From Vescimonas coprocola (lineage in GTDB: Bacteria > Bacillota > Clostridia > Oscillospirales > Oscillospiraceae), in NCBI RefSeq assembly GCF_018408575.1, contig NZ_AP023418.1:2074415-2138414 (forward strand): a stretch of 64,000 nt of DNA. Direction: 5' to 3'. This document shows, in pieces, positions 1-64,000 of this stretch. The notes below the pieces were generated by a model. The model saw only the letters and a list, made by a program, of their open reading frames with translations, was not told where the DNA came from and did no database searches. Both the position numbers and the translations under genes were made by a program. How positions within the stretch are numbered: the stretch's first letter is position 1; each line of letters opens with the position of its first letter.

Positions 1-1
1 G

Positions 2-106
2 GTCTGCCCGCCCCAGGCCTATCCCATTTTTCGCTATATCGCCATGATCGAGAATGGAACCTGCGGCGACTTCTGCCCCTATGGAAAGGAAGGTGACTGC
101 CTATGA
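2..106 (+). CDS. C-terminal end of an unrecognised ICE gene (truncated by the window edge)
   Basis: An open frame enters from the left edge and stops at TGA 104-106, leaving 34 residues with a cysteine-rich tail (GTCGDFCPYGKEGDC) that could bind a metal. Its stop overlaps the ATG of the NlpC/P60 gene (ATGA), so the two are translationally coupled and belong to the conjugation operon. I do not recognise the family from so short a piece. Confidence 0.55.
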   Translation, partial: VCPPQAYPIFRYIAMIENGTCGDFCPYGKEGDCL

Positions 107-2082
107 GGGAACTGAAAGCAACCGATAAGATCACGCAGAAAATGACCCGTGACGGTGCGGTATCCGAAAATCTTGCCACGGGAGAGGTGGAACATATCAG
201 CAGCCGGGAGCCGGAAACGGAGTTGTCCGCTTCTTCGGAAGAATCTGCTGGCGCGGCTGCTGACCTTGCCCTGCGTGCAGCGGAGCACCATGAGAAGAAA
301 ACCGCACGAAAGGCGGAAAAGGCTGACGCCCAGGCGGTGCGGGACGGCTCTGCCGCAAGGCGGCGCCCGTCCTCCCGTCTGCAATTCACCGAGGAAGAAC
401 GTGCCGATCCCGCACTTGGAAAGTACATCGACCATTCCGACCGTGCGGCGGACAGGCTGGACGCGGCAAAGGCCGCTATCCCCACAAAGAAAGCTCTCCG
501 TACCGAGCGTGTTTTTGACGAGACAGCCGGAAAAGGCAAAACGCAGCTTCACTTTGAAGAAGTGGAGAAACGCCCCAACGGACGCCTGCGGCACAATCCG
601 CTTTCTCGGCCGGTCCATGAGATTGTCCACGCTGCCCACGCGAAGGTGCATGAGGTAGAGCAGGAAAATGTGGGTGTAGAGGCCGGACACAAAGGCGAGG
701 TGTTGACGGAACGCGGGTTTGCCTATGGAAAGGGCAAAGTCCGTGCCGCCGTCCACCATCACCGCACAAAGCCCTGGCGTGACGCGGCGAAGGCAGAGCA
801 GGCTTCTTTTAAGGCAAACGCCGACTACCTTTACCAAAAGGCACTGCATGATGATCCTGCATTGGCAGCTTCTAACCCGGTATCCCGCTTTCTGCAGAAA
901 CAGCGGATCAAGCGGAACTATGCAAAGGAGCTGCGGCAGGCGGAGAAAACCGCAAAGAACACCGCAGCTACGGCGAAAAGTGCGGCGCAGAAAGCAAAGG
1001 ACGCCTTCAAGGAAACATTCCTCTACATCAAACACCATAGCCGGGCGGTTCTGCTGGTGATCGGCATTGGTGCCTGTGTTGCCCTGCTGTTTGGCGGGAT
1101 ATCTTCCTGTTCCATGATGGCGGGCTCCGGCGTGGGCGGTGTATTCACTTCCTCTTATCTCTCCGAAGACACGGATATGCTGGCTGCGGAGGCGGCCTAC
1201 TGCGAATTGGAGCAGGAGCTTCAATATGAGCTGGACCACTATGAGGCTCTGCACCCCGGATATGACGAATACCGTTTTGATCTGGACGAGATCGAGCATG
1301 ACCCTTATGTGCTGATCTCCATTCTCACGGCGTTCCATGAAGGGGTGTTCACCATCGACGAGGTTCAGGCGGAGCTGCAAATGCTCTTTGAAAAACAGTA
1401 CATCCTGACGCAGACCGTGGAAGTGGAAGTGCGCTATCGGACGGAAACACGGACAGACAGCGAGGGAAATGACTATGACGTGGAAGTACCGTATAACTAC
1501 TATATCTGCAATGTGAAGCTGGAAAACTTCGATCTTTCCCATGTGCCGGTCTACATCATGGACGAAGAAACGCTTTCCCTGTATGCGGTCTATATGGCAA
1601 CGCTGGGGAACCGGGAAGATTTGTTCCCCGGCTCCGGCTATGTAGACAAGTACACCAAACCACCCACCACCTATGATATTCCGCCTTCCGCACTGGAAGA
1701 TGAAACCTTTGCGGCGCTCATTACCGAGGCGGAGAAGTACATCGGCTATCCCTATGTATGGGGCGGCAGCAATCCGAACACTTCTTTTGATTGCTCCGGC
1801 TTCGTATCCTGGGTGCTGACGCAAAGCGGTGTCTGCAATACGGGCAGGCTGGGAGCCCAGGGGCTCTACAACATTTCCACCCCGGTATCCTCTGCCAACG
1901 CAAGGCCCGGCGACTTGATCTTTTTCGTCGGCACTTACGATACGCCGGGTGTTTCCCATGTGGGTATCTATGTGGGCGGTGGAAAAATGCTGCACTGCGG
2001 CGACCCCATCCAGTATGCAGATATCAACACAAGCTACTGGCAATCCCACTTTTACGCTTTCGGGCGACCACCCTACAACTAA
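103..2082 (+). CDS. CD1108-type NlpC/P60 cell-wall hydrolase of the conjugation apparatus
   Basis: This 659-residue protein probably opens peptidoglycan locally for the mating channel. The first 300 residues are charged and Ala/Lys-rich and probably cytoplasmic. A single membrane helix follows at about 316-340, then an extracellular region, then a C-terminal NlpC/P60 domain (about 535-659). The expected cysteine peptidase residues are visible: C564 in SFDCSGF, H619 in GVSHVGIY, and H631 in MLHCGD as the likely third residue. The start has a strong AGGAAGGTGA ribosome site and overlaps the upstream stop. It is followed 26 bases later by DUF4315, the conserved order in CTn elements of Clostridioides and gut Firmicutes. 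Family assignment is firm; the role in mating follows from context. Confidence 0.92.
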   Translation: MRELKATDKITQKMTRDGAVSENLATGEVEHISSREPETELSASSEESAGAAADLALRAAEHHEKKTARKAEKADAQAVRDGSAARRRPSSRLQFTEEERADPALGKYIDHSDRAADRLDAAKAAIPTKKALRTERVFDETAGKGKTQLHFEEVEKRPNGRLRHNPLSRPVHEIVHAAHAKVHEVEQENVGVEAGHKGEVLTERGFAYGKGKVRAAVHHHRTKPWRDAAKAEQASFKANADYLYQKALHDDPALAASNPVSRFLQKQRIKRNYAKELRQAEKTAKNTAATAKSAAQKAKDAFKETFLYIKHHSRAVLLVIGIGACVALLFGGISSCSMMAGSGVGGVFTSSYLSEDTDMLAAEAAYCELEQELQYELDHYEALHPGYDEYRFDLDEIEHDPYVLISILTAFHEGVFTIDEVQAELQMLFEKQYILTQTVEVEVRYRTETRTDSEGNDYDVEVPYNYYICNVKLENFDLSHVPVYIMDEETLSLYAVYMATLGNREDLFPGSGYVDKYTKPPTTYDIPPSALEDETFAALITEAEKYIGYPYVWGGSNPNTSFDCSGFVSWVLTQSGVCNTGRLGAQGLYNISTPVSSANARPGDLIFFVGTYDTPGVSHVGIYVGGGKMLHCGDPIQYADINTSYWQSHFYAFGRPPYN

Positions 2083-2108
2083 AAAACGATATGGAGGTAA
2101 TTTGATTT

Positions 2109-2381
2109 ATGGCAACGACACAGAAGATCCGCAATGACATTGCGAAAACCAAAGAAAAGATTGCAGAGCAGCAGAAACGCCTTCGTGCGCTGGAGGCGCA
2201 GCTTGCGGAGGAAGAAAATCTGGAAATCGTCCGCATGGTGAAAGCCGTGAAGATGGACAACAAGGAGCTGACCGCTTTCCTGAAAGCCTATGCCAGCGGC
2301 ATGATTTCCCTGCCGGAAGGTATGCTGCAGGAGGGCAACACCGAGAATGAGGAAACGGAGGGATACGAGGATGAAGCATAA
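2109..2381 (+). CDS. DUF4315 family conjugation-operon protein
   Basis: This 90-residue protein starts with a long charged helix ([20 protein letters not shown]) that should form a coiled coil, with a segment rich in Leu and Met after it. It fits the DUF4315 family found between the NlpC/P60 and DUF4366 genes in CTn elements. No enzymatic motif is present; a small structural or chaperone-like role for its neighbours is possible but unproven. The ATG follows GGAGGT by about 9 bases. Its last 11 bases overlap the start of the next gene. Confidence 0.85.
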
Positions 2382-3447
2382 CTTTATGACAAAAATGGTA
2401 TCGGCTCTTTTGGCGGTGGTGCTCAGCACTGCCGCTTTTTCTGTCACCGCCTTTGCCAGCGGCGGCGAGGAAAGCACGGAGTCCGTGGCTGAACAGGAAA
2501 CGGCTGGGGATGTCTCTGATCTGCTTTCCGCTCTGGCAGGCAGCCAGGTCACGGTATCCGTCACCGAGGATGGTATCCAGTTCAGTTCCGGCGAAAATGG
2601 CTCCGGGCAGACCGGTACTGTCACCACGGGCGGCGGCAATCTGAATGTCCGCACAGGTGCGGGAATGGACTACACCGCCTTCACTCAGCTTCCCAACGGA
2701 ACGACCGTGAAGGTGATCGGCACGGACGGCGACTGGCTGAAGGTCATCCTGCCGGAGAAAGTCGGCTATGTCTATTCCGGCTATATGACGGTAAGTGACG
2801 GCGAGGCAGGCTCCGGGGAAGGTTCTTTCTCTCTGGATGCGGAAACGCTGGAAAATCTGCTGGGGATGCTGGGCGGCGGCTTGAATGGCGGTGCCGCCTT
2901 GACTCCGGACGGGAACCTTTCGCTGATTGACGATATTGGCAGCCCGACCGCCAGCGGCAAGCAGTTTATTACAGTGGAAACGAAGAACGGCAATGCGTTC
3001 TATCTCATTATCGACCGTGACGATGAGGGCGAGGAAACCGTGCATTTTCTGAACCAGGTGGATGAAGCCGACCTCATGGCGCTTACGGAGGATGGAGAAA
3101 AGGCGGAAACACCTATTGTCTGCACCTGTACGGAGAAGTGCCAGGCCGGAGCGGTCAATACCGCTTGCCCGGTCTGCGTAAAAAACCTTAGTGAATGTGT
3201 TGGCACAGAACAGAAAGCTGCGGAGCCCACCGAACCGCAGAATCCGGAACCCGAAAAGAAAAGCAATACCGGGGCGATCCTGGCGGTGCTGCTGATCCTT
3301 GCAGCCGGAGGCGGCGCGGCGGTCTATTTCCTGGTGCTGAAACCGAAGCAGGGCAAGAAAGTTCCCGCTGATCTGGATGATTTCGACCTGGAGGATGAAG
3401 AAGAATACCTGACCGAGGACGAGGAAACGGAGGAAAAGAATGAGTAA
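2371..3447 (+). CDS. DUF4366 (CD1107-like) secreted, membrane-anchored protein with SH3 domain
   Basis: A 358-residue protein. ATG 2371 is chosen over the earlier in-frame ATG 2347 because GGAGG lies just upstream and the product then begins with a clean signal peptide (about residues 1-29, ending AFAS). An SH3b domain (about 80-140, with [14 protein letters not shown] and [13 protein letters not shown]) probably binds cell wall. The middle matches the DUF4366 style, with a small Cys cluster ([10 protein letters not shown] and CPVC), then a membrane helix at about 300-323 and an acidic cytoplasmic tail. It sits in the conserved order DUF4315-DUF4366-topB, and its end overlaps topB by 8 bases. 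It is probably a surface part of the mating channel. Confidence 0.86.
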
Positions 3448-5539
3448 ACTGATTATTGCGGAAAAACCGAGTGTGGCAAAATCTATCGCATCGGCCCTGG
3501 GTGCTTCATCCAGGGCCGATGGCTTTTATGAGGGCAACGGCCTTCTCGTATCCTGGTGTGTGGGGCACTTGGTATCCCCGATGGATGCGGGCGGCTATGA
3601 CGAACGTTTCAAGAAATGGCGCTATGATGATCTTCCCATTCTGCCGGAGTCGTTCCGCTATGTGCTGGCACCGGGCAAGGAGGATGCTTTTGAAAATCTC
3701 CGTGCCCTGATGGACCGCCCCGATGTGGATACCATCGTCAATGCCTGTGATGCCGGGCGTGAAGGGGAACTGATCTTCCGTCTGGTGTATCAAATGGCGG
3801 ATTGCCACAAACCGATCCTTCGCCTTTGGATTTCCTCGATGGAGGACAGCGCCATTCGGGAGGGATTTTCTGATCTGCGCCCCGGCGCCGATTATGAAGC
3901 CCTGTATCAATCTGCCCTCTGCCGCCAGAAAGCGGATTGGCTGGTGGGAATCAACGCCACGCGCCTTTTCTCCGTTCTCTATCACCGTACCCTGAATGTG
4001 GGCCGTGTTCAGACCCCCACACTGGCAATGCTGGCGGAGCGTGACGCGAAGATCACGCTGTTCCACAAGGAAAAATATCATCTGCTGCGCCTGATGCTGG
4101 ACGGAGCCGAGGCAGTGTCGGAGAAATTCACCGATCCGGCGGAGGCGGAACAGGCAGCGGCTATGTGCAAGGGTGTGACCGTCACCTGTACTTCCGTCAC
4201 GAAGGAGCAGAAAAAGGAGCAGCCGCCGAAGCTCTATGATCTTACCACCTTGCAGCGTGAAGCAAACCGCCTGTTCGGATACACGGCGAAGCAGACCCTT
4301 GACTACGCCCAGAGCCTCTACGAAAAGAAGCTGCTGACCTATCCCCGCACGGACAGCCGGTATCTGACCTCCGACATGGCGGAAACAGCCTCCTGTGTGA
4401 TCCACCTGGCGGCGAAGCTGCCGCCCTTTGATGGCTGCTCCAACTTCTTCCCGCTGGTGGAGGCCATGATTTCCGACAAGGACGTATCCGACCATCACGC
4501 CATTATTCCCACGATGGAGATTGAAAAAGCGGATATCAAGGCTCTGCCCCTGGGCGAGCGCAATTTGTTCCTGCTGGTCTGCTGCAAGCTGCTGTGTGCG
4601 TCGGCGGAGCCGTATATGTATGAGGCGGTCACGGCAACTTTCAACTGCTGCGGCCATTCCTTCACCGCAAAGGGCAAGCGCGTCCTTGCCGAAGGCTGGC
4701 GGGAGATCGACCGCATTTTCCGTGTCTTTCTGAAAGAAAAGCCTGCGGATGGGGACGGCGATACGCTCCCAGACTTCACCGAAGGGCAGATTTTTGATGG
4801 TGCGGAGGTTGCTGTTACCGAGCATTTCACCCAGCCGCCGAAGCCCTACACCGAAGATACCCTCCTGTCCGCTATGGAGAACGCAGGAAAGGATGATATC
4901 CCCGATGAGGCGGAGCGAAAAGGTCTTGGCACGCCTGCGACCAGGGCGGCTATCATCGAAAAGCTGGTGGCAGCCGGATTTGTGGAGCGCAAGGGCAAGA
5001 GCCTGATCCCCACGAAAGCAGGTATCAACCTTGTTACGGTCCTGCCGGAGCCGCTGACCTCTCCCATGCTGACAGCGGAATGGGAACAGAAATTGACGGA
5101 GATCGCAAAGGGCGGCGCTGACCCGGATACCTTCATGGACGGTATCCGCACGATGGTCCAGGAGATCGTGTCCACCTATTCCTGCATTTCCGAGGATGGC
5201 AAAAAGCTGTTTGTCCCGGAGAAGGAAGTGATCGGTACCTGCCCCCGCTGCGGTCAGCCGGTCTATGAGGGCAAGAAGAACTTTGCGTGTTCGGATCGGT
5301 CCTGCGGTTTCGTCCTCTGGAAAAATGATCGCTTCTGGACGAGCCGCAAGAAGGAGCTGACAAAGAAAATGGCAGCGGACCTTCTGAAAAAGGGACGTAC
5401 CAATGTCAAGGGAATGTGGTCTGAAAAGAAACAGACCACTTATGACGCTGCGGTGATCCTGAACGACACGGGCGGCAAGTACATCAATTTCAAGCTGGAA
5501 TTTCCAAAAAGAAAGGTTGGTGCTGATGGCAGAAAATAA
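3440..5539 (+). CDS. topB: DNA topoisomerase III (type IA) of the ICE
   Basis: This 699-residue type IA topoisomerase would resolve or decatenate element DNA during transfer or rolling-circle replication. The Toprim domain is at the N-terminus ([13 protein letters not shown]; acidic [12 protein letters not shown] at about residue 100). The catalytic tyrosine is Y301 in [15 protein letters not shown]-terminal zinc ribbon (CPRCGQP then CSDRSCGF) follows, with a short TopB tail. Length is normal for TopB and no key residue is missing. It is a standard member of Tn1549/CTn elements, translationally coupled to the DUF4366 gene. A host topB, if present, is elsewhere. Confidence 0.95.
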
Positions 5540-6005
5540 GACTTTGGAACATTTACCCGAAGTGAGGGCGGCGGTGGCTGCCCTCTCCCCGGAGGACCGG
5601 GAGGTGCTGGCGGCGGTGCGGACCTCGCCCTTCAAGCTGACAGCGCCGGAGCAGTTCAAGGAGTTTGCGGCCAACATCGACTATTTCGTATTTGAGCCCA
5701 ATATCCACGATCTGAATGATCTGGGGTGGCGGTATCTGGCACAGCACATGGATATGCTGCTGCCCCCGGAACTTCTGAAAGCGATCGACCCTGTTCCGTT
5801 TGGCAAGTACGCCATGCAGGAGGAACAGGGCCATTTTACGAAACACGGATATATTTCTCTCTCCGGCGACGAGTGGAACCATGAACGCCCTGCGGAGCCG
5901 GAGAAAAAGCCCTCCATCCGGGAACGGCTGGAACAGGGCAAGAAGGAATGTGCGGAGAAAAACAAGGCGCAGCCCCATAAGGAAAAATCTGCGCCGGAAC
6001 TGTAA
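5526..6005 (+). CDS. Small ArdA-like protein (partial paralogue of the next gene)
   Basis: This 159-residue protein begins at ATG 5526 inside the last codons of topB (a TTG at 5517 is possible but less likely). Its middle (FEPNIHDLNDLGWRYLA ... GHFTKHGYISL) lines up with residues about 130-195 of the adjacent ArdA (YPNIEDYDDLGRYYLE ... GTFTDQGYVWD). Both proteins also end in the same tail type, KPSIRERLE followed by a Lys/Glu-rich stretch with a Cys. It therefore looks like a reduced ArdA copy holding one subdomain plus the tail. Function is unknown; it might mimic DNA on its own or pair with full-length ArdA. It could also be a remnant. Confidence 0.75.
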   Translation: MAENKTLEHLPEVRAAVAALSPEDREVLAAVRTSPFKLTAPEQFKEFAANIDYFVFEPNIHDLNDLGWRYLAQHMDMLLPPELLKAIDPVPFGKYAMQEEQGHFTKHGYISLSGDEWNHERPAEPEKKPSIRERLEQGKKECAEKNKAQPHKEKSAPEL

Positions 6006-6017
6006 GGAGGTGCTGAT

Positions 6018-7844
6018 ATGCCATATTACGATCACGACAAGGATTATCCCTTTGCCGCCTTTATCACCAATCTTGGGAAGTACAATGAGGGCGAGCTTGT
6101 GGGCGAGTGGGTGAAGTTTCCCACCACCGCCGAGGAATTGAAGGAAGTGTTTAAGCGGATCGGGATCGGCCAGAAGGATAACTTCGGCAATCCCTATGAG
6201 GAATGGTTCATCACGGACTATGACTGTTATGTGGACGGCCTCTATGACAAGCTGGGCGAATACGAAAATCTGGACGAGCTGAATTATCTGGCATCGAAGC
6301 TGGATGAAATGGACCAGAGCAACTATGCGAAATTCCAGGCCGCTATGGAGATCGGTGACTATACCAGCAGCCTGCAGGAAATCATCAACCTCACGGAGAA
6401 TCTGGATTGTTATGAGATTTACCCCAATATCGAGGATTATGACGATCTGGGGCGTTATTATCTCGAAGAACTGGAGGTTTCAAAAGTTCCCGCCCACCTG
6501 CAGAACTATATCGACTATGAAGCCTATGGCCGGGATGTGGCGTTGGAGGAAAACGGCACTTTCACCGATCAGGGCTATGTGTGGGATACCAGAGAAGCCT
6601 TCCATGAGTATCATGACGGCGAGCGCGGCAGTATCCCCGACGAGTACCGGGTGATGACTTTTCAGGACGATCTTCCCGAAGAAGAAAAATCTGAATGGGC
6701 TATGGATATCGCCTTTGACATGGACGAGTTTTTCCGTCAGAACGATCCGCAGTATGCGGCAGAGCACCCGGAGGCGCACGCCGCAAAGGAAGAACTTTAC
6801 GAAAACCTGATGGCCGGACGCATTTCCGCTTTGGATGAAAAGCTGGCGGCGTTGGGGCAAACGCAGGAGGACTATCTCCCTTCGGAGATTGAAAAATTCA
6901 AGGACGCCACGGGCTATGAGGAATTTCTGGATTTTGACCCGGCGGAGGTCAAAGCCGCTTTGGATGACCCGGAGAAGTCCCATGCAGATGAAATGCTGGA
7001 CGCCGCGGAGAGGCCTGCCTCGGAAAAGATGACTGTGCTTGTAGTGGAGCCTATGAAGGAACCCTATGTGAAGGAAATCGCCCCCGACCTTCATTCCCTG
7101 CAGGCAGAGGTTGGCGGTGATATTGGAGCGACTTATCCCTATTCTGACCCGGTAGCGCTGGTCTGTAATGATGAAGGCAAACTCATTGGGCTTGACCTGA
7201 ACCGTGGGCTGCGGGATGAAAATGGAGAAATTTATGATATCGTAGCAGGAACTTTCCTGGTGGTTGGACTTGGTGAGGAAGATTTTGCGTCCCTGTCCCC
7301 GGAACTGATCCAGAAATACACGGAACAGTTCAAAACGCCGGAACGATTTATGCAGATCAATGGCAATATCGTCGTTCTCCCTGTCCCGGCAGAGAAACAA
7401 GACCTCGCTTTTCTTCCAGACCGTTTTGAGACCGGCGAGCGTGTGCAGACACCGAGGGGCAGCTTTCAGGTGACGGCTATGAGCCGGGAGCAGATGGAGG
7501 TAGCCGGTTACGGTGTCCACCATATTTCCGATGATGGAAAGTATCTTATCATGGGGAATGGCACACGGGCCTTTGCCGTGGCAGCGGAGCAGCCGGAAAA
7601 GGACAATCCTCTCCGCACAGCGGAAATGACGCTGGAGGATGACTACGGCATGATCGACGGCGTTATCAACAACGGCAGACGCGGCGAAGAATTGGGAAAA
7701 GCCCAGGAGTACGCAGAGCGGACAACGCCGGAGAAGCCTTCCATCCGTGAGCGGTTGGAGGATGCCAAACGGGAGTGTGCCGAGCACAAGTCCCCAGAAG
7801 GAAAGAAGCCCGTCCGTGATGTGCCGGAGCATGATTGCCTATGA
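6018..7844 (+). CDS. ardA: ArdA antirestriction protein fused to a DUF3846-like domain
   Basis: This 608-residue protein has an N-terminal ArdA region (about 5-195) that is strongly acidic, as expected for a protein mimicking B-form DNA to block type I restriction enzymes in a new host. A middle acidic linker is followed from about residue 338 (MTVLVVEPMKEPYVKEI) by a DUF3846-like domain and a C-terminal KPSIRERLE tail shared with the preceding gene. Canonical ArdA is about 165-170 residues, so this is a large fusion of a type common in gut ICEs. It lies downstream of topB, probably in the same transcript. ArdA assignment is from sequence style; activity is inferred. Confidence 0.83.
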   Translation: MPYYDHDKDYPFAAFITNLGKYNEGELVGEWVKFPTTAEELKEVFKRIGIGQKDNFGNPYEEWFITDYDCYVDGLYDKLGEYENLDELNYLASKLDEMDQSNYAKFQAAMEIGDYTSSLQEIINLTENLDCYEIYPNIEDYDDLGRYYLEELEVSKVPAHLQNYIDYEAYGRDVALEENGTFTDQGYVWDTREAFHEYHDGERGSIPDEYRVMTFQDDLPEEEKSEWAMDIAFDMDEFFRQNDPQYAAEHPEAHAAKEELYENLMAGRISALDEKLAALGQTQEDYLPSEIEKFKDATGYEEFLDFDPAEVKAALDDPEKSHADEMLDAAERPASEKMTVLVVEPMKEPYVKEIAPDLHSLQAEVGGDIGATYPYSDPVALVCNDEGKLIGLDLNRGLRDENGEIYDIVAGTFLVVGLGEEDFASLSPELIQKYTEQFKTPERFMQINGNIVVLPVPAEKQDLAFLPDRFETGERVQTPRGSFQVTAMSREQMEVAGYGVHHISDDGKYLIMGNGTRAFAVAAEQPEKDNPLRTAEMTLEDDYGMIDGVINNGRRGEELGKAQEYAERTTPEKPSIRERLEDAKRECAEHKSPEGKKPVRDVPEHDCL

Positions 7845-8038
7845 GCCGAAGCAAGAAGTGGCGGCTGGAATGGGCGTTCTTCCTGGGCGAGAACGGCAGG
7901 CGGCAGTATAACCATATCTGTAAAAAATGTGTTCATGGCTGCAAGCAGAGTTTCCGGGCGTGTCTGGTCGCTTGTCCGTATTACAATTCCAAACGATCTA
8001 AAATCTGTGAAGATAAGGGTGGAAAAACCGCAGAATAA
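7841..8038 (+). CDS. Small cysteine-rich ICE protein of unknown function
   Basis: A 65-residue basic protein starts at ATG 7841, overlapping the TGA of ardA (ATGA), so it is coupled to it. It contains the cysteine pattern CKKCVHGCKQSFRACLVAC, which suggests a metal-binding fold such as a small zinc knuckle. The Trp/Phe-rich start (WRLEWAFFLGENGRRQY) is distinctive. I do not recognise the family. It ends the rightward operon, with a terminator about 110 bases on. Confidence 0.6.
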   Translation: MSRSKKWRLEWAFFLGENGRRQYNHICKKCVHGCKQSFRACLVACPYYNSKRSKICEDKGGKTAE

Positions 8039-8080
8039 TTCCCTGTATCCGTATTTTCAAAGGGAGCCTTTATGATTTCT

Positions 8081-8108
8081 CATGTGTCGGTCTGCTTGCT
8101 GACACATG
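8081..8108. repeat. Perfect 8-bp inverted repeat between operon end and terminator
   Basis: CATGTGTC (8081-8088) and GACACATG (8101-8108) form a perfect hairpin with a 12-base loop. It lies after the last rightward gene and before the strong hairpin at 8150, so it may be an RNA processing or stability element, or a protein-binding site. Confidence 0.4.
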
Positions 8109-8149
8109 AAGAAAAAGGCTTGATTTCAGACACTTTCTGTCACGCAAAA

Positions 8150-8200
8150 CGGGAGTACAGCTTTTCGGTTCGTCCGATCTGCTGTACTCCCGCTTTTTTT
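8150..8200 (+). terminator. Rho-independent terminator of the ardA operon
   Basis: CGGGAGTACAGC pairs with GCTGTACTCCCG (8150-8161 with 8181-8192) and is followed by a run of T. An A-run upstream lets it serve the converging BRO gene as well. Confidence 0.85.
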
Positions 8201-9077
8201 ATTTATTTTCGTCATTATCAGGCTTTTCCGTTTCCGCTACGCTTTCTATCATGTCAACGACTACGGCATTAAGCTGTGCGGCGTTCTGCGATGTAATGAC
8301 CGGTCGCCCGGTATCTTTTTCAATATCCTGTCGAACCTGACCGGCATAGCTGCCGCCACGACGGGCAATTTTCTGACTTTCAGAAAATCCTTCCGGCTGA
8401 TGTGCTTTTGACAGTTCTGTGGTTGTTGCCTCTGCCAGCATATTCAGAACAATTTCCATCGTGCTCATGTTATCACGAAGGTTTTCTTTTTTCAGACCTT
8501 TCAGCTTCTTATATTGCCGAGTAGTCATGCCGGACCATGCTTTCGTGATCTCATCGGTGAGAATGGCATATTCTTTGCCCTGCTGTACGCCGCGCTCCTG
8601 CCATTCCGCGGTAAGCTCATTACGGACACGGATAGAAAGAAGCCGCTGATGAATCCAGTCTGTATCATAGCCTTTTTTCTGATAAGTCTCTAACGCACGG
8701 TCGATTGCCTGCTCCGGGTCAATCGTTTCTTCGATGCGTTCACGGCCGACCTGAGCAAGCCAGAGTTTGAATGGTTCAGCCTTAGGTGATGGGATGGACT
8801 GAATAATGCGTAAAATCTGTTCAGCCGTTGCCGCCAGCACTTTGCGCTTTTTGCCTGTTGCGCCCATCATTGTTACCTGGGGACAATTTGTCCCCAGGTA
8901 GCTTGCAAGCTGTTCATCACGCTTACGCATTTTTTTGAGGTAGTCTGTTGGATTGGAGCTATCTGTCAGAACAGCGATAACATCCACAACGGAGAAATAC
9001 CATTCTTCCTGTTCTTCGTCCCATGCGGTGCGTATTTTTCTATCTTCAAAAAGCTGGATGGAATTATTTTCGTCCAT
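8199..9077 (-). CDS. BRO-N family (phage antirepressor-like) protein
   Basis: A 292-residue protein. ATG 9077 is chosen because AAGGAGG lies 9 bases upstream, while the alternative TTG 9086 would abut it. The N-terminus (about 10-115) matches the Bro-N fold seen in viral BRO proteins and phage antirepressors (WYFSVVDVIAVLTDSSNP, YLKKMRKRDEQL, FKLWLAQVGRERI). The C-terminal half is reminiscent of DinD-like proteins in being long and helical. Its role in ICEs is not known to me; it may regulate element excision or act during DNA damage. It reads against the transfer operon and converges on a shared terminator, with its own upstream region at 9078-9320. Confidence 0.8.
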   Translation of the reverse strand: MDENNSIQLFEDRKIRTAWDEEQEEWYFSVVDVIAVLTDSSNPTDYLKKMRKRDEQLASYLGTNCPQVTMMGATGKKRKVLAATAEQILRIIQSIPSPKAEPFKLWLAQVGRERIEETIDPEQAIDRALETYQKKGYDTDWIHQRLLSIRVRNELTAEWQERGVQQGKEYAILTDEITKAWSGMTTRQYKKLKGLKKENLRDNMSTMEIVLNMLAEATTTELSKAHQPEGFSESQKIARRGGSYAGQVRQDIEKDTGRPVITSQNAAQLNAVVVDMIESVAETEKPDNDENK

Positions 9078-9320
9078 GCGCTTCAACCTCCTTAGAGTAT
9101 GTATTTTAATTTTAACATGAAAGGTTTTCTATTTCTATAAGAGAAGCAAATTTCGCCGTAGTAGGTGTTGTGGGAATGTGCGTAAACTGCCAGGATTGTG
9201 AGGCTGTGGGAAAGCTGTTTGCAGACTTGTGGGAAAAGGCTTGTCTTTTTCCATCAGGTTGTGAATGGCTTTTCCATCGGCACGAGCGGCAGTTTTCCAT
9301 ATTTCCATGACGCAAGAAAA
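9078..9320. other. Non-coding gap with three TGTGGGAA repeats
   Basis: No convincing gene is seen. The AT-rich end near 9090-9140 probably holds the BRO promoter. Three copies of TGTGGGAA begin at 9169, 9205 and 9228 on the + strand; they may be a binding site cluster but could be chance. Confidence 0.35.
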
Positions 9321-9653
9321 TCATCCAACGATCAGCCGGTACACCGTCAGCGGCACATACCACACCGCCACAATAAGCCGCCAGGCCAGAACGAAACCGC
9401 CGATTACACCGCCGATAATAAAGTTCAATGCAAACAAGGCGATCCCTCCACCAAGGGAGCCGCCGCTCGGCACGATCCAGAGGCACATCCGATGGAGGCC
9501 AAACGGCAACCCGCAGAGTATCCAGATCCATACATAGTCAATCTCTCCGTTCTTCATGCAGACGGATTTGAAGATACAATATAGGATCAGTGCCACGGTC
9601 ACGGGCAGTACACTTTTGAAGAAAAATGCTTTGATCGCTTCGCTTCTTGTCAT
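9321..9653 (-). CDS. DUF6050-like small membrane protein
   Basis: This 110-residue hydrophobic protein starts at ATG 9653, with AAGGAGG 8 bases upstream (an upstream in-frame start at 9680 lacks a site). Three to four membrane helices are visible: SVLPVTVALILYCIFKSV, VWIWILCGLPFGL, a glycine-rich one (GGGIALFALNFIIGGVIGG), and VLAWRLIVAVWYVPL. It resembles the DUF6050 family found beside relaxase genes in gut ICEs. It lies 71 bases downstream of the relaxase on the same strand, so probably belongs to the mobilisation operon. Function unknown; an accessory role in transfer or exclusion is a guess. Confidence 0.72.
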   Translation of the reverse strand: MTRSEAIKAFFFKSVLPVTVALILYCIFKSVCMKNGEIDYVWIWILCGLPFGLHRMCLWIVPSGGSLGGGIALFALNFIIGGVIGGFVLAWRLIVAVWYVPLTVYRLIVG

Positions 9654-9724
9654 CGGTAAAACCTCCTTCCGCAGTTCCATTATACAGGATGCCGGGAGCT
9701 GCGCCCAGCGTCTTTTAAAGAAAA

Positions 9725-11068
9725 TTATTCAAGCTCATGCCGCCGCTGTTGTTCCTGTTCCTTTGCAACGGTCAGCAGCGCATCCACATTTTGCTTGACG
9801 GTCTCGTATTCCTGGGCTTCGGCTCTTGTGGCTTTATATTCAGCAAGGAGCCGTTCCTTTTCTGCGTTGAGATTGGCAAGCTCCGTTTTCATGCTTTCCG
9901 TTGTTGGCAGCGGCACAGCCCCCATCCGTTTCAATTCTCTGGTGGCCGCTTCAAAAAGGATGATCTCGCCCTCATGCCCCCGCAGGAACTTTTCTTTATC
10001 ATTCGATCTGCGGTATCGGTCATAAAGCGGCTTTAGCTGACGGTAAGTTCCGGCGTGCTTCATCACAAGGGCAAGTTCGGCACTTCTACTTTCTATCCGC
10101 TTGATTTCTGCATGAGCGGTATCTCTCCGTGCGGATAATGCGGTCAATTTGCTTTCCAGTTCTCCATAGCTGCCGATTCCGTGTTCGGTCAGGAAATTCA
10201 TGGTCTTGGCGGCCTGTTTCAGATTGTTCAGCTTCGCCCAATGGGTGAAGCCTGCACTCTGCTGTGCTTTGATGTTATTCTGGATATCAATGAGCAGGCT
10301 GATCTTTCCGTCCTGCCGTTTCGGTTGGCGGGAAGGTCTGGATCGTCCGGCGATCCGGGCGGTAAGGGCTTCTTCGGTGTAGTCAACCCCCAGCGTTTTC
10401 AGACGGGTGAACCGTTCCTGATCCGGTGCTCTGGCAGAGATATACTTGCCGCGCTTGATCTCATAACCTTCTCTCTGCAGGCGGCGAAGCAGTTCTTCCA
10501 GATTGGAACAGGCTGGCAGGAGCCGGTCGATGGCCGCTTTCAGCTTTGCCTTATAGCTAGTGCCGTTCTGCGTGGCCTGATGTTCAATATAGCTCTTGCC
10601 CTTGTCCTGTCCAGGAATAATGACAGACAGACCATGTTCCTTGCAAAGCCGGTCGGAGGTGCGGCGGATATAGTGATAACTCCGCTTGTTGGAATGATAA
10701 TGCTTGTGATCCGCAAAGCTGACCGCATTGAAAATCAGGTGGTTATGAACATGATCTTTGTCTATGTGGGTGGTAAGGACAAACTCATACTTGCCGCCCA
10801 GGATTTCTTTTGCGAGTTCCATGCCGATCTCATGGGCCTGTTCCGGCGTGACCTCCCCAGGCTGAAAGGCTTGGATCAGGTGGCGGCCCAGGTTTGTTCC
10901 CTTGTCGATGGCGTGGCGGCGGGTCCAGGAAAATTCGATATCCGCAGTTTCGGCGGCGCAGCCATAGGCGGATACCAGGAGCTTCCCGTCTGTTTTCTCC
11001 GGGTTGCAGATATAGTCAATGGCTGCTTTCAGCGTTGACTTGATAGGATGTGTCTTTGTAACTGCCAT
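9725..11068 (-). CDS. MobP-type relaxase (conjugative nickase)
   Basis: This 447-residue relaxase nicks oriT and pilots the transferred strand. The N-terminal relaxase domain shows a candidate catalytic tyrosine (Y19 in AAIDYICNPEKT) and the metal-binding histidine triad in HIDKDHVHNHLIFN (H101, H106, H108, H110). The C-terminal half (about 270-447) is a long charged coiled coil (ELESKLTALSARRDTAHAEI and NLNAEKERLLAEYKATRAEA), typical of this family. Its start overlaps mobC by 40 bases, so both are made from one message reading away from the oriT candidate. Assignment is firm. Confidence 0.93.
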   Translation of the reverse strand: MAVTKTHPIKSTLKAAIDYICNPEKTDGKLLVSAYGCAAETADIEFSWTRRHAIDKGTNLGRHLIQAFQPGEVTPEQAHEIGMELAKEILGGKYEFVLTTHIDKDHVHNHLIFNAVSFADHKHYHSNKRSYHYIRRTSDRLCKEHGLSVIIPGQDKGKSYIEHQATQNGTSYKAKLKAAIDRLLPACSNLEELLRRLQREGYEIKRGKYISARAPDQERFTRLKTLGVDYTEEALTARIAGRSRPSRQPKRQDGKISLLIDIQNNIKAQQSAGFTHWAKLNNLKQAAKTMNFLTEHGIGSYGELESKLTALSARRDTAHAEIKRIESRSAELALVMKHAGTYRQLKPLYDRYRRSNDKEKFLRGHEGEIILFEAATRELKRMGAVPLPTTESMKTELANLNAEKERLLAEYKATRAEAQEYETVKQNVDALLTVAKEQEQQRRHELE

Positions 11069-11358
11069 ATCTGATCCAGCCTTTCCCGTATCTCGTCCAT
11101 GTCGGCCTGATACGCAGGACCTCCGGCGTTGATCCGCTTGGCGATCTGGTTGATGTTCCGACCGATGGCGGAAAGCTCTTTGGTAAATGCCTTGATATCT
11201 GCGGTGTCAGTATAGATGATATACCCGTCAATCGCCATCTTGCGGAGGTAGGCGCCATATCTGCGTGTGGGTAGCTGGCTCATTTTTTCGTCTATGAGCC
11301 GTTTTTCATCCTCCGTGACATAGAATTTCATTTGGATATTCCGCTTTCGGTTTGCCAT
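11029..11358 (-). CDS. mobC: MobC-like relaxosome accessory protein
   Basis: A 109-residue basic protein starting at ATG 11358 (GGAGG 6-7 bases upstream); a longer in-frame reading from 11451 would run through the oriT candidate and has no ribosome site. The N-terminus (NIQMKFYVTEDEKRLIDEKM) looks like a ribbon-helix-helix DNA-binding unit, followed by RRYGAYLRKMAIDG and an AIGRNINQIAKRIN helix characteristic of MobC. It should bind oriT and help the relaxase nick. Its gene overlaps the relaxase gene, and it is the first gene after the oriT-like inverted repeats. Confidence 0.9.
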   Translation of the reverse strand: MANRKRNIQMKFYVTEDEKRLIDEKMSQLPTRRYGAYLRKMAIDGYIIYTDTADIKAFTKELSAIGRNINQIAKRINAGGPAYQADMDEIRERLDQIWQLQRHILSSQR

Positions 11359-11379
11359 GCGTCGCCTCCGTTCTTTATA

Positions 11380-11530
11380 AGGGTTTGGGACTATCCCAAC
11401 AAGCAATTTTGAATTTTCGGGTAGAGGGCCTGAAAATCTCAAAATTCGCAAGCGGGTACTCGCTTGCTGTGCTTGCTACCGTAACCCTACCCTCGTATTC
11501 TCTCCCTACTAATACTACAATTTGAAACGG
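11380..11530. other. oriT: Candidate origin of transfer (oriT)
   Basis: Directly upstream of mobC lie three nested or adjacent inverted repeats: TTGGGA/TCCCAA (11385-11399); an imperfect AT-rich pair, AATTTTGAATTTTC with GAAAATCTCAAAATT (11405-11446); and GCAAGCG/CGCTTGC (11448-11467). They are followed by a pyrimidine-rich strand (TACCGTAACCCTACCCTCG). Inverted repeats next to a MobC-relaxase operon are the usual oriT signature. The nick site is not identified. Confidence 0.6.
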
Positions 11531-11560
11531 AGATTTTGGCTGACTTACTGAAAAAATCTA

Positions 11561-11602
11561 AAGAAAGACGGTATTGTTGCCTTTAACAGGTGATAATACC
11601 GC
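11561..11602 (-). terminator. Terminator of the araC gene
   Basis: Reading leftward, GGTATT (11595-11600) pairs with AATACC (11570-11575) and is followed by a T-rich tract (CTTTCTTTAGATTTTTT). It separates the leftward araC gene from the oriT region. Confidence 0.6.
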
Positions 11603-11610
11603 CTCTACAT

Positions 11611-12603
11611 TTATATATTTCCCAAATTCTTTGACCGCCGGTATTCCAGCGGAGAAAGACCAAACTGCTTTTTGAACACGGCTGCAAATTTTCCTTGATT
11701 AGAGTAGCCGACCTGTTCGGATATTTCGGCAATCAGACGCTTTGTGTCCGAAAGAAGCCTTGCGGCTTCGTTCATACGGAGTTCCCGCAGCCAGGTGGAT
11801 ATATTCTGTCCATATACGCCTCTAAAATAATTTTTCAGGCTGGTTTCACTGACCGAAAATCGTTCTGCAATCTGTCTTACAGGGATGTGCTGGCGAAGGT
11901 CATCAGAAAGGATTTGTGCCGCCCTTTTTGCAATTTCAACCTGTGTTTCCGTGTAGAAGCCGCAAGTTTTCGGAGGCCGGATTTCCATGTTAAGAAGCCG
12001 GTGGAGAAGTTCAAGAGTATAGATTTGCAAATGGAAGGCAGAGGGTCTTTCGGATAGCCGCCAGAGGTTTTGAAATATATTTTCCAGTTCACTATCCGCT
12101 TCGTTGATATATGTCTTATGATTGCCACAATAATTTTCTTCCAGCGTAGGGAGGTCAAGTGAAAAAGATTTCAAAAGTTCACCGCAGGACTGTAAAAGAA
12201 GTGGCAGGTCAAAGTATATTTTTATGCCCTGATATTGCCGTGTGGGAAAGATATATTCTTTCTGTGCGGTCTGTTCACTGACACAAAAATCATTTTCCTT
12301 CAGGTAAATGTAGGAGCCGTCATCCAGAAGCAATTCACTTCTGCCCGAAACGCAATAGTTAATCAGCAAAGGCTTTAGATCTGAATTTTCATCCGGCTCC
12401 GGCCATACGGGAGCGTTTACAAAAATAAAAGCCAAAGTCAGCCCCGGAAAGAGCGTATGGAATGTCATGCGTCCCTTGCCATCTGCCCGATCCAAAAGCA
12501 ATGTGCTGCTATTTGGACTGTTTTTCAAGGTCACACCAGAAACAGCATCGCTGTTTTCTAAAATGTTGTATATCATGTTACGCAACTGCTTCGCCCCTTT
12601 CAT
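11611..12603 (-). CDS. AraC-family regulator of the uptake cassette
   Basis: A 330-residue protein with an N-terminal sensing region of no clear family (1-220) and a C-terminal double helix-turn-helix (about 235-325: IPVRQIAERFSVSETSLKNY and IAEISEQVGYSNQGKFAAVF, ending FGLSPLEYRRS). The start may be ATG 12603 or the adjacent GTG 12606; neither has a good ribosome site. It is divergent from the MptD/EcfT/ABC operon, the arrangement seen for YbtA-type AraC activators that sense a ferric siderophore and induce its uptake genes. By that analogy it probably activates the cassette when the ligand enters the cell. The ligand is unknown. Confidence 0.85.
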   Translation of the reverse strand: MKGAKQLRNMIYNILENSDAVSGVTLKNSPNSSTLLLDRADGKGRMTFHTLFPGLTLAFIFVNAPVWPEPDENSDLKPLLINYCVSGRSELLLDDGSYIYLKENDFCVSEQTAQKEYIFPTRQYQGIKIYFDLPLLLQSCGELLKSFSLDLPTLEENYCGNHKTYINEADSELENIFQNLWRLSERPSAFHLQIYTLELLHRLLNMEIRPPKTCGFYTETQVEIAKRAAQILSDDLRQHIPVRQIAERFSVSETSLKNYFRGVYGQNISTWLRELRMNEAARLLSDTKRLIAEISEQVGYSNQGKFAAVFKKQFGLSPLEYRRSKNLGNI

Positions 12604-12750
12604 CACGCAAAATCGCTGATAGTATTATACCTGCGAGAAAACTCCTGGTCAATGGATATTCTGGTAGAGCGAAAAAGCTCCTTGCTATACGGGCTTAAAA
12701 TACCGATATGTGCATAGAAGCACAGCTGAATTTATGCTATCATTAGGGTC

Positions 12751-12768
12751 GGTTAGCAAGAACTAATC
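12751..12768. promoter_or_regulatory. Candidate DtxR-type operator before the uptake operon
   Basis: GGTTAG (12751-12756), a 6-base spacer and CTAATC (12763-12768) form an interrupted near-palindrome about 34 bases before the MptD gene start. TTAG/CTAA half-sites occur in DtxR/IdeR boxes, and the operon encodes a DtxR-type repressor at its end. A TATCAT -10-like element lies at 12738-12743 without a good -35, which would fit an activator-dependent promoter. Confidence 0.45.
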
Positions 12769-12801
12769 AAGACGAAAGTAATCATGTTAGGAGGTTTCGC
12801 A

Positions 12802-13383
12802 ATGAACAACAAATTGCAAGGAAAGGATCTCATCAATATCGGTATTTTCACGGCGATTTATTTTATCGTCATTTTCGCTGCGGCGTCCATCGGTTTTATC
12901 CCGATTTTCATTCCGCTTATCAGCGTGATCGTGCCGCTTGTGGGCGGTATTCCGATGATGTTGTTCTTCTCCAAAATCAAAAAATTCGGTATGCTTACCA
13001 TCTGCGGGGTGCTGCTCGGTATCATTATGTTGCTGACCGGCATGGGCTGGTGGTGCATCCCTACCGGGCTGATTTTCGGGCTGATTTCCGATTTTATGAT
13101 GAAAGCCTGTGACTACAAGAACGCCAAGCGTGAAGTGCTGATCCACGGCGTTTTTTCCATGTGGGTAATCGGGGCGTTTATTCCCATCGTTGTGACGCGT
13201 GACGCTTACTACCAGAGCCTGCTCCCCGGCTACGGTCAGGAATATGCCGACACGCTCATGGCTTATATGCCCGACTGGATTTTGCCTGTACTGCTTATTG
13301 CTGCTTTCGTCAGTGGTCTTGTCGGCGGCCTGATCGGACGGAAGATTTTCAAAAAGCACTTTGAGCGGGCGGGAATTGTGTAA
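12802..13383 (+). CDS. MptD-family ECF transporter S component
   Basis: A 193-residue membrane protein with about six hydrophobic helices. ATG 12802 is chosen since AGGAGG sits 7-8 bases before it, inside the longer reading from 12784. The sequence (FTAIYFIVIFAAASIGFIP and VPLVGGIPMMLFFSKIKKFG) matches the MptD putative substrate-binding (S) subunits of energy-coupling factor importers. It would bind the imported compound in the membrane and dock on EcfT/EcfA encoded next. Its stop overlaps the next ATG by one base. Substrate is not evident; the neighbours suggest a metal chelate. Confidence 0.85.
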   Translation: MNNKLQGKDLINIGIFTAIYFIVIFAAASIGFIPIFIPLISVIVPLVGGIPMMLFFSKIKKFGMLTICGVLLGIIMLLTGMGWWCIPTGLIFGLISDFMMKACDYKNAKREVLIHGVFSMWVIGAFIPIVVTRDAYYQSLLPGYGQEYADTLMAYMPDWILPVLLIAAFVSGLVGGLIGRKIFKKHFERAGIV

Positions 13384-14120
13384 TGAGCCGCGAACTTCTT
13401 GCAAGTCAAAAAAACAATAGCGGAATTTTATTAGACCCCCGGACAAAACTGGCGGTACTGATTACCATAGCTGTCTTTATTTTAGGCGGTTCGTATGAAG
13501 GTATCATGCAGTATTACATCATCGTGTTGGCAGCGATCCCGCTGTTACTTTTGTCAGCGGCCAGAAAATGGAAAGGCGCTGTTCTCTATATCCTGATTTT
13601 TGGAGGCAGTCTGTGCCTGGAAATGTTCGGCCTGTCCCGACTGACCGGCGTAGCAAACTACATCGCGGTAGCCGTCGTTGGTATTCTTCTGCGGTTCACC
13701 CCCAGCGTGGTCATGGGATATTTCGTGGTAACTACAACCACGGTCAGCGAATTTGTTGCGGCGATGGAACGGCTCCACCTGCCGCAGCAGATCACCATTC
13801 CTATGTCTGTGATGTTTCGCTTCTTTCCCACGGTTGCGGAAGAATGGAGCGCCATTGGGGACGCCATGCGGATGCGTGGCGTCCGCTTTGGCGGTGGTAA
13901 AGCTGGTACGATTTTAGAGTATCGGATTGTTCCCATGATGATCTGCTCCGTCAAAATCGGGGAGGAACTGTCCCAGGCAGCCCTTACGCGGGGATTGGGA
14001 GGCCCGGTAAAACGGACGAATATCTGTAAGCTGGGTTTTCATGTGCAGGATGTTATTTTCCTGCTGATCTGTCTGGGAGCATTTGCAGCGCAAATCTATG
14101 TGCTTGCCGCAAGGGGGTGA
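13383..14120 (+). CDS. ecfT: EcfT/CbiQ-like transmembrane coupling subunit
   Basis: This 245-residue integral membrane protein belongs to the EcfT/CbiQ family that joins the S component to the ATPases. Hydrophobic segments fill the first 110 residues and the C-terminus. The cytoplasmic coupling region contains the family-type Ala-Arg-Gly-like motif in DAMRMRGVRFGG and a second in AALTRGLGGPVKR. It begins one base inside the upstream stop and ends 5 bases before the best start of ecfA, so the three ECF genes are tightly coupled. Confidence 0.87.
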   Translation: MSRELLASQKNNSGILLDPRTKLAVLITIAVFILGGSYEGIMQYYIIVLAAIPLLLLSAARKWKGAVLYILIFGGSLCLEMFGLSRLTGVANYIAVAVVGILLRFTPSVVMGYFVVTTTTVSEFVAAMERLHLPQQITIPMSVMFRFFPTVAEEWSAIGDAMRMRGVRFGGGKAGTILEYRIVPMMICSVKIGEELSQAALTRGLGGPVKRTNICKLGFHVQDVIFLLICLGAFAAQIYVLAARG

Positions 14121-14125
14121 AGGAA

Positions 14126-15640
14126 ATGATTGAATGTCAAGATGTGTCCTTTTCTTATCCTGCCAGTACCCTTCCCGACAGTGAGAGGCAGGCCGGTGGC
14201 GCTTTGAAACATATTTCCTGCACTATTGAGGACGGTTCTTTTGTCCTGCTCTGCGGGACTTCCGGCTGTGGGAAAACAACCATGACCCGGTTGTTTAACG
14301 GCTTGATCCCCCATTATCATGAGGGGACTTATACCGGCTCCGTCTATCTGGATGGAAAGGATACCCGTGACCTGTCACTGTTTGATATTTCTCTGAAAGT
14401 CGGTTCTGTATTTCAAAATCCGCGTTCTCAGTTTTTCAATGTGGACACGACCAGCGAACTGGCTTTCGGCCCAGAGAATCACGGCATAGCGGAAGATCTT
14501 GTGCGTGACCGTGTAAAGCGTGTAGCTGCACAGCTAAAGTTGGAGCCGCTGCTTGATAGAAGTATTTTTTCTTTGTCCGGCGGTGAAAAGCAAAAAATCG
14601 CCTGCGGATCGGCAGCGGCGATTGACCCGGATATTTATGTGCTTGATGAGCCATCATCCAACCTTGACGCATACGCTATCGCTGATTTCCGGCAGCTTCT
14701 CTTTACTTTGAAATCGCAGGGAAAGACCATCATCATCTCTGAACACCGGCTGTATTATCTGTCCGGCCTCTTTGACCGTGTCCTGTACCTGAAAGATGGA
14801 GAAATTGACGGTGATTATACAGCAGAGGAATTTTGCGGCCTGTCGGCAAAACAGCGCGACGATATGGGATTGCGTCCTCTTGACCTTGCGGGGCTTTCAG
14901 AAGTTGAAGGCCCGCCGCAGAGAACGAATGAGGCGGTTTGGACGATAAAGAATGTATCTTTCGCCTATAAGCATGAGCCGGAAACCTTGCATATAACGGA
15001 AACCTCTTTCCCATCCGGCAGCGCCACGGCCATCATCGGACATAATGGTGCTGGAAAATCCACATTTGCCCGGTGTCTATGCGGATTGGAAAAGCACTTC
15101 AAAGGAACGGTGCAGGATCAGAGCAAGAACTATTCCAGAAAAGAACGATTGAAACTCTGCTATATGGTCATGCAGGATGTAAACCACCAGCTCTTTACTG
15201 AAAGTGTTCTGGATGAAATTCTGCTCAGTATGAGAACTGAGGATAAGCAGAGGGCAAGAGAAATCTTGCAGGAGATGGATCTGCTGCCTTATGAGGACTG
15301 CCACCCGATGGGACTGTCCGGCGGCCAAAAGCAGCGCGTGGCGGTTGCCTCTGCGATTGCTTCGGAGCGCCCTCTGATTTTATTCGATGAACCGACCAGC
15401 GGTCTTGACCTGTTTCACATGAGGCAGGTTGCCAATGTTGTTAATCAGGTGGCGAATACTGGAAGAACTGCGCTTGTGGTAACGCATGACCCGGAATTTA
15501 TTCTACGCTGCTGCAATTATGTCCTTCACTTAGAAAACGGGCAAATTCAGGAAAGTTATTCCATAGAGGACAGCGATGGCCGAAAACGCCTGCTAAAGTT
15601 TTTTCTGAGTGATATGAAGAAGGAGGTGTCCACAGAATGA
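14126..15640 (+). CDS. ecfA: Fused double ATPase of an ECF importer (EcfA1-EcfA2)
   Basis: A 504-residue protein with two complete ABC ATPase domains. Domain 1 has Walker A GTSGCGKT (44-51), signature LSGGEKQKIACG and Walker B IYVLDEPSSNLD. Domain 2 has Walker A GHNGAGKS (about 305-312), signature LSGGQKQRVAVA and Walker B LILFDEPTSGLD. Most ECF systems use two separate ATPases; here they are one chain. ATG 14126 is preferred over GTG 14117 because AAGGGGGTG then sits at normal distance. It ends 4 bases into the next gene (ATGA). It powers uptake through the S component and EcfT. Confidence 0.9.
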   Translation: MIECQDVSFSYPASTLPDSERQAGGALKHISCTIEDGSFVLLCGTSGCGKTTMTRLFNGLIPHYHEGTYTGSVYLDGKDTRDLSLFDISLKVGSVFQNPRSQFFNVDTTSELAFGPENHGIAEDLVRDRVKRVAAQLKLEPLLDRSIFSLSGGEKQKIACGSAAAIDPDIYVLDEPSSNLDAYAIADFRQLLFTLKSQGKTIIISEHRLYYLSGLFDRVLYLKDGEIDGDYTAEEFCGLSAKQRDDMGLRPLDLAGLSEVEGPPQRTNEAVWTIKNVSFAYKHEPETLHITETSFPSGSATAIIGHNGAGKSTFARCLCGLEKHFKGTVQDQSKNYSRKERLKLCYMVMQDVNHQLFTESVLDEILLSMRTEDKQRAREILQEMDLLPYEDCHPMGLSGGQKQRVAVASAIASERPLILFDEPTSGLDLFHMRQVANVVNQVANTGRTALVVTHDPEFILRCCNYVLHLENGQIQESYSIEDSDGRKRLLKFFLSDMKKEVSTE

Positions 15641-17382
15641 AGGAGGAAAAGAAAGACTCACCCATAGGAACTTTATGGGGATGGGGCAAACCCTATCACG
15701 GGAAATTCATCGGCAGTATTATCCTTGCAGTATTAGGCGTGGCCTGCCAGATGGTGCCCTATTTCTGCGTGGCGCATATTGTCACAATGATGTTGTCTGG
15801 GGAACAGAATTTTTCCCGCTATGTGACCGCTGGTATTATTGCACTGTGCGGCTACTTTGGGAAGGTGCTGTTTTCCTGTCTTTCTACAACGATTTCCCAC
15901 ACAGCGACCTATTACACGCTGCGTGATCTGCGGGAGAATATCACCGCAAAGCTGGCTCGCGTCCCGATGGGGACGATTTTAGATACTCCGTCCGGCCAGT
16001 ATAAAACGACGATTGTTGACCGGGTTGAAGGCATGGAATCGACCTTCGCACACCTGCTCCCGGAAATGACCGCAAATGTGCTGGTGCCTTTGGTGATTGT
16101 CGTATATCTGTTCGTTATGGACTGGCGCATGGCGCTCCTGTCCCTTGTTACGCTGGTGGTGGGCCTTGCTGTCATGTCCGCCGGTATGAAGAATTATCCC
16201 GTCAAATGGGAGGGCGCGGTTAAAGCGGGAAAGCAGATGGCAAACGCCATTGTAGAATACATCGGCGGGATTGAGGTGGTAAAGGCGTTCAGCCAATCCG
16301 CCGGTTCCTACAAAAAATATTCTGACGCGGTGAATTATAACGCCAACTACTATGTGGACTGGATGCGGGAAAACCAGAAAACCATGAGCGCCTACAACGC
16401 CATCCTGCCCTCAGTGCTGATTTGCGTGCTGCCCTGCGGTTTTGCATTCTGGCTCTCCGGCAGTCTGGAGCTTTCCACCTTCCTGTCCATTGTGATTTTC
16501 TCGCTGGGGCTGATTGGGCCGATTATTGCGGCCTTTACCTTTACGGACGATTTGGCTGTACTGGGGACAAATGTGGAAGAAATCAGCCAGCTTCTGAACG
16601 CCGAAGAACTAAACCATAAAGAAACGCCGATCAAGCTGGAAAATACCGGCATTTCTCTTAGGTCTGTGTCGTTTTCCTATGACGGGACAACAGAGGTTTT
16701 GCATGATGTGAATCTCGCCATCCACCCCGGAACCATGACCGCTCTTGTAGGGCCGTCCGGCTCCGGCAAGTCTACGGTGGCGAAGCTGATTGCCGGGTAT
16801 TGGGATGTTACATCCGGCAGCATTACCCTCGGCGGCCATGAGCTGAAGGATATGCCGCTGTCTGAAATTGCAGACCAGATTTCCTATGTATCTCAGGACA
16901 ACTACCTGTTTAACCGCAGTATCCGGGAGAATATCCGCATGGGAAGACCCAGTGCCACGGACGCAGAGGTGGAGCAGGCAGCCAAACAAAGCGGCTGCGA
17001 CGCCTTTATCCGCAAGCTGGATAATGGCTATGATACGGTTGTCGGCAGCGCCGGTTCCCATCTTTCCGGCGGTGAACGCCAGCGGATTGCCATCGCCCGC
17101 GCCATGCTGAAAAATGCGCCGGTTGTCATTTTGGACGAGGCAACTGCCTATATCGACCCAGAGAATGAGGCGCTGGTGCAGAAAGCCATTTCCACTTTGA
17201 CTGTCGGCAAGACCCTGATTGTGATCGCACACCGGCTGTCTACCATTGTTGGCGCAGATAACATCGTTGTGGTGAAGGATGGAAACATCCACGCACAGGG
17301 TACGCATGAGAAGCTGCTGGAAACCTGCCCCCTCTACCGGGATATGTGGCAGGCGCACATCGGCGCGAAAGACCAGATGTAA
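15637..17382 (+). CDS. ABC transporter half-molecule, YbtP/IrtA-like
   Basis: A 581-residue fused permease-ATPase: six membrane helices of the exporter fold (about 20-300) and an ABC domain (about 335-580) with Walker A GPSGSGKS, signature LSGGERQRIAIA, Walker B VVILDEATAYID and switch His in IAHRLST. Exporter-fold pairs encoded beside an AraC regulator and a DtxR repressor resemble YbtP/YbtQ and IrtAB, which import ferric siderophores despite their fold. It overlaps ecfA by 4 bases and is followed 14 bases later by its partner. Direction of transport cannot be read from sequence; a multidrug exporter is the alternative. Confidence 0.88.
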   Translation: MKEEKKDSPIGTLWGWGKPYHGKFIGSIILAVLGVACQMVPYFCVAHIVTMMLSGEQNFSRYVTAGIIALCGYFGKVLFSCLSTTISHTATYYTLRDLRENITAKLARVPMGTILDTPSGQYKTTIVDRVEGMESTFAHLLPEMTANVLVPLVIVVYLFVMDWRMALLSLVTLVVGLAVMSAGMKNYPVKWEGAVKAGKQMANAIVEYIGGIEVVKAFSQSAGSYKKYSDAVNYNANYYVDWMRENQKTMSAYNAILPSVLICVLPCGFAFWLSGSLELSTFLSIVIFSLGLIGPIIAAFTFTDDLAVLGTNVEEISQLLNAEELNHKETPIKLENTGISLRSVSFSYDGTTEVLHDVNLAIHPGTMTALVGPSGSGKSTVAKLIAGYWDVTSGSITLGGHELKDMPLSEIADQISYVSQDNYLFNRSIRENIRMGRPSATDAEVEQAAKQSGCDAFIRKLDNGYDTVVGSAGSHLSGGERQRIAIARAMLKNAPVVILDEATAYIDPENEALVQKAISTLTVGKTLIVIAHRLSTIVGADNIVVVKDGNIHAQGTHEKLLETCPLYRDMWQAHIGAKDQM

Positions 17383-17396
17383 GGGGGTGTTGTCGG

Positions 17397-19133
17397 ATGT
17401 ATGGAACATTGAAAAAAATCTTTGCTTTTGCAGGCAGCAAAAAGGGGCTTCTAAAAAAATCCCTGTTATTCTCATTCCTGTCCGGGCTGTTTTCAGCCAT
17501 GCAGTTTGCCGCCCTCTTTGTAGTGATCGGCGCGCTGGTATCTGACAACCGGGACGGAAAGTTTATCTGGCTTTCGCTGGGGATTATGGCCGTTTCCCTC
17601 ATTGGGCGTATTATTACGACCTATTTCTCCACGATGGAGCAAACGGAAACCGGCTATTGCATGGTGGCGGAAAAGCGTATCCACATCGGAGATCGGCTGC
17701 GCTACATCCCGATGGGCTACTTCAACAAGAATAGTATCGGGAACATTACCGCCATTGTCACAACAACTTTGGGCGATGTAGAGAACTCAGCAGCCCGTGT
17801 CCTGGTGTCAGTGCTGGGCGGTTTTTTCAACTCGGTTGCCCTTGTCATCGTCCTGTTGGTATTTGACTGGCGGATCGGTCTTGTGGCCGTTGCTGGTGTC
17901 CTGATTTACCTTGCGGCGGCGGAACTGGCGCTTCGCAAATCTGCCGCGCTCAGCGGGGTACGCCAGCACACACAGGAGTCCCTTGTGGAGTCTGTGTTGG
18001 AGTACATTCAGGGGATGGGGATTGTCAAAGCATTTGGACTGGAACGGGACAGCACGCAGTCTATCGGCAGTGCAATTAAGGCGAGCTGCCGAGATAACCT
18101 GAAATTGACAAAGGCCAGCGTTCCCTATGACGCCATCAAACAGGCCGTTGTCCGGGTGTTTAGCGTCCTGTTGCTTTTGGCCTCGGTCTGGTTCTGGCTG
18201 GACGGCTCCCTGTCGCTGGCCTACGGCTTGATTTTGGTGATTGCTTCTTTCATGGTGTTCAACGATTTGGAGAACGCCGGGAATATGGCCTCTCTGCTAC
18301 AAATGCTGGCGGCCTCGATGGATACGGCAAACTCCATTGATGACACGCCGGTGATGGACGAGAAAGGCGCTGACATTACGCCGAAGTCCAGCGAGATCGT
18401 GTTTGACAAGGTGGATTTTTCCTACGCAGACCGCAAGATATTAGATCAGGTCAGCTTTACCATTCCCGAAAAAACGACTACGGCCATTGTCGGCCCTTCC
18501 GGGGCAGGAAAGACAACGATGTGCAACCTGATTGCCCGTTTTTGGGATGTGAATGCCGGGAAGATTACCATAGGCGGTACGGATGTACGGGATTTTAAGC
18601 TGGACAGCCTGATGAAGAATATCTCGATGGTGTTCCAGAGCGTATACCTCTTTGCAGATACGATTGAGAACAATATCAAGTTTGGCTGCCCGGACGCCAC
18701 CCATGAGCAGGTGGTTGAGGCGGCGAAGAAGGCTTGCTGCCATGACTTTATTTCTGCCCTGCCGGATGGCTATGACACTGTGATTGGCGAGGGCGGCGGC
18801 ACTCTGTCTGGCGGCGAGAAACAGCGGATTTCCATCGCCCGCGCCATACTGAAGGACGCACCCATCATCATTTTGGACGAGGCGACAAGCAGTGTTGACC
18901 CGGAAAATGAGGATGAATTGCAGCGGGCTATTGAGGCGCTGACCCATGACAAGACTATCATCATGATTGCCCACCGGCTGAAAACCGTCCGCAACGCCGA
19001 TCAGATCCTTGTACTGGACAACGCTCATATCGTCCAGCGCGGCACTCATGCGGAGCTGATCCAGCAGAAGGGCCTGTATGCCGACTTTGTATCGGCCAGA
19101 CAGGAGGCCATCGGCTGGAAGTTGGCTCAGTAA
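17397..19133 (+). CDS. ABC transporter half-molecule, YbtQ/IrtB-like partner
   Basis: A 578-residue fused permease-ATPase starting at ATG 17397 (AAGGGGGTG upstream); an earlier in-frame start at 17346 lies inside the previous gene and adds an unlikely sequence. Membrane helices fill about 20-300; the ABC domain has Walker A GPSGAGKT, signature LSGGEKQRISIA, Walker B IIILDEATSSVD and IAHRLKT. It should form a heterodimer with the preceding gene product. It is followed 11 bases on by the DtxR-type gene, so the repressor is co-transcribed with the transporters. Confidence 0.88.
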   Translation: MYGTLKKIFAFAGSKKGLLKKSLLFSFLSGLFSAMQFAALFVVIGALVSDNRDGKFIWLSLGIMAVSLIGRIITTYFSTMEQTETGYCMVAEKRIHIGDRLRYIPMGYFNKNSIGNITAIVTTTLGDVENSAARVLVSVLGGFFNSVALVIVLLVFDWRIGLVAVAGVLIYLAAAELALRKSAALSGVRQHTQESLVESVLEYIQGMGIVKAFGLERDSTQSIGSAIKASCRDNLKLTKASVPYDAIKQAVVRVFSVLLLLASVWFWLDGSLSLAYGLILVIASFMVFNDLENAGNMASLLQMLAASMDTANSIDDTPVMDEKGADITPKSSEIVFDKVDFSYADRKILDQVSFTIPEKTTTAIVGPSGAGKTTMCNLIARFWDVNAGKITIGGTDVRDFKLDSLMKNISMVFQSVYLFADTIENNIKFGCPDATHEQVVEAAKKACCHDFISALPDGYDTVIGEGGGTLSGGEKQRISIARAILKDAPIIILDEATSSVDPENEDELQRAIEALTHDKTIIMIAHRLKTVRNADQILVLDNAHIVQRGTHAELIQQKGLYADFVSARQEAIGWKLAQ

Positions 19134-19144
19134 AGGAGGTTCAG

Positions 19145-19516
19145 ATGAAACTTCATGCGTCCGGGGAGGACTACCTGGAAACCATCCTTGTTCTCCAAAA
19201 GAAACTCGGTATGGTGCGCTCCGTGGATGTCGCCCGGCACTTGGAGGTCACAAAGCCCAGCGTGTGCCATGCGGTGGCGACCCTGCGTGAAGGTGGCTTC
19301 CTGACAATGGACAGCGGCTATTTCCTTCACCTGACCGATGTGGGCCGTGAAGTGGCGGAGCAGATCTACGAAAAGCACCGCTTCTTTACCGACCGGCTGA
19401 TCGAGGCTGGCGTAGACCCGGTAACGGCGGAAAAGGACGCCTGCCGGATGGAGCATATCATCAGCCAGGAGTCCTTCGAGCATCTGAAAAATGCTTACAA
19501 AACAAAAAAAGAATAA
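19145..19516 (+). CDS. DtxR/MntR-type metal-dependent repressor
   Basis: A 123-residue protein with an N-terminal winged helix (MKLHASGEDYLETILVLQKK, VRSVDVARHLEVTKPSVCHA) and a dimerisation/metal domain (EKHRFFTDRLIEAGVDP, EKDACRMEHIISQES) carrying the E, C, E and H residues expected at DtxR metal sites. The length fits the short form without the SH3 domain. AAGGAGG precedes the ATG. As last gene of the uptake operon it probably shuts the cassette off when iron or manganese is plentiful. The GGTTAG-N6-CTAATC site at 12751 is a candidate target. Confidence 0.88.
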   Translation: MKLHASGEDYLETILVLQKKLGMVRSVDVARHLEVTKPSVCHAVATLREGGFLTMDSGYFLHLTDVGREVAEQIYEKHRFFTDRLIEAGVDPVTAEKDACRMEHIISQESFEHLKNAYKTKKE

Positions 19517-19543
19517 ACTGCCCGCATAGCAAACGGGTGAAAC

Positions 19544-19582
19544 AGTAACGCGGCCGGGCACATCGAACCCGACCGCGTTACT
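19544..19582. terminator. Hairpin between converging dtxR-type and XRE genes
   Basis: AGTAACGCGGCCGGG (19544-19558) pairs 14 of 15 with CCCGACCGCGTTACT (19568-19582). It overlaps the stop of the leftward XRE gene and follows the cargo operon; T-runs are short, so efficiency is uncertain. Confidence 0.6.
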
Positions 19583-19907
19583 CGTCTTTCTGGAAGGCTT
19601 CCGCCTGTTTGCAGAGCGCGATAAATTTTTCGATCTCTGCTTCGCTTTTCCCGGCAAAGAAGTCCACGACTGTTTTCGAGACTGTCTGATTTACCATTTC
19701 CGGGAAAATGGCGGCGTCTACGCTGATATTCAGTTCTTTGGCGACAAGGACCACCGTTTCAAATTTCGGATTACTCTGGCAGGTCTCCAAATCTATGATC
19801 GTGCGGGGGTTCATACCGAGGCGTTCAGCTAACTGCTTCTGCGTCAGATGCTGGCGCTTCCGTTCTGACCGCACCTTCCATGCAAATAGATCCAGCGGAT
19901 TGTTCAC
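19578..19907 (-). CDS. XRE-family transcriptional regulator of the ICE
   Basis: A 109-residue protein with an N-terminal helix-turn-helix (RKRQHLTQKQLAERLGMNPR, TIIDLETCQSNPKFETVVLV) and a helical C-terminus rich in Glu and Phe (VVDFFAGKSEAEIEKFIALC). It reads leftward, opposite to the sigma-like and integration genes. A perfect palindrome TGAGTTATAACTCA lies 71 bases upstream and a related half-copy lies inside a terminator further on, so it may control its own expression and that of the rightward genes. Confidence 0.87.
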   Translation of the reverse strand: MNNPLDLFAWKVRSERKRQHLTQKQLAERLGMNPRTIIDLETCQSNPKFETVVLVAKELNISVDAAIFPEMVNQTVSKTVVDFFAGKSEAEIEKFIALCKQAEAFQKDE

Positions 19908-19977
19908 TACACATCACCTCTACATCATTGTAGGGTGTGCTTCCGCTCATATAAATAACCATACAGCTCATGCAAAG

Positions 19978-19991
19978 TGAGTTATAACTCA
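19978..19991. promoter_or_regulatory. Perfect palindrome, candidate operator of the XRE regulator
   Basis: TGAGTTATAACTCA is a 14-base perfect palindrome upstream of the XRE gene. The same stretch (CTCATG-AAAGTGAGTTAT) recurs in altered form at 20125-20143. Confidence 0.5.
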
Positions 19992-20273
19992 TATTTCGGA
20001 GTAAAGGGGGATATGGATGAGAGCGCCAACACAAAGGAGGTCAAAATAAGGCGGGGTTTACCGTTTGTACGGCGGATGCCCATGCCACTACGAAAAATAT
20101 TCCAATAACGCAGCCGCGAGCCATGCTCATGAAAGTGAGTTATGGCTCGCTTTTTATATACTGTGGCTCATATCTCACAAAACCCGTTTCTTTGAGCGCC
20201 TGGGCGTGGGCTGCCGCTCCCCGCCCCGTTTCGTTCCGGCCTGTCAACCCGAACGAAACGAAAGGAGCCAATT
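19992..20273 (+). other. Leader region before the sigma-like gene, no convincing gene
   Basis: A GGAGG-preceded stretch near 20034 could start a short peptide, but no open frame is persuasive. The segment holds the hairpin at 20116-20155 and a C/G-rich stretch leading into the ribosome site of the next gene. It looks like a regulatory leader with an internal terminator. Confidence 0.4.
20116..20155 (+). terminator. Strong hairpin terminator or attenuator
   Basis: GCGAGCCAT (20116-20124) pairs with ATGGCTCGC (20142-20150), with an inner CTCA/TGAG stem, followed by TTTTT. No clear gene precedes it on this strand, so it may be an attenuator controlling entry into the sigma/xis/int genes. Confidence 0.7.
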
Positions 20274-20822
20274 ATGAGCGGCAAAAAATTTTTTCAGATA
20301 GATCCCGAAAACCGGCCAAACCAGACCACTCGTGAACGAGTAGTGAGCGAAAGGGGAAGAAAAGAACTGCCTCCCGGCACGAAGGGAGGTGAGAACTTGA
20401 AACCTGACCGCCACTACGAGCACAAGCAGTACGCCTTTGATAGCTACTGCAAGAAGGTGCTGAAATGCGAGGCGTGCAACGGCTATCGCCAGATCAGCCG
20501 GCACCAGAAGCGTTTCACATCTTTGGAAGAACTGTCCGAGGCAGAAATGGCCCAGCTTGCGGTATATGACCGCTACCCGTGGGAATACACGACCTTCCCT
20601 GTGGGAGGGGGCGTGATTCTGATCGAGGATGACGGGCTGGCCGAGGCGCTTCTGGGGCTGTCCCAGGAGGACCGGGAAATCTTTATGATGCACTGGTTCC
20701 TGCGGATGACCGACGCACAGATCGCCAGGTACATAAACATGCCCCGCCGGACGGTCAATACCCGCAGGCATAAAGCCTATCGGCTGCTGACAGAGCTGAT
20801 GGGAGGTGAAGCGGATGACTAA
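20274..20822 (+). CDS. Sigma-70 region 4-like regulator of the ICE
   Basis: A 182-residue protein with a C-terminal helix-turn-helix (about 120-175: LLGLSQEDREIFMMHWFLRM and IARYINMPRRTVNTRRHKAY) like sigma region 4, the type annotated as sigma-like in CTn/Tn916-group elements. A small Cys pair (CEACNG) lies near residue 65. ATG 20274 has GGAG upstream; a second possible start at TTG 20397, after GGGAGGTGAG, would give the more usual shorter protein of about 140 residues. It overlaps the next gene by 8 bases. It probably controls transfer or excision genes. Confidence 0.78.
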   Translation: MSGKKFFQIDPENRPNQTTRERVVSERGRKELPPGTKGGENLKPDRHYEHKQYAFDSYCKKVLKCEACNGYRQISRHQKRFTSLEELSEAEMAQLAVYDRYPWEYTTFPVGGGVILIEDDGLAEALLGLSQEDREIFMMHWFLRMTDAQIARYINMPRRTVNTRRHKAYRLLTELMGGEADD

Positions 20823-21057
20823 ATCTGCGTGCACGCGGGCATCGCTGATCCCTTACCCGGTGATTGCCGCCGCTGTCGGAGGCGACCCCGAAGCGGTGAA
20901 CCGGGTAGTCCGGCATTACTCCGGCTACATTGCCGCGCTGTCTACACGGACGAGCTATGGCCCTGACGGCTATCCCCGTCCCCAGGTGGACGAAGATCTG
21001 CGCGGTCGGCTGGAAGCAAAGCTGATTATTTCCATTCTGGATTTTGACCTGAGCTGA
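20815..21057 (+). CDS. Tn916 Orf8-like helix-turn-helix protein
   Basis: An 80-residue protein (LIPYPVIAAAVGGDPEAVNR, VVRHYSGYIAALSTRTSYGP, then a short acidic helix) of the small HTH family found beside the sigma-like gene in Tn916/Tn1549-group elements. It begins 8 bases before the end of the sigma-like gene, so the two are coupled. It probably acts with it in regulating the element. No enzymatic motif. Confidence 0.8.
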   Translation: MTKSACTRASLIPYPVIAAAVGGDPEAVNRVVRHYSGYIAALSTRTSYGPDGYPRPQVDEDLRGRLEAKLIISILDFDLS

Positions 21058-21470
21058 TCCAGGACCGGGCGCTGCGTGTTCCCCTTTCCACGCGGCGTCC
21101 CGTTATAGCTCCTTGACAAAGAAAGCCCGTTGGGAGGCCAACGCCGCAGTATAAGGCAAACGGATACATTCCTGTTTGTGCCGAGCCATACGGCCGGTGC
21201 GCCATGACCTCGTTTCAAGTCCGCAGGACGGGACCACTGTAACGGGCGAGCGAACAACGCCAGACCGCAAAGCAAGCGTGGCAGCTTGTGGGCGATGACA
21301 CACGGGCAGGGTTAAAGATACTCGCGCATTGAACGCCCACAAAGCATTGTGCGCCGCACCCATCAGCATGGGCCGGGGTGAAACTCCCGTGGAGCTGTGC
21401 CAACAGCCGTCCGTAAGCCTACTTTTCTTTTTTGAAAGTTTATGGATAGATCGTAAACTTTTCAATTAGC
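21058..21470 (+). ncRNA. Candidate structured RNA between the HTH and excisionase genes
   Basis: No gene fits here, yet the stretch is GC-rich and dense in short perfect hairpins: CGTTGG/CCAACG, GGCAAAC/GTTTGTGCC, GTCC/GGAC, CAAGC/GCTTG, CACAA/TTGTG, CGGGG/CTCCCG with a GTGAAA loop. Near 21432-21461 a longer pair (AAAGTTTA with TAAACTTT) follows a T-rich tract. Such density suggests a structured leader or RNA. It lies in front of xis-int and could regulate excision. No known class is recognised. Confidence 0.45.
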
Positions 21471-21568
21471 AGCAGACAAACACGGAGCAGCACGGTAAAA
21501 TGATGGTGGAAGTTATATTACCCACACATATTCGTGCTGTTCCTTTTCATAACTGAAAGGGGGTTCTC

Positions 21569-21775
21569 ATGTCTCAAACATGGAACGGCACGAAGAAAGA
21601 AACCCCTGAAAGAAGGACATATACGGTTGACGATATTGCTCAAATTCTGGGCATCGGAAGAACTTCCGCATATATCCTTGTAAAAGAAGGACACTTCAAA
21701 ATCGTGCGAATTGGTAACGCCATACGCATTTCCAAGCGGTCATTTGACGAGTGGCTTGACTCCCTCGACCTGTGA
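21569..21775 (+). CDS. xis: Excisionase-type DNA-binding protein
   Basis: A 68-residue protein with a winged/MerR-like helix-turn-helix (YTVDDIAQILGIGRTSAYIL, then IVRIGNAIRISKRSFDEWLD), the form used by ICE excisionases. GAAAGGGGG precedes the ATG. It lies 20 bases before the integrase ATG, the standard xis-int order, and should bend att DNA to favour excision. Confidence 0.88.
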   Translation: MSQTWNGTKKETPERRTYTVDDIAQILGIGRTSAYILVKEGHFKIVRIGNAIRISKRSFDEWLDSLDL

Positions 21776-21795
21776 TCCAAGAAAGGAAGAACGAT

Positions 21796-23190
21796 ATGGC
21801 ATCTATAATCAAGCGAAAGAAAAACTATTCCGTTGTTTACAACTATGTGGACGAAAACGGAGAAACCAAACAGAAGTGGGAAACCTGGCATACCCACAAA
21901 GAGGCCTTAAAGCGCAAGGCGGAAATCGAAAATCAGCAGCACACGGGAACTTTTCTCCCGCCAAGCAATCAGACGATCACCGAGTTCCTTTATGACTTCG
22001 TATCTCTTTACGGGGAAAAGAAATGGGGCGTGTCTATGTATGACGGCCAAACGGCACTGATTGCGAACTATATCAATCCAATCATCGGTGATATGGAGGT
22101 ACAGGCGGTTACTCCCCGTGCGGTTGACGGTTATATCCAGACCTTGCAGAAAACCAAGTCGGTGTCTACCAAGACCCGAAAGGCCGTTACCACCTATGTC
22201 AGCGACAAGACCATTGAAAAGATCATCAAGCTCCTGCGGTGTGCGTTTAAGCAGGCGGTACGATGGGAAATCATTGCAAGAAATCCCTTTGACAATGTGA
22301 TCCTCCCGAAAACGGAGTATGCGAAACGGGATATCTGGACAGCGGATATGATCCGTCTTGCTCTGGACAAATGCACGGACAGCAAGCTCTATGTGGCAAT
22401 GAACCTTTCCTTTGCCTGCTCTCTGCGTATGGGTGAAATCCTGGGGCTGACCTGGGAGAACGTCCATATTTCCGATGAAGATATTGCGGCGGATAATGCC
22501 TATGTCTACATCGACAAGGAGCTGACGAGGGCATCCAAACGGGCGATTGAAACGCTGGGTGAGAAGGATATCTATTACATCTTCACTCCGCTCATGCCGA
22601 ACACCAGCACAAGAATTGTTCTAAAAAAGCCGAAAACCGATTCCAGCATCCGTAAGGTGTGGCTACCGAAAACGCTGGCCTACATTCTGCGGGAATGGAA
22701 GAAGTCCCAGGACGAGCTGAAAGGTTTCCTGGGCGACGAGTATCAGGACTTCGATCTGGTGGTGGCACTTCCCAATGGACGGCCCTGCGAGGATCGTATC
22801 ATCCTCAAAGAATTTGCAAAGCTCCGTGAGGACGCAGGGCTACCGAAGGTGGTCTTTCATTCTCTCCGTCATTCCAGTACCACCTACAAACTGAAACTGA
22901 ACCACGGCGATCTGAAAGCCACCCAGGGCGATACGGGCCATGCCGAGATCGACATGATAACCAGTATCTATGCTCACATTCTGGACGAGGATAGAAAGGT
23001 CAATGCTCAGAAATTCGAGACAGCCTTCTATGCCAAGCCTGATCTTCGCAATGTCCGTCCGCCGGAGGAACCGGCAAAATCGGAGCCTGCGACCCTGGAC
23101 CTTGAAAGCCTTGTGGAGCAGCTTCAGAAGTCGCCGGAACTGGCAAGTGCGCTCGCAGCCCTGATAGCGGCGCAAGCCCCGGCAAAGTGA
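21796..23190 (+). CDS. int: Tyrosine integrase of the ICE
   Basis: A 464-residue tyrosine recombinase. ATG 21796 follows GAAAGGAAGAA; an earlier in-frame start at 21772 overlaps xis. An N-terminal arm-binding domain (ASIIKRKKNYSVVYNYVDEN) and SAM-like core-binding domain precede the catalytic domain, where R211 (SLRMGE), H355 and R358 (FHSLRHSS), H382 (TGHAEID) and nucleophile Y392 (SIYAHI) are all present. It should integrate the element at tRNA-Arg(CCT), whose anticodon-region core lies 224 bases downstream. The C-terminal 50 residues are an Ala/Glu/Pro-rich extension. Confidence 0.95.
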   Translation: MASIIKRKKNYSVVYNYVDENGETKQKWETWHTHKEALKRKAEIENQQHTGTFLPPSNQTITEFLYDFVSLYGEKKWGVSMYDGQTALIANYINPIIGDMEVQAVTPRAVDGYIQTLQKTKSVSTKTRKAVTTYVSDKTIEKIIKLLRCAFKQAVRWEIIARNPFDNVILPKTEYAKRDIWTADMIRLALDKCTDSKLYVAMNLSFACSLRMGEILGLTWENVHISDEDIAADNAYVYIDKELTRASKRAIETLGEKDIYYIFTPLMPNTSTRIVLKKPKTDSSIRKVWLPKTLAYILREWKKSQDELKGFLGDEYQDFDLVVALPNGRPCEDRIILKEFAKLREDAGLPKVVFHSLRHSSTTYKLKLNHGDLKATQGDTGHAEIDMITSIYAHILDEDRKVNAQKFETAFYAKPDLRNVRPPEEPAKSEPATLDLESLVEQLQKSPELASALAALIAAQAPAK

Positions 23191-23376
23191 TCCGAAAAAT
23201 CGAATTAGCAAAATGCAGAATTTTCTTAGCAAATTTCTGAAAAGCGTTCGAGTCCAATTAGCAAATATACATCATGCGGCGCATAAAAATCTCCCGGTAA
23301 CGGAAGTGAAATTACCGGGAGAAGGAGGAAGAAAAAAACGCTGCAAACCCCGAAAAAGGCTTGCAGCGGTGCTTTC

Positions 23377-23453
23377 TGGCGTCCCAGAGAGGATTTGAAC
23401 CTCCGACCTCACGCTTAGGAGGCGTGTGCTCTATCCAACTGAGCTACTGAGAC
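23377..23453 (-). tRNA. tRNA-Arg (anticodon CCT), used as ICE attachment site
   Basis: A full cloverleaf reads leftward: acceptor GTCTCAG pairs with CTGGGAC, D arm GCTCAGTTGGATAGAGC, anticodon stem CACGC/GCGTG around loop CTCCTAA (anticodon CCT), T arm GGAGGTTCAAATCCTCT, and an encoded CCA at 23377-23379. The 3' half lies on the ICE side, so the element probably supplies it and keeps the gene functional. Confidence 0.9.
23414..23424. other. Right attachment-site core of the ICE
   Basis: CTTAGGAGGCG, in the anticodon region of tRNA-Arg, is repeated at 23507, 23600 and 23724 in partial tRNA copies. The shared block is the likely crossover core; the exact cut positions are not visible. Confidence 0.65.
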
Positions 23454-23506
23454 ATTTATAAGTTTTATGCAATTTTCAAGGCTCGAAGGAATCGAACCAT
23501 CTGCCG

Positions 23507-23546
23507 CTTAGGAGGCGTGTGCTCTATCCAACTGAGCTACTGAGAC
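23507..23546 (-). pseudogene. tRNA-Arg(CCT) 5'-half remnant, copy 2
   Basis: Identical to the 5' half of the intact tRNA (acceptor strand through anticodon loop), but joined to an unrelated 3' sequence whose end cannot pair with GTCTCAG. Confidence 0.8.
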
Positions 23547-23599
23547 ATTTATAAGTTTTATGCAATTTTCAAGGCTCGAAGGAATCGAACAATCTGCCG

Positions 23600-23639
23600 C
23601 TTAGGAGGCGTGTGCTCTATCCAGCTGAGCTATATGGAC
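23600..23639 (-). pseudogene. tRNA-Arg(CCT) 5'-half remnant, copy 3
   Basis: Starts GTCCATA, has D arm AGCTGGATAGAGC and the CCT anticodon loop, then the same foreign 3' sequence as copy 2. It is the first copy after the promoter at 23654-23682, so it may be the original chromosomal gene that lost its 3' half. Confidence 0.75.
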
Positions 23640-23653
23640 GTGTCTGATATATG

Positions 23654-23682
23654 ATTATAGCCCGATCAAAGTCGAACTGCAA
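23654..23682 (-). promoter_or_regulatory. Promoter of the tRNA-Arg array
   Basis: Leftward TTGCAG (23677-23682), 17-base spacer and perfect TATAAT (23654-23659), placed 15 bases before copy 3. One transcript would cover copies 3, 2 and the intact tRNA. Confidence 0.7.
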
Positions 23683-23723
23683 TCCCTTATTTAGTTTTTT
23701 TGAGGTGGCCGTTGTAACGCAAC

Positions 23724-23763
23724 CTTAGGAGGCGGTCGCTCTATACAGCTGAGCTACGGAGGC
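23724..23763 (-). pseudogene. Diverged tRNA-Arg 5'-half remnant, copy 4
   Basis: GCCTCCG acceptor strand, D arm GCTCAGCTGTATAGAGC and CCTCCTAAGG anticodon region are recognisable, but no matching 3' half follows. It differs from copies 1-3 in acceptor and anticodon stem. Confidence 0.65.
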
Positions 23764-23808
23764 GGATACCCCGTTATTTTACCCCATAAGCAAGGCGCTG
23801 TCAATGCC

Positions 23809-25626
23809 TCACTCCGTCCGGAATACCTTCTCGAACTCCTCTGCCGTCATAGTCTCGTTGGCCAGCAGATACTCCGCCACCTCCACCAGCTGGGGCCGGT
23901 ACTGCTCCAGAATGGCGGTGCAGCGGGCGTAGGCGTCGTCCATGATGCGGCGGATCTCGCCGTCCATCTCCGCCGCCGTTTTCTCGGAGTAGGGCCGGGT
24001 CTGGGCCATGGACTTGCCGATGAACACCTCGTCGTGTCCGGCGTCGAAGGCCACGTTGCCCAGCTGCTCCGACATTCCGTAGGTGCCCACCATCTTCCGG
24101 GCCAGCTGCGTGGCACGGCTGATGTCGTTGGAGGCCCCGGTGGAGATATCCCCCAGCACCAGCTGCTCCGCCGCCCGGCCGCCCAGCAGCCCGGCGATGC
24201 GGTCCAGCATATAGCTGCGGGAGAGGTACGACCGGTCCTCGTCCGGCAGATAGATGGTCATGCCGCCCGCCTCGCCTCTGGGAACGATGGTGATCTGATG
24301 CACCGGGTCCAGATCCGGCAGTGCGTGCATCACCACGGCGTGTCCCGCCTCGTGATAGGCCGTCAGCCGCCGCTCCTTCTCCGGGATGACCCGGCTGTGC
24401 TTCTCCGGCCCGGCGATGACCTTGATGATGGACTCCTGCAGATCCTTCATGGTGATGAAGGACTCGCTGCGCCGTCCCGCCAGCAGGGCCGCCTCATTGA
24501 GGAGGTTCTCCAGATCGGCGCCGGTAAAGCCTGCGGTACCACGGGCGATCTGTCTCAGATCCACGTCCTCCGCCAGCGGCTTGTTCTTGGCGTGTACCTG
24601 CAAGATCTCCTCCCGGCCCTTGATGTCCGGCAGCCCCACATAGACCTGCCGGTCGAACCGTCCCGGACGCAGCAGCGCCGGATCCAGAATATCCACACGG
24701 TTGGTGGCGGCCAGCACCACCACGCCCTCGTTGGAGCCGAAGCCGTCCATCTCCACCAGCAGCTGGTTCAGGGTCTGCTCCCGCTCGTCGTGTCCGCCGC
24801 CCAGACCGCTGCCGCGCTGGCGGCCCACGGCGTCGATCTCGTCGATGAAGATGATGGCCGGGGCGCTCTTCTTGGCCTGCTGGAACAGATCCCGCACACG
24901 GGAGGCGCCTACGCCCACATACATCTCCACAAAGTCCGAGCCGGAGATGGACAGAAACTGTACTCCCGCCTCTCCGGCCACCGCCTTGGCCAGCAGTGTC
25001 TTACCGGTACCCGGAGGGCCTACCAGCAGCACGCCCTTGGGGATATGCGCCCCCAGATCCAGATACTTCTGGGGCTCCCGGAGAAACTCCACGATCTCCC
25101 GCAGCTCCTCCTTCTCCTCGTCGGCCCCGGCCACATCCTGAAACGTGACCTTTTTCTCTCCCGGCGTACTGACCTTGGCCTCTCCAAACCGGGACAGCTT
25201 GTCCTGCGCCCCGGCTCCGCCGCCGGCCATGCGGTTCATGAGATTCATCAGCAAAATGAAGCCCAAAAACGCCAGCACATACGGCAGCAGCAGCTGCAGC
25301 CAGTTGGTGGAGTGGTCTGCGTGATAGTTATAGGCGGTGATAATGCCACTGTCATACTGCTTCTGCACCAGATCATTGAGATCCTGATAGAACAGGTCGA
25401 AGTCGTACAGGTCGGAGGTAACGGTGCTGCCCCCCTTCAGCTTGGCCGTGATCCGGGTGTCGCTGATGGAGAACTCCTGCACCTTCTCCTCTAAAAAGTA
25501 TTGCCGCAGCTCAGAGTAGGGGATGTCCCCGGCGGTCCGCATGGTGGACACCACATAGGCCACCACGCATACCGCCAAAATCACCATCAAAATGGTGCCG
25601 AAACCGATCTTTCTTCGTTCTGCCAA
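23809..25626 (-). CDS. ftsH: ATP-dependent zinc metalloprotease FtsH
   Basis: A 605-residue membrane-bound AAA+ protease that degrades misfolded and regulatory membrane and cytosolic proteins. Two membrane helices (about 10-30 and 111-131) flank the extracellular domain. The AAA+ module has Walker A GPPGTGKT (203-210) and Walker [12 protein letters not shown], then the zinc site HEAGH (425-429). Length is normal. It is the last gene of the leftward dnaB-tilS-hpt-lepB-ftsH group, 14 bases after lepB. The tilS-hpt-ftsH order is widely conserved in Firmicutes. Confidence 0.97.
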
Positions 25627-25640
25627 ATGCTTTCCTCCTC

Positions 25641-26690
25641 TCAGCCGATGGCCCGCACGCCCTGCCAGCTGCTGCCCCCGGTCAGGGAAATAGCCAGCAG
25701 CACACGGGCCTTCACATTGCCCACCGGGATATAGCTTTCCTCCCAGTACCGGGCATCATTCGAGCCGGAGCGATTATCACCTAAGAAAAACAGGCACCCC
25801 TCCGGCACGGTAAAGGAGGTCTGGTTGGGGCTGATCGTCCCGCCCTGCTGGTCCAGGTAGTCCTCCTCCAGCCGCTGGCCGTTGATGTAGACATAGCCGC
25901 CGGAGAAGGACACCGTGTCTCCCGGCAGGCCGATGACCCGCTTCACCAGCAGCTTATCCAGCTCGTCGCTCCAGAAAGTGACGATGTTCCCCCGCTCCGG
26001 CACCGGGTCGCCCATCACATAGGGCAGCTGCCACGAGATCAGCAGCGTCTTTTTGGGGATGGTGGTCTCCATGGAGCCGGAGGGTACCCAACTCAGCTGT
26101 AAAAGTACCCGGAACACCAGCACCACCACCACCGCCGTGACGATGAGATAGCCGAAATCCGACCAGAAGGCGGCAAAGCCGCTCTTTTTCTTCTTGACCG
26201 CCGTCCCGCCGGAGCCGCTTCCCTCACCGGGCCCGGCTGCATCATCGGGACCCGCCGCACCGGCTGCATAGTCGGCGCTCGTCCCATCGGCAGAACCGCT
26301 CATGCTGTCAAAGTCCGCCGCCGGTGCCGCTTTACCTCCGGCCACCGAAGCGGCTCTCCGGCCGGCCGAGACGGACTCGCCGTCTCCCGGCGTTACCGGA
26401 GCAGTCTCCTCCGAGGTCATCTCCCACGGGTCCCGCTCCCGGCAGGCCTTATCCTCCGCCTGCCGGACAGACTGCTCCTGCGGCTCTGCCTGAGCCTCCT
26501 CTACCGACGTGGCCTCTACCGGAGATACCTTCTCCTCCGGGGTCATCTCCCACGGGTCCCGCTCCCGGCGGGCCTTATCCACCGCCCGCCGGGAACCGTT
26601 CTCCGTCCGCTGGGGTTTGCGCTCCCGCTCCTGCTTAGGGGTCGCACCGGCCAACCTCCGGCCCTGATAACCCCGCTTACGTTCCTCCAC
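25641..26690 (-). CDS. lepB: Signal peptidase I with a long repeated cytoplasmic extension
   Basis: A 349-residue type I signal peptidase. The catalytic part is ordinary: one membrane helix (about 180-200), S206 in WVPSGSMETT, and K250 in KLLVKRVIGLPGD, followed by GDNRSGSNDAR. It cleaves secretory signal peptides outside the membrane. Unusually, about 170 residues of low-complexity charged sequence precede the helix, with an internal repeat (DKARRERDPWEMTPEE at about 38-53 and DKACRERDPWEMTSEE at about 80-95). Typical Gram-positive enzymes lack this. It lies between hpt and ftsH. The Ser-Lys pair distinguishes it from the SipW type needed for TasA-like substrates. Confidence 0.93.
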   Translation of the reverse strand: MEERKRGYQGRRLAGATPKQERERKPQRTENGSRRAVDKARRERDPWEMTPEEKVSPVEATSVEEAQAEPQEQSVRQAEDKACRERDPWEMTSEETAPVTPGDGESVSAGRRAASVAGGKAAPAADFDSMSGSADGTSADYAAGAAGPDDAAGPGEGSGSGGTAVKKKKSGFAAFWSDFGYLIVTAVVVVLVFRVLLQLSWVPSGSMETTIPKKTLLISWQLPYVMGDPVPERGNIVTFWSDELDKLLVKRVIGLPGDTVSFSGGYVYINGQRLEEDYLDQQGGTISPNQTSFTVPEGCLFFLGDNRSGSNDARYWEESYIPVGNVKARVLLAISLTGGSSWQGVRAIG

Positions 26691-26752
26691 AGGTTTTCCT
26701 CCTTCCCACTGTCGGCGGGCGCTGTCCGCCGATGCGGCACCCGATACGCCGC

Positions 26753-27307
26753 TTACTTACTGTATACCTCCGGCTTCAGCACGCCGATGTAGGGCATATT
26801 GCGATACTGCTGGCAGTAGTCCAGCCCGAAGCCCACCACGAACTCGTCCGGCACCTCAAAGCCCGCCAGATCGGGGTAAATGGGCTTTTCCCGGCGGGAG
26901 GGCTTGTCCAGCAGGGTGACGATGGTGATGCTATTGGCTCCCTTGGCCAGCATATAGTCCTTCAAAAAGTACAGGGTATTGCCGGAGTCCAGAATATCCT
27001 CCACCACAATGATATCCCGGCCGGAGATATCCCGCTGCAGATCACGGGTGATCTGCACCACGCCGGAGGACTTGGTGGCGTTCTGATAGGAGGACAGGCC
27101 GATGAACTCCACCTCGCTCTTGCACTGGGTGGCCCGCACCAGATCCGCCATAAACAGGAAGCACCCATTCAAAACGCCCACAAACAGCGGGTTCCTGTCG
27201 TGGAACTCATCGTAGAGCTGATTGCCCATCTCCTGAATGCGGTCATGGATCTCCTGCTCACTGAACAGGACCTTCAGGATGTCCTGATCCATATTGCTCT
27301 TAGCCAT
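26753..27307 (-). CDS. hpt: Hypoxanthine phosphoribosyltransferase
   Basis: A 184-residue purine salvage enzyme converting hypoxanthine or guanine plus PRPP to IMP or GMP. The PRPP loop is clear (IIVVEDILDSGNTL), with the flexible-loop and C-terminal motifs (KPIYPDLAGFEVPDEFVVGF). ATG 27307 has AGGAGG upstream and overlaps the end of tilS by 8 bases, so the two are translationally coupled, as in many Firmicutes. Confidence 0.95.
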   Translation of the reverse strand: MAKSNMDQDILKVLFSEQEIHDRIQEMGNQLYDEFHDRNPLFVGVLNGCFLFMADLVRATQCKSEVEFIGLSSYQNATKSSGVVQITRDLQRDISGRDIIVVEDILDSGNTLYFLKDYMLAKGANSITIVTLLDKPSRREKPIYPDLAGFEVPDEFVVGFGLDYCQQYRNMPYIGVLKPEVYSK

Positions 27308-28853
27308 TACTTTCTTCCTCCTGATCTTTCTCAATCATTAAAATATTTATATTGCTGCCGTCTTTTCCCGGCAAAAATCTCTGATCCGTTCCCACGCCGT
27401 ATACGGCGGCGGGTTCTCCGTTTATACACACCACCGGGGTGGTTCGCCGTCGCCGGGGCGGCATCCCCCGCTCCGTCAGCAGTCGTTTGATGCTGCGGCG
27501 GCCTCTGGCCCCCGGCAGGGTCAGACCGTCTCCCCTTTGCGGACAGCGGAGTGTCCATTCGGACATTTTCCCACCGTCCGAAAGCGTCAGGATATGGTCC
27601 GAAAACCGGCCCGTTTTGGACAGCCCTTCTCCGTCAGGGGGCGGGGTATTTTTTTCGCTTCTCCACACCCGGACGAGATAGTCTCCCCAGACCTGCTCCC
27701 CCTCTGACAGAGTCAGGGGTAGGGGCAGGGGCGGCGTCATCTCCAGATGCAGCACATCCTTCTCCCGCCATGCCGTGACACCCTCCGGCAGATCCAGCAT
27801 CCCGCCCTCCCGAAGGGACAGCAGGGCCTCTATGTGGGCGGCGGATACATCCTTCTTCCCGACGGGGAGCCGCTCCAGCAGCAGCCGGAGCATCCGGGGC
27901 CGCAGCTCCTCCGGTGCCGATCGCAGCACGGCTTCGGACACCGATACGGCGGTGGGTGCCGATGTGAAATCAGGCGAAATATCGCCCGTGCGTGTACATT
28001 CTGAGGGCTTATCCGACTTTGACGACTCCTCCGGCAACGTGCCGGGAAGCGGTGCAGGGCTGGGTGCAGCGGGGGCCCGGCGGCCAAAGATCTCCGGGGC
28101 ATTGGGCTCACCGGCTGACGGGCAATCGGATACGGCTGTCTCCAGATAGGAGCGGGCCAGCCGATCCATGAAATCGTTTTCCCGCCGTAGGATAGCGGCG
28201 GCCCGTGCTATGCTCCGTTCCGGAGCGGGGTGGAGCTGTGCCAGCAGGGGCCACGCCTCCTGCCGCAAGCGGTTGCGGGTGAAATCCATGCTGTCGTTAG
28301 TCTCGTCCTCCACATGGCCCAGGCCGTGGGCCGTGAGATATGCCTCGATCTCCTGCCGAGGGGTCTGGAGCAGAGGGCGGATCAGCCGTCCCCGCACCGG
28401 GGGAATGCCCGCCAGCCCCTCCGGGCCGGTGCCGCGCAGCAGGTTCAGCACCACCGTCTCCGCCTGATCCGACAGGTGGTGGGCGGTGGCGATGCGGGAG
28501 GCTCCGATGGCGTCGGCCGTGCGCTCCAGAAAGTCGTAGCGCAGGCGGCGGCCTGCCTCCTCCACGCCCCAGCCCTCCTGCCGGGCGATGGCCCGGACGT
28601 CGCCCCGCTCCACATAGAGCGGCACGCTCAGCTCCCGGCAGAGCCCGGCCACGAAAGCCTCGTCCCGTCCCGCCGTGGGGCGCATCAGATGGTTATAGTG
28701 GGCGGCGGCCACGGCAAAGCCCCGGCGGCGGCCCAGCGACGCCAGATAGTGCAGCAGGCACACGGAGTCCCGGCCCCCGGACACGGCGCACAGCACCGTC
28801 TCCCCGGCGGCGGGCAGCATCCCCTGCTGCTGCATCCACGGCATCAGATCCAT
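27300..28853 (-). CDS. tilS: tRNA(Ile) lysidine synthetase
   Basis: A 517-residue enzyme that modifies C34 of the CAT-anticodon tRNA-Ile so that it reads AUA. The N-terminal PP-loop SGGRDS (25-30) activates the tRNA; a central domain and a C-terminal substrate domain (GDGLTLPGARGRRSIKRLLT) follow. It is longer than many relatives because of a low-complexity Ser/Pro-rich insert at about 240-310. It starts 6 bases after dnaB and overlaps hpt. Confidence 0.93.
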   Translation of the reverse strand: MDLMPWMQQQGMLPAAGETVLCAVSGGRDSVCLLHYLASLGRRRGFAVAAAHYNHLMRPTAGRDEAFVAGLCRELSVPLYVERGDVRAIARQEGWGVEEAGRRLRYDFLERTADAIGASRIATAHHLSDQAETVVLNLLRGTGPEGLAGIPPVRGRLIRPLLQTPRQEIEAYLTAHGLGHVEDETNDSMDFTRNRLRQEAWPLLAQLHPAPERSIARAAAILRRENDFMDRLARSYLETAVSDCPSAGEPNAPEIFGRRAPAAPSPAPLPGTLPEESSKSDKPSECTRTGDISPDFTSAPTAVSVSEAVLRSAPEELRPRMLRLLLERLPVGKKDVSAAHIEALLSLREGGMLDLPEGVTAWREKDVLHLEMTPPLPLPLTLSEGEQVWGDYLVRVWRSEKNTPPPDGEGLSKTGRFSDHILTLSDGGKMSEWTLRCPQRGDGLTLPGARGRRSIKRLLTERGMPPRRRRTTPVVCINGEPAAVYGVGTDQRFLPGKDGSNINILMIEKDQEEESNG

Positions 28854-28859
28854 GACTCG

Positions 28860-30203
28860 TTACTCCTCGTCGTAGCGGTTTTCCAAGGTGCCGAAGATGG
28901 TATACTCCGGCATCCAGCGCAGCTCCACCTTGCCGGTCTCGCCGTGGCGGTTCTTGGCCACGATGCACTCGGCGATGTTGCGCTTTTCCGAATCCTCTTT
29001 ATAGTAATCGTCACGATACAGGAACATGACGATATCGGCATCCTGCTCAATGGCGCCGGACTCACGCAGGTCCGACAGCATGGGGCGCTTGTCCTCACGC
29101 TTTTCGTTGGCACGGGACAGCTGGGACAGGCACAGCACCGGCACCTGCAGCTCCTTGGCCATGATCTTCAGCATACGGCTGATATCCGACACCGCCTGTT
29201 GGCGGTTCTCGCCGCTATACCCCTTTCCGCCGGCGGAGGTCATCAGCTGGAGGTAGTCAATGACCACCAGACCCAGATTCTCGATGCGGCGGCACTTGGC
29301 GTTCATGTCCGCCACCGTCAGCAGGGGATTATCGTCGATGCGGATATCCAGACGGCTCAGGGAGGAGGCGCCCTCGGCGATCTTCACCCAGTCGCTCTCC
29401 CGGAGGTCGCCGCTGATGAGGCGGGTATTTTCGATGAGGCCCTCGCTGGCCAGCAGGCGGGTCACCAGCTGGTCACGGGACATCTCCAGCGAGAAGACGG
29501 CCACCGTCTGGCCGGACTCCTTGGCGGCGTTCAGGGCCACGTTCAGAGCCATACTGGTCTTGCCCATGCCGGGACGGGCGGCCAGCAACAGAAGATCCGA
29601 CTTGTTCAAGCCGTTGATCTTACCGTCCACCGCCGAAAAGCCGGTGGACAGACCCGGCAGGGTCTTGCCCCCCTGAGCGCTGAGCTCCGCCAGATGCTCC
29701 ATGACCTCCTGCAGCACCACCTGAATGGTGGCCATGCTCTGGGCGCTGCGGCCCCGGCGGATGGCGTAGATCTTCTGCTCCGCCGCCTCCAGCACGTCGC
29801 CGGGGGCGCCGGTCCCCTCCTGCACCATGGCGGTGATCTCCGCCGCCGCTGCGGCCACCGACCGCAGCAGGGCCTTCTCCCGCACCAGACGTACATACTC
29901 CAGCACGTTGGCAGAGGTGGGCGTCACCTCCATCAGCTGGGCCAGATACGCCCGTGTGCCATCGTTGGCGAGGCCCGCCTTCTCCAGCTCCCCGGCCACG
30001 GTGAGGCCGTCGATGGGGCGGGAGTAGACGAACATGGTGTAGATGGTTTCGAAAATTTCCCGGTTCTGGCGGAGGTAGAAATCGTCCGGCTGAAGCTGGT
30101 CCATCACGTCCTTGACGCAGGCGGCGTCAATGAGCATGGAACCCAGCACGGCCTGCTCTGCCTCTGTGGAGTGCGGCATTTGCCGCAGAAGCAATTCATC
30201 CAT
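28860..30203 (-). CDS. dnaB: Replicative DNA helicase DnaB/DnaC
   Basis: A 447-residue hexameric helicase that unwinds DNA ahead of the replisome. ATG 30203 (AGGAG 7 bases upstream) gives the standard N-terminus RQMPHSTEAEQAVLGSML; the frame is open further upstream through the repeat region but that part is not protein-like. Walker A is in LLLLAARPGMGKTSMALN; later DnaB motifs (VVIDYLQLM, LSQLSRANEKREDKRPMLSD) are intact. Upstream lies a 590-base repeat region and then rplI. Confidence 0.96.
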   Translation of the reverse strand: MDELLLRQMPHSTEAEQAVLGSMLIDAACVKDVMDQLQPDDFYLRQNREIFETIYTMFVYSRPIDGLTVAGELEKAGLANDGTRAYLAQLMEVTPTSANVLEYVRLVREKALLRSVAAAAAEITAMVQEGTGAPGDVLEAAEQKIYAIRRGRSAQSMATIQVVLQEVMEHLAELSAQGGKTLPGLSTGFSAVDGKINGLNKSDLLLLAARPGMGKTSMALNVALNAAKESGQTVAVFSLEMSRDQLVTRLLASEGLIENTRLISGDLRESDWVKIAEGASSLSRLDIRIDDNPLLTVADMNAKCRRIENLGLVVIDYLQLMTSAGGKGYSGENRQQAVSDISRMLKIMAKELQVPVLCLSQLSRANEKREDKRPMLSDLRESGAIEQDADIVMFLYRDDYYKEDSEKRNIAECIVAKNRHGETGKVELRWMPEYTIFGTLENRYDEE

Positions 30204-30794
30204 GGGGGAACTCCTTTCGGGGATTTTTCTGAAGGGGGTGGGGTGTGCTTTTCTTTTTGCCTCCGGCGGTTCACTTTTCCCAGCAGCTGGAAAAGTGGGC
30301 AAAAGCACACACCGTCGTGTCAGCCGGTTTCCAGCCACATTGTGGCGTGGAAACCGGGGCACTTCCTCGAAACCGCCTCGCTGCATCCGCCACCGGCGGC
30401 ACTTCGGCGGTTTTTCCGGAATGACAGGTCTTACTATTGATAAATGTTCTTGCAATCCGTTCTCCACGGTAGAACAGCAATCCCCTTCAACTGTCCAATG
30501 CAGCGGCAGCGATAGTAGACGAAAGTCAATTCCCTGCTTCGGCGGGGTCTATGCCGCAACTCTTGCACGCCAAAAGAGGAAGTCTTGAAACCTTAGGTTT
30601 CAAGTGGCATTCTTTGGTAACTTTCTGCTGCTATTGGCAGAAAGTTACCCGCCGGAGGCATAAAAAAGGAGTTACTACTGGGAACAGTGGGCCGTCAGAG
30701 GCATGGAAGAGCTACTGCCGGGAAAAGTTACCTGCCGGGGCAAAAGGAAACTCGTCTTAGTCTCTGCTTCGTACTCGCAAGGCTCCAAGAAGCC
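30204..30794. other. Repeat-rich gap between rplI and dnaB
   Basis: No gene is seen. It contains the structured repeat unit at 30254-30667 and probably the dnaB promoter and rplI downstream region. In relatives rplI and dnaB are usually close, so this looks like an insertion. Confidence 0.6.
30254..30667. repeat. Inverted-repeat-bounded element, locus A of a dispersed repeat
   Basis: TTTTTGCCTCCGGCGG (30254-30269) recurs inverted as CCGCCGGAGGCATAAAAA (30649-30666). Inside lie hairpins CTTTTCC/GGAAAAG and AACTTTCTGC/GCAGAAAGTT. The segment 30310-30391 matches 57035-57116 at 73 of 82 positions, all nine differences being transitions. It resembles a MITE or REP-type element without coding capacity. 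Confidence 0.7.
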
Positions 30795-31244
30795 CTACTT
30801 CTCCTCGCAGACCAGCACATAGACGGTTCCGGTGATCTCGAAGCCCAGCTTGGCCTTGACCTCAAAGCTGCCGAAGGTCTTGATGGGCTCCGCCAGCACC
30901 AGCTTCTTGCTGTCCAGCTCCATATCGTGCTGGGCCTTCAGCTGCTCGGAGATCTCCTTGGCGGTGACGGCACCGAAGAGCTTGCCGCCGGCGCCGCCCT
31001 TGGCGGCGATCTTCACCTGACAGCCCTTCAGCTTCCCGGCAAGCTCCTGTGCGGCGGCCTTGGCCTCCGCGTCGGCCTTTGCCTTGGCCTTGGCCTGCAG
31101 CTTCATGGTGTTCATGGCATCGGCGGTAGCCAGCACCGCCAGATTTTTAGGAAGCAGGAAGTTGCGGGCGTAGCCCTCGGCCACCTCGATCATCTGGCCC
31201 TTCTTGCCCTTACCCCGGACATCCTGCTGCAAAATCACTTTCAT
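30795..31244 (-). CDS. rplI: 50S ribosomal protein L9
   Basis: A 149-residue ribosomal protein with the usual N-terminal rRNA-binding domain ([20 protein letters not shown] and [14 protein letters not shown]), a long connecting helix rich in Ala/Lys, and a C-terminal domain ([16 protein letters not shown]). It follows gdpP by 14 bases, the order gdpP-rplI-(dnaB) seen across Firmicutes. Confidence 0.97.
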
Positions 31245-31258
31245 GGAATTATTCCTCC

Positions 31259-33238
31259 TTATTCTTCAAAATACTTATCAATGGCACGCAGCAGCGTGGC
31301 CTTCGCCTCCGCCACCGTCATGCCGGAGCACTGGCCGCCGGCGGTGGTGGAGTTGCCTCCGCCCCCCAGCGTCTCTACCAGCACCTGTACGTTGATCTCG
31401 CCCAGAGAGCGGGCGGAGATGTAAATGCCGTCGTCCTTGCGGTACAGCACGAAGGAAGCACGGACCCCCTGCAGGGTCAGCATCTCATCGGCGGCCTTGG
31501 CGGCAATGACCCGGTCGCACTCCTGATCCAGCGCCGCAATGGCGATGTCGCCGTGGTACAGCTCTGCCCGGCGGATGATATCGTAGCGGGAGATCATGGA
31601 CTGGAGGTCGCTCTGGAACATCCGCTGTACGTCCGCCGTATCCGCCCCGGCCCGGCGCAGGTACGCTGCCGCCTCGAAGGTGCGGCCGCCGGTGCGGTTG
31701 GTGAAATTCTTGGTGTCCAGCACGATGCCGGCCAGCAGCGCCTCGGACTCCGCCTTCAACAGGTCGCCCGGCTCGATGAGGTACTGGAGCAGCTCCGTCA
31801 CCAGCTCCGACGCTGAGGAGGCGTAGGGTTCGTGGTAGTTCAGGGCCATCTTGTCGATGTAGCCGCTGCCCCGGCGGTGGTGGTCGATGACCGCCACCCG
31901 GTTGCAGGCATCCAGCAGAGGTTCGGACTCCACGCTGCCGGGGCGGTTGGTATCCACCACCACCAGCAGCGTCTCCGGCTGGACCCGCAGGAAGGCATCA
32001 TCGCCGCTGAGGAAGGCCCCCTGATACTCCGGCAGGGCCTGCAGGCGGCGCAGCACCGGATGGGCGGCGTTATTCTCCGTATCGATGACGATGCGGCACT
32101 TCTTGCCACGCTTGCGGACGATGGCGCACACGCCTGCGGCGGCGCCCAGTGCGTCCATATCCGCATAGCTGTGGCCCATGACGTAGACCTGCTTGGCCTC
32201 GTCGATGAGCTCCGCCAGCGCATTGGCCATGACCCGTGACTTCACCTTGGTGCGCTTCTCCGTAGCCTTGGAGCGGCCGCCGTAGAACTCGAAATTCAGC
32301 TTGTCCTTCACCACTGCCTGATCGCCGCCACGGCTCAGGGCCATTTCCAGCGCCACGGAGGCATTTTTGAACAGGGCCTCGAAGCTGTCGGCATCCCGGC
32401 CCACGCCGATGGACAGGGTGGCTGCCACGCCCTCTCCGGCCACCACCTCACGGACGGCATCCAGCACGTCGAAGCGCTTGGCGGCAAAGTCGGAGAAGCT
32501 CTTCTCCTCGAACACAAAGAGGTAGCGGTCCCGGTCATATTTCAGCATCATCCCCTCGGCGCCGGCAGACCACTGGCTCAGCTTTTCCTCCAGCATGGCC
32601 CGCACCGCAGAGCGCTTGCCCTCCGGGGTGGCCTTCATCAGGTCCTCGTAGTTATCCACCATGAGGATGGCCACCACCGGCCGGGTCAGCTCCAGCGTCC
32701 GGCGCATCTCCTCGGTGTCGGTAACGTCCATCCAGTAGGTGGTGGCCAGTGCGCTCTGGCCGCCCTCCGGGTGGCTGACGCCGCCGAACACCCGATAGGT
32801 GCGGTGGTTCCACACCACGGTCTCCGGGGCCTCGGTCTTGCCCTCCAGCAGCCAGTGGAAGGAGATATTGGGGAACACCGTCTCCAGATGGGCATCGAAG
32901 ATGCCCTCCCGCTGCTCCGTCAGCTGGAGGAAGCTCTCGCTGCTCCAGAGGATATCCTCCGTGGCCAGATCAAAGACCATCATGGGCAGGGGGGTGAAGA
33001 GCATATTGCTGGAGCGGGCGGAGTCCATGCCGCCGTAAAACCGCTGGATATACTGGCGCAGACTCTGCTGGGTAGCCTTGCTGCGGCGGCGGCCCAGCAG
33101 GAAGAAGGCCACGGCGGCCACGCCCTCGCCAATGGCGAGGCGCACGTCAAAGGGGATCGCTGCCAGGGCAAACAGCACCAGGCACAGCGAGAAGATCGTG
33201 ATATTCGTCCGGAGGAGTCGGGCGATCCGTTTATTCAA
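31259..33238 (-). CDS. gdpP: Cyclic-di-AMP phosphodiesterase GdpP
   Basis: A 659-residue membrane protein that hydrolyses c-di-AMP and so influences osmolyte uptake, cell wall and beta-lactam tolerance. Two N-terminal membrane helices (about 10-55), a PAS-like domain, a degenerate GGDEF domain, and the DHH ([16 protein letters not shown], then AVIDHHRRG) and DHHA1 ([12 protein letters not shown]) domains appear in order. The start is TTG 33238 with GGAGGG 7 bases upstream; no ATG fits. It heads the gdpP-rplI group and is divergent from rnj. Confidence 0.94.
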
Positions 33239-33729
33239 GGCGCATCCCTCCCTGTTTTGGCGGACTGCGCTGTTCCGCCATTTTGAATTACATTATTATA
33301 GCATAGTTTTTCCTCTGCTACAACGTCTTTCTTATCGGTTTGAAAAAGTCTTTTCCGGGGTACTTTTTCGGCGGAGGGATCGGAGAAATGCGGGTTTTGC
33401 GAGGGGCGGCGAAAAAAGGGGGAAAGAAAGGCTGTACAAATGCGGAGAAATATGATATACTTTGTGTAAATCGTTGAAAAGCGATGGCCTTTTTTGTATT
33501 TTTTGCGGAGGCGGCGGGCCTTCGTGATCAAATAAACGAGGGGATTCCCCTCACCACTTTTGCACAGGACAGTCGGGCGGGCCGCCGGACTTCTCCGGCG
33601 ATACAGCGCCGCAGAGAAACGTCGGGAGCCGCCTCTATTTTGCCGTGTCCGTTTGCGGAGCAGCTGCGTCCGCCGACGGGCAGTCTGTCTGTGCGCTACT
33701 TATCTTGTAAAGGAGAATATTCAACACAT
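33239..33729. other. Divergent gdpP/rnj regulatory region with long rnj leader
   Basis: The rnj promoter lies at 33433-33461, leaving about 260 bases of untranslated leader. The frame of rnj stays open upstream to 33484, but codon content there is not protein-like and the ribosome site AAAGGAG is at 33709-33715. GC-rich inverted segments in 33570-33700 may form structure. Confidence 0.5.
33433..33461 (+). promoter_or_regulatory. Promoter of rnj
   Basis: TGTACA (33433-33438), 17-base spacer, TATACT (33456-33461) with an extended -10 TG at 33453-33454. Confidence 0.6.
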
Positions 33730-35388
33730 ATGGCAGAAAAATTGAAGATCATTCCTCTGGGCGGTCTCAACGAGATCGGCAAGAACATGACCGCCTATGA
33801 GTACGGCGGGGAGATCATTGTGGTGGACTGCGGCATGGCATTCCCCGGCGATGATATGTACGGCATCGACTGCGTCATCCCCGACGTCACCTATCTCATC
33901 AAGAACAGATCCCGGCTGCGGGGCCTGTTCATCACCCATGGCCATGAGGACCATATCGGGGCCATCCCCTACGTCCTCAAGCAGGTAAATATGCCCATCT
34001 ACTGCACCCGCTTTACCGCCGGACTCATCAAGCTGAAGCTGCAGGAGCACCGGCTGCTGGACAGCACCAAGCTGGTGACGGTGGAGGCCGGGCAGACGGT
34101 GAAGGCGGGGAAGTTTCAGGTGGAATTCATCCATGTGAACCACTCCATTGCCGACTCCGTGGCCTTCGCCATCCACACCCGCATGGGCGTGGTGGTCCAC
34201 ACCGGCGACTTCAAGATCGACTCCACCCCCATTGACGGGGAGGTCATCGATCTGGCCCGGTTCGGGGCTCTGGGCAAGGAGGGGGTGCTGGCGCTGCTGG
34301 CGGACTCCACCAACGTGGAGCGCCCCGGCTACACCATGAGCGAGCGGATGGTGGGCAAGACCTTCCAGCGGCAGTTCACCGGCTGCAAGCAGCGCATCAT
34401 CGTTACCACCTTCGCCAGCAACGTCCACCGCATCCAGCAGATCATTGACGCTGCCGCCGCCTGCGGGCGGAAGGTGGCCGTTACCGGCCGCAGCATGGAG
34501 AACATCATGAAGGTCTCCACGGAGCTGGGGTATATGAAGATCCCCAAGGGGGTGCTGATGGACATCAACCGCATCAAGGGCCTGCCGCCCCAGCAGCAGG
34601 TCATCATCACCACCGGCTCCCAGGGCGAGGAGATGAGCGCCCTGTACCGGATGGCGTTTTCCACCCACAAGCAGATCGACATCGGGCCGCAGGACAAGGT
34701 CATTATCTCCGCCTCCGCCATCCCCGGCAACGAGGTAACGGTGGGCCGGGTCATCAATGAGCTGTTCCGCAAGGGCGCCGACGTGGTGTACGACAAGGCG
34801 GATATGCTGCACGTGTCGGGCCACGCCTGTCAGGAGGAGCTGAAGATCATCCACGCTTTGACCAAGCCCAAGTTCTTCATTCCCCTGCATGGTGAGCAGC
34901 GGATGCTGCAGATCCACAAGCGGGTGGCGGAAGCCATGGGCATGGACCCCCGGAACATCTGCGTGGCCGAAAACGGCTCCGTCATCGAGCTGACCACCAA
35001 GCACATGAAGTGCGAGGCCTCCGTACCCGCCGGGGAGGTCTTTGTGGACGGCTCCGGCGTGGGTGAAGTGGGTGCTGTGGTACTCAATGACCGGAAGCTG
35101 CTGGCCGAGGACGGCATGGTGGTGGTGGTACTGAGTATGTCCTCCCACGACCACCGGCTGCTGTGTGAGCCGGAGATCGTCACCCGCGGCTTCGTGTATG
35201 TGAAGGAATCCGAGGAGCTTTTGCAGGAGCTGCGGGAGCTGGCCATGTCCACAGTGGACGGAATGGCCGCCCGGCGGCGCAAGGACGACAACGAGGTGTG
35301 CCGTGCCGTGCGCTCGGCGGTGAGCAGCTACCTCTATAAGCACACCAAGCGCAGCCCCATGATCATCCCCATGGTCACAAAGCTGTAA
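33730..35388 (+). CDS. rnj: Ribonuclease J
   Basis: A 552-residue metallo-beta-lactamase/beta-CASP RNase with 5'-3' exonuclease and endonuclease activity in mRNA decay and rRNA maturation. The zinc motif THGHEDHIGAIPY is at about 69-81; the beta-CASP region and C-terminal dimer domain follow (SGHACQEELKIIHALTKPKF; AVRSAVSSYLYKHTKRSP). ATG 33730 is chosen for the conserved start MAEKLKIIPLGGLNEIGKNM and the ribosome site 14-20 bases upstream. Length is normal. Confidence 0.95.
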   Translation: MAEKLKIIPLGGLNEIGKNMTAYEYGGEIIVVDCGMAFPGDDMYGIDCVIPDVTYLIKNRSRLRGLFITHGHEDHIGAIPYVLKQVNMPIYCTRFTAGLIKLKLQEHRLLDSTKLVTVEAGQTVKAGKFQVEFIHVNHSIADSVAFAIHTRMGVVVHTGDFKIDSTPIDGEVIDLARFGALGKEGVLALLADSTNVERPGYTMSERMVGKTFQRQFTGCKQRIIVTTFASNVHRIQQIIDAAAACGRKVAVTGRSMENIMKVSTELGYMKIPKGVLMDINRIKGLPPQQQVIITTGSQGEEMSALYRMAFSTHKQIDIGPQDKVIISASAIPGNEVTVGRVINELFRKGADVVYDKADMLHVSGHACQEELKIIHALTKPKFFIPLHGEQRMLQIHKRVAEAMGMDPRNICVAENGSVIELTTKHMKCEASVPAGEVFVDGSGVGEVGAVVLNDRKLLAEDGMVVVVLSMSSHDHRLLCEPEIVTRGFVYVKESEELLQELRELAMSTVDGMAARRRKDDNEVCRAVRSAVSSYLYKHTKRSPMIIPMVTKL

Positions 35389-35402
35389 GAAGGGAATATA
35401 GG

Positions 35403-35436
35403 AAAACCGCTGGCCGTTACGGCCAGCGGTTTTTTA
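35403..35436. terminator. Bidirectional terminator after rnj
   Basis: AAAACCGCTGGCCGT pairs with ACGGCCAGCGGTTTT, with T-runs on both strands; it serves rnj and the converging small gene. Confidence 0.92.
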
Positions 35437-35439
35437 ATG

Positions 35440-35625
35440 TCAGCGGCGGTCCCGATAAACCGGACATCTCTGATACTCTTCGCCGTAATCGGGGTTGCCG
35501 GTGTACTTCACCTGCGGGTCATTGGTGGCAAAGCGCTTGCCGCAGAGCTTGCAGACATACTCGTCATTGTCGTAGCTACTGAGGCAGCCCTTGCTGATGT
35601 AGTCCAGATAATAACAGCGAGCCAT
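35440..35625 (-). CDS. Small zinc-finger-like protein of unknown function
   Basis: A 61-residue protein with CKLCGKRF plus two more cysteines (KGC, RCP), suggesting a zinc site, and many Tyr/Asp. AAGGAGG precedes the ATG by 8 bases. It follows the next upstream gene by 22 bases and is probably in its transcript. I do not recognise the family. Confidence 0.7.
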   Translation of the reverse strand: MARCYYLDYISKGCLSSYDNDEYVCKLCGKRFATNDPQVKYTGNPDYGEEYQRCPVYRDRR

Positions 35626-35647
35626 GATGTGTTCCTCCTTGTTAAAA

Positions 35648-36181
35648 TTAAAAGTGTTTGGTTGGCTTCAGCCGCATGACGACGATTCGACCGTCATCCT
35701 TATATTCAACAGAATAATCCTCTCCCAGAATTTCCCTAATGGCTTCCGCCAGTGCGGCTTGTTGACGAACAAACACACAATCGGTAACGCCAAGATTCTG
35801 AATCGGATGATATTCATAGGAAAACGCTTTACTATCGGTGAGTTCAGGGACACGATGCGCTAAAAAATCATAGCTGCGCACCATCCCGTCTGTACGTCCG
35901 GAGGCACCGCTTTTGTCGATGACGATCTCCTCCGGATTGCGCTCCGTCCCGTCGCAAATGGTCTTTAGGATTTCCCTTGTCAACGGGCTATTTTTATACC
36001 GCTTTACCAGAGACGTTCGGTATCGCTCCGCTTCTTCTTCCGCCTGCTGTTTTCGCTTGCGATCCTGCATTTGCACGGCCTGCCACTGTTGTTCCTTTTC
36101 CGTCTTTTTTGTAAAATCCCACAGAGCCGAAAGTAGGAAACACAGCACTGCCACACCAACGATTCCAATCAGCGCTTCCAC
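35648..36181 (-). CDS. Membrane-anchored protein of unknown function
   Basis: A 177-residue protein with one N-terminal membrane helix (ALIGIVGVAVLCFLLSALW), a charged coiled-coil stretch (about 25-60: KKTEKEQQWQAVQMQDRKRK), and a cytoplasmic globular domain of mixed composition. It starts with GTG 36181 and only a weak ribosome site, behind a perfect consensus promoter, so poor translation may offset strong transcription. No family recognised. It is divergent from the XRE gene at 36322, which may control it. Confidence 0.65.
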   Translation of the reverse strand: MEALIGIVGVAVLCFLLSALWDFTKKTEKEQQWQAVQMQDRKRKQQAEEEAERYRTSLVKRYKNSPLTREILKTICDGTERNPEEIVIDKSGASGRTDGMVRSYDFLAHRVPELTDSKAFSYEYHPIQNLGVTDCVFVRQQAALAEAIREILGEDYSVEYKDDGRIVVMRLKPTKHF

Positions 36182-36218
36182 TCTTCATCACCATCTACTT
36201 TCCACAGTATTTTTTCTC

Positions 36219-36247
36219 ATTATATCTATTTAAAATAGTTATGTCAA
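36219..36247 (-). promoter_or_regulatory. Perfect consensus promoter with internal inverted repeat
   Basis: Leftward TTGACA (36242-36247), 17-base spacer, TATAAT (36219-36224). Within the spacer CTATTT-A-AAATAG (36226-36238) is a candidate operator for the divergent XRE regulator. Confidence 0.8.
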
Positions 36248-36321
36248 GAAAATATCCTAAATAACCGGATAAGATTCAGCAGACTATATAGTACAATTAT
36301 CAAAAAGCGTGGAGGTGGGTC

Positions 36322-36627
36322 ATGGAGAAGAAGCAGTTTGCCCGACGGATGTCACAGCTGCGGCAGGCCAAGGGCGTATCGGCTCGTGATATGAGTCTTT
36401 CGCTGGGACAGAGCGCCGGGTACATCAACAACATCGAAAACGGCGTGAATCTGCCGTCCATGTCCACGTTCTTCTACATCTGTGAGTATCTGGGCGTGAC
36501 GCCGGAGGAATTTTTTGCAGCAGAACTCGCAGACCCGGTACGTCTGTTGTCGCTGAGCAAATCCCTGCGGCGGCTCAGCAGCCGCCAGTTGGAATTGTTG
36601 GAGCAGCTGGTACAGGAAATGAAATAA
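36322..36627 (+). CDS. XRE-family regulator
   Basis: A 101-residue protein with an N-terminal helix-turn-helix (LRQAKGVSARDMSLSLGQSA, GYINNIENGVNLPSMSTFFY) and a short helical tail (LRRLSSRQLELLEQLVQEMK). GGAGGTGGG precedes the ATG. It is divergent from the membrane-anchored gene at 35648 with a shared operator-like sequence, and converges on a SipW-type surface protein gene. Likely an autoregulator; targets unknown. Confidence 0.86.
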   Translation: MEKKQFARRMSQLRQAKGVSARDMSLSLGQSAGYINNIENGVNLPSMSTFFYICEYLGVTPEEFFAAELADPVRLLSLSKSLRRLSSRQLELLEQLVQEMK

Positions 36628-36656
36628 ATCGCTCTCCTCAAGGGGGAGGGCGATTT
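36626..36656 (+). terminator. Terminator of the XRE gene
   Basis: AAATCGC-CTCC pairs with GGAG-GCGATTT, followed by ATTC; the stem begins at the stop codon. Confidence 0.6.
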
Positions 36657-36685
36657 ATTCTGTCTCGGATATTGCTGTAAGCGGA

Positions 36686-36714
36686 CAAGGCCACCCTTTA
36701 GCAGGGTGGCCTTG
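36686..36714 (-). terminator. Hairpin after the first SipW-type gene
   Basis: CAAGGCCACCCT and AGGGTGGCCTTG form a perfect 12-base stem 22 bases beyond the stop of the leftward gene. A T-run is lacking. Confidence 0.6.
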
Positions 36715-36735
36715 CTCGTTATCAGCTCTCTGCGC

Positions 36736-38565
36736 TTACTGCACCTTGGTGCCGTCGATGGTGACGGTGAGGTGAGCGGCGTCCATGCTGTTCTTGTTGG
36801 CCCACAGGGTGGAGCCCGTATTCTTGCCGGCTGCGAAGCCGTTGACCGTGGCGTTGTTGACGGTCAGGGTGTAGGTGGCATTGTAGTCGTTGCCCACCTC
36901 GATGGCAGCCTTACCGGCAGCGCCGCTCTTGCGGTCGTTGAAGGTGCAGTTGTTCACCACCAGATCGGTGGGCTTCTCGGCGGTGGCCTGACCGTAGAGG
37001 AGGATGGCCTTGCCGTTGGTGTTGAAAGTGCAGCCCTCGAAGGTCACGTCCGTGCCGCCCCAGGTCCAGATGGAGTACTGGTTGGCCATCGTGTTATCGA
37101 AGGTGCAGTTGATGAAGGTGGCCTTGCCGTACAGAGTCAGCTTGCCCTTGATGGTGCAGTTGCGATAGACCAGCTCGTCGCAGACGATGCCGTCGAAGCT
37201 GCCCTCACCGGCCTGAACGGTCACATTCTCAAAGGTGAAGGTGGAGCCGCGCTGATAGTTCAGCTGACCGCCCTCGGCACCGGTGGCATTCGTGATGACG
37301 TCCACGGTCTGAGTGCCGTCACCCACGAAGGTGATGTTGCGGGCCTTGGCACCCTCGTTGGCGATGCCGTTGTCCAGCGTCAGGGTCTGGTCGGCGGGCA
37401 TGACGACCGTGATGTCCTTGTTTGTAGAATCGGTGATGGCGTTGTTCAGGTCTTCCTGCGTGCCGGGGATCACGCCGGTACCCTTGACCACGGTGTACCA
37501 GGTGTCATCGCCGTGCTTCTCGGAGACCACGGAATAGCCGTCAGCTACGAAGCTGCCGCCCAGATTGTCGTCACCCTTGGAGGGATCGTAGTTCACAAAG
37601 GTGCCGCCCTTGACGGTGATGGTGCCGGGGTTGTTGTTCTTCTGGTTCAGCACATAGTAGAAGCCGCTCCAGTTGTAGTTGGTATAGAAGAAGCCGCCCT
37701 CGATGACGATGTTGCCGCCGTTGCTCTCCACGACGGAGTTGCCCTCGCCGTTGGCATCGCTGCCCACGGTGAAGGTGCCGCCCTGAATGGTCACGGTGGC
37801 ACCGTTCATGGCATAGACGCAGATGTTATTGCCGCCATTGCCGCCGTCATAATAGCCGCCGGTGATGGTGACACTGGTGTCCTGCCCGCTGGCCTTTACG
37901 GCGATGTCATTGGGGTTCAGAGCCACGACACCGTTGCTGAGGGTGTGGGTACCTTCGGTGAATTCCTGCGTACCCTTATAGGCAGCGTTCTTGTCATACT
38001 GGTTGTTGAAGCTGTCGCTCTCCACGGTGTCCTGCGTGGCGTAGACGGTGATGGAAATGCCGCTGATGGTCAGATCCATGTAATCGTTGCCGGCAGACTC
38101 CTTCATGTGGCCCTTGATGGTGAACTCGTTGCTCTCACCGGCCTTCAGGTGCTGTTCGGCACCCATCGCCACATCCCCGATGGTCCACTCGATAGCCTCG
38201 TTCAGCTTGGCATCCCCCTTGATGCCGGTGATCTTGATCATGTACTTCAGAGCCAGATTGCCGTTGTTGACGACACGCAGCTCCGGCAGGGTATAGGTGC
38301 AGCCCGGCTCCCACAGGATGGCTTCGCCCTTGGCATCAGCAGCCTTGACGAAGTCCAGCGTCTTGCCCTCGGCGGAGACCCAGTTGCCGCTGGCATCCTT
38401 CATCTCCAGAGCAACATCCAGTTTGCCGGCCTGGATCTTGTTGACGCCGGTGGATGCGGTGTCGGTGAACCATGCGAAGGTAGCGCCTACCAGCATAGCC
38501 AGGCACAGGACCATGGCCATAACGCTGCCCAGCAAGGCCCGTTTGGTACTCTTGCGGTTTGTCAT
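36736..38565 (-). CDS. SipW-type (CalY/TasA-like) surface protein with beta-helix repeats, copy 1
   Basis: A 609-residue secreted protein. The N-terminus has the SipW-dependent signal form (LLGSVMAMVLCLAMLVGATF then AWFTDTASTGVNKIQAG), and residues about 30-190 form the CalY/camelysin-like domain. From about 200 on, short turns rich in Gly, Asn and Thr recur (VTITGGYYDGGNGGNNICVY, ITVKGGTFVNYD, VTFEGCTFNTNG), as in right-handed beta-helix proteins. It probably forms part of the cell surface or matrix. Its promoter, leader and first 190 residues are nearly duplicated at 57.5-59.1 kb. No SipW peptidase is in the window. No cell wall anchor is seen. Confidence 0.82.
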   Translation of the reverse strand: MTNRKSTKRALLGSVMAMVLCLAMLVGATFAWFTDTASTGVNKIQAGKLDVALEMKDASGNWVSAEGKTLDFVKAADAKGEAILWEPGCTYTLPELRVVNNGNLALKYMIKITGIKGDAKLNEAIEWTIGDVAMGAEQHLKAGESNEFTIKGHMKESAGNDYMDLTISGISITVYATQDTVESDSFNNQYDKNAAYKGTQEFTEGTHTLSNGVVALNPNDIAVKASGQDTSVTITGGYYDGGNGGNNICVYAMNGATVTIQGGTFTVGSDANGEGNSVVESNGGNIVIEGGFFYTNYNWSGFYYVLNQKNNNPGTITVKGGTFVNYDPSKGDDNLGGSFVADGYSVVSEKHGDDTWYTVVKGTGVIPGTQEDLNNAITDSTNKDITVVMPADQTLTLDNGIANEGAKARNITFVGDGTQTVDVITNATGAEGGQLNYQRGSTFTFENVTVQAGEGSFDGIVCDELVYRNCTIKGKLTLYGKATFINCTFDNTMANQYSIWTWGGTDVTFEGCTFNTNGKAILLYGQATAEKPTDLVVNNCTFNDRKSGAAGKAAIEVGNDYNATYTLTVNNATVNGFAAGKNTGSTLWANKNSMDAAHLTVTIDGTKVQ

Positions 38566-38739
38566 AGTATCTTCCTCCTATTTTTTTGTGTGTGGGGCGA
38601 TGGGGCGCTGCAAGGAGAATGCGGACTCTCACGTCGGGGCTGCGCCCCTCCTCAGAATGGCAACCTCTTTGACCTCTCCTTATCGTTTCTAAGAAACGAT
38701 AAAAGCCCATGGGCTTTTCGCCGCACACTTGATAGTTGT
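38566..38739 (-). other. Conserved hairpin leader of SipW-type copy 1
   Basis: After the promoter the leader holds AAAAGCCCATGGGCTTTT (38701-38718), then TATCGTTTCT/AGAAACGATA (38681-38701) and GGGGC/GCCCC (38636-38648). The same hairpins recur before copy 2. An RNA-level control is plausible. Confidence 0.6.
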
Positions 38740-38768
38740 ATCATAGCACCATGATCGACAGAGTGCAA
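38740..38768 (-). promoter_or_regulatory. Promoter of SipW-type copy 1
   Basis: Leftward TTGCAC (38763-38768), 17-base spacer, TATGAT (38740-38745). The region around -10 is identical to copy 2. Confidence 0.75.
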
Positions 38769-38872
38769 GGGGTATTTGTCCTATTTCGTCATTTTTTACA
38801 GACCTTTCACCCGTTGTCCGTGGAGAATAGACAGGAGAGGGTTTCTATTCTTCGGCGGGTGGACGGACAGAA

Positions 38873-38910
38873 ATCGCCCCGAAGGGTTCCGTGGAACACT
38901 CCGGGGCGAT
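38873..38910 (-). terminator. Terminator of the M32 carboxypeptidase operon
   Basis: ATCGCCCCG and CGGGGCGAT pair around a 20-base loop, followed leftward by TTTCTGT. Confidence 0.7.
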
Positions 38911-38937
38911 AATATCTTGTATTATCGTTACGAGAAA

Positions 38938-40437
38938 TTACAATTCGTATATCTCCGTGAACTTCTTTTCCAGATACGCCACGTACTCCTCCGGACGGAA
39001 GGGGCCGCAGACGGACTCGAAGAGGGCCACAGGGTCCTTCATGCAGCCGTACTTCCAGATCTTCTCCTCCAGCCAGCGGTTGATGGCGGTGAGCTTGCCG
39101 GAGCGGACGGCGGCCTCCACGTCCAGATCCTTCTGCATCTCCAGCAGGTACTGGGCGCCGTAGGCGGAGCCGATGGCGTAGGAGGGGAAATAGCCGATGT
39201 TGCCGTTGGCCCAGTGGGAATCCTGCAGGACGCCCTCCCGATCGGAGGGGACATCCACGCCCAGATACTCCTTATATAACCGGTTCCATGCGGCGGGCAG
39301 GTCGTGGGCGGTGATGGTGCCGGCGAACATCTGCTTCTCCAGCTCATAGCGGACCATGATGTGCAGGCAGTAGGTAAGCTCATCGGCCTCGGTGCGGATC
39401 AGAGAGGGCCGGGAGCGGTTCACCATGCGGTAGAACTGCTCCTCCGTCACGTCCACCAGCTGGGCGGGGAAGTGCTCCTTCAGCCACGGCAGCAGGACGG
39501 AGCAGAAGGCCCGGCTGCGGCCGATGATGTTCTCGTAGAACCGGGACTGGCTCTCGTGGATGCCCATGGAGACGCCGTTTCCAAGGCAGGTGCGAGCCAA
39601 CTCCCGGCCGGTGTGGAGCTCATAGAGGGCGTGGCCGCCCTCATGGACCACGGAGTACAGGGAAGAGGCCACCTGATCGGCGAAGTAGTGGGTGGTGATG
39701 CGGACGTCGTCACGGGAGAAGTTGGTGGTGAAGGGGTGCTCCGTCTCGCCGATGATACAGTGGTCCCGGTCGATGTCCATGACGTCCATGATGAAGTCGG
39801 AGAACTGGCGCTGGATAGCCACGGGGTAGTTCCGGTGCAGAGGGGCATCGTCCACCCGGTCGGCGTGGGCGGTGGCCTGTTGGATCAGCGGCACCAGCTT
39901 CTCCCGCAGGGAGGCGAAGAAAGCGTCGCACTGGGCCACCGTCAGGCCACGCTCAAAGGTGGAGAGCATGGTCTCGTAGGGGGCCTTCTCCGGCTCCCAG
40001 TAGCCGGCCATGCGGCGGCTGGCATCGAACATCTGCTGGAGATAGGGCTCGAAGAGGGCAAAGTCATTCTTCTCCTTGGCCTCGTGCCACACGGCGTCGG
40101 ACTTGGCGGACAGCTCCTGATAGGCTACGTACTCCTCCACCGGAACACGGTGGGTGCGGTCGTAGTCACGCCACAGCTCCTCCGCCTTCCGGCGGGTGAT
40201 GGGGTCCAGCTCCTCACGGTTTTCCATAAGGGTGCGGAGCATCTCCACCGTCTCCGGGGCGGTGGTGAGCTCATAGCCCATGCGGGAGAGCTCACCCAGA
40301 GTGCTGCCCCGCAGCTCCGCCGTCCCCTTGGGGGCAATGGTGGCGCCATCGTAGTACATAAGGCCCGTTGCGTGGTTCAGGGCAAAGGTGGCTTTCTCAT
40401 AGCCTTGCAGCTTTTCCAGTGCTTCTTGGATGGTCAT
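38938..40437 (-). CDS. M32-family metallocarboxypeptidase (Taq-type)
   Basis: A 499-residue zinc carboxypeptidase removing C-terminal residues from peptides, of normal family length and all-helical. The active site HEGGH (265-269, in SVVHEGGHALYE) is intact with the downstream glutamate in a helix containing GIHESQSRFYEN, and the family motif RSRPSLIRTEADELTYCLHI is present. No signal peptide, so it is cytoplasmic. Its start overlaps the stop of the HxlR gene by 4 bases (ATGA), which links peptide turnover to that regulator. Confidence 0.93.
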   Translation of the reverse strand: MTIQEALEKLQGYEKATFALNHATGLMYYDGATIAPKGTAELRGSTLGELSRMGYELTTAPETVEMLRTLMENREELDPITRRKAEELWRDYDRTHRVPVEEYVAYQELSAKSDAVWHEAKEKNDFALFEPYLQQMFDASRRMAGYWEPEKAPYETMLSTFERGLTVAQCDAFFASLREKLVPLIQQATAHADRVDDAPLHRNYPVAIQRQFSDFIMDVMDIDRDHCIIGETEHPFTTNFSRDDVRITTHYFADQVASSLYSVVHEGGHALYELHTGRELARTCLGNGVSMGIHESQSRFYENIIGRSRAFCSVLLPWLKEHFPAQLVDVTEEQFYRMVNRSRPSLIRTEADELTYCLHIMVRYELEKQMFAGTITAHDLPAAWNRLYKEYLGVDVPSDREGVLQDSHWANGNIGYFPSYAIGSAYGAQYLLEMQKDLDVEAAVRSGKLTAINRWLEEKIWKYGCMKDPVALFESVCGPFRPEEYVAYLEKKFTEIYEL

Positions 40438-40796
40438 TGCGGTTCCTCCTTTTTCGTTGTGGATTCATCGGCGGGCATACGGGCCTCCGCCCAGTCGGAC
40501 AGCTGCTCCAGAATGGGCAGCAGGCGGCGGCAGTCCTCGGTGGGGGCATACTCCACCCGCACCGGCACCTCCAGATACTCCCGGCGCAGGATCAATCCGT
40601 CCCGCTCCAGCTCCCGCAGAGCCGAGGACAGCGCGGTGTTGCTGATACCATCCAGCTTGCCCCGCAGGGCATTGTAGCGGATGGTCCCGGCGTTGGTGAC
40701 GGAGCACAGGATCTGCACCTTCCACTTGCCGCCAATGAGGGACATGGCGTAGTGCAGGGGGCATTTCTCCATACAGGGGCAGTCATAATGGGACAC
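40434..40796 (-). CDS. HxlR-family regulator
   Basis: A 120-residue winged-helix protein (CPLHYAMSLIGGKWKVQILC and RYNALRGKLDGISNTALSSA), with the N-terminal cysteine motif (CPCMEKCP) used by redox- or aldehyde-sensing members such as YodB/HxlR. It is coupled to the M32 peptidase and divergent from the LysE exporter. An inverted repeat TACCTGCT/AGCAGGTA in the shared intergenic region is a candidate operator. Confidence 0.88.
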   Translation of the reverse strand: MSHYDCPCMEKCPLHYAMSLIGGKWKVQILCSVTNAGTIRYNALRGKLDGISNTALSSALRELERDGLILRREYLEVPVRVEYAPTEDCRRLLPILEQLSDWAEARMPADESTTKKEEPQ

Positions 40797-40810
40797 GGTC
40801 AGTTCCTCCT

Positions 40811-40874
40811 TACCTGCTCAGCTTTATCTGCGCTCTTGCGCTTCGGGGAGAATGTGTTATCATTATAGCAGGTA
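40811..40874. promoter_or_regulatory. Shared hxlR/lysE regulatory region
   Basis: TACCTGCT (40811-40818) and AGCAGGTA (40867-40874) are perfect inverted copies. Between them lies a rightward promoter, TTGCGC (40836-40841), 16-base spacer, TATCAT (40858-40863). Confidence 0.5.
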
Positions 40875-40916
40875 GCAAAACCGGAGTAAATAACCAATAA
40901 GGAGAAAATCACCGCT

Positions 40917-41537
40917 ATGAACATTTATTTGCAGGGACTGACCATGGGACTGGCGTATGTGGCCCCCATTGGCTTGCAGAATCTGTTTGTCATCAACAGC
41001 GCCCTGACCCAGAAGCGCAGCCGGGTCTATCTGACGGCGCTGATCGTGATTCTATGGGACGTCTCGCTGGGTGTCTCCTGCTTTTTAGGGGCAGGCGCTC
41101 TGATGCAGGCTTTGCCGTGGTTGCAGAAGGTCATTCTGGGGCTGGGCAGTCTCATCGTCATCTGGATCGGTATCGGGCTGCTGCGGTCCAAGGCATCGCT
41201 GGAGGGCGGTAAGGATGTAAACGTGCCGGTATGGAAGCTGTTCACCACCGCCTTCGTGGTGACGTGGTTCAATCCGCAGGCCATCATCGACGGCACCATG
41301 ATGCTGGGGGCCTTCCGGGCCAGCCTGCCCACCGGGGGCGATCTACCCTTTATCTTCGGCTTCGGCAGTGCGTCGGTGATCTGGTTTCTGACTCTCTCCA
41401 CCATTGTGTCGCTGCTGGGCAGCAAATTCAACGAGAAGGCGCTGAACATCATCAATAAGGTGTGCGGCGGTGTGATCATTTTCTATGGCTGCAAGCTCAT
41501 CTGGAACTTCGTGCAGCTGATGGGCTGGGTGAAGTAA
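40917..41537 (+). CDS. LysE/ArgO-family amino acid exporter
   Basis: A 206-residue membrane protein with about six helices, starting GLTMGLAYVAPIGLQNLFVI, the LysE/ArgO signature region (P-G/A-G-Q/L-N). It should export basic amino acids or related compounds, preventing overload from peptide uptake. It is divergent from the HxlR-M32 operon, and a role in the same peptide metabolism is a reasonable inference. AAGGAGAAAA precedes the ATG. Confidence 0.9.
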   Translation: MNIYLQGLTMGLAYVAPIGLQNLFVINSALTQKRSRVYLTALIVILWDVSLGVSCFLGAGALMQALPWLQKVILGLGSLIVIWIGIGLLRSKASLEGGKDVNVPVWKLFTTAFVVTWFNPQAIIDGTMMLGAFRASLPTGGDLPFIFGFGSASVIWFLTLSTIVSLLGSKFNEKALNIINKVCGGVIIFYGCKLIWNFVQLMGWVK

Positions 41538-41547
41538 AATCGAAACC

Positions 41548-41583
41548 GCAAAAGAGGCTGGGTGGACACCCAGCCTCTTTTGC
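41548..41583. terminator. Bidirectional terminator between lysE and atoE
   Basis: GCAAAAGAGGCTGGGTG pairs with CACCCAGCCTCTTTTGC with A/T runs on both sides. Confidence 0.92.
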
Positions 41584-41613
41584 TTTGAGGAGTATGGAAA
41601 AGATAGGAAGATA

Positions 41614-42957
41614 TCAGAACAGAAGACCCCAGGCCAGGAAGCCCAAGCAGGCTACCAGACCCACGAACAGCAGGACCACCACCAGATAGCCCATGATGTC
41701 ACGGGCAGACAGCTTGGCGATACCCAGCGCAGGCAAGGCCCAGAAGGGCTGGATCATGTTGGTCCACTGGTCGCCCCATGCAATGGCCATAGCAGTACGG
41801 CCAGCGCCGATGCCCAGTTCTGCGCCGGCAGGCATCATGATGGGACCCTGCACGGCCCACTGGCCGCCGCCGGAGGGAACGAAGAAGTTCACGATACCGG
41901 CTGCCAGGAAGGACAGCATGGGGAAGGTGACGTTGTTGGAGATGTTCACGAAGAACTGGGAGATGACGCCTGCCAGAGACACACCGGCCTCATTCTGCAC
42001 CACCATCATACCCATGATACCGGCATAGAAGGGGAACTGCAGCAGCACACCGGAGGCGCTGCCGGCGGCTTCCGCCACAGCGTCCACATAGCGGCGCAGG
42101 TCGCCGTGGAGCAGGATACCGAGGAACATGAAGATCATGTTGACGATGTTCAGGCCCAGCGTAAAGCCGTTGGTGACGAAGTAGTAGATGATATACACCA
42201 GAAAGGCCAGGCACAGGATGCCCCACAGGATCTTGGAATGCTCCAGCTTCTCAGCGGGGGTGTTGATCTCGTAGGTCTTATCCTCGTCCTCCACCAGCAG
42301 GGTGGGATCGATGGTGACGGCACGCTCCCGGTCAGGGTGCATGGCGTAGTTGATGAAGGGCATGGCCAGCAGCACCACGGCGCACATGATGATGTTCATG
42401 GGGTGGAAGATGGTCTCGGTGATGGCGGCCTGATAGGTGACCTCACCGAACTTGGCGCCGGTGACCAGCGTCAGGGGAATGGATCCGGAGAGACCGGCGT
42501 GCCAGATGACGAAGCCGGAATAGGCAGAGGCGATCAGCAGGGGATAGTCCACGGTGGGGACCCGCTTGGCCACCTCCTTGGCCAGCAGCGCACCGGCCAC
42601 CAGGCCGAAGCCCCAGTTGAGCCAGCAGCACACGGTGGAGACCATGGTGGTGATGACGATGGCCTGCATATTATTGTGGCACAGACCAGCGGCCTTCCGC
42701 AGCACCTTCTTACAGGGCTTGGCGGAAGCCATGGCGGAACCCAGCACCAGCACCAGAGCCATCTGCATGGAAAAGGCCAGCAGACCCCAGAAGCCGTCGG
42801 AATTGCCCCATGCAGCCAGCACCTTGATGGGACCCATGCCGGTGGCGAACATGGCTGCCACATAGACCACGAAGGTCAGGATGACGGCAAACAGGAATGC
42901 ATCCGGCAGCCAGCGGTTCACAACACGCACGCAAGCGTTGGTGAATCTCTTGAACAT
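41614..42957 (-). CDS. atoE: AtoE-like short-chain fatty acid transporter
   Basis: A 447-residue membrane protein of about 10-12 helices (NRWLPDAFLFAVILTFVVYV; NFFVPSGGGQWAVQGPIMMP, a family signature). ATG 42957 follows AAGGAGAAAAAGT; the frame upstream to 43005 has no ribosome site. It should move short-chain fatty acids such as butyrate or acetoacetate across the membrane, fitting a gut fermenter. It stands alone. A long AT-rich stretch upstream (42990-43130) probably holds the promoter. Confidence 0.92.
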   Translation of the reverse strand: MFKRFTNACVRVVNRWLPDAFLFAVILTFVVYVAAMFATGMGPIKVLAAWGNSDGFWGLLAFSMQMALVLVLGSAMASAKPCKKVLRKAAGLCHNNMQAIVITTMVSTVCCWLNWGFGLVAGALLAKEVAKRVPTVDYPLLIASAYSGFVIWHAGLSGSIPLTLVTGAKFGEVTYQAAITETIFHPMNIIMCAVVLLAMPFINYAMHPDRERAVTIDPTLLVEDEDKTYEINTPAEKLEHSKILWGILCLAFLVYIIYYFVTNGFTLGLNIVNMIFMFLGILLHGDLRRYVDAVAEAAGSASGVLLQFPFYAGIMGMMVVQNEAGVSLAGVISQFFVNISNNVTFPMLSFLAAGIVNFFVPSGGGQWAVQGPIMMPAGAELGIGAGRTAMAIAWGDQWTNMIQPFWALPALGIAKLSARDIMGYLVVVLLFVGLVACLGFLAWGLLF

Positions 42958-43434
42958 ACTTTTTCTCCTTACATCTTGAATGCCGCCCGTGGCGGAACAA
43001 CACACACATTGGTTGTTGATATTATTCTATCTCTGTAATAAAAAAATTGCAACCGTAAAGTTGACTAAAGTTTAACAATCAAAAAACTTATCTCGTCGTA
43101 TATATTAACTATTATTTAACAAAGTTCGTCCGTTTATGCTGCTTGTAGTCCTGTATTGTAGAATGATTCTGCAGACTTTTTCGTGGAAACTGCGCAGAGC
43201 AGCGGAGTGTCGGTCAGGTCACGTGGGCAAATGGTACAATTTGGCAGTTTTTTCGGGTGTGATACAAAATTCTCACGGGGCGGAGGTACTTCGGCAGGCA
43301 GGGTGCGAAAATTTTCTCACGATGGGTTTTTCCAGCCCTTCGGGGATAAAAAGGGCACCGGGTGATCTGAACTGCACCCCATTTGTTGGACTGCATACAA
43401 TTACATTTTATATAATTATTCTAACCATCACACA
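42958..43434. other. Gap upstream of atoE, no gene seen
   Basis: The part next to atoE is AT-rich and promoter-like. Around 43365-43400 the sequence ACTGCACCCCATTTGTTGGA recalls the ends of IS3-family insertion sequences, but no partner end or transposase is found. Confidence 0.3.
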
Positions 43435-43637
43435 TCCAGCGAACACGGCATAGAGCGCAAGGCCCCACACGCCACACATACGCATCCCGTGCGGTAAAAG
43501 AGGGATTGCCACCGGAAATGCTGCAAAAAACACTCGGACACGCCGATTATTCCACCACCGCAAACATATATACGCACATAGACGCACAGACACTTGTGGA
43601 CGCTGTTACTAACACGTTACTAATAAATAAGAAATGA
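43435..43637 (+). pseudogene. C-terminal relic of a tyrosine integrase
   Basis: The + strand encodes RHTYASRAVKEGLPPEMLQK, then TLGHADYSTTANIYTHIDAQ, then TLVDAVTNTLLINKK before TGA 43635-43637. These carry the catalytic RHxxR-type H/R, the LGHxD histidine region and the IYTH tyrosine. Upstream the frame is broken near 43470 (EHGIERKAPH in a shifted frame) and nothing more of the gene remains. It reads toward the 3' end of tRNA-Val 52 bases away, as expected for a lost element integrated there. Confidence 0.82.
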
Positions 43638-43640
43638 GCA

Positions 43641-43680
43641 AAAAAAAGAAAAGCCCCGGAATCGTAGTGATTCCGGGACT
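43641..43680 (-). terminator. Terminator of the tRNA-Val transcript
   Basis: Leftward, CCCGGAATC/GATTCCGGG stem followed by a long T-rich tract (CTTTTCTTTTTTT). Confidence 0.85.
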
Positions 43681-43688
43681 TTGACGTG

Positions 43689-43764
43689 TGGTGCACGGTA
43701 CAGGACTCGAACCTGTGACCCCATGCACGTCAAGCATGTGCTCTACCAGCTGAGCTAACCGTGC
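43689..43764 (-). tRNA. tRNA-Val (anticodon GAC)
   Basis: Acceptor GCACGGT pairs with ACCGTGC, D arm GCTCAGCTGGTAGAGC, anticodon stem CATGC/GCATG around TTGACGT, T arm ACAGGTTCGAGTCCTGT, encoded CCA at 43689-43691. Confidence 0.93.
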
Positions 43765-43881
43765 GAACAAAAGTATTCTACCGGAAAGTCTCCCGTTTGT
43801 CAACACTTTTCTTGCCAATCTGAAAAGTTTTTGTTATACTGCTGTCAAAGAACATCGTAGGCGCACAAGGAGGAACACTTC

Positions 43882-44616
43882 ATGGAGAAAATCGCACTGG
43901 TCACGGGCTCCTCCCGTGGCATCGGCCGGGCCGTGGCCACGGAACTGGCCCGGCAGGGCTGGGCCGTATGTATCAACTATCGGGAGAGGGAGGACTGCGC
44001 CCGGTCACTGGTGGAACAGCTCACCGGGGAGGGCTGCCGGGTGATGGCGGTGCAGGCGGATGTGGCCTGCCGGGAACAGGTGAATACCATGGTCCGGCAG
44101 GTGGAGGATGCCTTCGGCCCGGTAGCGCTGCTGGTGAACAACGCCGGTGTGGCGGGACAGGCCCTATTTCAGGACATCACCGATGAGCTGTGGCACCGCT
44201 ACTTCTCCGTCAACGTAGACGGCGCCTACCACGCCATTCAGGCGGTGCTGCCTGCCATGCTGCACCACCACCAGGGGTGCATCATCAACACCTCCTCCAT
44301 CTGGGGGCTGCGGGGCGCCAGCTGCGAGGTCACCTACTCCTGCACCAAGGCGGCCCTCATCGGCCTGACCCGATCTCTGGCGGCGGAGCTGGCCCCCACC
44401 CACATCCGGGTGAACTGCGTGGCGCCGGGTGTCATCCGCACAGATATGCTGGATGCCCTGCCCGCCGAGGTACTGCCCCAGCTGGCGCAGGAGACTCCCA
44501 TGGGCCGCTTGGGAACGCCGGAGGACATCGCCCACGCCGTGGCGTTTCTGGCCTCGGACAAGGCGGACTTCATCACCGGGCAGGTGCTGACCTGCGACGG
44601 CGGCTTTATTTTGTGA
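43882..44616 (+). CDS. SDR-family oxidoreductase, FabG-like
   Basis: A 244-residue NAD(P)-dependent short-chain dehydrogenase. The cofactor loop TGSSRGIGRA (8-17), NNAG (NNAGVAGQAL), the catalytic Ser (IINTSSIWG), Tyr and Lys (YSCTKAA) and the C-terminal GQVLTCDGGF are all present. It resembles 3-oxoacyl-ACP reductase but no other fatty acid gene is near, so the substrate is open. AAGGAGG precedes the ATG. It is a single-gene unit closed by a terminator. Confidence 0.9.
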   Translation: MEKIALVTGSSRGIGRAVATELARQGWAVCINYREREDCARSLVEQLTGEGCRVMAVQADVACREQVNTMVRQVEDAFGPVALLVNNAGVAGQALFQDITDELWHRYFSVNVDGAYHAIQAVLPAMLHHHQGCIINTSSIWGLRGASCEVTYSCTKAALIGLTRSLAAELAPTHIRVNCVAPGVIRTDMLDALPAEVLPQLAQETPMGRLGTPEDIAHAVAFLASDKADFITGQVLTCDGGFIL

Positions 44617-44631
44617 GAGCGGGAAAAAAGT

Positions 44632-44671
44632 ACCCGTCGGAAAGCCATTGGTTTTCCGACGGGTCTTTTTT
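44632..44671. terminator. Bidirectional terminator between SDR and LexA-like genes
   Basis: ACCCGTCGGAAA pairs with TTTCCGACGGGT, followed by CTTTTTT and preceded by an A-run. Confidence 0.92.
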
Positions 44672-45416
44672 ATTCCGGTATAGGCAAGCCGTGGAGCATC
44701 ACCCGGCCGAAGCAGGTGAGGCTGCGGCCGCTGCTGGAGGGCAGGATCACGTCCGCATCCGCCCGGCGGCGGTTGAGGCTGAACAGATACACCACCCCCA
44801 GCAGGTCCCGGTAGTACTGCTTACAGAGCATATCGCCGTCCACGCAGAAGATGCCCACGTCTCCCGCCCGCAGGGGGTCATGGTTCACGTACACCACCGA
44901 GCCGTCGTGGATATAGGGCTCCATGGAGTCGCCCTGGATCCGCACCGCCAACTCCGCCCCTGTGGGGACCTCACCGGTGACGGGCAAGGGCTCATAATCC
45001 TCCCCGAATACCGGGGCGGCATAGCCCGCTGCAGCCGGGGAGCAATACAGCGGGATGACACGGGGCGCAGGCTCCGGGGCGGCGGCCTGCAGCTCCTGCT
45101 GCATGGTCCCCAGCGCATCCGCCACGGTGTGGAGGGTCTGGCGCCCGGAGAGGCCCAGCCGACGGTACTTTTCCAGCAGGCTCCGCTCCTCGTCGCTGAC
45201 CCCCTCTCCCCCGCCCCGGTAGGCATCCCGATACAGATAGTTGGGCTCCACATGAAGGGCATCGAACAGCCGCAGCAGCACCTCCTCCTTGGGAGCGCTG
45301 ACGCCGGTCTCATAATTGCCCACCGCCGACCGGGATACCCCCAGCCGGTCCGCCAGCTCCGAGCGGGACAGGCCCAGCTCTTCCCGGCGCTTCTTCAGCT
45401 GATCGCCAAAGCTCAT
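44670..45416 (-). CDS. LexA/CI-like repressor with XRE and S24 peptidase domains
   Basis: A 248-residue self-cleaving repressor. The XRE helix-turn-helix is at about 5-60 (RREELGLSRSELADRLGVSR, SAVGNYETGVSAPK). The S24 domain has the likely Ala-Gly cleavage site (SPAAAGYAAP), catalytic Ser in IQGDSMEPYI and Lys in MLCKQYY. ATG 45416 has AAGGAGGG 9 bases upstream. DNA damage (RecA) would trigger self-cleavage. Clear operators with ACAAG-N3-CTTGT symmetry lie upstream. It looks like a phage or ICE type regulator, though no element remains around it. Confidence 0.9.
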   Translation of the reverse strand: MSFGDQLKKRREELGLSRSELADRLGVSRSAVGNYETGVSAPKEEVLLRLFDALHVEPNYLYRDAYRGGGEGVSDEERSLLEKYRRLGLSGRQTLHTVADALGTMQQELQAAAPEPAPRVIPLYCSPAAAGYAAPVFGEDYEPLPVTGEVPTGAELAVRIQGDSMEPYIHDGSVVYVNHDPLRAGDVGIFCVDGDMLCKQYYRDLLGVVYLFSLNRRRADADVILPSSSGRSLTCFGRVMLHGLPIPE

Positions 45417-45456
45417 GGTCACGCCCTCCTTCGACTTCCTTCGACGGTTTCACTGT

Positions 45457-45485
45457 GATGCTACCATATTTCTTGTTTTCTGTCA
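45457..45485 (-). promoter_or_regulatory. Promoter of the LexA-like gene
   Basis: Leftward TTGACA (45480-45485), 17-base spacer containing ACAAGAAAT, then TAGCAT (45457-45462). Confidence 0.7.
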
Positions 45486-45492
45486 AGGCATT

Positions 45493-45511
45493 TTAACAAG
45501 AAACTTGTTAA
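45493..45511. promoter_or_regulatory. Operator 1 of the LexA-like repressor
   Basis: TTAACAAG-AAA-CTTGTTAA is a perfect inverted repeat just upstream of the leftward promoter. Confidence 0.75.
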
Positions 45512-45518
45512 TTCCCTC

Positions 45519-45547
45519 TTGACATAACAAGATTCTTGTGATAGTCT
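45519..45547 (+). promoter_or_regulatory. Divergent promoter overlapping operator 2
   Basis: TTGACA (45519-45524), 17-base spacer, TAGTCT (45542-45547). Operator 2, ACAAG-ATT-CTTGT (45527-45539), fills the spacer. No gene starts soon after it on this strand. Confidence 0.55.
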
Positions 45548-45670
45548 TAATTCACTCACAAGAATACTGGCATCACAAGGGTATCATATCCAAAGCTACT
45601 GGTATTTAGAACCGCTGGGCCGGAGGATCGTTCCTGCGCCCCGTCAGGAGACGGCATCGGCTCTCGGACA

Positions 45671-45709
45671 AAAAGAAAACCGACGAGTCTCGTAAAAGAC
45701 TCGTCGGTT
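45671..45709 (-). terminator. Terminator of the tRNA-Thr/tRNA-Tyr transcript
   Basis: Leftward, AAACCGACGAGTC/GACTCGTCGGTTT stem followed by TTCTTTTTG. Confidence 0.88.
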
Positions 45710-45794
45710 TGGTGGGGGATGGTGGATTCGAACCACCGAAGGCGTTGCCAGCAGATTTACAGTCTGTCCCCTTTGGCCACTCGGGAAATCCCCC
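45710..45794 (-). tRNA. tRNA-Tyr (anticodon GTA)
   Basis: Acceptor GGGGGAT/ATCCCCC, long variable arm typical of tRNA-Tyr, anticodon loop CTGTAAA flanked by CAGA/TCTG, T arm GGTGGTTCGAATCCACC, CCA encoded at 45710-45712. Confidence 0.93.
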
Positions 45795-45803
45795 ATATCA
45801 AAT

Positions 45804-45879
45804 TGGAGCTGGTGGACGGATTCGAACCCCCGACCTGCTGATTACAAATCAGCTGCTCTACCAGCTGAGCTACACCAGC
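45804..45879 (-). tRNA. tRNA-Thr (anticodon TGT)
   Basis: Acceptor GCTGGTG/CACCAGC, anticodon stem GCTGA/TCAGC around TTTGTAA, T arm GGGGGTTCGAATCCGTC, CCA at 45804-45806. It is 9 bases upstream of tRNA-Tyr in the same transcript. Confidence 0.93.
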
Positions 45880-46001
45880 ATTTGACCAGCGAATCTATAC
45901 TACCAGATGAAGGCCCGTTTGTCAACAGTATTTTTGCGTTCCCGGCGAATTTTTTCGCCGTACATAGGAGGAACATGGGGAGATCGGAAGGAGGAAGTTC
46001 T

Positions 46002-46235
46002 ATGACCTTGCAGGAAATGTCCCACGACTATGCCGCCAGCGCCGACGCTATCGGCGAGCGCATCCGGCAGCTGCATCAGCGGGCCCTGACGGCCCAGGAC
46101 CCGGAGGAGGTGCTGTGTCTGCAGCGGCGCATCCGGGAGCTGATGCCCCTGCGGCGGCAGGCCCGTGAGCTGGCGTATCACACCGCCCACTACTATGACA
46201 GGGGGTGCCACCGCTATGCGGCATACCGTATCTGA
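46002..46235 (+). CDS. Small helical protein paired with a sigma-like gene
   Basis: A 77-residue protein from ATG 46002 (GGAAGGAGG 7 bases upstream); the frame upstream is open but untranslated in style. It is almost all helical and charged (ADAIGERIRQLHQRALTAQD, LQRRIRELMPLRRQARELAY), with a coiled-coil look. Small proteins of this kind precede sigma-like genes in Firmicute prophages. Function unknown. It overlaps the next gene by 20 bases. Confidence 0.7.
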   Translation: MTLQEMSHDYAASADAIGERIRQLHQRALTAQDPEEVLCLQRRIRELMPLRRQARELAYHTAHYYDRGCHRYAAYRI

Positions 46236-46521
46236 CGGCTCCGGCCGCTATGACCCGCTGGATATCGCCAGCCTGCAGCTGTGGCAGCAGGGACAGCAGG
46301 AGGACAACCGCCAGCAGATCCGGCGTCTGCTGGTGAATCTGCCCTTGGCGGTGGAGGAGGAGCTGACGCCCCGGCAGCGGCAGCTGCTGAGGATGCACTT
46401 CACCCAGGGCAAGCGGGTCACGGACATCGCACAGGAGCTGGGGATCAGCAAGTCCACGGTATCCCGGACGCTGGCACGGTGTACCCAGCGGCTGTACCGC
46501 ACGCTGCGGTATAGTCTGTAA
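46216..46521 (+). CDS. Sigma region 4-like HTH protein (phage-type)
   Basis: A 101-residue protein with a C-terminal helix-turn-helix (LTPRQRQLLRMHFTQGKRVT, DIAQELGISKSTVSRTLARC) like sigma region 4 or phage late regulators. ATG 46216 is preceded by GGGGGTG and overlaps the previous gene, indicating coupling; an in-frame start at 46165 is less likely. With the LexA-like repressor nearby it suggests a remnant of a mobile element's control region or a domesticated pair. Confidence 0.72.
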   Translation: MRHTVSDGSGRYDPLDIASLQLWQQGQQEDNRQQIRRLLVNLPLAVEEELTPRQRQLLRMHFTQGKRVTDIAQELGISKSTVSRTLARCTQRLYRTLRYSL

Positions 46522-46547
46522 CAGGAAGCCCTTCGGGGCGGCACAAA

Positions 46548-46584
46548 GGAACAGGGCCTGCCGCATAGCGGCAGGCCCTGTTCC
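46548..46584. terminator. Perfect 16-base hairpin between converging genes
   Basis: GGAACAGGGCCTGCCG and CGGCAGGCCCTGTTCC flank a 5-base loop; it separates the sigma-like gene from the dehydrogenase gene. T-runs are absent. Confidence 0.75.
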
Positions 46585-46606
46585 TATATACTTCTATATC
46601 CCGTTA

Positions 46607-47578
46607 TCAATAGCCCTTGCGGCGGTCCACCAGCCGCTTCAGGGGCCGGCCGGCGATGTAGTTCTCGAAATCCTCGCAGAAGAGGGCCACCGCTGTATCC
46701 CGTGTGATGCCCAGCGACATGAAGCCGGAGAGATGAGGCGTCAACAGGAGGTTTTTGGTGTTCCACAGGGGATGCTCCGGGGGCAGAGGCTCCGGGCGCA
46801 CCACATCCAGCGCCGCACCGGCCAGCCGTCCGGCGTTCAGGGCCTCCATCAGGGCGTCCTGATCGATGGCGGTGCCACGGCCCACGTTCACCACCACCGC
46901 CTCCTTGGGCAGCAGGGCAATGCGGCTGCGGGAGAGGATGCCCTCCGTCTCCGCCGTGCCGGGCAGGGCCATGGCCAGAATTTCCGTCTCCGGCAGCACC
47001 TGATCCAGCTGCGCCGTGGTGTACATGGCGTCGTAGGCATCGTCCACACGGCGGCCGCTGCGGGAGACACCCACCACGGTCTTGGCTCCCATGGCCTTCA
47101 CCCGGCGGGCAAAGGAGGTGCCGATATCGCCGGTGCCCAGCACCGTGACGCGGCTGCCGCAGACGGAGCGCATGGGGGGCTTCTCGTTGCTCCAATCGTG
47201 GCGGCGCATCCACTCCTGCACGGTGGGCATCTGCCGCAGCAGCATCAGCGTCACCATGACCATGTGCTCGCTGATGGTCACGCCGTAGGCCCCGGAGGAG
47301 TTAGAGAGCATCACCTCCGGGCTGTGATACAGGGCGTCGTCCTTCCACTGATCCATACCGGCATAGGAGCAGCAGAACCACCGCAGGGCCGTGGCGGCCT
47401 TCAGCTCCTTGGGGGGGACGGTGCCGTAGATCACCTCATACTCCCCTGCCCGATCCTGAGGCAGGTGGCCCTCGGTGAAATAATCCACGGTGAAACCGGC
47501 GTCCCCGGCCATCTTTTCGATATGGGTACGGTGGCTGTCGTCCAGATAATCCGCCACCACTGCAAGCTTTCTCATCAT
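46607..47578 (-). CDS. D-isomer-specific 2-hydroxyacid dehydrogenase
   Basis: A 323-residue NAD(P)-dependent enzyme interconverting 2-oxo and D-2-hydroxy acids. The Rossmann motif VLGTGDIG (in RVTVLGTGDIGTSFARRV), the substrate Arg (NVGRGTAI), Glu (VRPEPLPPEHPLW) and catalytic His (TPHLSG) are all present. Substrate is not clear. Its ATG overlaps the stop of the FAD protein gene by 4 bases, so the two redox enzymes are made together. Confidence 0.9.
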   Translation of the reverse strand: MMRKLAVVADYLDDSHRTHIEKMAGDAGFTVDYFTEGHLPQDRAGEYEVIYGTVPPKELKAATALRWFCCSYAGMDQWKDDALYHSPEVMLSNSSGAYGVTISEHMVMVTLMLLRQMPTVQEWMRRHDWSNEKPPMRSVCGSRVTVLGTGDIGTSFARRVKAMGAKTVVGVSRSGRRVDDAYDAMYTTAQLDQVLPETEILAMALPGTAETEGILSRSRIALLPKEAVVVNVGRGTAIDQDALMEALNAGRLAGAALDVVRPEPLPPEHPLWNTKNLLLTPHLSGFMSLGITRDTAVALFCEDFENYIAGRPLKRLVDRRKGY

Positions 47579-49161
47579 GAATATACCTCCCAGATTTTTT
47601 CTGCGCAGCGCATACCGTCCGCTGCGGCGGACAGGATGCCGCCGGCATAGCCCGCCCCTTCGCCGCAGGGATACAGTCCCCGCAGCGCACTTTGTCCGCT
47701 CTCATCCCGCAGGATGCGTACCGGTGAGGAGGAGCGGGTCTCCACCGCCGTCAAAAGGGCATCCGGCTGGGCGTAGCCCCGGAGCTTCCGCTCCAGCAGG
47801 GGCAGCGCCTCCTCCATAGCCCCCGTGAGAAACGGCGGCAGGCAGTCATGGAGGTCACACCACGTGACGCCGGGACGATAGCTGGGCAGCACCGCTCCCG
47901 GCCCCGTGGAGGGACGGTGGGCCAGAAAGTCCTCCACCCGTTGGCAGGGGGCCAGAAATCCGCCGCCTCCCAGTCGGAAGGCCGCCGCCTCCAACTGCCG
48001 CTGCCACGCCACCCCCGCCAGAGGGTGATCCGTGCCGAAATCCTCCGGTGTGACGCCCACCAGCATCCCGCCGTTGATGTTCTCGCCGCTGCGGGCGTAG
48101 TGGCTCATGCCGTTGGTCACCACACGCCCCGGCTCCGAGGCCGCCGCCACCACCTGTCCGCCGGGGCAGACGCAGAAGGAGAACACGCCCCGGCCCGCCG
48201 CTGTATGGCACGACAATTTATAGGTGGAGGCCGGCAGGCACGGATGACCCGCATACTGCCGGTACTGGGCGGCGTCCATGTCCCGCTGGCGGTGCTCGAT
48301 GCGGACCCCCACGGCAAAGGGCTTGGCCTCCATGGGGATCCCGGCGTCGTACAGCATCTGGAATGTATCCCGTGCGCTATGGCCCGGCGCCAGCACCACC
48401 GCCCGCACCGGCAGACGGTACGTCCCCTCCCCTGTCCGGACGTGCAGCCCCGTCAGGACGCCATCCCGGCTCTCCAGTCCCTCCAGCCGGTGGCCGAAGC
48501 GCACCTGCGCCCCCAGCGACAGCAACTCCTGCCGCAGGTTTTGCAGAGCGATGTGCAGCATATCCGTCCCCACATGGGGCTTGGCATCCGTCAGAATACT
48601 CTCCGGCGCACCGCATCGCACCAGTTCCTCTAAGATCCACCGGTGGCGCAGATCCTTAGTGCCGGTGTTCAGCTTCCCGTCGGAGAAGGCCCCGGCTCCC
48701 CCCTCTCCGAATTGTACGTTGGACTCCGGGTCCAGCACGCCGGTGCGCCAGAAGGTCTCCACGTCCCGCTGGCGGGTAACGGTATCCTGTCCCCGTTCCA
48801 GCAGAATGGGGCGCAGGCCGCATCGGGCCAGCACCAGCGCCGCAAACAGGCCGCCCGGCCCGGCGCCCACCACCACCGGCGGCACCTCCGGCGGAGACAA
48901 TATCTCCGGCAAAGCGTACCGCTCCGGGGCGTACCGGCTGACCCGCCGGTCCCGGCAGCGGCGCAGCACCTGCTTCTCCTGCCGCACCTCCGCCGCCACG
49001 GTGTACACCAGATGCAGCTCCTCCCGTGCATCGATGGAACGGCGCAGCACCTGCACCGACAGCACATCCTCCTCCGGGATGCGCAGCAGCCGGGCTGCCT
49101 TCCGGTGCAGGGCCGCCTCCTTCTCCTCCGGGGTCAGCTTCAAGCCCTCCAGCTTCAGCAC
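47575..49161 (-). CDS. FAD-dependent oxidoreductase, COG2509 type
   Basis: A 528-residue flavoprotein. An N-terminal region of about 85 residues precedes the FAD-binding GxGxxG motif (VVVGAGPGGLFAALVLARCG, about 97-116). Later motifs (GVRIEHRQRDMDAAQYRQYA, CPGGQVVAAASEPGRVVTNG and GEGAGYAGGILSAAADGMRC) are typical of the uncharacterised FAD-utilising dehydrogenase family widespread in Firmicutes. Substrate unknown. It is followed by the coupled 2-hydroxyacid dehydrogenase and is divergent from htrA. Confidence 0.88.
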   Translation of the reverse strand: MLKLEGLKLTPEEKEAALHRKAARLLRIPEEDVLSVQVLRRSIDAREELHLVYTVAAEVRQEKQVLRRCRDRRVSRYAPERYALPEILSPPEVPPVVVGAGPGGLFAALVLARCGLRPILLERGQDTVTRQRDVETFWRTGVLDPESNVQFGEGGAGAFSDGKLNTGTKDLRHRWILEELVRCGAPESILTDAKPHVGTDMLHIALQNLRQELLSLGAQVRFGHRLEGLESRDGVLTGLHVRTGEGTYRLPVRAVVLAPGHSARDTFQMLYDAGIPMEAKPFAVGVRIEHRQRDMDAAQYRQYAGHPCLPASTYKLSCHTAAGRGVFSFCVCPGGQVVAAASEPGRVVTNGMSHYARSGENINGGMLVGVTPEDFGTDHPLAGVAWQRQLEAAAFRLGGGGFLAPCQRVEDFLAHRPSTGPGAVLPSYRPGVTWCDLHDCLPPFLTGAMEEALPLLERKLRGYAQPDALLTAVETRSSSPVRILRDESGQSALRGLYPCGEGAGYAGGILSAAADGMRCAEKIWEVYS

Positions 49162-49318
49162 GGCGGCACCTCCTTTACAAAATGTTCAAAGAAAAATCCG
49201 TTTCTTAAAGCTTACATTAAGCTTTCCGGGTATGATAATAGACAAAGAAACGGAACGGCGCTAAACATCATAGCACAGTTCCCCGCCGTGGGCAATATCC
49301 CAAAAGGAGGTTTTTCAT

Positions 49319-50701
49319 ATGTCCAACGAGTTTCATGACGAGAACAACCTGTATCACTTCAGCTATCGTGATCCCAACGCAGAATCTCATACAGAGTCTG
49401 CGGCCGGGTCCACCGTGGAGCCCGCCGCCGAGCCGGTGGTGACAGACACCCCGGTGCAGCCCAAGAAGCACCACGGCGGTGTAGGTCGTGTGGTGGCCCT
49501 GATCCTCAGCTGTGCCGTTATCAGCGCAGCCTGCGGCTTCGGCGGCGCCATTCTGGCCCAGAACAGCAGCCGCACCGGCAAGACCACTGTGCAGCAGAGC
49601 AACCGTACCGCCGCTACCGTCAGCGTGAAAAAGGTAGACGGGCAAACCCTGATGACTCCCTCCGAGGTGTACGCCTCCACGGTCAACAGTGTGGTGTCCA
49701 TCAATTGCTCCGCCGTCTCCACCAACATCTTCGGCCAGCAGACCGAGTCCGCTTCCTCCGGCAGCGGCTTCATCTACACCGCCGACGGCTATATCGTCAC
49801 CAATCAGCACGTGGTAGCCAACGCCAGCTCCATCAACGTCACCCTCTATAACGGCGACACCTATCCTGCCACGCTGGTGGGCAGCGACAGCGACTACGAT
49901 GTGGCTGTGCTGAAAATCGATGCCAAGGATCTGCCGGCTGTAACGCTGGGCAGCTCCACCGATGTCAACGTGGGTGACACGGTGCTGGCCATCGGCAACC
50001 CTCTGGGTGAGCTGACCTTCTCCATGAGTCAGGGCATCGTATCCTGCGTGAACCGTGCCATCAACGTGGAGGGTACCCCCTTCAACATGATCCAGGTGGA
50101 CGCCTCCATTAACCCCGGCAACTCCGGCGGCCCCCTGATGAACCTGTACGGCGAGGTGGTGGGCATCGTGTCCGCCAAGTACTCCAGCTACGCCGATACC
50201 ACGGTGGAGGGGTTGGGCTTCGCCATTCCCATCAACGATGTGCAGTCCATCATCAAGGACATCATAGAGAACGGCTCCGTCGGCAATAAGGCCTACATGG
50301 CCATCACCGCCGGCACCATGACCCAGCAGATGGCGGCACAGTATAAGATCAACGCCACCGAGGGCGTGTTCGTCTACTCCGTGGAGGACGGCGGCGCCGG
50401 GGATAAGGCAGGGCTGAAGCTGGGCGACGTCATCACCAAGCTCAACGACACTCAGATCACCTCCATGGAGGATCTGTCCGCCGCCAAGAAGGGCTTCAAG
50501 GCCGGGGATACCGTGACCCTCACCGTTCTGCGTGACGGCAAGGAGATCACCACCCAGTTGACCTTCGACGCACAGCCCCAAACCACCGACGACACCACGG
50601 ACAGCAGCCAGAGCGGCGACAACAGCTACAATAACGGCAATAACGGCTACAGCGGAAATGGGTACAGCGACCTGTACGACTACTTCTTCGGCCGTCATTG
50701 A
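49319..50701 (+). CDS. htrA: HtrA/DegP-type membrane-anchored serine protease
   Basis: A 460-residue protease of extracellular protein quality control. An acidic cytoplasmic N-terminus (1-50), one membrane helix (57-80), the trypsin-like domain with H164 (TNQHVV), D194 (SDYDVAVLK) and S269 (NPGNSGGPL), and one PDZ domain (about 340-430) appear in order; the C-terminal tail is Asn/Gly/Tyr-rich. GGAGG precedes the ATG, and a TATGAT -10-like element lies at 49231. Two-component control is common for htrA, but no such genes are adjacent. Confidence 0.95.
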   Translation: MSNEFHDENNLYHFSYRDPNAESHTESAAGSTVEPAAEPVVTDTPVQPKKHHGGVGRVVALILSCAVISAACGFGGAILAQNSSRTGKTTVQQSNRTAATVSVKKVDGQTLMTPSEVYASTVNSVVSINCSAVSTNIFGQQTESASSGSGFIYTADGYIVTNQHVVANASSINVTLYNGDTYPATLVGSDSDYDVAVLKIDAKDLPAVTLGSSTDVNVGDTVLAIGNPLGELTFSMSQGIVSCVNRAINVEGTPFNMIQVDASINPGNSGGPLMNLYGEVVGIVSAKYSSYADTTVEGLGFAIPINDVQSIIKDIIENGSVGNKAYMAITAGTMTQQMAAQYKINATEGVFVYSVEDGGAGDKAGLKLGDVITKLNDTQITSMEDLSAAKKGFKAGDTVTLTVLRDGKEITTQLTFDAQPQTTDDTTDSSQSGDNSYNNGNNGYSGNGYSDLYDYFFGRH

Positions 50702-50747
50702 TCGATGAAATAACGAAGCTTTCTTCGAGTCTCTCTCTTTCTCATAT

Positions 50748-50787
50748 GCAGCGGGGGCGTGTACCGTTTGGTACACGCCCCCGCTGC
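50748..50787. terminator. Hairpin between htrA and the Sel1 gene
   Basis: An 18-base perfect stem (50748-50765 with 50770-50787) with loop GTTT. It ends the converging genes; T-runs are weak. Confidence 0.8.
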
Positions 50788-50793
50788 GCCGTT

Positions 50794-53067
50794 TTATGTA
50801 CGAGGCTTCCGCAGGCCATTCAGCAGCAGGGCTGCCGCACCGACGCCGGCGCAGCCGGTGAGCCACACGCTGGCGCCGTCCACTGCCTCCGCCGGGTCCA
50901 GCAGCACCACGACCCCCACCACAAAGAGGAAGGCCAGCACGGCCCCTAAAACCGTCAGGGCGATCCGCCCGATCCTACTCAGCGGCGGTGCAAGACGGCG
51001 ACCGTAGTGCAGGCAGCACCCTCCGGCCACCGCCGGAAGGGCCGCCGCCGCCAGCCAGATGATCCGGTCACCGGCGCTGCCCTCCCAGAGCCCGGCTCCC
51101 ATGAGTATGGCGTAGGTCACCAGCGCCCAGCCGGCGATCCGTTGGGTTCTGCCGGTCTTTTCCAGCCGCCGGACCGCCTGACGGGCCTCCGGGACCTCCT
51201 GTGCCGCCTGACGGTACAGCTCCAGTGCCTTTCTCCGATCCCGTGGAACGCCCTGTCCCGCCTCATACAGGCAGCCCAGATCGTACTGTCCCAGCGGCAG
51301 GCCCCGGCGGGCCGCCTCCTCGTACCAGTGAGCCGCTTGGGCGGCATCCGCCGGGCAGCCGCCGCCCTTTTGGTAGCAGTATCCCAGCGCCACCGCCGCC
51401 GGGCCGTCTCCGCCCTCGGCGCTGCGCCGGAAGCAGTCGAAGGCCTTGGCCTCGTCCTTCTGACAGCCCTTCCCCTTCTGATAGCACCGGCCCGCCTGCC
51501 GCAGAGCGCCCATGTGCCCGGCCTGTGCCGCCTGCTGGTACAGCTCCAGCGCACGGGCCGGATCCTGCCCGATGGCGTCGCCGGAGAGCAGCATATTCCC
51601 CAGGGCATAGGCCGCCCTCACATGGCCCCGGCGGGCCGCCCGGTCATAGAGATCCGCCGCCAGATAGGGGTTGCGCTCCAGCCCGACGCCGTGCTCATAG
51701 CACCGGGCCAGCGCCGCCATGCCATTGGGATAGTTCTGTCCCGCCGCACGGCGGTACTCCTGCGCCGCCTGCTTTTCATCCCGGTCGATGCCCCGGCCGT
51801 CCTCCAAGTGCAGCCCCAGCAGGAACTGTCCACGGGCAAAGCCCTGTCCCGCCGAGGCCCGGAACAGGGCCGCCGCCTTGCGGTCGTCCTGCTCTACGCC
51901 GAGGCCCTCCCGGTACAGTACGCCCAGATTACACTGAGCCGCCGCCATACCGGACTGCGCCGCCTGACGGTACAGCTCCACTGCACGGTGGATATCCTTC
52001 TCCACGCCACGGCCCGCCTCATAGCACAGCCCCAGCTCGTTCATGGCCCGGATGTTCCCCGCCGAGGCGGCCTGCTGAAAGAGCTCCGCCGCCTGCTTCT
52101 CGTCGGTCGCTGTCCCGTGACCGTACAGATAGCACAGCCCCAGCTGCATCACGGCGTCGGGATAGCCCGTCTGCGCCGCCTGACGGAACCACTCCACCGC
52201 CTGAGGCGGCGACTGATCCACCCCCATGCCGTCGTCGTAGCAGTGACCCAGGAACAGCTGCGCTCTGGGCAGGCCCAGCTCCGCTGCCTGACGAAACAGC
52301 TCCGCCGCACGGCGATCGTCCTTCTCCACGCCCTTTCCGGCGTGGTGCAGCACGCCCAGAGCACACAGGCCCTCAGCGCTGCCGCCCTTCCCGGCCTCCT
52401 GATACAGAAGCGCCGCCTTTTTGGCATCCTGCTCCACGCCGTTGCCGAACTCATAGCACAGACCCAGCAGGAACTGCGCCCGTGGATGTTGCTGCTCCGC
52501 CGCTTGGGTAAAGAGCCGGGCCGCCTGCCCATAGTCCTTCTCCACTCCCACGCCGAAGTAGTACATGGCCCCCAGATTGCACTGTCCCTGAGCGTAGCCC
52601 TCCTCCGCCGCATGGCGGTAGCACTGGATGGCCCGGTCCAGATCTTTCTCCGTTCCCTGCCCGTTTTCGTAGCACACGCCCAGATCGCACACCGCCGGCA
52701 GATAGCCCAGCTTGGCACTCTCCCGAAACAGCTCAAAGGCCCGCACCGGGTCACGCTCCACGCCGGTGCCGTTGTCATGGCACACCGCCAGCCAGTAAAG
52801 AGCCGTGGGGTCGTCCGGTTCCGTGCGGCTGAACCATGCAAAGGCCTTGTCCGGATCCTTCTTCACGCCGCCGGTGCCGTAAAAATAATGCAGTCCCATC
52901 TGCACCGCTGCGGCGCAGTCACCATTCCGGGCCGCCTGGCGGCAGTTCTCCAGCCGCTCCTGCTGCTCCCGCCGGTGCTGATCCGCCAGCCGCAGCATCT
53001 CCGGGGAAAAGAACACCACATCTGCCTTTTCCGGCTGCCGGTTCTGCTCCATCCGTTCATCGCTCAT
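50794..53067 (-). CDS. Sel1-repeat protein with C-terminal membrane helices
   Basis: A 757-residue protein from ATG 53067 (AAGGAGG 9 bases upstream). After a short charged N-terminus it holds about sixteen Sel1-like (TPR-type) repeats of about 36 residues (for example AVQMGLHYFYGTGGVKKDPD, LYWLAVCHDNGTGVERDPVR), a scaffold for protein binding. The last 110 residues contain about four membrane helices (WALVTYAILMGAGLW, IGRIALTVLGAVLAFLFVVG), so the repeats face one side of the membrane. The number of repeats is unusually high for a bacterial housekeeping gene. Partner unknown. Confidence 0.88.
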   Translation of the reverse strand: MSDERMEQNRQPEKADVVFFSPEMLRLADQHRREQQERLENCRQAARNGDCAAAVQMGLHYFYGTGGVKKDPDKAFAWFSRTEPDDPTALYWLAVCHDNGTGVERDPVRAFELFRESAKLGYLPAVCDLGVCYENGQGTEKDLDRAIQCYRHAAEEGYAQGQCNLGAMYYFGVGVEKDYGQAARLFTQAAEQQHPRAQFLLGLCYEFGNGVEQDAKKAALLYQEAGKGGSAEGLCALGVLHHAGKGVEKDDRRAAELFRQAAELGLPRAQLFLGHCYDDGMGVDQSPPQAVEWFRQAAQTGYPDAVMQLGLCYLYGHGTATDEKQAAELFQQAASAGNIRAMNELGLCYEAGRGVEKDIHRAVELYRQAAQSGMAAAQCNLGVLYREGLGVEQDDRKAAALFRASAGQGFARGQFLLGLHLEDGRGIDRDEKQAAQEYRRAAGQNYPNGMAALARCYEHGVGLERNPYLAADLYDRAARRGHVRAAYALGNMLLSGDAIGQDPARALELYQQAAQAGHMGALRQAGRCYQKGKGCQKDEAKAFDCFRRSAEGGDGPAAVALGYCYQKGGGCPADAAQAAHWYEEAARRGLPLGQYDLGCLYEAGQGVPRDRRKALELYRQAAQEVPEARQAVRRLEKTGRTQRIAGWALVTYAILMGAGLWEGSAGDRIIWLAAAALPAVAGGCCLHYGRRLAPPLSRIGRIALTVLGAVLAFLFVVGVVVLLDPAEAVDGASVWLTGCAGVGAAALLLNGLRKPRT

Positions 53068-53144
53068 ATAGATACGCCTCCTTCCGAGGGATTTGTCATA
53101 ATAGATGATTGTACCACACTTTCCGCCGCCACGCAAATTCCCGC

Positions 53145-53174
53145 AGAAAGAAAAACGCCGGGCGGTGACCCGGC
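53145..53174 (-). terminator. Terminator after the P-type ATPase
   Basis: Leftward, GCCGGG-N6-CCCGGC followed by GTTTTTCTTTC. Confidence 0.75.
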
Positions 53175-53196
53175 ATTTTATAGGATTCTGACAGAG

Positions 53197-53224
53197 CGCC
53201 GGGGCGGCAAAAGCCGCCCCGGCG
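53197..53224 (-). terminator. Hairpin directly after the P-type ATPase
   Basis: CGCCGGGGCGGC and GCCGCCCCGGCG form a perfect 12-base stem with loop AAAA, 18 bases past the stop. It has no T-run; the hairpin at 53145 may be the real terminator. Confidence 0.6.
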
Positions 53225-53241
53225 GATGCGATTCGACAGGC

Positions 53242-55887
53242 TTAAAGCTGTTTCTTTCTCCGGCCATGGGCCCGCTGGCAGGCTTTTACGATCTCCACCA
53301 CGGGGATCACCAGCACCGCCAGACCCAGCGCAATACCGTACTCCGTCCAGCTCACCGGCGTAAATCCGAAGGCGTTGGCGATGAAGGGCACCTCCAGCAC
53401 CACGGTGGTCAGCAGCAGACTGCCGATCATGGCCAACCACAGCACCTTGTTGTGACTGGATAGGCTGAACACGCTGCGCCGCTGAGAGCGCATATTGAAG
53501 CTGTGGAAGATCTCGCACATACTCATGGTCAGGAAGGCCATGGTCATACCGTCGTCGGAGACGCCCTTGGGCATTTCGAAATACCCCACCTCCATACAGT
53601 GGCCGATGATGTAGGAGACCAATGTGATAACGGTAATGAGGATGCCCTGATAGGCGATGTCCCAGCCCAGACCACCGGCGAAAATGCCGTCATCAGAGGG
53701 GCGGGGCGGCCGCTCCATCACGTCCGGCTCCTCCCGCTCCAGGCCCAGTGCCAGCGCCGGGAAGCAGTCGGTGATGAGGTTGATGAACAGCAGATGCACC
53801 GGGTTCATCAGGGTAAAGCCCAGCAGTGTAGCCACGAACACGCCCAGCACCTCGCTCATATTGGAGGCCAGCAGGAACTGGATGGCCTTGCGGATATTGT
53901 CGTAGATACGGCGGCCCTCGCCTACGGCGCCCACGATGGTGGCAAAGTTGTCGTCGGCCAGCACCATATCCGCCACGTTCTTGGTGACGTCGGTGCCGGT
54001 GATGCCCATGCCCACGCCGATGTCGGCGGACTTGATAGACGGGGCGTCGTTGACGCCGTCGCCGGTCATAGCCGTCACGGCCCCCCGCTTGCGCCATGCG
54101 TTAACGATGCGGACCTTATGCTCCGGCTGTACACGGGCGTACACGCTGTACTTCTCCACCTCCTTGGCCAGCTCCTCGTCGCTGAGGCTGTCCAGAGCGC
54201 TGCCGGTAACGGCCTGCGAGGGATCGTCCAATATCCCCAACTCCTTGGCGATGGCCACGGCGGTATCCTTGTGGTCGCCGGTGATCATCACCGGCCGGAT
54301 GCCTGCCGTGCGGCACTGCTGGATGGCGGCCTTCACCTCCGGACGCACCGGGTCGATCATGCCCGCCAGACCCACGAAGCACAAATCTTGCTCCAGATAC
54401 TCCGGGCTGTCGTCCTTGGGCAGGCCGCCCTCCCACAGGCGGATGGCCGCCGCCAGCACACGCAGAGCCTTATCCGCCATGGCCTTGTTCTGAGCCAGAA
54501 TTTCCTGACGCTTCTCCTCGGTCATGGGCAGCATTTGGCCGTTCTCCTCATACCGGGAGCAGCGGCGCAGCACCTCATCCGGTGCGCCCTTGGTGTACTG
54601 AATGAAGCCGTTATCCATGCGGTGGATGGTGGACATCATCTTCCGGGAGGAGTCGAAGGGAGCCTCCGCCGCACGGGGCTGCTCCTGCTCCAGCCGGTTC
54701 TTATCCAGCCCGCTGTCCACGCCGAAGCGCACCAGCGCCGCCTCCGTGGGCTCGCCCTGCACCGTGCCGTCGGGATTCTCCACGGCGTCGTTGCAGAGGG
54801 TCATAGCGGTACCCAGCAGTCCCTCCGGGCCGGTGTGCTCCACCACCGTCATTTTATTCTGTGTGAGGGTACCGGTCTTGTCGGAGCAGATGACCTGCGT
54901 GCAGCCCAGCGTCTCCACCGCCGTCAGACGGCGGATCACAGCGTTGTGCTGGCTCATCTTGGTGACGCCGATGGAGAGCACCACCGTCACCACCGTGGCA
55001 AGGCCCTCCGGAATGGCGGCCACCGCCAGCGACACCGCCACCATGAAGGTCTCCAGCACGCTCTCCAGCGTCAGGGAACCCGCCACCAGCAGGTCAAATA
55101 CAAAGATGAACACGCAAATGGCCAGCACCATCTTGGACAGGGTGCTGCCCAGCTGGGTCAGCTTACGCTGCAGGGGTGTCTCCTCCTGCTCCGTCTGGGC
55201 CAGCACACCGGCGATCTTGCCCATCTCCGTATCCATGCCCGTGGCGGTGACCACCATGCGGCCCCGGCCGTATACCACCGCCGAGCCCATGTAGGCCATG
55301 TTCTTCCGGTCGCCCAGCGACACTTGTTCCCCGGCGAGGGGCTCCGTAAACTTGCTGACGGGGACGCTCTCGCCGGTGAGGGCTGCCTCCTCGATCTTCA
55401 TGGAGGCGCTCTCTAAAATGCGCCCGTCCGCCGGGACGGCGTCGCCCGCCTCCAGCAGCACCACGTCGCCGGGTACCAGCAGGCGGCTCTCCATAGTCAC
55501 CTGCTGCCCGTCCCGCAGCACCTTGCAGGTGGCGGCGGTCATGGTCTGGAGAGCCTCAATGGCGGCCTCCGCCTTGCTCTCCTGCACCACACCCAGAATG
55601 GCGTTCAGCAGCACCACCATCAGGATGATGATGACCTCCGTAAAGCTCTCATGGGACAGGATATTGGTCACGGCGGATACCGCTGCCGCCGCCAGCAGGA
55701 TCAGCAGCATGGGATCCTTCAGCTGCTGCACGAACCGCTGAAACAAGGTCAGCTTCTCCGCCTCCTTCAGGCGATTCTCCCCGTGCTCCCGAAGGCGCTT
55801 CTCCGCCTCCTGCGCCGAAAGGCCCTGCCGGTCTGTCCGCAGGCCCTCCAGCACCTGTTCCTTTGTTTGGGTGTATTCCTTTTGCAT
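53242..55887 (-). CDS. P-type Ca2+-translocating ATPase
   Basis: An 881-residue type IIA/IIB ATPase that pumps Ca2+ (perhaps Mn2+) out of the cell. ATG 55887 has AAGGAG 7 bases upstream; the longer frame from 55989 is not protein-like. The N-terminal cation-ATPase domain, actuator loop (ALTGESVPVSK), phosphorylated Asp D336 in DKTGTLT, nucleotide motif (KGAPDE) and hinge (TGDGVNDAPSIKSADIGVGM) are intact; ten membrane helices are expected. Its four C-terminal helices contain the DCFPALALGLE stretch. It stands alone. Confidence 0.94.
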   Translation of the reverse strand: MQKEYTQTKEQVLEGLRTDRQGLSAQEAEKRLREHGENRLKEAEKLTLFQRFVQQLKDPMLLILLAAAAVSAVTNILSHESFTEVIIILMVVLLNAILGVVQESKAEAAIEALQTMTAATCKVLRDGQQVTMESRLLVPGDVVLLEAGDAVPADGRILESASMKIEEAALTGESVPVSKFTEPLAGEQVSLGDRKNMAYMGSAVVYGRGRMVVTATGMDTEMGKIAGVLAQTEQEETPLQRKLTQLGSTLSKMVLAICVFIFVFDLLVAGSLTLESVLETFMVAVSLAVAAIPEGLATVVTVVLSIGVTKMSQHNAVIRRLTAVETLGCTQVICSDKTGTLTQNKMTVVEHTGPEGLLGTAMTLCNDAVENPDGTVQGEPTEAALVRFGVDSGLDKNRLEQEQPRAAEAPFDSSRKMMSTIHRMDNGFIQYTKGAPDEVLRRCSRYEENGQMLPMTEEKRQEILAQNKAMADKALRVLAAAIRLWEGGLPKDDSPEYLEQDLCFVGLAGMIDPVRPEVKAAIQQCRTAGIRPVMITGDHKDTAVAIAKELGILDDPSQAVTGSALDSLSDEELAKEVEKYSVYARVQPEHKVRIVNAWRKRGAVTAMTGDGVNDAPSIKSADIGVGMGITGTDVTKNVADMVLADDNFATIVGAVGEGRRIYDNIRKAIQFLLASNMSEVLGVFVATLLGFTLMNPVHLLFINLITDCFPALALGLEREEPDVMERPPRPSDDGIFAGGLGWDIAYQGILITVITLVSYIIGHCMEVGYFEMPKGVSDDGMTMAFLTMSMCEIFHSFNMRSQRRSVFSLSSHNKVLWLAMIGSLLLTTVVLEVPFIANAFGFTPVSWTEYGIALGLAVLVIPVVEIVKACQRAHGRRKKQL

Positions 55888-56270
55888 CCAACCACTCCTT
55901 CTTCGGGGGTCCTCCCCCCATCTCCATTTTACCCACCCGGCGTAACAAAAAAACTCATGCGCAGGCCGAAGCCCACGCATGAGTCTCATTCTTTCAAAGC
56001 AGTCCGGGCGCCTGAACGCCGGTTTGACGAAACTGCCTCACTCCGCAGGCTGCGAAGTGGAATTACTCCCCCAAGGTGGAAGATGTTCACTTGACTGGTA
56101 CATAATATACCCATTTTGGGACCATTTGTCAAGTGGATATCCGTCCTGCCTCTGTCCACTTTGGTCGGATGTTGACAAGCTTCCCCTTTCGTGATACGAT
56201 ACTCCCGCACTTCGACAGCTTTCGACGAAGGGCAACAGAGAAAATCATATGAAACGAAAGGATGGTAGCT
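55888..56270. other. Gap with hairpins and promoter, upstream of the zinc-ribbon gene
   Basis: A hairpin (ACTCATGCG/CGCATGAGT, about 55952-55984) and a spaced inverted pair CACTTGAC (56090-56097)/GTCAAGTG (56128-56135) are seen; no gene fits. Confidence 0.5.
56172..56200 (+). promoter_or_regulatory. Promoter of the zinc-ribbon membrane protein gene
   Basis: TTGACA (56172-56177), 17-base spacer, TACGAT (56195-56200). Confidence 0.7.
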
Positions 56271-56903
56271 ATGAACTATCTGAACATCAACCTGGGTGCT
56301 TTCGGCATCATCGCCACGATCCTCGCTATCGCCGCTACGGTGGTAGCTTTTGTGATGATCGTACCGGAGAGCAAGCGGGAGAAGCTGGGCCGCTTCGGCA
56401 AGTTCCTCCACGACGCTGTGAACTTTAAGTTCCTGATCGTGGAGAAGATCCTGCAGGCTCTGTACATCTTCGTGACGGCCTACGTCATTCTGTGCGGCTT
56501 CTTCATGCTGTTCATGGCTCCGGAGACTTGGACCGGCCGTCACTGGCTGGGCGGCTACGGCATCCTGCTGATGGTGCTGGGCCCCATTGCGGTACGTCTG
56601 TGCTATGAGCTGCTGATGATGGCGGTCCTGCTGCTGAAGAACGTCATCTCCATCAACCGCAAGCCGAAAAACCAGAACGAGCGCAGCGCCGACGCCGACC
56701 TGTTCGCCGTGCCGGAGCTGCACCGTACCCAGCCCGCTAAGCCCGCTGCTCCGGTAACGCCCGTGGCTCCTGCGGCTCCCGCCCAGCGGTCGACTCCCTT
56801 CCAGCCCGCTGAGCAGGCGGCTCCCGTGGCGCCCAGCTTCTGCACCCGCTGCGGCGCTCATCTGGATGAGAATGGCCACTGCCCCAACTGCGATCAGGAG
56901 TAA
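56271..56903 (+). CDS. Membrane protein with C-terminal zinc ribbon
   Basis: A 210-residue protein from ATG 56271 (AAAGG 8 bases upstream; ATG 56262 abuts that site). It has an N-terminal helix (AFGIIATILAIAATVVAFVM), a short cytoplasmic loop, two more helices (LYIFVTAYVILCGFFMLF; GILLMVLGPIAVRLCYELLM), a Pro/Ala-rich linker (KPAAPVTPVAPAAPAQRSTP), and a terminal zinc ribbon (CTRCGAHLDENGHCPNCDQ). Such fusions are common but uncharacterised in gut Firmicutes. The base composition is high in GC like the chromosome. Function unknown. Confidence 0.82.
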   Translation: MNYLNINLGAFGIIATILAIAATVVAFVMIVPESKREKLGRFGKFLHDAVNFKFLIVEKILQALYIFVTAYVILCGFFMLFMAPETWTGRHWLGGYGILLMVLGPIAVRLCYELLMMAVLLLKNVISINRKPKNQNERSADADLFAVPELHRTQPAKPAAPVTPVAPAAPAQRSTPFQPAEQAAPVAPSFCTRCGAHLDENGHCPNCDQE

Positions 56904-56933
56904 GCTTTTCTTGGAAAGCAGCTTATGAAATTA

Positions 56934-56970
56934 CAGCCCCTCCACCGCAAGGCGGAGGGGCTGCTATTTT
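56934..56970 (+). terminator. Terminator of the zinc-ribbon gene
   Basis: CAGCCCCTCC pairs with GGAGGGGCTG, followed by CTATTTTATT. Confidence 0.88.
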
Positions 56971-56989
56971 ATTGGGGTGTTTTTGTGTT

Positions 56990-57142
56990 TTGCCTCCGGA
57001 GGGCAGCTTTCTGCCAATAGCGGCAGAAAGTCTGCACCGTCGTGTCAGCCGATCTCCAGCCACGTTGCGGCATGGAAACCGGGACACTTCCCCGAAACCA
57101 CCTCGCTGTATCCGCCTGTGGCGGATACAGCGAGGTGGTTTC
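56990..57142. repeat. Locus B of the dispersed structured repeat
   Basis: It begins with TTGCCTCCGG and a CTTTCTGCC/GGCAGAAAG hairpin, then matches locus A over 57035-57116 (73 of 82). It ends in a perfect 23-base inverted repeat (57094-57116 with 57120-57142) around the loop TGT. Confidence 0.75.
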
Positions 57143-57262
57143 CAAAGAACGCCGGCAGAAACCCATGGTTTCTGCACCTCCTTTGCTGCGTGCTTCGCCC
57201 GGTGGAGGAAGACGGGGTACACCTTCATTACATTGCGCTCAGTTTTCGATGGAATTTGTATA

Positions 57263-57415
57263 GGCAATCAAAAGGCATATTCATCCGGGGTCCCCGACAA
57301 AACAAGCAAAGCGGTTTTGTTGGGGAGAGGAGACACAGCACCGTGATTGACGCCTGCCGCTTACGGCGGGCGGAAAGATACAAAGCTTGTGTCGACGATA
57401 TGCCCTTTGATTGCC
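57263..57415. repeat. 153-base element bounded by 18-base inverted repeats
   Basis: GGCAATCAAAAGGCATAT (57263-57280) and its inverted copy at 57398-57415 match at 17 of 18 positions. Inside lie further stems, such as CCCCGACAAAAC with GTTTTGTTGGGG and CTGCCG/CGGCGG. It could be a MITE or a structured RNA; no transposase is present. The flanking gap contains no gene. Confidence 0.55.
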
Positions 57416-57468
57416 TCTCACTCCGAGGAGTGAGAGGACTTGGAAAGGGGTTTGGACTTATACAATAA

Positions 57469-58878
57469 TCAATCCTTGCTTACGACAACCATACCGTCTT
57501 TAAGCGTAGCTGTATAGCCTTCAGGACAATAATTCCGCATAAACTCCACTGTCTCATTCCCATAGCTACCGCCCATTACGACTGTACCCTGCGCATAATT
57601 CTGCACATAAAGGCTTCCCTGAGGGCCGGTAAATGTACCACCGTTGATCTCCATCTTTGCACCGCCGTTGGAAATGGCAACGTAATTGTCAGAAATGATT
57701 TTGCCGCCGTTAATCGTTGCAACACCGGTTGAGTCATTGGACAATCCCCAGAAACCGGTACAATGCAATGTGCCACCGTTCATTGTCAGAGTGCCACCAG
57801 CGCAGTTTTTAAAACCGTTTGGACCGGCCTCCATTTCGATGTTGTTGATCGTCATGGTAGCTTTTTGTTCGCCGGGATTTATATAATTCCAACCGTTGAC
57901 AATGGCAAATGATTGACCGTCTTCAGCAATCACTTTACCGCCGTTGAAGGTCATGGTACCAAAGTTTTCCACAGTGTGCCACTTGTTGTCCACCCCAGCC
58001 GCGCGGGTGAAGGTACCGCCGTCTATCACGCAAACAGCAGCGTTACGAAGCGCAGATGTATTGGCTTTTGACGCAACGATCTTTCCATTGCCACTGCTGT
58101 CCTTTATGCACAGCGTACCATGGTTCAAAATCGCATGGGAGTCGCCGCCGGTCAGCGTAAAACCATTAAGATCCAGCGTGACATCTTTACCCTGGGGAAC
58201 CGTAAGACTTCCGGCAATATTGCCTTCCAGCTTCGCAGACACAGGTTCAGTGGCGTTATTAATCAGCTCCTGGAGAGTATCCATGGCAACAATCGGATAC
58301 TCCGCATCCTCATCGTAGGTGTTGCCGAAGCTGTCGTTCTCCACGGTGTCCTGCGTAGCCGCAACGGTGATGGCGATGCCGTCGATGGACTCGTTCATGT
58401 ACTCGTTGCCGGCAGACTCCTTCATGTGGCCCTTGATGGTGAACTCGTTGCTCTCACCGGCCTTCAGGTGCTGTTCGGCACCCATCGCCACATCCCCGAT
58501 GGTCCACTCGATGGCCTCGTTCAGCTTGGCGCTGCCGTTGATGCCGGTGATGGTCACCTTGTACTTCAGGGCCAGATTGCCGTTGTTGATGACACGCAGC
58601 TCCGGCAGGGTATAGGTGCAGCCCGGCTCCCACAGAACCTGCTCGCCCGCAGCGGCCTTGACGAAGTCCAGCGTTTTGCCCTCAGCGGGAACCCACTGGC
58701 CAGCGGCATCCTTCATTTCCAGCGCCACTTTCAGATTACCGGCTTGGATCTTGTTGACACCGGTGGATGCGGTGTCGGTGAACCATGCAAAGGTAGCGCC
58801 TATCAGCATGGCCAGGCACAGAACCATGGCCATGACGCTGCCCAGCAAGGCCCGTTTGGTACTCTTGCGGTTTGTCAT
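57469..58878 (-). CDS. SipW-type surface protein with beta-helix repeats, copy 2
   Basis: A 469-residue paralogue of the protein at 36.7-38.6 kb. The signal (LLGSVMAMVLCLAMLIGATF, AWFTDTASTGVNKIQAG) and about 190 N-terminal residues are nearly identical to copy 1; the rest is different, though also of short beta-helix turns (TMTFNGGKVIAEDG, LTMNGGTLHCTGFWG, KMEINGGTFTGPQG). From about 58300 to the gene end the DNA is clearly more AT-rich than the N-terminal part and the neighbours, as if a new C-terminus had been joined. It ends with a short KDGMVVVSKD tail and no wall anchor. Confidence 0.82.
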   Translation of the reverse strand: MTNRKSTKRALLGSVMAMVLCLAMLIGATFAWFTDTASTGVNKIQAGNLKVALEMKDAAGQWVPAEGKTLDFVKAAAGEQVLWEPGCTYTLPELRVINNGNLALKYKVTITGINGSAKLNEAIEWTIGDVAMGAEQHLKAGESNEFTIKGHMKESAGNEYMNESIDGIAITVAATQDTVENDSFGNTYDEDAEYPIVAMDTLQELINNATEPVSAKLEGNIAGSLTVPQGKDVTLDLNGFTLTGGDSHAILNHGTLCIKDSSGNGKIVASKANTSALRNAAVCVIDGGTFTRAAGVDNKWHTVENFGTMTFNGGKVIAEDGQSFAIVNGWNYINPGEQKATMTINNIEMEAGPNGFKNCAGGTLTMNGGTLHCTGFWGLSNDSTGVATINGGKIISDNYVAISNGGAKMEINGGTFTGPQGSLYVQNYAQGTVVMGGSYGNETVEFMRNYCPEGYTATLKDGMVVVSKD

Positions 58879-59073
58879 AAGTATCTCCTCCTATTTTTTG
58901 CGTGTGGGGCTCTTGGCTGGCAGGCTTTTGTAGCGGGACGCCGCAAAAGGGATACGGATCCTCCTGTCGGGGCTGCGCCTCTCCTCAGGATGACACTCCC
59001 TTTGAACACCCCTTATCGTTTCTTAGAAACGATAAAAAGCCCACGGGCTTTTGGCCGCACGCTTGATAGTTGT
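58879..59073 (-). other. Conserved hairpin leader of SipW-type copy 2
   Basis: The leader repeats the hairpins of copy 1: AAAGCCCACGGGCTTTT (59036-59052) and TATCGTTTCT/AGAAACGATA (59014-59034). The part next to the gene is less similar. Confidence 0.6.
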
Positions 59074-59102
59074 ATCATAGCACCGTGCTTGACAGAATTC
59101 AA
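59074..59102 (-). promoter_or_regulatory. Promoter of SipW-type copy 2
   Basis: Leftward TTGAAT (59097-59102), 17-base spacer, TATGAT (59074-59079), in the same context as the copy 1 promoter. Confidence 0.75.
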
Positions 59103-59188
59103 GTACTTTCTGCAAATTCCGGGGGTTTTTACTGCATTTTACCGCTCCGCAAAAAACCCGGCAGACCGAAGGTCTGCCGGGCTTTTAT

Positions 59189-59881
59189 TCATTCGTCCTT
59201 CCCCTCCTGACGGGACAGAGCGGCGCAGAGATCTGTAAAGTAGCGGTAGAAGGGCAGCAGCTCCCGGAAACTCTCCAGAATCTCCTGCGGCAGCTGGGGG
59301 CTGAAAATACGCTCGTCCAGCGGGGCCTCGCATTGCAGGGACAGGGATTTTTTCTGATACCACGGGCGCAGGAGGTCGGACACCTGTCCCTTGCTGCGGG
59401 CATACTCCGGGCCGGTGAGCCGGAAGGTCTGCTGGCGGTCAAAGCGGCGCACCAGCTTCTCCAGCGGCTTGGGGTCGGCGTCGATGCGCTGGCGGTACAG
59501 GGCCATGAGGGCCGGGGCGGCACACCAGAAGCCCATGCCGTAGCTGTAATAGTCCGGGGCAATTTCAAAGTAGAAGGTGGGGCGGCCGGTCCAGTCCTGA
59601 TCGCCGGTGCGGACACAGAGCCACAGGTGATCCTTATAGGGTCCCTGCCCATGGAGGCGGCGGGCATCCCGGTAGATGCGGCTGACCTTCAGTATCAGCG
59701 GCTCATGGGGCAGCATGGCATGGAGGCCGTCGTAGAGCTGCTCCCCCAGCGCACGGGTGGGGGCCAGCAGGTGGGTCCGGTACTGCTCTTTATGCTCCTG
59801 AAACCAGCTGCGGTCGTTATTGAAGCGGATGCCCCAGAGAAAATCCACCGTCTGCTGGTCATAGCCTTGAAACATCATCAT
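59189..59881 (-). CDS. DUF2461 family protein
   Basis: A 230-residue protein of the DUF2461 family (FNNDRSWFQEHKEQYRTHLL; ILKVSRIYRDARRLHGQGPY; PTFYFEIAPDYYSYGMGFWC). Three in-frame ATGs (59881, 59878, 59875) follow GAGG; any may start it. The longer open frame upstream is not protein-like. Members are found widely but their function is unknown. It follows the aminotransferase gene by 56 bases and may share its transcript. Confidence 0.85.
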   Translation of the reverse strand: MMMFQGYDQQTVDFLWGIRFNNDRSWFQEHKEQYRTHLLAPTRALGEQLYDGLHAMLPHEPLILKVSRIYRDARRLHGQGPYKDHLWLCVRTGDQDWTGRPTFYFEIAPDYYSYGMGFWCAAPALMALYRQRIDADPKPLEKLVRRFDRQQTFRLTGPEYARSKGQVSDLLRPWYQKKSLSLQCEAPLDERIFSPQLPQEILESFRELLPFYRYFTDLCAALSRQEGKDE

Positions 59882-59937
59882 ATCCTCGCTTTCCTGACGG
59901 AAGGGCAGCCGGAGCGAAACGCTCCGGCTGTGGTTCT

Positions 59938-61128
59938 TTATCGCTGCTGATAGGCACGGATACCCAGCGCCAGCAGATCCATGGCACGCTCCAGATCCTG
60001 CTGCTTCAGGACGTAGGCAATGCGGATCTCGTTTTTGCCCTTGCCGGGAGTGCCGTAGAAGGGCTCGCCGGGGGCGAACATGACGGTATCGCCGTGATCC
60101 TCGAACTCCTCCAGCAGCCACTGCTGGAAGGTGTCGGCATCGTCCACCGGCAGAGCGGCCATCAGATAAAAGGCGCCCTTGGGACACTTGCAGACCACGC
60201 CGGGAATCTGCTGGAGCTTGCGGACCACCGTGTCACGGCGGCGCTTATACTCCTCACGGGCGGCGGCGAAATACTCCGGCCCCACCTGATACAATGCGGC
60301 GGAGGCCAACTGATCCAGCGTCGGCACCGCCAGACGGCACTGAGCATACTTCATAGCGTGGGCCATGAGCTCCCGGTTGCGGGAGATGAGGCAGCCGATG
60401 CGGGCGCCGCAGGCGGAGAAGCGCTTGGACACCGTGTCGATGAGAATGACGTTCTCCGCTGCATCGGTGAACTCACCGAAGGACTGGAGAGGCTCCCCGG
60501 CGTAGACAAACTCCCGGTATGCCTCATCACCGATGAGGAACAGGTCGTGCTGCCGGGCCACATCCACCAGCATCTCCATCTCCTCATGGGTCAGGACGGT
60601 GCCGGTGGGGTTGCCGGGGTTGGTCACCAGAATGGCACGGGTGCGGGGGGTGATCTCCGCCTCGATGCGGCGGCGGTCGGCGTAGAAGTACCCCTCCTCC
60701 GGGGAGGTGGACACCGGGTGGATCACGGCGCCGCAGGTGCGGGCCATGGTGTTGTAGTTGGGGTAGAAGGGCTCCGGGATGAGGATCTCGTCGCCGTCGT
60801 CGAGAATGCAGTTCATGGCGATCTGGAGAGCCTCGGAGCCGCCGTTGGTGATGAGGATATCCTCGGCGGCGAAGTGCATATCCAGCGCAGCATAGTAGTC
60901 CCGGATGGCCTCAATGAGGGCGGGGACGCCGGGAGAGGGTGCGTACTCCAGCACCGGCTGGTCAAAGCTGCGGACGGCATCAAAGAACGCCTTGGGCGTC
61001 TCGATATCCGGCTGACCGATGTTCAGGTGATAGATGTTCCGGCCCTTGGCCTCGGCGGCCACCGCATAGGGGTGGAATTTACGCATGGGCGACAGGCCGC
61101 ATTTCTGCACTTTGCTGGAAAACTTCAT
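59938..61128 (-). CDS. PLP-dependent class I/II aminotransferase
   Basis: A 396-residue aspartate-aminotransferase-fold enzyme. The substrate and PLP residues are visible: NGGSEALQIA, PGNPTGTVLT, GDEAYREFVY, and the Schiff-base lysine in DTVSKRFSACGARIG. C-terminal substrate Arg is in KNEIRIAYVL. Length is normal. Substrate is probably an amino acid such as Asp or an aromatic, not defined. AGGAGT precedes the ATG. It lies between mreB and the DUF2461 gene on one strand. Confidence 0.92.
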   Translation of the reverse strand: MKFSSKVQKCGLSPMRKFHPYAVAAEAKGRNIYHLNIGQPDIETPKAFFDAVRSFDQPVLEYAPSPGVPALIEAIRDYYAALDMHFAAEDILITNGGSEALQIAMNCILDDGDEILIPEPFYPNYNTMARTCGAVIHPVSTSPEEGYFYADRRRIEAEITPRTRAILVTNPGNPTGTVLTHEEMEMLVDVARQHDLFLIGDEAYREFVYAGEPLQSFGEFTDAAENVILIDTVSKRFSACGARIGCLISRNRELMAHAMKYAQCRLAVPTLDQLASAALYQVGPEYFAAAREEYKRRRDTVVRKLQQIPGVVCKCPKGAFYLMAALPVDDADTFQQWLLEEFEDHGDTVMFAPGEPFYGTPGKGKNEIRIAYVLKQQDLERAMDLLALGIRAYQQR

Positions 61129-61234
61129 GGGGACTCCTCCTTTTCTGATGCTGCGGGACAGGGATTCCGCTCCCGGCCCGGTTACAGGAAAAGCAGAGCC
61201 GAAGCTCTGCTTTTCGGTGCAAAGTCAATGCTTC

Positions 61235-62266
61235 TCAGTTCATCTGTCTTCTGCGGGACAGATTCACCGTTCCGTCCTGCATATCGCCCAGAGAGTCCAG
61301 ACTCTTGCCGGTACCCTCCGCCACGCAGGAGATGGCGTCCTCCGCCACCACCGTATGGATGCCGGTGCGGGCGGTGATCAGCTTGTCGAAGCCGTCCACC
61401 AGACTGCCGCCGCCGGTCATGACGATGCCGTTATTGGAGATATCCGCCACCAGCTCCGGGGGCGTGCGCTCCAGCACGTTGTGAACCGCCTCCAGAATAC
61501 GCTCCACCGGCTCCTCGAAGGCCTCCATCATCTCGGTGGAGTTGACGGTGATGGTCTTGGGCAGGCCCGTCATCAGGCAGCGGCCCTTGATCTCGATGGT
61601 GGCCTCCTCCTCCTTGGGATAGACGCAGCCGATCTCCATTTTCATCTGCTCTGCCGTGCGCTCGCCGATGAGGATATTGTGCTTGCGGCGCATATATTTG
61701 ACGATGGACTCGTTGAACTGGTCGCCGGCCACCTTGATGGAGGCAGACTCCACCACGCCGGAGAGGCTGATGACGGCAATGTCGCTGGTGCCGCCGCCGA
61801 TATCCACCACCATATGGCCGTCGGGCTTGGTGATGTCGATGCCGGCGCCGATGGCTGCCGCCACGGGCTCCTCGATGAGGTAGACACGGCGGGCGCCTGC
61901 CTGACGGCCGGCGTCGATGACGGCACGCTCTTCCACCTCCGTGATGCCGGAGGGGACGCACACCATGATCCGGGGCGGGAACAGGTGGAAGCCGCCGGTG
62001 ACCTTGCGGATGAACTCCTTGAGCATCCGCTCCGTCATATCGTAGTCGGAAATGACGCCGTCCCGCAGGGGGCGGATGGCCACGATGTTGCCGGGGGTAC
62101 GGCCCAGCATAGCCTGAGCCTCGGCGCCCACCTTCAGCAGGCGGCCGGTATTCTTGTCGATGGCCACCACAGACGGCTCGTTGAGCACGACGCCCTTACC
62201 CTTAATATAGACCAGTACCGATGCGGTACCCAGATCGATCCCGATATCCTTTGCCAATGAACACAT
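61235..62266 (-). CDS. mreB: Rod-shape actin homologue MreB/Mbl
   Basis: A 343-residue bacterial actin that guides peptidoglycan synthesis along the cell wall. ATG 62266 is preferred over GTG 62275 because GAGG then lies 8 bases upstream. Phosphate-binding loop 1 (DIGIDLGTASVLVY), phosphate 2 (HMVVDIGGGTSDIAVISLSG) and the adenosine loop (NGIVMTGGGSLVDGFD) are intact. mreC/mreD do not follow, so this may be an Mbl- or MreBH-type paralogue. Confidence 0.93.
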   Translation of the reverse strand: MCSLAKDIGIDLGTASVLVYIKGKGVVLNEPSVVAIDKNTGRLLKVGAEAQAMLGRTPGNIVAIRPLRDGVISDYDMTERMLKEFIRKVTGGFHLFPPRIMVCVPSGITEVEERAVIDAGRQAGARRVYLIEEPVAAAIGAGIDITKPDGHMVVDIGGGTSDIAVISLSGVVESASIKVAGDQFNESIVKYMRRKHNILIGERTAEQMKMEIGCVYPKEEEATIEIKGRCLMTGLPKTITVNSTEMMEAFEEPVERILEAVHNVLERTPPELVADISNNGIVMTGGGSLVDGFDKLITARTGIHTVVAEDAISCVAEGTGKSLDSLGDMQDGTVNLSRRRQMN

Positions 62267-62513
62267 ACGCTGCACCTCGTTTTCTTCTGTTATGGGACAC
62301 GGCTGCAGGCAGCCGATTCTTCTCTAAGCTACAATTATAAAGGCGCTTTCCGCATTTTGCAAGAGTGTTTTCCCGGTTTTATGGCTTCGTAAACAAATGT
62401 TCACAGTTTTTTAGGAAATCACGTCCCGCCGCAGACAAGTCCCGGTGCTATTGTGCGCCGTTTGCGGCATTTCCATACCGGCGGTGTCTCGCCGCATGCC
62501 GCATTCCCCTTAA

Positions 62514-63182
62514 TCAGTGCTCCTCCTCGGTGCGGGCCAGCGTCAGGCACACCACGTCGGCGGCCCCGGCCGCCCGCAGCACCCGGACGCACTCGGTGAG
62601 GGTGGAGCCGGTGGTGACGATATCGTCGATGAGCAGGAGACGCTTGTCCCGGACGTTCTCCGGCAGGGCCTCGTAGACTCCCAGCACGTTGGCCCGGCGA
62701 TGCTCAGCGTCGGTAAGCCCCGACTGGGCGGGGTTGTCCACCGCCTTGCGGAGGGTCTCCACCGGGGCCACGTGCCAATCCACGCACAGGCTGGCCGCCA
62801 GCAGACGGGACTGGTCAAAGCCCCGCTGCCGCAGGCGCTTGCGGCTCACCGGCACCCACGTCACGGTGTCAAACTCGCCGGGATACCACCGGGCGGCGCA
62901 GTCGGCCATCAATCGGCCGAAGCAGTCCAGTCCGCCGGTGCGGCCCTGAAACTTGAAGCGGAGGATAGCCTCCCGGACGGGGCCGGTATAGTACAGCGGC
63001 GAGGCGCACCGCCCGAAGGTCCCCTGACACAGGGCGTTCTCCCCGGTATAGGGCAGAGTCCTTTCGCAGCTGCCGCACAGCAGGCGGCCGCCGGTGACGG
63101 TCCCGCAGAAGGGACATTTCCGGGGAAAGAGAAAATTCCCCAGCTGCTTTTGCAGCCGGTTCAGATCATCCTGAAGCGCCAT
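62514..63182 (-). CDS. comF: ComF-family phosphoribosyltransferase-like protein
   Basis: A 222-residue protein. An N-terminal zinc motif (CPFCGTVTGGRLLCGSC) is followed by a double-domain and the PRPP-binding motif (LLLIDDIVTTGSTLTECVRV). ComF proteins assist DNA uptake in competent bacteria; here a competence set is not visible. ATG 63182 follows GGGAGG. The start lies within the end of the RecD2-like gene, so the two are coupled and both relate to DNA handling. Confidence 0.9.
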   Translation of the reverse strand: MALQDDLNRLQKQLGNFLFPRKCPFCGTVTGGRLLCGSCERTLPYTGENALCQGTFGRCASPLYYTGPVREAILRFKFQGRTGGLDCFGRLMADCAARWYPGEFDTVTWVPVSRKRLRQRGFDQSRLLAASLCVDWHVAPVETLRKAVDNPAQSGLTDAEHRRANVLGVYEALPENVRDKRLLLIDDIVTTGSTLTECVRVLRAAGAADVVCLTLARTEEEH

Positions 63183-64000
63183 CGCTGCCACCTCCCTGCA
63201 TGAGTCTGCGGCGCAGGCCGCTGTATCGCCGGGCCTGCCGGTCGTTTTCTGCCATTTTTCCGGGGATCACATCGTCCCCCACCATTACCAGCAGCTCTCT
63301 GGCCCGTGTGATGGCAGTATACAGCACCCCCCGCACCATGAGAGATGCGGCGGCAGGTGCGCTGACCAGCACCACGGCCCGGTACTCGCTGCCCTGCGCC
63401 TTATGTACCGTCATGGCATAGGCCATGTCCAGCTGGCCCAGCAGATCCGGGGTATAGACACTGGTGCGGTCATCGAAGCGGATGGTCACCAGCTCGCCGC
63501 CGGGGTCGATCTCCTGAATGACCCCCACGTCGCCGTTGAAGATGCCGGTACCCATCTCGCCGTCGTCCTTCTGCCAGAGAACGTCGTAGTTGTTGCGGGT
63601 CTGCATGACCCGATCCCCCTCCCGGAAGGTCAGCTCCCCCCACGTCTTCTGGTGCTTGTCCGGGGCAGGGGGGTTCAAAGCTGCCTGCAGCGCCCGGTTC
63701 AGGCTCACGGTGCCGGTAAGGCCCCGGCGGGTGGGAGACAGCACCTGAATCTGATCGGCGGGGATGCCCATGTTGTCCGGCAGGCGGGTGCGGCACAGGT
63801 CCACCACCGTCTGCACCAGACGGTCCGGGGCCCGGCGGCACAGGAAAAAGAAGTCGTTCTGGCCGCTGCCAAGCTCCGGGGGACGGCCGCTGTTGACGGC
63901 GTGGGCATTGCGGATGATGGCGGAACGCTCCGCCTGACGGAACACCTCCGTCAGGGACACGGCGGCCACTGCGTGGGAGCGCAGCAGATCCCCCAGCACG
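63166..64000 (-). CDS. recD2: RecD2-like SF1 helicase, C-terminal part (runs off the window)
   Basis: 278 residues of the C-terminus are seen; the gene starts outside the window. Helicase motifs near the end (QVLSPTRRGLTGTVSLNRAL; GDRVMQTRNNYDVLWQKDDG; TVHKAQGSEYRAVVLV, VLYTAITRARELLVMVG) fit RecD2/TraA-type 5'-3' helicases that act in DNA repair and transformation. The C-terminal 17 bases overlap comF. Walker A should lie in the unseen part. Confidence 0.9.
   Translation of the reverse strand, partial: VLGDLLRSHAVAAVSLTEVFRQAERSAIIRNAHAVNSGRPPELGSGQNDFFFLCRRAPDRLVQTVVDLCRTRLPDNMGIPADQIQVLSPTRRGLTGTVSLNRALQAALNPPAPDKHQKTWGELTFREGDRVMQTRNNYDVLWQKDDGEMGTGIFNGDVGVIQEIDPGGELVTIRFDDRTSVYTPDLLGQLDMAYAMTVHKAQGSEYRAVVLVSAPAAASLMVRGVLYTAITRARELLVMVGDDVIPGKMAENDRQARRYSGLRRRLMQGGGSDGASG

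Follow-up and report, generated by a model that had tools for sequence, protein, structure and literature searches.

The window analyzed here, a 64,000-nucleotide (nt) stretch of the Vescimonas coprocola genome, contains two genes, A and B, that encode proteins with a SipW-type signal peptide, the same N-terminal base, and different C-terminal heads, each preceded by a promoter and a leader with two hairpins (Table 1). The open frames of both genes were confirmed.

Table 1. Features of genes A and B (positions are those of the window; H1 and H2, hairpins 1 and 2; RBS, ribosome-binding site)
Feature	Position	Strand	Description
Gene A	36736..38565	-	609 aa; SipW signal, predicted TasA/AbpA-like base, two predicted beta-helix segments
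Gene B	57469..58878	-	469 aa; signal and base as in A, other head
Promoter of A	38740..38768	-	TTGCAC, 17 nt, extended -10 TGCTATGAT
H1, leader of A	38701..38718	-	AAAAGCCCATGGGCTTTT
H2, leader of A	38681..38701	-	TATCGTTTCTTAGAAACGATA
RBS and start codon of A	38563..38580	-	TAGGAGGAAGATACTATG
SipW-type signal peptide of A	38473..38565	-	Codons 1-31; TIGR04088 above cutoff; putative cut before WFTD
Constant base of A	37993..38472	-	Predicted beta-sandwich and likely donor strand (residues ~32-45), from model and fold match
110-nt A/B-identical tract within base	38091..38200 (approximate)	-	Shuffle test
Variable head of A	36739..37992	-	Residues 192-609
Promoter of B	59074..59102	-	17-nt spacer, extended -10
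H1, leader of B	59035..59052	-	AAAAGCCCGTGGGCTTTT
H2, leader of B	59014..59034	-	TATCGTTTCTAAGAAACGATA
Variable head of B	57472..58311	-	Residues 190-469

The DNA of A and B aligns with 85% identity over 790 bp (E = 0), and the aligned block spans the promoter, the leader, and the N-terminal coding DNA. This similarity stops at the motif DSF(N/G)N.YD, at about residue 190, and the G+C content of gene B is 49% on the head side of the gene versus 59% on the cassette side. A first-pass annotation of this DNA had correctly described the 190 or so common N-terminal residues, the leader hairpins, and the promoter spacing of 17 nt. That annotation also held the remainder of the two proteins to be different, which is correct in that the heads cannot be aligned as orthologous domains, but both are repetitive and built of beta-strands, and weak similarity links some head modules of different family members.

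The family is not confined to this pair. Nine copies of the cassette occur in the genome (2.56 Mb in two contigs): seven are intact, one at 260 kb is interrupted in frame by a TAG stop at codon 32, and the ninth, at 1553 kb, is a remnant that retains just the end of the base, followed immediately by the final residues of a head. In copy number, the genome thereby departs from the case of just two copies with stable C termini, which the first-pass annotation would have taken as a refutation. Copies are dispersed across the genome, save for one tandem pair at 1704-1706 kb. The neighbors of the remnant (locus L029, about 3900-4110) resemble conjugation genes, and the copy at 1998 kb has a tyrosine-recombinase-like gene (locus L024, genome positions 1999656-2001029) some 1 kb upstream. 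Close cassettes were present in four other genomes when 32 genomes of the genus were sampled, and a cassette match at 1e-12 was present in three others when 200 genomes of the family were sampled, both draws being samples rather than full sets; this genome is therefore unusually rich in cassettes, and their distribution is patchy. Relatives were recovered with a profile query, and a single-protein query against named genomes returned none. Of six genus genomes sampled, two lack the peptidase that flanks locus A, and the other four have it at only about 52% identity.

The signal peptides of A and B score 27.1 and 30.6 bits, respectively, against TIGR04088 (SipW-dependent-type signal; cutoff, 19). 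Both SipW-like peptidase genes in the genome exceed the TIGR02228 cutoff and fall below that of NF046067, the Bacillus SipW equivalog. The first-pass annotation had suggested looking for a SipW peptidase; a SipW-like one is present, together with an operon of substrates. This operon lies beside the 1704-1706 kb tandem copies and includes four further SipW substrates, subthreshold matches to TIGR04090 (BsaA type) among them, and a VWA-domain protein; ER-type motifs (SGSMEP and THR) are visible in its peptidase. The second peptidase gene is at 2449 kb.

In the predicted structure of the base (mean pLDDT, 73), a low-confidence segment (residues 32-45) separates the signal helix from a beta-sandwich. 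Foldseek matched it to an archaeal bundling pilin (7ueg; E = 2.4e-3, probability 1.00) and also to chaperone-usher/donor-strand pilin domains, with moderate TM scores of about 0.35-0.38. At the sequence level, no significant match to solved structures was found, TasA included, and a full-length match to the TasA/CalY family was not obtained, the match to PF12389 (camelysin/CalY) being barely above the gathering score and covering residues 8-54 only. TasA fibers assemble through an N-terminal donor strand that follows the signal (PMC9674648). In the base, a conserved WFTD stretch sits at the place of the TasA donor strand, and the low-confidence residues are those where a donor strand would stay unpaired in a monomer. 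The constant region of about 190 residues is thus predicted to hold a TasA/AbpA-like fiber-subunit domain besides the export signal, and, given N-terminal-strand assembly in TasA and the WFTD stretch in the same place, it is reasonable to suppose that the base works like TasA, with kinship suggested by the signal motif, the fold, and the context. The constant cassette had been proposed to serve export and control; this is borne out, but the predicted resemblance of the base to a TasA/AbpA-like fiber subunit would make it more than an export signal.

Beyond the base, the C-terminal part of A consists of beta-strand repeats in the model, the prediction being good from residue ~370 onward, and its head gives weak matches to right-handed beta-helix enzymes; Pfam Beta_helix is matched by 7 of the 18 family members. 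Heads and bases have different histories of similarity. The A protein and a Merdimmobilis hominis protein (locus L105) are 32% identical in the base and 72% identical over 276 aa of the head (residues ~333-609), and the 701 kb copy and its counterpart at L120 are 63% identical in the head and 47% identical in a base that is only partly alignable. Conversely, the base of B is 65% identical to that of L053 with no match between heads, and the head of B has no match at 1e-6 among the cassette loci compared. This decoupling of head and base identities across species is the best evidence that the heads are exchangeable modules, apparently passed between species independently of the bases, and, with the nine dispersed copies, it agrees with the earlier description of variable beta-helix proteins behind a constant cassette.

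The 5' part of the gene is far more uniform. Pairwise DNA identity among copies is 89-97% in the first 150 nt and 38-86% in the rest, and the mean synonymous difference is 0.21 in the first 50 codons versus 0.51 and 0.58 further on. In addition, A and B share an identical 110-nt tract inside the base, and a run of this length was reached in 0 of 2,000 shuffles. The homogeneous first 150 nt and this tract fit a partial homogenization by recombination, with a possible contribution from constraint on the signal; the small synonymous difference of the signal region could alternatively be caused by constraint at the nucleotide level.

In each of the eight full copies, the promoter combines a TTG-type -35 box and a -10 box at a spacing of exactly 17 nt. 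Two adjacent hairpins are present in seven of these leaders, always starting 21-22 nt after the -10 box, and the second hairpin lies 62-161 nt from the ATG across the copies that have hairpins. Because the offset is fixed from the -10 box and variable to the ATG, the hairpins are anchored to the start of the transcript and not to the ribosome site. The copy at 701 kb, which shares an identical promoter with the copy at 2378 kb, has lost the hairpin block. The H2 pattern, ATCGTTTC N3-4 GARACGAT, has seven sites in the genome, each upstream of a cassette, and the reversed control pattern has no match in the same 2.56 Mb, indicating that H2 did not arise by chance. Within this genome, the hairpin pair was found only at the cassette, and a mobile-element origin of the leader is not supported on that ground. 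Several multicopy relatives likewise share a leader within the genome, and the leader sequence differs between genomes. No match to Rfam 15 above the gathering score was found at the leaders; elsewhere in the window, positions 21312-21392 match the pemK RNA (36.7 bits versus a gathering score of 34.8). The G+C-rich block containing GCGCAGCCCCGAC (38623-38660 and 58966-58978 in the window) is common to four leaders, those of A and B included, and is missing from the shorter ones.

Pairing is intact in all 105 cells formed by the 15 base pairs in seven leaders, and three pairs are doubly changed; none of 500 shuffles reached the observed number of paired cells, the number of doubly changed cells, or the covariation score, and shifting the hairpin partners by sliding destroyed the pairing. 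Three base pairs of hairpin 1 show compensatory changes among the seven copies, a pattern of variation suggestive of an RNA element linked to the mRNA 5' end, and the stem of H2 is kept while its loop differs in sequence and length (3 or 4 nt) among copies. In another species of the genus (genome G019, locus L065), a cassette gene is preceded by TCAGGGGGTACCCCCTGA and then CATGGTTTCTGTAGAAACCATG, 158 nt before the ATG. When compared by eye with the leaders of this genome, these stems differ in their letters with pairing intact, and the third pair of the H2 stem is G-C in place of C-G. E-values from the leader model are rough.

That the H2 stem is nearly invariant in this genome, and that all seven H2 sites lie just downstream of a promoter, would also be expected if the leader palindromes were DNA operators through which a dimeric regulator coregulates the family. 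We consider this unlikely, since changes in sequence that preserve pairing, both in hairpin 1 and in the two stems of G019, and loops of either 3 or 4 nt, which would shift the half-sites, favor an RNA element over a DNA operator. An attenuator function for hairpin 1 seems very improbable: a short U run follows this hairpin in four copies, A and B among them, but three copies that have kept the pairing carry GGUU or GUCU instead. A leader ORF starting in the hairpin 1 loop was also rejected, as it varies in frame and length from copy to copy and lacks an upstream ribosome site. A protein that, by eye, we take to be similar to RNase J is encoded in the window at 33484-35388. With this gene nearby, and with the precedent of Bacilli, in which structured 5' ends stabilize mRNA by blocking the 5' exonuclease RNase J (PMC3997798), the hairpin pair is most likely a stabilizer of the mRNA. 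In genus g89 (loci L138 and L139), an unrelated gene is directly preceded by a hairpin tandem of similar form, with stems that are changed but paired; this tandem apparently lies downstream of a sigma-factor-like gene. The hairpins might not be specific to SipW cassette proteins, and the design of the leader is possibly more general.

In relatives, the sequences upstream of SipW cassettes often contain runs of guanine. Within 622 kb consisting mostly of related cassette loci, 15 of the 18 G tracts of at least 8 nt have a SipW cassette no more than 700 bases downstream, a count in which a few are the same tract in overlapping loci. Some of these tracts occur in promoter spacers, and others occur in a short leader ORF that terminates at a different distance in each of the three frames; these leader ORFs are candidates for a translational phase switch. 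A scan of 394 genomes of the order for a pattern comprising a -35 box, poly-G, and a -10 box (total spacer, 15-23 nt) gave 36 matches, distributed over 17 genomes, and none for the reversed control. Judged from sequence, these promoters are arranged like slippage-controlled ones. The 36 matches mostly precede genes other than cassettes (L156-L185), many of them for secreted proteins; those at L104, L131, and L124 precede SipW cassette genes. Our literature search turned up no paper that deals with poly-G promoters of these bacteria. The leader ORFs at L056, L073, L081, L082, L093, L112, and L134 begin M(Q/K)xxQ..., 150-240 nt upstream of the cassette genes, and contain 8-11 consecutive G residues immediately ahead of their frame-dependent end; the length of the peptide differs by frame.

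Neither poly-G pattern has a match in the V. coprocola genome, and no hypermutable tract was found in the promoter, leader, or coding start of its cassette genes, so that switching is not supported here. The first-pass annotation had suggested antigenic or adhesive variation. Within a strain, such variation would use the copies as donors or switches, with one head expressed or replaced at a time. Nine copies with a common 5' block, possible silent donors in the nonsense copy and the remnant, recombination as evidenced by the tract identical in A and B, and the slippage tracts upstream of homologues in relatives would all suit this scheme. However, no single expression site with promoterless donors was found, the seven intact copies each having their own promoter; possible silent copies are few, the leaders lack both a poly-G promoter and a poly-G leader ORF, and the homogenized block is the constant part and not the head. 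We therefore regard within-strain antigenic or phase variation as quite improbable in V. coprocola, and the variation observed would instead reflect diversification over evolutionary time with the 5' part partly homogenized. Old duplications yielding an ordinary paralogous family, with purifying selection on signal and promoter and no exchange of heads, would account for the tandem copies beside the SipW operon, which resemble an ancestral cluster, but the closest relatives differ for heads and bases and the identical tract in A and B is long, which makes this reading improbable as well.

The explanation that we favor, and hold to be probable, is that A and B are two of nine dispersed SipW-processed fiber subunits that have exchangeable heads and a common promoter, hairpins, signal, and base. 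A SipW-like peptidase would cut before the conserved WFTD, and the WFTD stretch, as a donor strand, would slot into the next subunit. Different subunits could in this manner join common fibers or cell-surface assemblies that show different beta-helix heads, for which an adhesive role may be inferred, and the hairpins would shield the 5' end of the mRNA and thereby give high, common expression. The family may have grown by copying of the 5' cassette plus the base, with recombination between copies partly homogenizing it and new heads gained by recombination with other gut Clostridia.

SipW/TasA fibers are known mainly as biofilm scaffolds of Bacillus, and the only two papers found to contain the phrase "SipW-dependent-type signal peptide" do not, to judge by title and abstract, concern gut Clostridia. 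If the proposed explanation is true, commensal Clostridia would have a Gram-positive, sortase-free means of varying the display of surface fibers. The common hairpin leader would offer a direct handle on the control of the gene set, and the poly-G tracts of relatives make phase variation of fibers in gut anaerobes testable from existing long reads. A broader reading, which we offer only tentatively, is that SipW-processed fibers of gut Clostridia form a modular display in which a common polymerizing base and a genome-specific leader carry heads swapped between species, and in which, in several lineages, poly-G slippage in a promoter spacer or a three-frame leader peptide switches the leader to yield phase-variable, biofilm-type fibers.

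Several known systems share features with this family. Phase-variable contingency loci have poly-G promoters like those present in relatives of the gene family, but these are absent from the V. coprocola leaders. BsaA-type SipW-dependent biofilm matrix proteins (TIGR04090) have counterparts among the substrates in the SipW operon of this genome, whereas A and B themselves do not match, and the match to camelysin/CalY is limited to the N-terminal segment, the rest of that domain being uncovered. The archaeal bundling pilin AbpA has a similar predicted beta-sandwich, although it lacks a head domain and the TM score is only moderate. TasA differs in having no beta-helix head, whereas here nine dispersed copies have their own promoters and a common hairpin leader. 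Like TasA, however, these proteins combine a SipW-type signal that has an aromatic residue after the cut with an N-terminal strand and then a predicted beta-sandwich, are accompanied by a SipW-like peptidase gene in the genome, and, as judged here from genes and models, likely form a surface or matrix fiber.
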